This document shows positions 1 to 20,715 of a DNA stretch of 20,715 bases, piece by piece. Below the pieces are notes generated by a model. That model saw only the letters and a program-made list of their open reading frames with translations, did not search any database and was not told where the DNA came from. The stretch lies in IMG/VR virus record IMGVR_UViG_3300001812_000008, positions 1-20,715 of that record, one strand, 5' to 3'. The stretch's first letter is position 1; every line of letters begins with the position of its first letter. Both the position numbers and the translations under genes were made by a program. This DNA comes from a virus.

Positions 1-16
1 CCCTCCAAGTGACGAG

Positions 17-45
17 GGAGGCAGGCAAAGGCTCGGCTTGCCTCC
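17..45. repeat. Hairpin downstream of the capsid gene
   Basis: Seven-base perfect inverted repeat (GGAGGCA at 17-23, TGCCTCC at 39-45) lying just after the stop of the leftward capsid gene. There is no T-tract on the leftward strand, so it is not a clear intrinsic terminator. It could be an mRNA structure between the capsid gene and the next, unseen, late gene. Confidence 0.3.
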
Positions 46-58
46 GTCAACTATGTCG

Positions 59-1039
59 TTATACCCGGTGCCTGAACTGCACGATCCGTATAGCTTTGTT
101 CTCCCAGACACGCAGCCAGTTGGTTGCTGTAGCAAGTTCGGCGTTCGTCGGCGAAGAACCTGCTACGGCAGCCGATGTAAACCGCACACCGCGCGGATGC
201 ATGACAAAGGTTTTGCGGCTGACTAGACGATCATCGCCAGCCAGGGCGCTGCGCTCGGTTTCCGTCGGTATGAATCCTACAGGATTGCCGTTACCGTAAG
301 CAATCGCGCCCGTGCCAAAGATGTAACTGGTGGTGTTGATCCCGCCCGCTACAGTTGCCACAGGCAGCGAGTCATCGACAATGATATTGCGGCCCATAAA
401 CTGCTTCATCCCGGCCTGTTGCTCAGACGGCGGCACGAAGGTTATTAGGTTCAGCCGTGCCAGCGCCGCCTCGGTTTGGCTGTGGATGGCGATAGCGGTA
501 AGCTGGTCTTTGGCGTCACCCAACCTTTGCACGGCGTCGATGAAGTTGGTGGCAGTAAAACGGTGACCATCAGCCGTAGCAGTCGCATCAACAGGCTGAA
601 TGTTATGCACGTTTCCGCTCATGCTGGCGGCTAAAAATACGCCAGTCAACGTATCAATAAGCGCCGTCTGCATCTGCCTGGCCCAGTAGGCCGCTACAAA
701 GTCGGCGATTGCGGCAAGCGGGTCATCGCCGGACAGGTTAGACGCTAAATCGTTAACAGCCCAACCGTCCCCTCTCCTTAAAATTACCGCTATGTCTTGA
801 TCCGCCACAATTTTTTTAATCGTTAGCGGCACGGAATCGCTAAGCACTTGATCTGTGCCAGTCAGGTCATTCCAGAACGGCATATTGATTGTTCTTGCCC
901 CTACGCTGGCAAGCTGATCAAAGTCCGCTCCGGTAGACAAAATGCCGCTACGGAAAAGCGCCGATAGTGCCATCGTGCGCCGCACTACATAGTCATTAAA
1001 CACACTCGGGACAATAATGTCCGCAATCCTTACAGTCAT
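59..1039 (-). CDS. Phage major capsid protein
   Basis: A 326-residue protein, probably the HK97-fold shell subunit of the phage head. The N-terminal stretch (about 1-60), with ADIIVPSVFNDYV followed by a Thr/Ser/Asn-rich segment, and the C-terminal HPRGVRFTS (about 281-289) followed by NWLRVWENKAIR-type residues resemble the gp13-like major capsid family of Gram-positive siphoviruses. No catalytic motif is expected. It starts at ATG behind AAGGAGAG and lies 21 bp after the scaffold gene, the usual scaffold-then-capsid order. The length is normal for this capsid family. The call rests on both sequence resemblance and position in a late operon with terminase, portal, minor head protein and scaffold. 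Confidence 0.88.
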   Translation of the reverse strand: MTVRIADIIVPSVFNDYVVRRTMALSALFRSGILSTGADFDQLASVGARTINMPFWNDLTGTDQVLSDSVPLTIKKIVADQDIAVILRRGDGWAVNDLASNLSGDDPLAAIADFVAAYWARQMQTALIDTLTGVFLAASMSGNVHNIQPVDATATADGHRFTATNFIDAVQRLGDAKDQLTAIAIHSQTEAALARLNLITFVPPSEQQAGMKQFMGRNIIVDDSLPVATVAGGINTTSYIFGTGAIAYGNGNPVGFIPTETERSALAGDDRLVSRKTFVMHPRGVRFTSAAVAGSSPTNAELATATNWLRVWENKAIRIVQFRHRV

Positions 1040-1060
1040 TTAAAACCACTCTCCTTAAGT

Positions 1061-1642
1061 TTATTTCGCCTCGGCCATCAGTCTTTGCGCCAAGGCAGGG
1101 TTATCCTTGACTATCTGCGCCTGTTTCGTAAGATTGAACGTTTCACGCTTCCACGGATTAATTTCGCCGCCGCCGGCGCCGGGCGGGTTTGTCCCACCAC
1201 CTACGGGTTTCCCTGTGGCGCCAAGCGCTTTCTTCAATTCCTCAGCATCTTGCTTGATTTCCTCAACAGTTGCTCCCTTGACCCGATTCGCCCAAGTTTT
1301 GGATAAGCCCAACTCTTCCAGGATAGCCAGCTTGTCGATTTCCAACTTAAGGTTCGCTGCCTGCTGCTCGTGTTTAGCTTTTTCCCGTTCGGCTTCTTCC
1401 AGTTTGCTCTTGAGCTTCTCAGTCTCAGTCATCTGAGCATCTTTGAGTTTCTGGTACTCCTCCGCAGCTTTTTTTAGGTCTGCGTAGTCTTTGGTTTTTT
1501 CCCGTTCCCGCTGCAGCCTGTCAGCAATAATCGCGTCAAGTTCGGCTTGCGTGAACGTCTTATCCGGCTGTTTGCTGCCTTGATTGCCCTGGCCGCCGTC
1601 ACCAGGTGTTTGGTTGCCTTGGTTTTTGTTCTCGTCACTCAT
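1061..1642 (-). CDS. Capsid scaffolding protein (DUF4355 / GP20-like)
   Basis: A 193-residue, highly charged protein that likely guides capsid assembly and is absent from the mature head. The N-terminus (1-30) is Gly/Gln/Asn-rich and disordered-looking. Then comes FTQAELDAIIADRLQRERE, the characteristic opening of DUF4355 scaffolds. A long Lys/Glu-rich coiled coil runs to about residue 115, followed by a Gly/Pro-rich hinge (about 145-160) and a short C-terminal segment ending in LMAEAK. It starts at ATG with AAAGGAG eight bases upstream. It sits directly upstream of the capsid gene and follows a leftward terminator-like hairpin at 1698-1731, so scaffold and capsid may be partly separated from the portal genes in expression. 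Confidence 0.87.
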   Translation of the reverse strand: MSDENKNQGNQTPGDGGQGNQGSKQPDKTFTQAELDAIIADRLQREREKTKDYADLKKAAEEYQKLKDAQMTETEKLKSKLEEAEREKAKHEQQAANLKLEIDKLAILEELGLSKTWANRVKGATVEEIKQDAEELKKALGATGKPVGGGTNPPGAGGGEINPWKRETFNLTKQAQIVKDNPALAQRLMAEAK

Positions 1643-1697
1643 TTTGATATACTCCTTTCCGCGCTTAACCGGTGCGCGTGGCCGTAATATTTCGCAT

Positions 1698-1731
1698 AAG
1701 AAAACCGCCTCGACTTGGGTCTTGGCGGCTT
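1698..1731 (-). terminator. Leftward intrinsic terminator-like hairpin after the small acidic gene
   Basis: Read leftward, 1731-1724 pairs with 1709-1702 (AAGCCGCC with GGCGGTTT, one G-U pair). An inner GAC/GTC stem follows, then TTTT-C-TT. The T-tract is short and interrupted, so termination would be partial. It lies 31 bp beyond the stop of the small acidic gene and 55 bp before the scaffold gene, in the middle of the late operon. That position would reduce, not abolish, read-through into the capsid genes, or could mark the end of an acquired cargo segment. Confidence 0.5.
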
Positions 1732-1761
1732 GCCTTAATTTTGTATACTTGCTGTTAGTCT

Positions 1762-2022
1762 TTAATGCGCTACTACATCAATTTCCGTTACAGCTTCTTT
1801 GATGGGTTTTCCATTCAGCAGGAACTTGCTAAGAAATTCTTCAATGCTTGAGAATGTTTGTTCTGTCTCTTGTTTAAAGCTTTCCGCAATATTTACCTTT
1901 TCTCCATCATAGTCCAGAGAATATTCCCTGTCGTCATATTTGAAAATTATTTCGCCCACGATATCAATATCTGTAATAAACTCGCCCACGTTGCTGTATT
2001 TATCAAAAGTTATCATACGCAT
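1762..2022 (-). CDS. Small acidic protein, candidate immunity protein for the MuF-linked toxin domain
   Basis: An acidic protein of about 86 residues with no membrane segment or signal peptide. It contains a beta-strand-rich core, VGEIIFKYDDREYSLDYDGEK, then a helical part with FSSIEEFLSKFLLNGKPIKE. Small proteins of this build (GxIxFxYxxxxYS followed by a helix and a NGKxIKE-like stretch) recur next to polymorphic toxins in Firmicutes, but I recall this from general familiarity and have no search result. It begins 8 bp after the MuF-family gene. An unstructured head operon has no obvious need for it, and its base composition is AT-richer than the head genes. Start: ATG at 2022 behind AAGGGG is preferred; TTG at 2025 or ATG at 2016 are alternatives. 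Inferred role: binds and neutralises the C-terminal domain of its neighbour. Confidence 0.7.
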   Translation of the reverse strand: MRMITFDKYSNVGEFITDIDIVGEIIFKYDDREYSLDYDGEKVNIAESFKQETEQTFSSIEEFLSKFLLNGKPIKEAVTEIDVVAH

Positions 2023-2030
2023 CAATCCCC

Positions 2031-3392
2031 TTATAAATCATTTACCAATTCTATTTCCAGAGCAGTAGGCTTGCGCCATTTCTTTGTTCGCTTTCCATCA
2101 ATCCACTCATGAACATGTAATGTTTCATGACTCCAAGGTTTATTATGGTCTGTCAGATCGATGTCTAATCTCGCGTTGCCATCATGGCCAAAATACCTTC
2201 TCTGTATAATCTTGCCGCTTTCATGTTTTAAATCCACCACAGCATCAGGAAATGCTTTTCTGGGGACACTTCTGCCCTCTATGGTTATTATACCAGTCTT
2301 GCTGTTAATATCAACCACTTTCCCAAGCTTCAAACTGTCGATATAAGCTTCATACTGCTTTATCATGCCGGCATCCCTACCAACCGGCCTTGTTCCTGCT
2401 TTTTCGTAAGTCTTTTTTAGGCGTTCTGCTGCTTTTACCTTTTCGACCATCGGCGCATTTTCGCTTAACAGCACCTCCCGCGCCCTTTTTCTATTGGTCG
2501 CAATTGTCACCTTGTCCCGCGCATCCTTGTATGCCTGCATCTCCGCTTCGCTCTGTGGAGGTGGCGGCTGGTTGCTGAACCGCTCCATAGCCGCCGCGTT
2601 ATCATCAAGCTCGCGAACATAAGGGTGAACTGAATGGCGACAATGCGGGTGTTTAGGAATCCGCACCTCGTCAGTGTACCTTGGATACCGCTTATCCTCA
2701 CCGCTGATGCTGTATGCCCTGCCCTGAATCACGGCGCAAAGCGGACAGGTTGGGTAATGCTGCGATATCTGCACCAAGTCAAGCCCAAACTCCCGGCAGG
2801 TGTTGAGTGTTGCCACGCTGGCCGCCTCCCTGGTGGTGGTGCGGGCCACCATCTCAGCGTAACTGTCCAGCCGCCACCTGCGACCCGCTCTGTCAATCAT
2901 CGCTGTCTGTCCCTGGTCAACGAGCCGCCGGATGACCTCTTTTTTCATATCCCGGACAGTGGCCCCTGCCGCATATTTCCGCGCTGTCGCTTCAAGCCCT
3001 ACCCTGCGAAACATGTCTTGTGTCTGTCGGCCTACAAACTGCGTAGCGTCTCTTAAGTTGCCGCTCATGTTTTGTGCTATCACATCTATGGCCCGCCGGT
3101 GGACTTGAGCGAATTCAGGCGTTTCGGCTACAGCTATCCCAACCCCCATCAGAAAAGCCGCTGTGGTTGCCGTAGCCTGGCTATATGATTGCCCAACTGT
3201 TTGCGCAATCCACTGGTCGGCATGCTGGTCGAGTTGTCGCAAAACAGCCTGGATGTCCAGCATTAAGTCTTTGTGATACCGTGTCCATTGCCCTTTGGCA
3301 TCCTTCTCGACGATAATGCGCAGCACTTCCTCAAAACCCTGCCGGTATATCCCGATTAGTTGCTGGATCTGCCTTTCTACATCGAAAGCCAT
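2031..3392 (-). CDS. MuF / SPP1 gp7-like minor head protein with an extra C-terminal toxin-like domain
   Basis: A 453-residue protein. Residues 1-260 are a phage minor head protein: a helical N-terminus, then the MuF signature CPLC (C216, C219), a spacer of about 30 residues, and HPHCRH (H248, C251, H253), a probable metal-binding pair. Residues 260-355 form a charged linker. From about residue 360 (DNA 2031-2315) there is a separate domain with RRYFGHDGNARLDIDLTDH and HVHEW: D410, D412, D415, H416, H422, H426 and H428 are candidate active-site residues. This tail is absent from plain MuF proteins and is AT-richer. MuF proteins with variable C-terminal toxins and a downstream immunity gene are an established class of phage polymorphic toxins. 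The head part enters the capsid next to the portal, so a toxin could be injected with the DNA. The portal stop and this start overlap (TAATG). The toxin activity is inferred; a nuclease is plausible from the His/Asp pattern. Confidence 0.88.
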   Translation of the reverse strand: MAFDVERQIQQLIGIYRQGFEEVLRIIVEKDAKGQWTRYHKDLMLDIQAVLRQLDQHADQWIAQTVGQSYSQATATTAAFLMGVGIAVAETPEFAQVHRRAIDVIAQNMSGNLRDATQFVGRQTQDMFRRVGLEATARKYAAGATVRDMKKEVIRRLVDQGQTAMIDRAGRRWRLDSYAEMVARTTTREAASVATLNTCREFGLDLVQISQHYPTCPLCAVIQGRAYSISGEDKRYPRYTDEVRIPKHPHCRHSVHPYVRELDDNAAAMERFSNQPPPPQSEAEMQAYKDARDKVTIATNRKRAREVLLSENAPMVEKVKAAERLKKTYEKAGTRPVGRDAGMIKQYEAYIDSLKLGKVVDINSKTGIITIEGRSVPRKAFPDAVVDLKHESGKIIQRRYFGHDGNARLDIDLTDHNKPWSHETLHVHEWIDGKRTKKWRKPTALEIELVNDL

Positions 3393-4822
3393 TAACTACC
3401 ACCACCGCCCTGGCCCTCACCGCCCTGCTGCTGCTCAAGATTAGGGCGGAAGATAAGCGGTGCTTCAGCGTTCGCCTCGGCGGTTATCCGGATCAGCTCC
3501 TCTTTCAGTGTATCAGCCTCATACTGGAACAGCCGCTTGAGCGCCGTCTCCCGGCTGATAAGACCGCTCTGCACTAGGATACTGTGGATTTCCGCTTGTT
3601 CTTTATCGTCTCCAGGCAAACCATCCTGCCAGGCAATATCGATTGATTCAAACTTAACCGCCCCGCGCATTCCTTGGGCTGCTTCCAACTCTGCGGCTAA
3701 TTTCAAGACTTTCTTCAGCGCAGGGTCAAAGCGCATTCGTAACCTGTTCACTTTAGCAAGCGGCGCAAGCATTAATCGTCTTAATGCTGTGCCACTTTCA
3801 GCCATACCAGACTTGAGCTGTCCGAATGCGGCCGCTGAGGTTTCGCTTAACACATATAGCTGCTCCATCAGCAAGTCAATCTGTTTGAATGCTGCCTCCA
3901 GCTGCCCGTCCCAAGTAAAATAGCCGGGCGGGGTTTCACCCTGCCCCACGGGGAAATATTTACCGCCACCCCTGAATAACCACTCGCCGGTTTTTGAGTC
4001 TTGGACCAGTGCCGCATCCGGCCCATACATATTCGGATCGGCGTGTTTGTCCAGTATCCGGCTGATCTGCGCTACCCGAATTTCAAGTTCCTGGATGAGG
4101 CTATCTAAGTCAATGTAGTCGTCCTTTCCCATTATCCTATCGCTGGTGAGAACGTTATTGACCGGAACAATAAGAAATTCATCAACGCCGGTACTGATTT
4201 CCGTCTGTTCTTTTACCGCATCGATTTTACCGTCTTTCAGGTACTGCGTCGTTGTCGTGATTTTTCCTTTTTCATGCAGTTCGGTCTTCAGATACTGCCG
4301 CTTATGGCGCCGTCCGAACATGCCCATCTCTTCGACTTCGTACACATACGCAAGCACTTGCGCCAATGTTTCGCGGATGTTGTCGGCCGCAACAACTAAA
4401 TACCAAATGCCCGGTTGCTGTGTTTCGATAATCGCCCTCTGGTCAAAGCGTATCTTAAACAGCCCTGTGCCGTAGCGCGAAACGTCCAAGGCAACTTCGT
4501 AAGCTGTATTATGCAGCTGATTGTCCTGGGTGAGGCGTTCCAGAGTCGTTTGCTCAGGACTGTTTTTGTTGCCTGCTGTTATCCGCGGCGGCTCACCCAA
4601 GAGCAGGTCCGCGAAGAGTGTCGATAGCCGCTTATGCCAGTTTAAGATTATCTCCAGCGTGGCCTGCTGGTCGTCCCGCAGAAGTTTAACCCACTGCGCG
4701 AACACCTGCTCATGCTTGCCCTCAAAAAGAAGGCGGTTCTGGTTATACCTGGATAGTCTTTCTGCCTCATCGGGCGGCGGCCAGGTATTGCCTGCTTTTA
4801 AAAAATCAAGTGATGTCAGCAA
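3392..4822 (-). CDS. Phage portal protein (SPP1 gp6-like)
   Basis: A 476-residue protein forming the ring at the DNA-entry vertex, through which terminase pumps DNA and to which the tail attaches. Seen: an N-terminal RYNQNRLLFEGKHEQVF stretch typical of SPP1 gp6-like portals, a WHKRLSTLFADLLLGEPP segment, a central region with NNVLTSDRIMGKDDYIDLDSLI, and the clip and stem region around TSAAAFGQLKSGMAESGTALR. The tail is Gln/Gly-rich and ends in GGGGS. The length is usual. The apparent start is TTG at 4822 behind a weak GGGCGG site; an ATG four bases upstream is out of frame. The Gly-rich tail codons also supply the ribosome site of the next gene. It lies between large terminase and minor head protein, the standard packaging order. 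Confidence 0.93.
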   Translation of the reverse strand: MLTSLDFLKAGNTWPPPDEAERLSRYNQNRLLFEGKHEQVFAQWVKLLRDDQQATLEIILNWHKRLSTLFADLLLGEPPRITAGNKNSPEQTTLERLTQDNQLHNTAYEVALDVSRYGTGLFKIRFDQRAIIETQQPGIWYLVVAADNIRETLAQVLAYVYEVEEMGMFGRRHKRQYLKTELHEKGKITTTTQYLKDGKIDAVKEQTEISTGVDEFLIVPVNNVLTSDRIMGKDDYIDLDSLIQELEIRVAQISRILDKHADPNMYGPDAALVQDSKTGEWLFRGGGKYFPVGQGETPPGYFTWDGQLEAAFKQIDLLMEQLYVLSETSAAAFGQLKSGMAESGTALRRLMLAPLAKVNRLRMRFDPALKKVLKLAAELEAAQGMRGAVKFESIDIAWQDGLPGDDKEQAEIHSILVQSGLISRETALKRLFQYEADTLKEELIRITAEANAEAPLIFRPNLEQQQGGEGQGGGGS

Positions 4823-4838
4823 TCATAACACCGCCCTT

Positions 4839-6095
4839 TCACCAGCCACTTGGTTTTTCTACCGGGCTTCTCTTGATGTTTATCATGTCGTCTTCCAGCC
4901 CATAGCGAACACTATCGATGCTGTGATTATCCTTATCAGGAAACTGGCTTTTTACGATTCCGCCATAACCAGTTTCCAGTGAATAGTTTATGAACTCCCT
5001 TGCCGCAAGTGGACACCGTTCCGGGTCAATTATGATCGCCTCCAGGTCTTGCAAAAATTTGATACCAAATTCTAAGCTGCCCGGACCTTTCTTTGCCCCC
5101 TTGATTTTCATGCCATAGCTTCTCAGTTCCGCTATGCTTTTTGGCTCCGCGCTGTCCGCAATAGTCCATACGTCATTGTATCTTTGGGTTTTTTCCCAAA
5201 GCTGCCGATTAAATAGATTGAGGCCGTGGGTCTCAGCAAACAGATATAACCGCCGGCGCATCCGGTCATAATACATCCGCTCAAAGACCAACGGATCTAC
5301 TGCATAACCAAAATCTAAGCCCTGGCGAATGTGGTCAAAGACAGTTATTTCCTCATCAGCAATTTTCCGTAGCTCCACGTTGGTGAATACTTCGAGACCA
5401 GTTCCGACTTCCTCCCCCAGGTATTCATGACGATACGCTGCTTCATTGACTCTTTTCAAATGTTCGGCATCAGCCAAGAACCGCTCGCCTAACCATTCCG
5501 GCGGTACGTCCAGATATGTTGAGTGATGAACTCTCCGGCCAGTCTTCGGCTCCTTCGCCCCTTGATTCACCCAGCTGCGTCCTGACCTTGGCGGGTTGTA
5601 GCTATAAAAAGAAATCCGCTTTTTATTCTCTCCCCGAAAAAGGGACTGGAGAATGTTGCGGATTTCATCTGCGCCAGTAAACTGGTCAAGCTCTTCAAAC
5701 CAAGCATACTTGATATAACCGCGCCCCAGATTAAAAGACCTTGTTTTTTTAGGATTATCCGCCGCCTTAAACACGATCTTCTGAGCGGTGGGACAGTAGA
5801 TGATTTGCATCGGGCTGACCTGGAATTTAAACAGGTGTGCTATTCCCATCTTGCTTGCTGTCCACTCGAACTGACCAAAAACAGTGTCACGCAATTCATT
5901 CTGATATCGCCGGAATATCACAGCGTTTGCTTCTATGTCCTTTATCATCCCCAGCAATATTTGTACGCTAACAAAGGTTGATTTCGTCGACCCGCGACCG
6001 CCTTTTAGCCATACCTCATCAAAAATATCTTGCTTAAGCTCGCCGTGTAGCTTATAAAAGCTGGGGGCAATAAGTGAGGTCAACTTGACGTTCAT
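4839..6095 (-). CDS. Terminase large subunit (ATPase and nuclease)
   Basis: A 418-residue packaging motor that cuts concatemeric DNA and drives it into the head. The ATPase half shows Walker A GGRGSTKS (32-39) and a Walker B region YAWFEELDQF (130-139) with E134/E135. SFYSYNPP (162-169) matches the coupling motif region. The nuclease half has the RNase H-fold acidic residues D261 (GLDFGYAVDP), D314 (ADSAEPKS) and D394 (DNHSIDSVRYG). The motifs fit the PBSX/SPP1-like Terminase_3 group, and the length is normal. It starts at ATG 2 bp after the small-subunit stop, with GGAGAAGG upstream. No frameshift is seen and all expected catalytic residues are present. Confidence 0.96.
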   Translation of the reverse strand: MNVKLTSLIAPSFYKLHGELKQDIFDEVWLKGGRGSTKSTFVSVQILLGMIKDIEANAVIFRRYQNELRDTVFGQFEWTASKMGIAHLFKFQVSPMQIIYCPTAQKIVFKAADNPKKTRSFNLGRGYIKYAWFEELDQFTGADEIRNILQSLFRGENKKRISFYSYNPPRSGRSWVNQGAKEPKTGRRVHHSTYLDVPPEWLGERFLADAEHLKRVNEAAYRHEYLGEEVGTGLEVFTNVELRKIADEEITVFDHIRQGLDFGYAVDPLVFERMYYDRMRRRLYLFAETHGLNLFNRQLWEKTQRYNDVWTIADSAEPKSIAELRSYGMKIKGAKKGPGSLEFGIKFLQDLEAIIIDPERCPLAAREFINYSLETGYGGIVKSQFPDKDNHSIDSVRYGLEDDMINIKRSPVEKPSGW

Positions 6096-6097
6096 AG

Positions 6098-6619
6098 CTA
6101 CTGACCTTCTCCGTTTTCCTCCCCACCAATGTCATCCACTATCTTCACCGACACTTCTCCCGATAGCCTCAGACTATCGCTAAATAGTCCAATATGTTTA
6201 CCGATGAGCTCAAGAGCTTTAATCTTGTCGTAAGTCTTTATCTCACGTTCAACGATGTTTCCCGCTTCGGTGGGGATAGTTTTAACCTTAATGCTGGCAA
6301 TGGCGGCTGTGTCATCCCTATTGGCGTCACAACGAACGGCGGCCTCGTCCATATTGATTACGTCAGTAGCGTTTAAAAATGCTACTTTTGCCAACTCATT
6401 GAGGACACGGTCCTGAGTGATGCCAGTGCGGCGCGATCTGGCTGCCAAGGCTTTCTCGATAGCTTCTTTTACCCTACTTTTCCCTATTAGCCCCGGGCCG
6501 ATTTTATCAGCATTTTTTATACTATATTCTGCACGGATAGCAGCTTGTGTAGCATTTAGATCAATTAAATACTCTTCGACAAATCTTTGCTGCCTTTTTG
6601 TCAGTGCCACCGTTCTCAC
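6098..6619 (-). CDS. Terminase small subunit
   Basis: A 173-residue DNA-recognition subunit of the packaging enzyme. The N-terminus KRQQRFVEEYLIDLNATQAAIRAEYS is split across the helix-turn-helix typical of the Terminase_2 family. It is followed by IGKSRVKEAIEKALAARSRRTGITQDRVLNELAKVAF, the family's central helical segment. The C-terminus is acidic (GGEENGEGQ) and probably contacts the large subunit. The start is GTG at 6619 with GGAG seven bases upstream. It is the first gene of the late operon and lies just left of a leftward terminator and a possible late promoter. Confidence 0.93.
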   Translation of the reverse strand: MRTVALTKRQQRFVEEYLIDLNATQAAIRAEYSIKNADKIGPGLIGKSRVKEAIEKALAARSRRTGITQDRVLNELAKVAFLNATDVINMDEAAVRCDANRDDTAAIASIKVKTIPTEAGNIVEREIKTYDKIKALELIGKHIGLFSDSLRLSGEVSVKIVDDIGGEENGEGQ

Positions 6620-6647
6620 TCCCTAACTCCATCAAGAAGCAACTAAC

Positions 6648-6673
6648 ACAAAAAACCCGCCTCTCGGCAGGTT
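6648..6673 (-). terminator. Leftward terminator between early and late operons
   Basis: Read leftward, AACCTGCC (6673-6666) pairs with GGCGGGTT (6661-6654) with one G-U pair and a GAGA loop, followed directly by TTTTTTGTG. This is a good intrinsic terminator for transcripts coming through the ArpU/RinA-like gene. It would stop early transcription before the terminase genes. Confidence 0.75.
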
Positions 6674-6676
6674 CCC

Positions 6677-6685
6677 TTTATAGCA
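6677..6685 (-). promoter_or_regulatory. Possible extended -10 of the late promoter
   Basis: Leftward reading gives TGC-TATAAA, an extended -10 (TGnTATAAT-like) with no recognisable -35 at 16-18 bp. A -10 without a -35 fits an activator-dependent promoter, and the gene just upstream (6706-7134) is an ArpU/RinA-type late activator candidate. The expected start, about 6670, falls inside the first arm of the adjoining terminator hairpin. Function is inferred from one short motif. Confidence 0.35.
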
Positions 6686-6705
6686 TCTTACCACAGAAAG
6701 TACTC

Positions 6706-7134
6706 TCATTCCTGCCAACTTTCTGCCAAAATTAACCCCATCTCAACCGCCACCATACCAACAAGTTCTCTGCGCAACCGGAAATATGTTCTATCGCTTA
6801 TTGGTATATCGCTACGGACTTTTTGCCAGGGTAGTGCCTGCAAATATTTCAACACAAATAGCTGTCGGTGCTCATCGTTTAATCTACTCAGCGCCCGGTC
6901 AATTGCACATATGTTGTCGGCCATTTTTTTCAGAACTCTGCTTGTCAAAAGCCTTGTAACTTTTTGGGCTGTAGGGTCGCTGATCTGCCCCAATTTTGAA
7001 ATAGAGGCGACCTCAATCAGCGCAGGCCTGTCTTCCAGTATATCTTCCCTTAGCTCCTGTATTTCTTTTTTTGTTTGTTCGTAGCCATATAATTCATACT
7101 CGACATACCTAAAGACCGCCCGCGGAATTTTCAT
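6706..7134 (-). CDS. ArpU/RinA-family late transcription regulator
   Basis: A 142-residue protein, probably the activator of late gene transcription. The N-terminal half (about 1-60) is helical with YGYEQTKKEIQELREDIL. The C-terminal half has ALSRLNDEHRQLFVLKYLQALPW split by a turn and then a sigma-70 region 4-like helix-turn-helix (SDIPISDRTYFRLRRELV, about 111-128). This layout and size match phage ArpU/RinA-type regulators, which sit at the end of the early operon directly before terminase and switch on packaging and structural genes. It starts at ATG 2 bp after the VRR-NUC stop, and a strong leftward terminator follows its stop. Confidence 0.8.
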   Translation of the reverse strand: MKIPRAVFRYVEYELYGYEQTKKEIQELREDILEDRPALIEVASISKLGQISDPTAQKVTRLLTSRVLKKMADNICAIDRALSRLNDEHRQLFVLKYLQALPWQKVRSDIPISDRTYFRLRRELVGMVAVEMGLILAESWQE

Positions 7135-7136
7135 TA

Positions 7137-7439
7137 CTAGCCTCCCACATGCTTGAAATTGGTCTCCCGCAGATAAGTCTCCACATCATCAACGCTCCTG
7201 GCAACGATATACTCACCACCGTGCGCAAGGATTGCGCAGCCAAATGCGGCCTGCTCGGGAGATTGTTTACTGCGCGGATGCGGCGTTTTTACTTCTATCC
7301 ACAAAGACCGCCCAGCCTTAACCGCATACAGGTCAGCAACCCCTTTGTGTGATAGCGCTGACTGATGAATTTTAAAGCAGTACCATTTGTGCCACCCCAT
7401 GTAGTCGCGTATCGCTCCTTGGACGTCAGCTTCACTCAC
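7137..7439 (-). CDS. VRR-NUC domain nuclease
   Basis: A 100-residue stand-alone nuclease of the PD-(D/E)XK superfamily. Seen: GVADLYAV with D36, WIEVKT with E49 and K51, and a Gln-containing helix (SPEQAAFGCAIL, Q63) after the core, then GGEYIVARSVDDVETYL. These are the elements of VRR-NUC proteins, which in phages probably process branched or replicating DNA. The start is GTG at 7439, overlapping the stop of the upstream gene by 8 bp, so translation is likely coupled. The length is typical for phage single-domain members. Confidence 0.9.
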   Translation of the reverse strand: MSEADVQGAIRDYMGWHKWYCFKIHQSALSHKGVADLYAVKAGRSLWIEVKTPHPRSKQSPEQAAFGCAILAHGGEYIVARSVDDVETYLRETNFKHVGG

Positions 7440-7719
7440 CGCTTTGACCTGCCTTCCACTCTAAAGTTTCTGCCATCGCCTGCCCGCAGTGTAAGTCCGC
7501 TGCTGAAACCGTAACCCGGTATCTGCCGGTATATATCACCGTGAAGTACTCCGTCACCGCCTCTACCGTGCCCGTGTACCGCATAATGCGGCGGTGGCCT
7601 CTGGTGCTGTCCCGCATCGTGACAATTACCTTGTCGCCAGGTCGGGGGTGTTGAAAGATATTTTCCTTGTGGCTTGGGGAACCAATCGCCCCACCGACAA
7701 TTACTCGCTTAGTCATCAT
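7432..7719 (-). CDS. Unassigned small basic protein, probable beta-barrel
   Basis: Not recognised. About 95 residues, basic, with PRPGDKVIVTMRDSTRGH followed by alternating strands (RRIMRYTGTVEAVTEYFTVIYTG, in parts). This looks like a small SH3-like or KOW-like barrel. Several phage early operons carry one-domain barrels of this size between replication genes and the late regulator. Two adjacent ATG codons (7719 and 7716) follow AGGTGG. It overlaps its upstream neighbour by 11 bp and its downstream neighbour by 8 bp. Confidence 0.7.
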   Translation of the reverse strand: MMTKRVIVGGAIGSPSHKENIFQHPRPGDKVIVTMRDSTRGHRRIMRYTGTVEAVTEYFTVIYTGRYRVTVSAADLHCGQAMAETLEWKAGQSGE

Positions 7720-8098
7720 ACCACCTACTCTGCCTTACCCCCGATAACTGCGCCTTTCGCTCGATATGCCCGGGACATTTATAAACAGCAAAGCTCAGCC
7801 GCTCATACATAATGCAGGCCCTGTGATCCAAAGCGTACCAGCCGCAGATGTTGAGCTTATAACACTCATCGCCGCATGGCTCACCCTGCACCTTATGGCG
7901 GTATGGATTGCTGCAGTCTCTGTTCAGCGATGTCTTACACATTCCCCCGGTGCAGGCGCGGCAGGCTGCTAAATCATACGCGGCCATCTCCAGGTCAGGC
8001 TCCCGGTCCCGCAGCTGCTCCTCACTGAAGCTGTATCTCTCAAAGCGGGCCAGGATGTCGCTAAATTTTTGTTTTAGGCTTTGGTTGGCAGTTAACAA
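7709..8098 (-). CDS. Cys-rich phage protein, probable zinc binder
   Basis: A 129-residue protein with nine cysteines: C46, C49, C54, C62, C75, C79, C85, C95 and C108. Residues 40-70, AAYDLAACRACTGG followed by SNPYRHKV, resemble the N-terminal zinc domain of DnaI-type helicase loaders, but there is no Walker motif or AAA+ module. It follows the G39P-type gene by 3 bp. The start is TTG at 8098 with GGAGG ten bases upstream. It may be a zinc-binding accessory factor of the helicase-loading step; that is an inference from position and from the Cys pattern only. Confidence 0.7.
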   Translation of the reverse strand: MLTANQSLKQKFSDILARFERYSFSEEQLRDREPDLEMAAYDLAACRACTGGMCKTSLNRDCSNPYRHKVQGEPCGDECYKLNICGWYALDHRACIMYERLSFAVYKCPGHIERKAQLSGVRQSRWYDD

Positions 8099-8101
8099 TT
8101 T

Positions 8102-8644
8102 TTACTTGCCTCCCTCAACGAGCTTTAAATTCTGTCCCTCCGCGATTTGTCTAATCGCCCGTTTTAACCCATCCGGCAGGACCATCTCTTGTTTGTCTCT
8201 TTTTGTCAGCATCTCATACATCTTGACAAATTGCCCTCTGGTCACACCAAGCTCTTCCCCGGTGCAGATTTCCTGCCAGCCGATTATTTTGGCAACTTCT
8301 GCCGCCCTGTCACTCATGCTCGCCAGCGCCTCTTGCGGTTTGTAGTAGCCGTAATTTTTAATCGCCCGCATCACCTCACCCCAAGCTTCCGCAGCGTCTT
8401 TATTGCTAGGGTCCTGCAGGATTTCCGCAATCTGTTTGCGCACATCAGAGATTGTCGGCGGATGAGGGCTTTCGAGAATCAATTTTTTGACAGCCGTCTC
8501 AATTACCGCAAAGGGGATGTCTCGGAGCAGCTCCGTCCACAGGTCTATCTGCAGCCTGGTCTCATCCCTGTCTTGGCTGACATAGAACCGTGGATACGCC
8601 GTTTTAAATATCGCAAACAGCTTGATTGTCTCTGACCGCTCCAC
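8102..8644 (-). CDS. Replicative helicase loader/inhibitor (G39P-like)
   Basis: A 180-residue protein whose N-terminal half (about 1-75) fits the SPP1 G39P family: ETIKLFAIFKTAYPRFY, an LQIDLWTELLRDIPF segment, and TISDVRKQIAEI. These proteins bind the host DnaB-type helicase and deliver it to the phage initiator at the origin. The C-terminal half is helical and less typical, with GWQEICTGEELGVTRGQF. The start is GTG at 8644 with AGGAGG ten bases upstream, inside the end of the initiator gene (41 bp overlap), so the two are probably made together. No phage helicase or polymerase is present here, so the phage must use the host replisome. Confidence 0.85.
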   Translation of the reverse strand: MERSETIKLFAIFKTAYPRFYVSQDRDETRLQIDLWTELLRDIPFAVIETAVKKLILESPHPPTISDVRKQIAEILQDPSNKDAAEAWGEVMRAIKNYGYYKPQEALASMSDRAAEVAKIIGWQEICTGEELGVTRGQFVKMYEMLTKRDKQEMVLPDGLKRAIRQIAEGQNLKLVEGGK

Positions 8645-9551
8645 TTGCTGCGACCTCCTCGTCGTATAGCTCCTGCAGCAGGCCCAGGGATGATTTTTGC
8701 CTGCCGGGCTGTGCTTCCCGTTTGTTTTTCAGCACCTCGTCCGCTACCCAGCTCAAGATGGCCCGGTAATCGCTTTTGTAGCGTTTCCCGGTGCTGCCCT
8801 TGTAGTTATCGAGCTTCTCGACCATTCGTGCGGTGTCCGCCGCTCCATAAGTGCTGACAAGCCTATTGTGTTCAGCATTGGTCATGGAGACGAATTCAGC
8901 GCATTGGACCTTGACGGTGTGTGTCTTGGACGAAGCATTGGACTCTTGAGTGTGCTTCGTGCTTGACGCATTGGACCCTTGGGTGTCCACTTTTTCGTTT
9001 TCGGCGTATTTTTCACACAAAGGCGGGGTATCTTTTTGTACTTTACTTTCCTTTACTTTCTCTTTACTTTTCTTTACTTTACTTTGTCGATTATCGCTAT
9101 CATTTAACGGTGTTTCCTCCGCATTAATACGAGTAAATACGGTAATAATACTAGTTAATTCCGGATTATTGTTTAGAAGGCAGTATTCTTGTATCATCAC
9201 AATATTTTTTCGGCGACACTCTTTGCAGATTTTGAGATACTGTTTTTGGATTCCACGAGAGGTTAGTATCCCATATTTTTCGTATAAGTTTTTGTTTAGT
9301 ATGTCGCGGTCAAAACACCTGTTTATTACTGTATTAACTACAGTTAATTCTTCATTTACTTGCCTAGCAAACAACATTAATACATCACTATCCCACGGCG
9401 CATAGTAACCGTTGGCATATATTTTTTGCCAAATGCTCGTAAGGATTCCCAGTCCGGCCGCGCCAAATTCCGCGACTATCAGCTCAACCTTGTCTTCATA
9501 TTTTGTAACCAGAGGAAAGTATTCTAAACCCTCTTTTGTTGGCCGCGACAT
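8604..9551 (-). CDS. Phage replication initiator (Lin1244/Lin1753-type N-terminus)
   Basis: A 315-residue protein that probably opens the phage origin. Residues 1-95 match the Lin1244/Lin1753 (DUF4373) domain: GLEYFPLVTKYEDKVELI, then a winged-helix-like region with YAPW. A charged, repeat-containing linker follows, with KVKKSKEKVKESKVQK and two copies of TQ(G/E)SNASS plus a degenerate third. The C-terminal domain (about 220-275) carries the YGAADTARMVEKLDNYKGS and KSDYRAILSWV elements found in many replisome organisers. The start ATG at 9551 follows GGGGAG. The linker DNA contains three iteron-like repeats and a pyrimidine tract, which may be the origin. Confidence 0.85.
   Translation of the reverse strand: MSRPTKEGLEYFPLVTKYEDKVELIVAEFGAAGLGILTSIWQKIYANGYYAPWDSDVLMLFARQVNEELTVVNTVINRCFDRDILNKNLYEKYGILTSRGIQKQYLKICKECRRKNIVMIQEYCLLNNNPELTSIITVFTRINAEETPLNDSDNRQSKVKKSKEKVKESKVQKDTPPLCEKYAENEKVDTQGSNASSTKHTQESNASSKTHTVKVQCAEFVSMTNAEHNRLVSTYGAADTARMVEKLDNYKGSTGKRYKSDYRAILSWVADEVLKNKREAQPGRQKSSLGLLQELYDEEVAASGAVRDNQAVCDI
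8901..8987. repeat. Three iteron-like direct repeats inside the initiator gene
   Basis: Copies start at 8901, 8935 and 8968 with the shared core GCATTGGAC, then a CTTG and a GTGT element within 20 bp. Spacing is 34 and 33 bp, about three helical turns. A weaker GCATTGG copy lies at 8875. They encode the SNASS repeats of the linker. Placement within the initiator gene resembles lambda-type origins, where the initiator binds iterons in its own gene. Confidence 0.6.
9041..9093. repeat. CTTTACTTT tandem tract, candidate DNA-unwinding element
   Basis: Four CTTTACTTT units at 9041, 9051, 9062 and 9072, followed by ACTTTG. The tract is strongly pyrimidine on the plus strand, AT-rich, and lies 54 bp from the iteron-like repeats. 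It encodes the Lys-rich part of the initiator linker. The combination of strand asymmetry and low melting stability suggests an unwinding element, though a purely coding origin of the repeat is possible. Confidence 0.45.
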
Positions 9552-9577
9552 CTCTTCACTCCCCGGCTCATCTCTCG

Positions 9578-9676
9578 TTAAAACAGCGCCAGCTGCTTGT
9601 TTTCTTTTCCATCCTCAATACATGTTTCCATCTTCTTAATCTCTTTTTTGCTCGGTTTTTTGTTGCTGCCCTTCAC
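9578..9676 (-). CDS. Small Lys-rich phage protein (32 residues)
   Basis: Not recognised. GTG start at 9676, overlapping the stop of the upstream gene as GTGA, which implies translational coupling. The product has a Lys-rich N-terminus (MKGSNKKPSKKEIKKMETC) and ends in QLALF. Ends of the form QLxLF are common in very small phage early proteins. It fills the otherwise empty space between the 82-residue Cys protein and the replication initiator. Confidence 0.55.
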   Translation of the reverse strand: MKGSNKKPSKKEIKKMETCIEDGKENKQLALF

Positions 9677-9921
9677 CGCCGCGCATCTCCAATCCAGCCT
9701 TCGTAAACAAAGCCGTCGCAATCTTCACATAGATCGCGGTTCTCATTCATAAACATCCAACACACTTCACAAAAGTACAGGGTATATATGCCCCCGTCCC
9801 CTGCGCAGATTTCAGCGTGGACTTCGCTTCCCGCCGGGATTTTCTCACAGCAACCGAAGCAGCGGTGGTCTTTGCGGGTCTTGACTATCTTCTCGCGGAT
9901 TAAAACGGGAATAATCTTCAT
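9673..9921 (-). CDS. Small Cys-rich protein, probable zinc finger
   Basis: An 82-residue protein, not assigned to a family. Eight cysteines lie in pairs: C21/C24/C25, C39, C51/C54 and C65/C68, with CFGCCEKI and FCEVCW reminiscent of treble-clef or zinc-ribbon folds. It begins with an ATGA overlap with the stop of the SbcC-like gene, so it belongs to the recombination operon. It might mediate protein or nucleic-acid contacts. Confidence 0.75.
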   Translation of the reverse strand: MKIIPVLIREKIVKTRKDHRCFGCCEKIPAGSEVHAEICAGDGGIYTLYFCEVCWMFMNENRDLCEDCDGFVYEGWIGDARR

Positions 9922-12068
9922 GATATCACCTCCACCTTGCTGCCTTCCGCAGTCTTCCGCACAACGATCTGCTGCGGGAAGAACTCCTTCAACTCGTCAA
10001 TATGTGTCACCACTATCACGAGTGAGAAGTCTTCTGCGATGATATTGATCGCCTCGGTAAAGGCGGTACGGCCCGCTGCGTCTAAGCAACTTGCGCCTTC
10101 GTCAATCACCAGAACCTCAATCTTCGCCCCGGCCCGCTTGGCCAGAAACTTGCTGATCGCCAGCCGGATGCCTAGATTAACCTCAAACCGCTCCGCTCCG
10201 CTCCAGCCCTCGTATGGACGTTCCCCCAGCTCGTCTGAAACAACAATGTCCAGGGTCTCGCTGATGTTTCCGGTGGTCTTAGCTTCCTTCTGCGTCTCAA
10301 AGCGGATCTCCATCCTCCCGCCGGTTAAGCGGGATAGCAGGTCATTGGCCAATATCTCCACTTCCGGCAGGGCATTCTCGATAATCAGGGCCGGAATCCC
10401 CGCTCTGCCGAAGGCCTTCGTAAGCTGGGCGTACCAGTGTTCTTCCTGAGCAAAAACCTTGAGTTCGTTTTCCAATACAACTTTCTGCCCAGCCTTGGCG
10501 TCCAGGTCTTTAAGGCGGGAGCTTACGGTCCCCAGCTTGATGCCGGTATCCTGATCCAGTTCTTGGACTTCTTTCAGCTGCCTGCGGGCGCCGAAAAAGA
10601 TGGATTCGGTTTTACGGAGCTCCGCTGCAACTTTCTCTATGTCAGCCAGGCCGATGTTTATAGAAACAAGCTCTGCCCGCAATTCTTTTTGGCGCTCCTG
10701 CAACTCGTCCGCCTGCTGCTCGATGCCGGCCATATTCTCTTCAGCCTGATTCAACTCTGGCAGAACTGCAGTCCATTTCTCCAGCGCCGATACTCGCTCA
10801 CGCAACCGGCGGTGCTCAGCTTCATCGTATTTAACAGCGTCACGAGCAGTACAAGCCTTTTGCCAAGCGGACACGTGCGGATTTTTCTGCTCCCGTAACT
10901 CTTTTAGCCGGGAATCAAGGACTGGAATTTCGGCTGCGGCCTCTCTTGCGGATTTGAGCAGCTGACAAATTTCTTTTTCATTCCCGGAACAGGGAACTTT
11001 TTCAAGTAGCTCCGCTTGCCGTCGCTTCGATTCCAGGCTGCTTTTAATGCTGCAGATTTCACTTTCTTGTTCACGATCGAATTTGGCCACCTGCCGCTCT
11101 AGCGTTTCGCAGTCACGCGACAATTGCCGTTCCCTGGTGGCCTTATCATCGCACGCTGCGATTTGTTTTTTGTCTTGCTCCAACTCTTTGGCTTTTGTCC
11201 TGATTTCGTCTCCGCGGTCGATGATTTTTTGCAGCCGCTCCCGTTTTTGTTCTAAGCCAGAAAGCCGGCTATCATTGGAAGCAAGCTCGCTATTAATTTT
11301 AGTCTGACGACCGCGTAAATCTTCGCTGCGGGCAGCTTTGACACGTAAATCAGAGACAATCTTTTCCTGATTTTCCAGGTCAATTTCCAGCTGATTAATA
11401 CTCTCCCGCGACGCCTTTTGTTCGCCTTCCAAGCGCTGCTCCTGCTGCTTTAGTTCCCCGTAACGCGACAAATCGGCATCAATGTTATCTATGGCCGCTC
11501 TCTTGATTGCAGCTTGATCCCGGTATCCCCGGGCCTTGGCCTTCGCCGTCTCTTGTAGCTGGTCGTAGATGTCCAGCCCCAGGATCTGACCGAATATCTC
11601 CATCCGCTTGCCCGGTGTAGCCTTGGTCAGCCGGTCAGCCTCGTCCTGGAGTATGACGCAGGAACTGACGAAGGTTTCGTAATCCATCCGGAGTAAGTCG
11701 CGGATTTTGTCCTGCGTCTCTTTCATGGTGGCGCCTGACAATGAGATCCACCCAGAACAGCCCTGTTTGGCCAGCTCCAGGGTGCTCTTGCCCTTACCCC
11801 TGTTCGAGCGGGTCCGGATAACCCGGTAGACCTCGTCTGCCAGGGCGAACTGCAGCTCGCCTATTGCTTGCTCTTGGCCTTGGCGGATATAGCGATCGAT
11901 ATCCTTATAGCGGCCTTCGCCGTACAAAGAGAACGTGATTCCATCCACAAGGGACGACTTGCCGCTGCCATTGTGTCCTAACAGGGCCACCAATCTCAAA
12001 CCCTGAAAATCAATCTCCGTATTACCGTAAGACAAAAAATTGTTTAAGTTAAGCTTGGTTGGTTGCAT
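9918..12068 (-). CDS. sbcC: SbcC/Rad50-like SMC-type ATPase
   Basis: A 716-residue ATPase that partners the nuclease gene next to it to process DNA ends. Walker A GHNGSGKS is at 31-38. The Q-loop region VILQDEADR has Q141, with TPGKRMEIFGQILGLD following as in Rad50. Two long coiled coils (about 165-355 and 375-520) flank a hook. The signature region WSGAERFEVNLGIRLA lies near 620-635, Walker B VLVIDEGASCLD near 652-663 with D656/E657, and a switch His in VVTHIDEL. The hook is C360-x7-C368 instead of the usual CxxC. It is shorter than cellular SbcC (about 1000 residues), as is common in phages. Its ribosome site GGAGGTGA lies in the end of the SbcD-like gene. Confidence 0.92.
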   Translation of the reverse strand: MQPTKLNLNNFLSYGNTEIDFQGLRLVALLGHNGSGKSSLVDGITFSLYGEGRYKDIDRYIRQGQEQAIGELQFALADEVYRVIRTRSNRGKGKSTLELAKQGCSGWISLSGATMKETQDKIRDLLRMDYETFVSSCVILQDEADRLTKATPGKRMEIFGQILGLDIYDQLQETAKAKARGYRDQAAIKRAAIDNIDADLSRYGELKQQEQRLEGEQKASRESINQLEIDLENQEKIVSDLRVKAARSEDLRGRQTKINSELASNDSRLSGLEQKRERLQKIIDRGDEIRTKAKELEQDKKQIAACDDKATRERQLSRDCETLERQVAKFDREQESEICSIKSSLESKRRQAELLEKVPCSGNEKEICQLLKSAREAAAEIPVLDSRLKELREQKNPHVSAWQKACTARDAVKYDEAEHRRLRERVSALEKWTAVLPELNQAEENMAGIEQQADELQERQKELRAELVSINIGLADIEKVAAELRKTESIFFGARRQLKEVQELDQDTGIKLGTVSSRLKDLDAKAGQKVVLENELKVFAQEEHWYAQLTKAFGRAGIPALIIENALPEVEILANDLLSRLTGGRMEIRFETQKEAKTTGNISETLDIVVSDELGERPYEGWSGAERFEVNLGIRLAISKFLAKRAGAKIEVLVIDEGASCLDAAGRTAFTEAINIIAEDFSLVIVVTHIDELKEFFPQQIVVRKTAEGSKVEVIS

Positions 12069-12069
12069 A

Positions 12070-13323
12070 TCACAAGCTCACCTCCCCGGTAAGTATCTCC
12101 GCCCGCTTCACGAGCTCAGCCTGCTCCTCCTCGGGCACCTGGTTGACCTGGCACCATAAGCTCAGGGCATCCACCGGTCGGAGCTCCGACGTGGCTTCAG
12201 CAGCCCGCTGGGTGCGGTTGGAACGCCGGATTTTTGCCTCAATCCCCTGGACATAGAAAGCGCCTAGTTGGTAGAGCTCCCGCATGACCTGCGCCTGGCT
12301 TATTTGCCTGGCACCGGCCTCGGTCACCTCGTAGCGGACCCGGACAATGGCATCTGCTCCCGGGGAACGCACCATGTCTTCTCCGTTAGTTGTCAGAGAA
12401 TAGCTAACGTCCCTTAATACCTCAACCGCTCCGTCAGGGTCGTTATCACGCCAAGGCAAATCCAGCGTCCAGTACTTCCGTGATGGTGTTTCAATAAATC
12501 TGTTGCTAATGTTGTCATAGGGCAGATCGGGTTCTATTTCGTGTATCCAAAATCCAGGAGTGATTTGCTCCTCGTTGAAGCTCAGCCGTTCGGGAGAACC
12601 GCAGTAGAACGTCGGCACGGTCAGCCCCTGCACCTGCTGCGCTTTGTGAATATGCCCCAGGCATACCAGGTCGAACCCAGCTCCTTCGATAGCCGCCTTA
12701 GTCAGGACCGGCTCGTGTTGCATCAGCAGGTCCTCGAAGCCCTTATCAGCGCCAGCGCAGGTAATATGCGAAAGCAGAATCTTCGGATGATACTCGCATT
12801 GTGCGGCCAGCCCAAGAGTTAACTCGGTTACCCGGTCGGTTATCAGCTGATGTAGCTCGTGCGCGGGGATCTTGGAGTATTCTTCCCGAGAAGCGATTGT
12901 AGAACGGTTGATCCCGGGAAGGCAAACAACCGAAATGATCAGTCCATCCCAGTAAACCTCCTTAATCCCTGGGGACGTAAAGATATGGACCTCTAAGATG
13001 CGCATCTCCTTGATCAACTCATAAGCAGCGATAGCATCATGGCTAGGTGTGCCGCTGATGACCACTACAGGAACCCCGGCCTCGGAGAAACGGCGCAGCC
13101 ACCTGACAGCCGCGGCGATCTCCACCGATGCCCGGTCCAGAAAGACACGGGCATCTTTGAATAGATCCCCGGCTACCAGAACCAGATCGCAGTTCTCTTC
13201 GATGATCCGGTCGGCCATGAAATCAGCGACACGGCAGATATCATCAAACCGGGAAGAAGGGGATGGGCCGGCGTAGCCCATCCCAAAGTGGAGATCAGCG
13301 CAATGCGCAATTTTAATCGTCAT
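12070..13323 (-). CDS. sbcD: SbcD/Mre11-like metallophosphoesterase nuclease
   Basis: A 417-residue nuclease subunit of an SbcCD-type complex. Phosphoesterase motifs in order: D10 and H12 (HCADLHFG), GDLF with D53, SGTPSHD (90-96) where most Mre11 proteins have GNHD, a SHITCAG His near 200, and CLGHIHKA near 230. The first metal ligands are therefore present, with a variant third motif that I have also seen in other phage-type members. The C-terminal third is a capping and partner-binding region. The start at 13323 is preferred because it makes an ATGA overlap with the upstream stop, has AGGTGG seven bases before it, and directly precedes the conserved TIKIAHCAD; a longer reading from 13395 would add 24 unlikely residues. 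Confidence 0.92.
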   Translation of the reverse strand: MTIKIAHCADLHFGMGYAGPSPSSRFDDICRVADFMADRIIEENCDLVLVAGDLFKDARVFLDRASVEIAAAVRWLRRFSEAGVPVVVISGTPSHDAIAAYELIKEMRILEVHIFTSPGIKEVYWDGLIISVVCLPGINRSTIASREEYSKIPAHELHQLITDRVTELTLGLAAQCEYHPKILLSHITCAGADKGFEDLLMQHEPVLTKAAIEGAGFDLVCLGHIHKAQQVQGLTVPTFYCGSPERLSFNEEQITPGFWIHEIEPDLPYDNISNRFIETPSRKYWTLDLPWRDNDPDGAVEVLRDVSYSLTTNGEDMVRSPGADAIVRVRYEVTEAGARQISQAQVMRELYQLGAFYVQGIEAKIRRSNRTQRAAEATSELRPVDALSLWCQVNQVPEEEQAELVKRAEILTGEVSL

Positions 13324-14453
13324 CTTCCGCCACCTGCCTTCTGGCCGGCCGTTTTCTTCTCCTGCAAACCGGCTTCCTTTTGGCAAGACACGCAAAGCTT
13401 TTTACCGTACCGTTTTTGGCTGTAGTCGGCTATTTGCTGCGGGGTCCAGTCCTTTTCGATCGCAATAATCTGGTCGCAGCCTTGGCAGACAATAGCGTTT
13501 TTGAACATATCATGCTGCCCAGGGTCATCTGTTACGGCTTGCCCTTCCCAGGGAGGACCGACATCGTTCCCTCCGTCACCTTCGCCGGTCCAGGGCAGGT
13601 TATCAACAACATCAGCCGTAACATCCGCATCTATAACGGCGCCGCTCGCGTTGAACCGCTCCTCACGCTGGTCAACATCGATCGGCTGCCCAAGGAGCTG
13701 CTGCGGAGCCTGGAGTTGGTGGACGGCGGATTGACCGAACAGGTCGGACGTGGCCCGGATGCCTGCCTCGGCCATAGCTTTGCGAACCTCAGGATCGCTG
13801 TAGTCAGGCGCAAAGTCTACGGTCGGCACCGCGAAGGGCTTCTTCAGCTCTGCTGCCGAATACTGATGCTTGACTGACAGCAGCGCCCGCACCACCCGCA
13901 GCATGGCCCCGGTCTCGGCCCGCATCAGCTTGTTCTTTTTCCACTGGATCATGTTTTTGCGGGTTTTGGCCTCCGCCCACTCCTCGGGAGCAAGGCCATC
14001 CCGCTGTTCAGGTTTCAATTTTTTGGCTGTTTCCAGGTTAGTATCGTAAGTCTCAGCCTCCACCACTTCCAGATCGATCTCTTTGGTGGCCTTAAGCGGG
14101 ATCCACTCACCCGAGGGCTTGCGCATGGCCCCCACAGCCTGGTATAGGACATAATCTTTGCCGGCCGACAAAACTCTGGTTTCTGCCCAGTTCCAGACGA
14201 TACCGGCAGCGGTCGACAGACGCAAAACAGCCGTTTTGGAAAGGGACAATACATCCTCAAAATTATTGCCTACCTTTTTGCTGCCCACCTTAAAAACATC
14301 CCCTGCCTCGGGATCCGGGTTAATCTTTACCTCCTCCACCCGGATTCGGTGGAAGGGCGATATCTGCTGCATTGTGACAGTTGGGAAAAGGACGTTGCAG
14401 CGTCCTTCATAATCTTTAAGTTGAATAAGGGAAGTGCTTTTTTCTTGTATCAT
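13320..14453 (-). CDS. Candidate single-strand annealing / recombination protein with C-terminal zinc finger
   Basis: A 377-residue protein not firmly recognised. The N-terminal two thirds include KVGSKKVGNNFEDVLSLSK, KLMRAETGAMLRVVRALL and SAAELKKPFAVP. Their order (substrate-like beta region, then a helical TGAMLRVVRALL followed by SAAEL and an Asp-rich stretch) recalls RecT-type annealing proteins, which have KTVIRxLxK...PxSxEL in the same place. The last 60 residues hold C323-x2-C326 and C354-x2-C357, a zinc ribbon. It overlaps the SbcD-like gene as ATGA and starts at ATG 14453 behind GGAGG. In phages, annealing proteins are often paired with SbcCD-like or exonuclease genes. The role is inferred from weak similarity plus context. 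Confidence 0.65.
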   Translation of the reverse strand: MIQEKSTSLIQLKDYEGRCNVLFPTVTMQQISPFHRIRVEEVKINPDPEAGDVFKVGSKKVGNNFEDVLSLSKTAVLRLSTAAGIVWNWAETRVLSAGKDYVLYQAVGAMRKPSGEWIPLKATKEIDLEVVEAETYDTNLETAKKLKPEQRDGLAPEEWAEAKTRKNMIQWKKNKLMRAETGAMLRVVRALLSVKHQYSAAELKKPFAVPTVDFAPDYSDPEVRKAMAEAGIRATSDLFGQSAVHQLQAPQQLLGQPIDVDQREERFNASGAVIDADVTADVVDNLPWTGEGDGGNDVGPPWEGQAVTDDPGQHDMFKNAIVCQGCDQIIAIEKDWTPQQIADYSQKRYGKKLCVSCQKEAGLQEKKTAGQKAGGGR

Positions 14454-14649
14454 TTGACTTGTAATCCTCCTTCATAGCTTTGTAACACTGCTCGCTCTCC
14501 ATCCACTGCCCCGCCGCCATAAGGACGCACCCGGCCAAAACTACCGCCCCTGCGATCAGATACCCATCGCCGGGGGAATCCGCCCCCGTCGCACCGAGCA
14601 GCATAACCAAGAAGCCGGTGAGCATGATTTTATCAGCAAGTTTTCTCAT
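14416..14649 (-). CDS. Small membrane protein with two predicted helices
   Basis: A 77-residue protein, function unknown. Two hydrophobic segments, about residues 8-22 (IMLTGFLVMLLGA) and 30-48 (YLIAGAVVLAGCVLMAAG), are joined by a short Asp/Gly loop. A basic, hydrophilic tail follows. The start ATG at 14649 follows GAGGAG. It overlaps the next gene by 38 bp. A small early membrane protein could be an exclusion factor or an anchor; nothing in the sequence decides this. Confidence 0.65.
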   Translation of the reverse strand: MRKLADKIMLTGFLVMLLGATGADSPGDGYLIAGAVVLAGCVLMAAGQWMESEQCYKAMKEDYKSNDTRKKHFPYST

Positions 14650-14667
14650 AACTGTTCTCCTCGTTTT

Positions 14668-14766
14668 TTATCTTTGCCGCCCCGCCGCCTGCAGCCGGTA
14701 AGCCTGACCACACGACCGGCATATTTTCGTATGGTCTGTTTCTCTGGTCGCGCACGGGGCAGCAGT
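14668..14766 (-). pseudogene. Possible remnant of a zinc-ribbon ORF
   Basis: A 33-codon open stretch without a start codon encodes HTKICRSCGQAYRLQAAG, a plausible zinc-knuckle fragment. In another leftward frame just upstream there is a NCCPVRDQ stretch. Joining the two by one frameshift would give a C-C...C-x2-C protein. This may be a decayed gene between the 78-residue Cys protein and the membrane protein, or chance. Confidence 0.2.
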
Positions 14767-14794
14767 TTACATCTGTCCGCGATTATGCTATAGT
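14766..14794 (+). promoter_or_regulatory. Strong rightward sigma-A promoter inside the early operon
   Basis: TTTACA at 14766-14771, 17 bp spacer, TATAGT at 14789-14794 preceded by TGC (extended -10). It points against the surrounding genes. The predicted start is near 14801, and a terminator begins nine bases later. Confidence 0.6.
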
Positions 14795-15019
14795 AGGAGT
14801 GTGATGTTCACCGCTTCGGCGGTTTTCTTTTTTTAGCTCCGCCCGGATCTTCTTTGTCCACCCCAGATACATCGGCTCGCACCGCCGGCAGATCGCGCCT
14901 GCCGCCATCCGCCCGCACATCTCGCAGCGCTGCAGGTAGACCACATTCGGCGTCTGCAGGCGCCGCAGCCAGGCTTGGAATTCGCGGTTCTTGCCGATGT
15001 AACTCGTTAAGATTTTCAT
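14783..15019 (-). CDS. Small zinc-ribbon protein (78 residues)
   Basis: Unassigned. Two CxxC pairs (C32/C35 and C44/C47 in CEMCGRM and CRRCEPM) form a probable zinc ribbon. They follow a basic N-terminus starting MKILTSYIGKNREFQAWLRR and precede a Lys/Arg-rich helix. The final 18 codons are overlaid by the opposite-strand promoter and terminator, so the tail KKENRRSGEHH may be dictated by those signals. The start ATG at 15019 follows AAAGGAGG. Neighbours on both sides are further small early genes. Confidence 0.7.
   Translation of the reverse strand: MKILTSYIGKNREFQAWLRRLQTPNVVYLQRCEMCGRMAAGAICRRCEPMYLGWTKKIRAELKKENRRSGEHHTPTIA
14801..14834 (+). ncRNA. Predicted ~34-nt antisense transcript ending in a terminator
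   Basis: Transcript predicted between a strong rightward promoter and an intrinsic terminator: ACCGC-TTCG-GCGGT (14810-14823) followed by TTT-C-TTTTTTT to 14834. The tetraloop is the very stable UUCG type. The RNA would be almost only a terminator hairpin with a leader of about nine bases, and it is antisense to the last codons of the 78-residue Cys protein. A ten-codon ORF from the ATG at 14804 exists, but its ribosome site (AGGAG at 14795) lies upstream of the predicted RNA start. No expression data; both signals are read from sequence. Confidence 0.45.
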
Positions 15020-15022
15020 CCC

Positions 15023-15226
15023 TTAACCCTCCTTTCTGAGCGTAAAATATTGCCTTATGACATCGCCTTGAAACTGTGCGAAACTTTTGTAATCCTGAAT
15101 CGCCTGCCGATAATACGGATTATTAAATGTTCCGTCACAGTGTATACACACCACGAACTCATCTTCCCGCTTGTCGTAAGAGGAATACATGCTCTCGTGA
15201 CAATAAGGGCAATCCCAGCGGTTCAT
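15023..15226 (-). CDS. Small zinc-ribbon protein (67 residues)
   Basis: Unassigned protein with C6/C9 (CPYCHE) and C27/C30 (CIHCDG), a clear zinc-ribbon arrangement, then an aromatic, Gln-rich helical tail. It lies 3 bp upstream of the next leftward gene. Start ATG at 15226 after GGAGG. Tiny zinc ribbons like this are common in early phage operons, where roles in DNA or host protein binding are suspected but rarely known. Confidence 0.75.
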   Translation of the reverse strand: MNRWDCPYCHESMYSSYDKREDEFVVCIHCDGTFNNPYYRQAIQDYKSFAQFQGDVIRQYFTLRKEG

Positions 15227-15268
15227 GCTTTTCCCTCCTCTCCGGATAACCCATCTTCAGTCTCCTTT

Positions 15269-15727
15269 CTACCCCGCCAAGGGCATAATTTCTTTGATGC
15301 TGATACCCTGCCGCAAGGCGAAGAACTTTAACTCGCCGATCCGCTTCTCCAGCTCCACCGCTTCTTTCAGGATACCTTCAAACTCGTCTACTTCGTTCCG
15401 CTTAAGCTCCCCATCCGCGGCAATCCTGATCAGTTTGTCCCGCAGCCGCTCCACATCCGCAAATTCCTTCAGCACTCTTAGCACCGTCACCGCGAAGGCC
15501 GGTCTGTCCAGCGAATGTGCAAGCACCTGCCCGATTGGGCACACTTTCGCGCAGTAATCCGCAGGCAGCGCAGGCTCACGGTACACCTCCGCCATGCGCA
15601 TCACCACGTCCGGCGGCGCGATGGTCTTGTGACACTCATAGTCAGCAAGCGTCCTGGTGCCGATATAAAGCCGGTGGGCGGCTTCCTCTCTGCTTAGGCC
15701 GACTACGTTTCGTGCTTCTTTCAGCAT
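15269..15727 (-). CDS. Helix-turn-helix phage early regulator (XRE-type)
   Basis: A 152-residue protein. The N-terminal XRE-type helix-turn-helix spans about residues 1-50: ARNVVGLSREEAAHRLYIGTR followed by LADYECHK. Around residues 58-66 is YCAKVCPIGQ, a conserved Cys-containing segment seen in related Firmicute prophage proteins. The rest is a Leu/Glu-rich helix that probably dimerises. It is placed downstream of the left switch in the early operon, so it may be a secondary regulator of early or late genes. Start ATG at 15727 with AAAGGAG upstream. Confidence 0.8.
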   Translation of the reverse strand: MLKEARNVVGLSREEAAHRLYIGTRTLADYECHKTIAPPDVVMRMAEVYREPALPADYCAKVCPIGQVLAHSLDRPAFAVTVLRVLKEFADVERLRDKLIRIAADGELKRNEVDEFEGILKEAVELEKRIGELKFFALRQGISIKEIMPLAG

Positions 15728-15759
15728 TGTTTAAATCTCCTTTCCGGTTCAGAATTAGG

Positions 15760-15942
15760 CTATAAGTATCTGCGCTTACCGCTGTCGTAGACATACTGAC
15801 GGCCCCGGTTATCGACATGCACCTGGCACGTATTAGCCAGGTAGATACGTTCAACTCTGTCTTCGCACTCTGGACAGTATCCGCCGCCGCTGTCAGCGTT
15901 ATCGCAACCCGGAGAGATGCACTTATAAGCGCTCTTTGACAA
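15760..15942 (-). CDS. Small Cys-rich protein behind the left Cro-like gene
   Basis: A 60-residue protein with C8, C13, C23, C26 and C39, a probable zinc site (GYCPECEDR). TTG start at 15942, one base beyond the upstream stop. Its ribosome site and first five codons are a near copy of those of the gene at 16948-17190. It shares the leftward transcript of the left switch. Confidence 0.7.
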   Translation of the reverse strand: MSKSAYKCISPGCDNADSGGGYCPECEDRVERIYLANTCQVHVDNRGRQYVYDSGKRRYL

Positions 15943-15960
15943 TCTAACTTACCTCCTTTT
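15928..15960. repeat. Duplicated RBS/start module, copy A
   Basis: Matches 17176-17207 over 32 bases with one single-base indel: AGCGCTCTTTGACAAT and TAACTTACCTCCTTTT are identical in both. On the minus strand it contains AAAAGGAGGTAAGTTA, the TTG start and the first codons of a small Cys-rich gene. In this copy it also encodes the last residues (KKEVS) of the Cro-like protein. Confidence 0.75.
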
Positions 15961-16159
15961 TCGGTTTATCGAGCAGCTCAAATATTGATACGCCTAAGGC
16001 TACAGCGAGCTTTTCGACTGTGCGAACGGTAGGGCTTTTTTTGCCTGCTTCAATGGCTCCTATGAATGGCTGAGAAAGGCCAGCCTTTTCAGCCAGTTCC
16101 GCCTGGCTCAATCCCTGGGTGGCCCGAATTTCTTTAAGTCTTTGCGGTAATGTTTTCAT
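15944..16159 (-). CDS. XRE-family DNA-binding protein, left switch (Cro-like)
   Basis: A 71-residue single-domain helix-turn-helix protein: LPQRLKEIRATQGLSQAELA, AGLSQPFIGAIEAGKKSP, VEKLAVALGVSIFELL. No C-terminal domain, hence Cro-like in size. It is first in the leftward early operon and is transcribed from a TTGACA-16-TATAAT promoter whose -10 overlaps the best operator of the left switch. Divergent to the repressor at 16282. Inferred role: binds the ATAACT-type operators to shut off the opposite repressor and adjust early transcription. Start ATG at 16159 after AAGGGGGG. Confidence 0.85.
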   Translation of the reverse strand: MKTLPQRLKEIRATQGLSQAELAEKAGLSQPFIGAIEAGKKSPTVRTVEKLAVALGVSIFELLDKPKKEVS

Positions 16160-16179
16160 TTAGACACCCCCCTTCTTTA

Positions 16180-16207
16180 ATTATAACTATGGTTATATGT
16201 TTGTCAA
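16180..16207 (-). promoter_or_regulatory. Leftward early promoter (left switch)
   Basis: Leftward TTGACA (16207-16202), 16 bp, TATAAT (16185-16180). Both hexamers are consensus. The operator at 16183-16196 overlaps the -10 and spacer, so bound repressor would block RNA polymerase. It drives the Cro-like gene and, downstream, the replication operon. Confidence 0.8.
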
Positions 16208-16262
16208 TACTATAATTATAATTTTATCAGGCAAGCGAATGCTTTATAATAACTTTAGTTAT
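16182..16262. promoter_or_regulatory. Operator region of the left switch (three sites)
   Basis: Sites: ATAACTATGGTTAT (16183-16196), ATAACTTTAGTTAT (16249-16262) and a degenerate ATAATTATAATTTT (16212-16225, 11 of 14 matches to the consensus). The first covers the leftward -10; the last covers the candidate rightward -10 (TATAAT, 16245-16250), whose -35 is weak. Dyad symmetry and placement match a lambda-like OR region. Binding by either XRE protein is inferred. Confidence 0.65.
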
Positions 16263-16281
16263 GACACTTAAGGAGCGCTCC

Positions 16282-16581
16282 ATGAACGTTAGCCACCGTA
16301 TAACCGAATTAAGAGAAACTGTTGGCTGGAGCAAGAATCGGCTGGCTAAAGAATCCGGCCTTTCTCAGGCTTATATCAGCCAACTGGAAGCCGGCCAAAA
16401 GGAACCGACAACTTCAACACTGTTTAAACTTTGTTCCGCACTTAATATCTCTTTGGTGGATTTCTTTACGGTCAACGGTTCGACTATGCCTCCCGACCTG
16501 CGCCGACTGCTCCACCAGGCCGAATCCCTTACCCCTCCCCAGCGTGAAAAGCTTGCCGAGTTTATTAAGAGCCTAAAATAA
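16282..16581 (+). CDS. XRE-family repressor, left switch (CI-like)
   Basis: A 99-residue protein with an N-terminal helix-turn-helix (SHRITELRETVGWSKNRLA, SGLSQAYISQLEAGQKEP, LFKLCSALNISLVDFF) and a short helical C-terminus (LRRLLHQAESLTPPQREKLAEF) that probably dimerises. There is no LexA-type S24 peptidase domain. Start ATG at 16282 is chosen because AAGGAG lies six to seven bases before it; the upstream in-frame ATG at 16261 sits inside an operator and has no ribosome site. Rightward, opposite to the lytic operon, so it is the likely lysogenic repressor of the replication genes. Followed by a small zinc-ribbon gene. Confidence 0.83.
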   Translation: MNVSHRITELRETVGWSKNRLAKESGLSQAYISQLEAGQKEPTTSTLFKLCSALNISLVDFFTVNGSTMPPDLRRLLHQAESLTPPQREKLAEFIKSLK

Positions 16582-16605
16582 CCCCTCGAAGGAGGAGACC
16601 TCGCA

Positions 16606-16809
16606 ATGTTCGATAAGAGCGTAAAGCTGGATATACCCTGCCCTGAATGCAACCACACTGTTAAACTTTCGATCAGAGAGATTGAGCGAAACCCCTCTTA
16701 TGCTTGCCCTAGATGCCAAAATACCATCAACCTGGATGCACGCAAGTTTACCAAAGAATTAGGAAAAGCCGAAAAGCAATTAAAAGACATGTTCAAAAAA
16801 TTCAAGTAG
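16606..16809 (+). CDS. Small zinc-ribbon protein next to the left repressor
   Basis: A 67-residue protein with C12/C15 (CPECNH) and C34/C37 (CPRCQN), a zinc ribbon, then a Lys-rich helix (KFTKELGKAEKQLKDMFKKF). Start ATG at 16606 after GGAGGAG. It lies 24 bp after the left repressor and is probably cotranscribed with it, so it would be expressed in the lysogen. It may modify repressor action or be a passenger. Its last 8 bp overlap a convergent gene. Confidence 0.75.
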   Translation: MFDKSVKLDIPCPECNHTVKLSIREIERNPSYACPRCQNTINLDARKFTKELGKAEKQLKDMFKKFK

Positions 16810-16963
16810 CCATCTTCTCCGTTCCGATTTCCAACTTAAAATTGTTTATGTCTTCAATTTTTAAAGCCAGGGCAATAGCAAGATCTTCTACTTCTTTTAG
16901 CAGCTGAAAAAAATCTGTTAGGTTGCTGGTGACTTTAGACTTGATCTCTAGCTTGGGATACAT
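16802..16963 (-). CDS. Small helical protein (53 residues)
   Basis: Not recognised. ATG start at 16963 with GGAGGGAG nine bases upstream. The product is helical with a heptad-like pattern (LTDFFQLLKEVEDLAIALAL, about residues 15-34). It overlaps the end of the upstream Cys-rich gene and, convergently, the end of the zinc-ribbon gene at 16606-16809. It is the last gene of the leftward arm of the right switch. The ribosome site and gene-to-gene overlap support it as real. Confidence 0.55.
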   Translation of the reverse strand: MYPKLEIKSKVTSNLTDFFQLLKEVEDLAIALALKIEDINNFKLEIGTEKMAT

Positions 16964-17190
16964 AGCTCTCCCTCCTCGTCAGTGATTGAGGTGATGGTCT
17001 CGCACTGGGCGGCAAACCACTCCGCTGCGCAGTCGTCGCCGCAGAAGATGGCCTTTGTTGGCGGGAAGACCGTGGCCGGCGCGTTAATTACGGTCTCGCA
17101 CATTCTGCAAATGTTTGGATAATGCATGCCCTGGTATACGATAACTTCTACGGTTTCATATTCCTGGTTGTATAAAGCGCTCTTTGACAA
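16948..17190 (-). CDS. Small Cys-rich protein behind the excisionase-like gene
   Basis: An 80-residue protein with C28/C31, C50/C54, C63 and C77. The CRMCETVI ... FCGDDCAAEWF pattern resembles treble-clef zinc fingers. TTG start at 17190, inside the end of the excisionase-like gene. Its ribosome site and first codons are a duplicate of those of the gene at 15760-15942. Function unknown. Confidence 0.7.
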   Translation of the reverse strand: MSKSALYNQEYETVEVIVYQGMHYPNICRMCETVINAPATVFPPTKAIFCGDDCAAEWFAAQCETITSITDEEGELCIPS

Positions 17191-17440
17191 TTAACTTACC
17201 TCCTTTTCTCCTGATTTGAGCATCAACCCACTTCTCAAGGGCCTGCCGCGGGATGCGGACATACCGGCCAAACCTTATGGTCGGAATCTCCCCCCTCTTG
17301 GCCATGTCGTATACTTTAGACTTTTTTAGCCCCAAGTGCCTGGCCGCTTCGGGGACGGTAAAGAGATAGGGCTGATCTTGCATAAATGGCTTCACCTCCG
17401 GTAGCGGAGCTGTCATGTAGCGTCCAGGGTCCTCAGTCAT
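17156..17440 (-). CDS. xis: Excisionase-like DNA-binding protein (HTH_17 family)
   Basis: A 94-residue protein with a MerR-like winged helix-turn-helix: YLFTVPEAARHLGLKKSKVYD, RGEIPTIRFGRYVRIPRQALEKWV. This is the domain of phage excisionases and related architectural proteins. Start ATG at 17440 is preferred (AAGGAGG eight bases upstream, ATGA overlap with the upstream stop). The C-terminal residues KGGKLIVKERFIQPGI are read through a duplicated ribosome-site module, suggesting that the end of the gene was rebuilt by recombination. Part of the leftward arm of the right switch. Inferred role: bends DNA at att sites to direct the integrase toward excision. Confidence 0.75.
   Translation of the reverse strand: MTEDPGRYMTAPLPEVKPFMQDQPYLFTVPEAARHLGLKKSKVYDMAKRGEIPTIRFGRYVRIPRQALEKWVDAQIRRKGGKLIVKERFIQPGI
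17176..17207. repeat. Duplicated RBS/start module, copy B
   Basis: Second copy of the module at 15928-15960 (one single-base indel). Here it provides the ribosome site and start of the 80-residue Cys-rich gene and simultaneously codes for part of the excisionase-like C-terminus in another frame. Confidence 0.75.
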
Positions 17441-17619
17441 CGGGAAGCCTCCTTCAGGGTTACGTACTTGCCTTTCTTCTCTGCCGTCTGCGGTCGTTTG
17501 CCGAAACGGTAGGGGTAAAGCGAGCAATCTTTGATGAGACAAAGCTCAACCTCAAGACTGCTGTTGCCGCTACAATCCAAACACTTCTTCCTGATCGCCT
17601 TCATCGGGGTAGGAGTCAT
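17437..17619 (-). CDS. Small conserved prophage zinc-binding protein
   Basis: A 60-residue protein of a type common in Firmicute prophages: MTPTPMKAIRKKCLDCSG opening, C13/C16 and C27/C32, then DCSLYPYRFGKRP. The cysteines probably bind zinc. Start ATG at 17619 with GGAGGG eight bases upstream; a longer reading from 17766 would add a hydrophobic stretch not seen in such proteins. It overlaps the excisionase-like gene by ATGA. Function unknown. Confidence 0.75.
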   Translation of the reverse strand: MTPTPMKAIRKKCLDCSGNSSLEVELCLIKDCSLYPYRFGKRPQTAEKKGKYVTLKEASR

Positions 17620-17681
17620 GCCAGAATCCCTCCGTTGCGTTTTTAAGGGTAGTACGCTAGCTGTTTTAGCCCCGAACACCC

Positions 17682-17740
17682 CCGGCAGGTATAAAACCAT
17701 TAACGGGGACAAGACCATCACAAAATGGCCTCCCTGCCGG
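17682..17740. repeat. Inverted repeat between the right Cro-like gene and the next gene
   Basis: CCGGCAGG at 17682-17689 and CCTGCCGG at 17733-17740, perfect 8 bp arms, 43-base loop. It fills the 121 bp space between two leftward genes and ends exactly at the stop of the Cro-like gene. It could fold in the mRNA or bind a protein; no terminator T-tract follows. Confidence 0.4.
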
Positions 17741-17974
17741 CTACATGGCTTCCTCAGGTAACTCATATTTGGTTGCGACTCTCTGAATTTCGGGACACAG
17801 TAAAGTTTCTATCGAAAGGCCAAACTCCTGGTGGGCCTTCAAGGCAACCCTTTTAGATATCCCGTGTTGCCCATGAATAATCATTGAATAGTTACTTTTA
17901 GTAATACCAAGCCTGCGGGCCATTTCAGTTTTGTTAATTTTTAGGTGCTGCCTCAACTGCTCAAGTTTGTGCAT
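17741..17974 (-). CDS. XRE-family DNA-binding protein, right switch (Cro-like)
   Basis: A 77-residue helix-turn-helix protein: LEQLRQHLKINKTEMARRLG, TKSNYSMIIHGQHGISKRVA, LKAHQEFGLSIETLL. Single domain. It is first in the leftward arm that continues to the zinc protein, excisionase-like and small Cys-rich genes. The promoter is TTGACA-18-TATAAT with one operator between the hexamers and another covering the ribosome site region. Divergent to the repressor at 18105. Start ATG at 17974 with AGGGG nine bases upstream. Confidence 0.83.
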   Translation of the reverse strand: MHKLEQLRQHLKINKTEMARRLGITKSNYSMIIHGQHGISKRVALKAHQEFGLSIETLLCPEIQRVATKYELPEEAM

Positions 17975-17979
17975 CCAAG

Positions 17980-18078
17980 TTCACCCCTTCTGAACTCATT
18001 ATAATTCAGCAACTCTGAACTTGTCAAGAGGGAATTTCATAGTTTCTGAACCTGTCTTGCAAATTCATATAACCTGAA
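17980..18078. promoter_or_regulatory. Four-operator array of the right switch
   Basis: Four sites TTCA-N6-CTGAAC begin at 17980, 18005, 18036 and 18064, all in the same orientation, centre spacing 25, 31 and 28 bp. The first lies in the leader of the leftward gene, the second between the leftward -35 and -10, the third between the two promoters, the fourth exactly in the spacer of the rightward promoter. This arrangement would let one repressor act on both promoters. The bound protein is inferred. Confidence 0.8.
17998..18027 (-). promoter_or_regulatory. Leftward promoter of the right switch
   Basis: TTGACA (18027-18022), 18 bp, TATAAT (18003-17998), both consensus. Operator 2 fills the spacer. 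It drives the Cro-like and excision genes. Confidence 0.78.
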
Positions 18079-18085
18079 CTATACT
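18057..18085 (+). promoter_or_regulatory. Rightward promoter of the right switch
   Basis: TTGCAA at 18057-18062, 17 bp, TATACT at 18080-18085. Operator 4 (18064-18078) lies in the spacer, so the repressor probably limits its own synthesis. It drives the XRE gene at 18105. Confidence 0.7.
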
Positions 18086-18104
18086 TACCGAAAGGGGGAT
18101 GTTA

Positions 18105-18539
18105 ATGAGTTTTGGAGAACGCTTGAAAAAAATTAGGACGGAGCGAGGGCTTCGCCAAGAAGATATTGGGAAGATAGTCCATGTGGGAAAATCAACTGTT
18201 TCTCAATGGGAGAATAATATCCACACACCCGATTTGGAAACCGTCGCTAAAATTGCTCGTGCTCTTAATGTTTCTGTGGAACAGTTTATTGACGATGCCC
18301 CCCCACAACTCCTTGGCCGCACCGACTATCGCACCACCTCCACCCCCGTTGCCCACAAAATTATTACTCCCCCGCATATTGACGATGAACTCTGGACGGA
18401 GGAGGAGTTAATGGAAATTGAGAGATTTAAGAATTTTATCCTGTCAAAACGAAAAGAAAGTGTTCATCCAATTCACCACATGGCATTTACAACACAGAAA
18501 ACCCCACCCGCCACAAGGCCAACAAAAAAACCCCGGTAG
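18105..18539 (+). CDS. XRE-family repressor, right switch (CI-like)
   Basis: A 144-residue protein. Residues 1-65 form the helix-turn-helix: GERLKKIRTERGLRQEDIGK, HVGKSTVSQWENNIHTPD, LETVAKIARALNVSVEQF. Residues 66-144 are Pro/Thr-rich with a central acidic helix (WTEEELMEIERFKNFILS) and a basic tail. No S24 peptidase or other enzyme domain is visible, so RecA-stimulated self-cleavage is unlikely. Start ATG at 18105 fits the AAAGGGGG site (six bases); the ATG two codons earlier is too close. Rightward, opposite to the lytic genes. Inferred role: lysogenic repressor of the excision arm. Confidence 0.83.
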   Translation: MSFGERLKKIRTERGLRQEDIGKIVHVGKSTVSQWENNIHTPDLETVAKIARALNVSVEQFIDDAPPQLLGRTDYRTTSTPVAHKIITPPHIDDELWTEEELMEIERFKNFILSKRKESVHPIHHMAFTTQKTPPATRPTKKPR

Positions 18540-18702
18540 GGGACGGGCTTTGAAGGGTTTGTCGAAATGATTAATAATACGTGACAGGATGGATGTCGTA
18601 GATTTAACCCGTGGCAGAGTGGGCGCATGAGTTTTATATGCGGATCGAGATCCCTTAATGAAAAAGATATGATTAAAGATCCGGTAAGAGGAGGATAACA
18701 AA
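18540..18702. other. 163-bp intergenic region before the DUF6941-like gene
   Basis: No gene seen. Contains GGATC-GA-GATCC (palindrome) and CGCAT/ATGCG inverted arms, plus AGAGGAGG as the ribosome site of the next gene. No convincing promoter could be picked out. Confidence 0.4.
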
Positions 18703-19107
18703 ATGCAAGTTAGAGCCTTTTTCCCTTGTGAACAAATTGTTAACAGGATGGACGGGTCTGTTGATATCATGAGGTTTGGCCCTAAACAGATTATATTTAG
18801 TGCAAAAAACAGGGATCAACCTGTCCAGACATTCATGAGTATTGTATGCGTGCTTTCTTTTACTGCCCCCGAAAGAGGCGACAAGCATTTGGTGATTTCT
18901 TTACAACCGCCCGATAGTGCCGCCATAGAATTGATAACTATTAACTTTAAAATTGAAGGGAAGGGCGGACAAGAAGAGTTTGACATGTATAGCCAAGCAG
19001 CCTTAACAATAAGAAAGCCAGGTAAACATTTCTTATCCGCAACGCTCGGTGGACAAGAAATCGCCAGCTGGCCAATTGAAGTAATTATTAATTATATTGA
19101 GGGTTAA
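18703..19107 (+). CDS. DUF6941-like beta-sandwich protein (accessory)
   Basis: A 134-residue protein without signal peptide or membrane segment. The sequence is strand-rich: VDIMRFGPKQIIF, FMSIVCVLSFTAPERGDKHLVI with a GxHxxxxxLxxPxxA-like centre, and an ending in GGQEIASWPIEVIINY. This resembles small DUF6941-type proteins whose role is unknown. Start ATG at 18703 with AGAGGAGG. It is the first of three accessory genes between the control region and the integrase and converges with the next one (20 bp overlap). AT-richer than the phage core. Could be a lysogeny-expressed cargo gene. Confidence 0.7.
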   Translation: MQVRAFFPCEQIVNRMDGSVDIMRFGPKQIIFSAKNRDQPVQTFMSIVCVLSFTAPERGDKHLVISLQPPDSAAIELITINFKIEGKGGQEEFDMYSQAALTIRKPGKHFLSATLGGQEIASWPIEVIINYIEG

Positions 19108-19405
19108 GCCGTCCACCCTCTTTGGGTGGGAAAGACACCTTAACATCATTGTATGGTATTTCCATTTTGCAATTATAATCAAAAATCTTAAAGTACGATA
19201 CATTTTCGAATGCTTGCATCATGGATTTTTTAAACTCTTCCTCGTCTATAATTGAATCATTAAGCTGTGCAAAGCTTAGCTCGATTTCATCAACTATTAC
19301 TTGAGTTTTGCGCTCAATTTTAGGGCTGTATAAATATGGCAAGCACGAAACAAACCATTCTTCAAATGTATCAAGCGTTATTATACCAGACAGATAATTA
19401 CTCAT
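19088..19405 (-). CDS. Small acidic helical accessory protein
   Basis: Unassigned, about 105 residues, acidic. Opening MSNYLSGIITLDTFEEWFVS, then a charged helix (IVDEIELSFAQLNDSIID) and EEEFKKSMMQAF. The GxIxxxxFExWF element followed by an E-rich helix recurs in small bacterial proteins of unknown role that are often near toxin or accessory genes. Start uncertain: ATG at 19405 or 19432, neither with a good ribosome site; 19405 avoids overlap with the divergent gene. Strand is opposite to its two neighbours. Confidence 0.6.
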   Translation of the reverse strand: MSNYLSGIITLDTFEEWFVSCLPYLYSPKIERKTQVIVDEIELSFAQLNDSIIDEEEFKKSMMQAFENVSYFKIFDYNCKMEIPYNDVKVSFPPKEGGRLNPQYN

Positions 19406-19421
19406 CTTATACAAAAGGCCG

Positions 19422-19763
19422 GTGAATACCATCTCTGATCATCCCCTTCCAGTTCCGGTAGTTTGGGTCTCAAAAGAAGTACTGCGCAAATACTTCAACG
19501 AACATGTTTTGGAAAAAGTCCAACGCGGCGAACTTCAATGTGAACTAAGGACTGAAAAACATCTCAAAGTGCCACCCACTGGCGAACCGTACTGCACCAA
19601 AAGCCAGTACTTGATTTATAAAACAATCGACGGAGATTATGTTGCCGGGATACATCAATACCTACGTCCAAGCGGCGAACTAGGGGCAAGCGGTAAGCCT
19701 GACCCTAACCGCCTTGTTGTTAATAATACAATGTATGCATACAGCCCAAGAAAAACTGTTTGA
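19422..19763 (+). CDS. Unassigned accessory protein (113 residues)
   Basis: Not assigned. Contains VVWVSKEVLRKYFNEHVLEK, EPYCTKSQYLIYKT and the stretch HQYLRPSGELGASGKPDPNR near residues 78-97, a run familiar from hypothetical proteins of diverse bacteria. No signal peptide or membrane segment. The start is GTG at 19422 with a weak AAAAGG site, so it is uncertain. Divergent to the small acidic gene and upstream of the integrase. Probably cargo; a link to toxin-immunity or defence is a guess from position only. Confidence 0.6.
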   Translation: MNTISDHPLPVPVVWVSKEVLRKYFNEHVLEKVQRGELQCELRTEKHLKVPPTGEPYCTKSQYLIYKTIDGDYVAGIHQYLRPSGELGASGKPDPNRLVVNNTMYAYSPRKTV

Positions 19764-19846
19764 GTAACGTAACGATATTATAACCGAAATATTATCAGAA
19801 ATACACTAAAACATTTATATGATCATACCATGTAGGAGTTGTCGAT
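19764..19846. promoter_or_regulatory. Integrase upstream region
   Basis: AT-rich 83 bp with a perfect 10-bp palindrome TATGATCATA (19818-19827) just before the GTAGGAG ribosome site, and a repeated GTAACGTAACG at the left end. It probably contains the integrase promoter and perhaps integrase or excisionase binding sites. No promoter pair with good spacing is clear. Confidence 0.3.
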
Positions 19847-20715
19847 ATGCGCGGCCACATCCGTCCCCGCGGCAAGAATAACTATTCCATAGTAATGGAC
19901 CTGGAGCCAGGCCCAAATGGGGAACGCCGGCAGAAATGGATCAGCGTTGCCAAATACCTGGGGCTACCAAAAGCAACAAAAAAACAGGCTGAGATTGTCT
20001 TGGCCGAAGTCCTTCAAAAACTTCGCACGCAAGATTTTATTCAGCCTGAAAAAGTCTCCCTGGGGGAGTACCTGCGTTACTGGCTGGAAAACTACGCCCG
20101 GCAATCGGTCCGGCAAACCACCATGGACAATTACACTAGCCTGATAGATAAGCATATAATTCCAGAACTTGGCCACATCCAGATAGCTAAGCTCTCTCCT
20201 ATGCACCTGCAGGAGTTCTACAACAAAAAGCTCCAATACGGTCGTGCTGACGGCAAACCCGGTGGGCTCGCACCAAAGACGGTCCGGGAGCTGCACTCCC
20301 TAATTCATAAAGCCCTGGATCAGGCCCTGAAGTGGCAAGCCGTTACAAAAAATGTGGCCCGGGCAGTCAGCCCTCCCCGGAAAGAGAAGAAAGAAATTAA
20401 GCATTGGACCAAAGACGAAGTCAAAGAATTTTTAAATAGTATCGAAAACGAAAGACTGTTTGCCCTCTACCACCTGGCACTCAACACCGGTATGCGCCGA
20501 GGGGAGCTGCTGGGGCTCCGGTGGGTGGACATGCGGCTGAATGACGGTTATGTCGCAGTAAGGCAGAACCTTGTGAAAACAAACTCCGGCATACTGATGC
20601 AAGAGCCTAAGACATCCAACAGTAGGCGGAATATATCTATTTCATCCAACACTGTGGCCGCCTTAAAAGCGCATAAAAAACAACAGCTTCAGGAAAAACT
20701 GGCCCATGGCCCGGA
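19847..20715 (+). CDS. int: Tyrosine-type integrase (cut by the right window edge)
   Basis: 289 codons are visible, with no stop before the end. Domains: an arm-type-binding N-terminus (about 1-65, RPRGKNNYSIVMDLEPG), a SAM-like core-binding domain (about 71-165, SLGEYLRYWLENYA), and the catalytic domain from about 186. Catalytic Arg is R217 in TGMRRGELLGLRW, and the beta-hairpin Lys is K255 in EPKTSNSRRN. The HxxR box and Tyr nucleophile lie beyond the edge. Start ATG at 19847 behind GTAGGAG. It catalyses site-specific integration and, with the excisionase-like protein, excision. The attachment site is expected downstream of it, outside the window. Confidence 0.93.
   Translation, partial: MRGHIRPRGKNNYSIVMDLEPGPNGERRQKWISVAKYLGLPKATKKQAEIVLAEVLQKLRTQDFIQPEKVSLGEYLRYWLENYARQSVRQTTMDNYTSLIDKHIIPELGHIQIAKLSPMHLQEFYNKKLQYGRADGKPGGLAPKTVRELHSLIHKALDQALKWQAVTKNVARAVSPPRKEKKEIKHWTKDEVKEFLNSIENERLFALYHLALNTGMRRGELLGLRWVDMRLNDGYVAVRQNLVKTNSGILMQEPKTSNSRRNISISSNTVAALKAHKKQQLQEKLAHGP

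Follow-up and report, generated by a model that had tools for sequence, protein, structure and literature searches.

Results

The textbook phage decision is made by one bistable switch, and the locus examined here raises the question of whether one phage can hold two, and how they would be connected. The stretch of DNA that we analysed (the window) is a 20,715-bp IMG/VR record. Judged from its sequence, it comes from a bacterial virus with a Peptococcaceae host, and positions 14000-17362 match a Peptococcaceae MAG contig at 100% identity. A sequence-only reading had proposed that it carries two complete repressor switches in series, 1.6 kb apart and each with its own operator type. The two switches were borne out: all four XRE reading frames are intact, form two divergent pairs (Table 1) and match HTH_3 or HTH_19 far above the curated cut-offs. 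Each pair has the parts of a phage genetic switch, namely divergent HTH genes around a common intergenic operator region, with predicted operators that cover both promoters and are kept in relatives (for XRE2, the promoter consists of a good -10 element only, TATAAT at 16245-16250). The operators also differ as proposed, with ATAACTNNRGTTAT at the left (inner) switch and TTCAN6CTGAAC at the right (outer) switch, as judged from exact matches and conservation. The distance needed correcting, since the operator regions lie ~1.8 kb apart, centre to centre.

Table 1. Features of the double-switch region and its surroundings; operators, promoters and the terminator are predictions.
Feature	Position	Strand	Evidence
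Fifth XRE-type protein, first larger gene of replication arm	15269..15727	-	HTH_3 7e-5
34-bp direct repeat, left copy (XRE1 3' end, Shine-Dalgarno, start of next gene)	15927..15960		97% identical to 17175-17207
XRE1, inner Cro-like regulator, 71 aa, first gene of inner leftward (lytic) arm	15944..16159	-	HTH_3 2.4e-18
Inner leftward promoter	16180..16207	-	TTGACA-16-TATAAT, 12/12 consensus bases
Inner operator O1, over -10 of XRE1 promoter	16183..16196		exact ATAACTNNRGTTAT
Inner operator O2, over -10 of XRE2 promoter	16249..16262		exact ATAACTNNRGTTAT
XRE2, inner repressor, 99 aa, SinR-like, without sensor domain	16282..16581	+	HTH_3 2.3e-16
ZnR, zinc-ribbon partner gene downstream of XRE2	16606..16809	+	two CxxC pairs; zinc-ribbon matches weak, below cut-off
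53-aa ORF, last gene of outer leftward arm, convergent overlap with ZnR	16802..16963	-	no significant family
80-aa cysteine-rich ORF, outer arm	16948..17190	-	ORF
HTH_17 excisionase-like (Xis-like) gene, outer arm	17156..17440	-	PF12728 5e-15, phrog_66 6.8e-13
34-bp direct repeat, right copy, at junction of Xis-like and 80-aa genes	17175..17207		self-comparison
109-aa ORF, outer arm, true start probably internal	17437..17766	-	no family matched
XRE3, outer Cro-like regulator	17741..17974	-	HTH_19 2.9e-12
Outer operators O1-O4 (17980, 18005, 18036, 18064)	17980..18079		exact TTCAN6CTGAAC
Outer leftward promoter	17998..18027	-	TTGACA-18-TATAAT, 12/12
Rightward promoter of outer repressor XRE4	18057..18085	+	TTGCAA-17-TATACT, 9/12
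Inner-type operator-like site, overlaps outer O4 and XRE4 -10	18069..18082	-	2 mismatches
XRE4, outer CI-like repressor	18099..18539	+	HTH_3 8e-17
Leftward terminator after XRE4 stop, shields outer switch	18528..18551	-	predicted
DUF6941 gene downstream of XRE4	18703..19107	+	PF22091 1.3e-6
Tyrosine integrase, truncated by contig end	19847..20715	+	PF14659 5e-18, PF00589 2e-9

At the inner switch, the start of XRE2 most likely lies at 16282 rather than at 16261, which would give a longer protein, because AAGGAG stands 6 nt upstream of the ATG. A single-protein scan of viral contigs returned no XRE2 relatives; the XRE2 family profile aligned with SinR over almost its entire length (1b0n; positions 3-95 to chain 2-99, E 1.8e-14, the tail weakly). 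XRE1 homologues stand divergent to an XRE2-type repressor in most XRE2-type loci. The left operators fit a family-wide N4-CT-WW-AG-N4 form, and the intergenic regions of this family hold 11 such palindromes against 1.6 in shuffled sequence (500 shuffles, maximum 6).

Because the operator patterns were derived from the window's own sites, their shuffle significance alone is weak and was set aside; conservation provides the independent support. Comparison with single-switch relatives, as the earlier reading had advised, found the right operators kept at the same four positions in loci L082 (two of four exact) and L074 (three of four exact), the remaining sites being degenerate. XRE3 is 65-66% identical to its counterparts in these loci (dN 0.23-0.27, dS saturated) and the HTH part of XRE4 66-73% (dN/dS about 0.1-0.15), and by these comparisons both genes are under purifying selection. 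Match quality at the inner-type site within the outer operator region was equalled in 1.7% of shuffles, and cross-talk of the inner switch at this site is possible. A DUF6941 family gene also follows XRE4 in L082, and this neighbour is a candidate partner of the outer repressor.

How the two switches relate depends on what separates their leftward arms. The outer arm had been thought to end at a convergent junction near 16802. The reading frames do converge there, with an overlap at 16802-16809, yet the window junction yielded no intrinsic terminator to close off the outer arm. Leftward terminators were detected at only 1 of 14 convergent junctions of this kind, as opposed to 27 of 60 control convergent pairs (p=0.012), by a fold-based finder (19/30) used in place of a first one that was too insensitive (1/14 controls). 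From XRE3 to the structural genes, all genes point leftward with the sole exception of the XRE2-ZnR island, and with no terminator between the arms, transcription from the outer switch can extend as far as the replication genes. Rho-dependent termination is compatible with the absence of intrinsic terminators, and XRE2 bound at inner O1 could roadblock the outer transcript. Farther along, homologues of the fifth XRE-type protein occupy the same place in L063, L074 and L091, and the protein encoded at 13320-14453 had no match in the phage-record search. Phage R24.2 has a 54-aa ORF where the window has the 53-aa outer-arm ORF, but the resemblance between the two was not significant and their pairing was rejected.

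The window had also been read as an exception to the rule of one switch per phage. It is not unique: 16 of 29 XRE2-type (left) loci carried at least two divergent pairs, against 1 of 14 XRE4-type (right) loci (p=0.003), in a survey that was small, included some related loci and had the L071 outer pair identified by hand. Wherever two switches were clearly distinct, the extra one always lay on the side of the integrase; a third pair counted automatically in L066 was an artefact, neighbouring XRE5 having been included. We defined a grouping for this analysis, the serial double-switch phages, and the window shares its features, with two pairs oriented alike, the additional pair lying towards the integrase from the inner repressor, and an outer arm without an intrinsic terminator. 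Outer repressors had their own or an adjoining induction-sensing peptidase at 7 of 10 loci and inner repressors at 0 of 10 (p=0.003). These were S24 repressors in L071, L072, L073 and Marinitoga virus MCV1, and an ImmA-type M78 gene near the outer repressor in L066, L068 and, weakly, L059. Neither XRE2 nor XRE4 contains an S24 domain, and the window neighbours tested did not include an M78 gene; XRE4 has no recognised sensor domain, leaving the DUF6941 neighbour as the only candidate. S24 is not essential to the CI family, as many Gram-positive CI proteins do without it. In MCV1 the inner repressor is faced by an AntA/KilAC antirepressor encoded in the outer arm. This antirepressor route was found in MCV1 only, and no ANT or Arc family was present among the tested window proteins.

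The inner cassette is bracketed by a 34-bp direct repeat, the window's only same-strand self-repeat. The idea of a linker shared among phages was rejected, as the repeat is absent from the other viral contigs and the other fetched loci and is therefore lineage-specific. Cultured phages Jimmer2 and Osiris share an outer switch that is 99.6% identical and have different inner switches, and the inner switch is present in R24.2 and absent in iLp84. Between L063 and L059, XRE1, the operators and the DNA-binding part of XRE2 are ~50% identical, against 95-100% in the flanks. Unrelated phages, cultured ones included, repeat the arrangement of two stacked switches of which the inner can be swapped. 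This inner switch behaves as the variable part that determines specificity, and the cross-immunity to two phage groups that the sequence-only reading had also raised may apply.

Discussion

We propose, giving it about an even chance, that this region is a two-stage lysogeny lock in which an ordinary outer switch has received, within its lytic arm, an exchangeable inner one. XRE4/XRE3 would be the phage's ordinary immunity switch, and XRE2/XRE1 with ZnR a second CI/Cro-type switch, carried as a cassette in the leftward lytic arm that separates the outer switch's early genes from those for replication. Each repressor would hold its own promoters in the lysogen. Upon induction the outer switch would be released first, and its leftward transcript would cross the outer arm and, because the junction lacks a terminator, continue as antisense RNA over ZnR and XRE2. 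The antisense RNA would lower inner repressor synthesis, possibly aided by an outer-arm product, and finally XRE1 and the replication arm would switch on. We infer here that both switches are active, as well as the direction of their coupling and its means, which may be antisense read-through or an antirepressor.

The switches might instead be uncoupled, with the inner repressor immunising against a second phage group and acting as an independent lock, so that replication would follow only if both repressors were lost. The exchanged part is indeed the inner specificity block (Jimmer2 versus Osiris; L063 versus L059), and three to four divergent pairs occur at some loci, as accumulation predicts (L056, L062, L069 and L070, not all clearly phages, with a serine recombinase in L056 and L070 uncertain). 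However, an uncoupled inner lock with a sensorless repressor would block the prophage's own induction, and the fixed order and depleted terminators suggest coupling; we consider this account unlikely. The division of labour put forward by the sequence-only reading, excision under the outer switch and replication under the inner, either possible alone, was not supported and seems to us improbable. The window does have an HTH_17 excisionase-like gene in its outer arm, and inner XRE1 leads to recombination and replication genes, but no terminator separates the arms, the Xis-like gene lies in the inner arm in all five other double-switch phages where it could be assigned to an arm (L066, L071, L072, L073, Osiris/Davies), and HTH_17 proteins adjoining cro may have a regulatory role instead of acting as Xis. 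Moreover, the outer arm consists of cro only at 7 of 10 double-switch loci, so that only by transcript read-through would the outer switch there control anything more.

The earlier suggestion of a mosaic exchange scar is supported as regards origin, given the 34-bp repeat and the fact that cultured phages which are nearly identical can differ in their inner cassette or lack it, but not as regards a dead remnant. Modules are freely exchanged, and L002, with a neighbouring recombination protein 83-86% identical, has a single and different switch. That one switch is a recombination passenger regulating nothing any more nevertheless receives little credence from us: the four ORFs are intact, the operators conserved and XRE3 and XRE4 under purifying selection, and the layout recurs in cultured phages, of which the Jimmer-like ones form stable lysogens (PMC4909266).

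By its layout, each half of the region is a lysogeny module of the CI/Cro type known from temperate phages of Gram-positive bacteria (TP901-1, phi13, ICEBs1 ImmR/ImmA type): HTH genes diverge from operators shared by both promoters, the integrase lies past the repressor and the lytic arm past cro. The window differs in stringing two such modules along a single lytic arm, in their unrelated operators and in a sensorless inner repressor. P22 also has two immunity regions, immC and immI, the second affecting the first (PMC8022706, PMC11016777). However, immI is an mnt-arc-ant antirepressor region in a late operon, whereas both window regions are CI/Cro-type and adjacent, and no antirepressor under Arc/Mnt ribbon-helix-helix repressors, nor any Arc, Mnt or Ant gene, was recognised among the tested window proteins. 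In ICESt1/ICESt3, two different HTH repressors, cI and ImmR, control one mobile element (PMC3234194, PMC6540685) from the same side of one module, whereas the window repressors each stand opposite their own cro, with their own promoters and operators, and no M78 gene was found. With the TF-smORF induction modules of Vibrio and Aeromonas phages, lysis can be triggered from a second regulator locus that lies apart from the CI switch (PMC10432266); they pair an activator with a small protein inactivating CI, and the window shares the second locus but no activator logic was seen. Alignment of the XRE2 family with SinR extends into part of the SinR tail, and XRE2-type genes are usually followed by a small partner gene; ZnR or coiled-coil partners are no more than candidates for SinI-type antagonists of the inner repressor. 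Unlike SinR, XRE2 is phage-borne, divergent to a cro-like gene and associated with other operators, and no SinI relative was identified.

We found no description of the serial layout in the open-access literature searched. More tentatively, and somewhat short of an even chance, there may be a general class of temperate phages in Bacillota, with at least one Marinitoga phage, in which a constant outer switch sensing the inducing signal is coupled, by read-through antisense RNA or an outer-arm antirepressor, to an exchangeable inner switch that sets immunity specificity and gates replication. If recurrent, the serial layout would separate signal sensing from immunity specificity and, if the proposal is true, would explain how immunity is exchanged without loss of the induction trigger. 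Lysogeny would then be a two-key decision, and Jimmer2/Osiris and R24.2/iLp84, which differ near the lysogeny region mainly in the inner switch, make one versus two keys directly testable.

Two complete switches in one phage

The sequence-only reading had proposed two complete divergent XRE pairs, and both are indeed intact, with palindromes of their own and, in each, a leftward promoter that matches 12/12 consensus bases. The window (20,715 bp) is an entire IMG/VR record. Each half of the region is an ordinary CI/Cro-type switch. From ~18 kb to the left window end all genes run leftward, early and recombination genes first and terminase and structural genes after, with the short rightward island of XRE2 and its zinc-ribbon partner ZnR as the sole exception. 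Rightward from 18.1 kb follow the outer repressor, a DUF6941 gene and a tyrosine integrase truncated at the contig end (ORFs were called mechanically, and the record cuts off the integrase end of the phage). Positions 14000-17362 are 100% identical to contig JAGXSS010000028.1 (G001:C28) of a Peptococcaceae MAG, which ends at 17362, inside the Xis-like gene adjoining the inner cassette; strain variation at that point may have broken the assembly. Farther left, a phage-borne SbcC/SbcD-like pair adjoins a 377-aa protein that lacks any Pfam family and recurs at loci L002 and L003.

Features of the window and of comparison loci
Feature	Locus	Position	Strand
XRE1, inner Cro-like	window	15944-16159	-
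XRE2, inner repressor	window	16282-16581	+
ZnR, zinc ribbon	window	16606-16809	+
Xis-like (HTH_17)	window	17156-17440	-
XRE3, outer Cro-like	window	17741-17974	-
Outer operators O1-O4	window	17980-18079	
XRE4, outer repressor	window	18099-18539	+
DUF6941 gene	window	18703-19107	
34-bp repeat, left copy	window	15927-15960	
34-bp repeat, right copy	window	17175-17207	
SbcC/SbcD-like region	window	9918-14453	
DUF6941 gene	L082	5979-6374	
M78 gene	L074	3114-3557	
Two DUF3800 ORFs	L063	11337-12202	
Extra XRE gene and opposite-strand ORFs	L002	5426-6595	
Non-XRE divergent pair	L111	4686-5536	

The right operators are kept at the same four places in the single-switch relatives L082 and L074 (XRE4 identity 58% and 53%), with exact copies at two of the four sites in L082 and three in L074 and the rest degenerate. 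The left operators fit an N4-CT-WW-AG-N4 rule, their outer letters differing among loci: XRE2-type intergenic regions hold 11 such palindromes (9/23 loci) against 1.6 in shuffles. A degenerate inner-type site with two mismatches, a match reached in 1.7% of shuffles, lies across outer O4 and the -10 of XRE4; the two single-switch relatives do not keep it, and it is at most a possible cross-talk site.

The serial layout recurs

XRE2 and XRE4 were searched in 399 genomes of the host's phylum, the loci were extended, and named phages were added. The layout is not unique: at least two divergent pairs occur at 16/29 XRE2-type loci versus 1/14 XRE4-type loci (Fisher p=0.003), in a small, partly related sample in which XRE2-type loci were counted if they had at least one divergent pair and L071 was corrected by hand. 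The order in the double-switch cases checked is replication, inner cro/inner repressor, outer cro/outer repressor, integrase. The layout also occurs on another contig of the Peptococcaceae MAG (L072) and in Jimmer2, Osiris and Davies (Brevibacillus), R24.2 (Lacticaseibacillus), JNU_P10 (Lactobacillus) and Marinitoga camini virus 1 (MCV1). Serial arrays of 3-4 divergent XRE pairs within 4-6 kb were seen at L056, L062, L069 and L070, not all of which are clear prophages: a serine recombinase lies at L056, and the nature of L070 is unclear. In Fusobacterium phage phiPaco (L111), an S24-type CI/Cro switch has a divergent pair of non-XRE regulators immediately on its inner side, which may be an inner module of a different type.

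P22 is a known case of a phage with two immunity regions, immC and immI (PMC8022706, PMC11016777), and cI occurs alongside ImmR in ICESt1/ICESt3 (PMC3234194, PMC6540685), but in neither case does one CI/Cro-type switch follow another. The open-access literature searched did not describe such a serial arrangement; a Brevibacillus phage study reporting that Jimmer-like phages form stable lysogens treats other paralogous HTH proteins and not this layout (PMC4909266).

An exchangeable inner cassette and a putatively sensing outer repressor

Identity between Jimmer2 and Osiris is 99.6% from outer switch through to integrase and 88% across replication, yet their inner switches differ. L063 and L059 are 95-100% identical in the outer switch and 97% identical in the XRE2 tail and partner gene; they diverge (about 50%) precisely at XRE1, at the operators and at the DNA-binding part of XRE2. 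Between phages iLp84 and R24.2 the identity is 92% for the outer part and 91% for the replication side, the inner switch being present in R24.2 only. The window's inner cassette is bracketed by a 34-bp repeat (97% identical), the only same-strand self-repeat in the window. L002, with a recombination protein 83-86% identical to the window's, has a different single switch; the extra XRE gene and opposite-strand ORFs in its matching slot are perhaps an inner-cassette remnant.

A comparison covered ten clear double-switch loci: the window, L059, L063, L066, L068, L071, L072, L073, L076 and L079. A peptidase sensor lies in or near the outer repressor in 7/10 and the inner in 0/10 (p=0.003): four outer repressors carry an S24 domain, and three have an ImmA-type M78 gene close by, one of these matches being weak. 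The window's XRE4 has neither; a DUF6941 gene follows it, as in L082, in the slot where L074 has an M78 gene, and DUF6941 may be a repressor partner. Inner repressors are SinR-like across nearly the whole chain, often with a small gene downstream that encodes a coiled-coil or zinc-ribbon protein. In L063, two ORFs after the outer repressor each match a separate portion of DUF3800, which suggests that a gene there is split or broken.

Proposed coupling of the switches

The outer arm had been read as ending at a convergent junction near 16802, but no intrinsic terminator is detectable there. Leftward terminators were found at 1/14 switch junctions versus 27/60 directional tests of convergent pairs that served as controls within these loci (p=0.012). 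The outer arm consists of cro alone in 7/10 double-switch loci, which would leave an insulated outer switch with nothing to control. An alternative coupling route is offered by MCV1, whose outer arm encodes an AntA/KilAC antirepressor facing the inner repressor. With gene order, terminator depletion, sensor distribution and exchange as the computed results, the simplest reading is an antisense relay, in which release of the outer switch would send a leftward transcript from the outer arm antisense to the inner repressor, and the inner switch would then be released, followed by replication.
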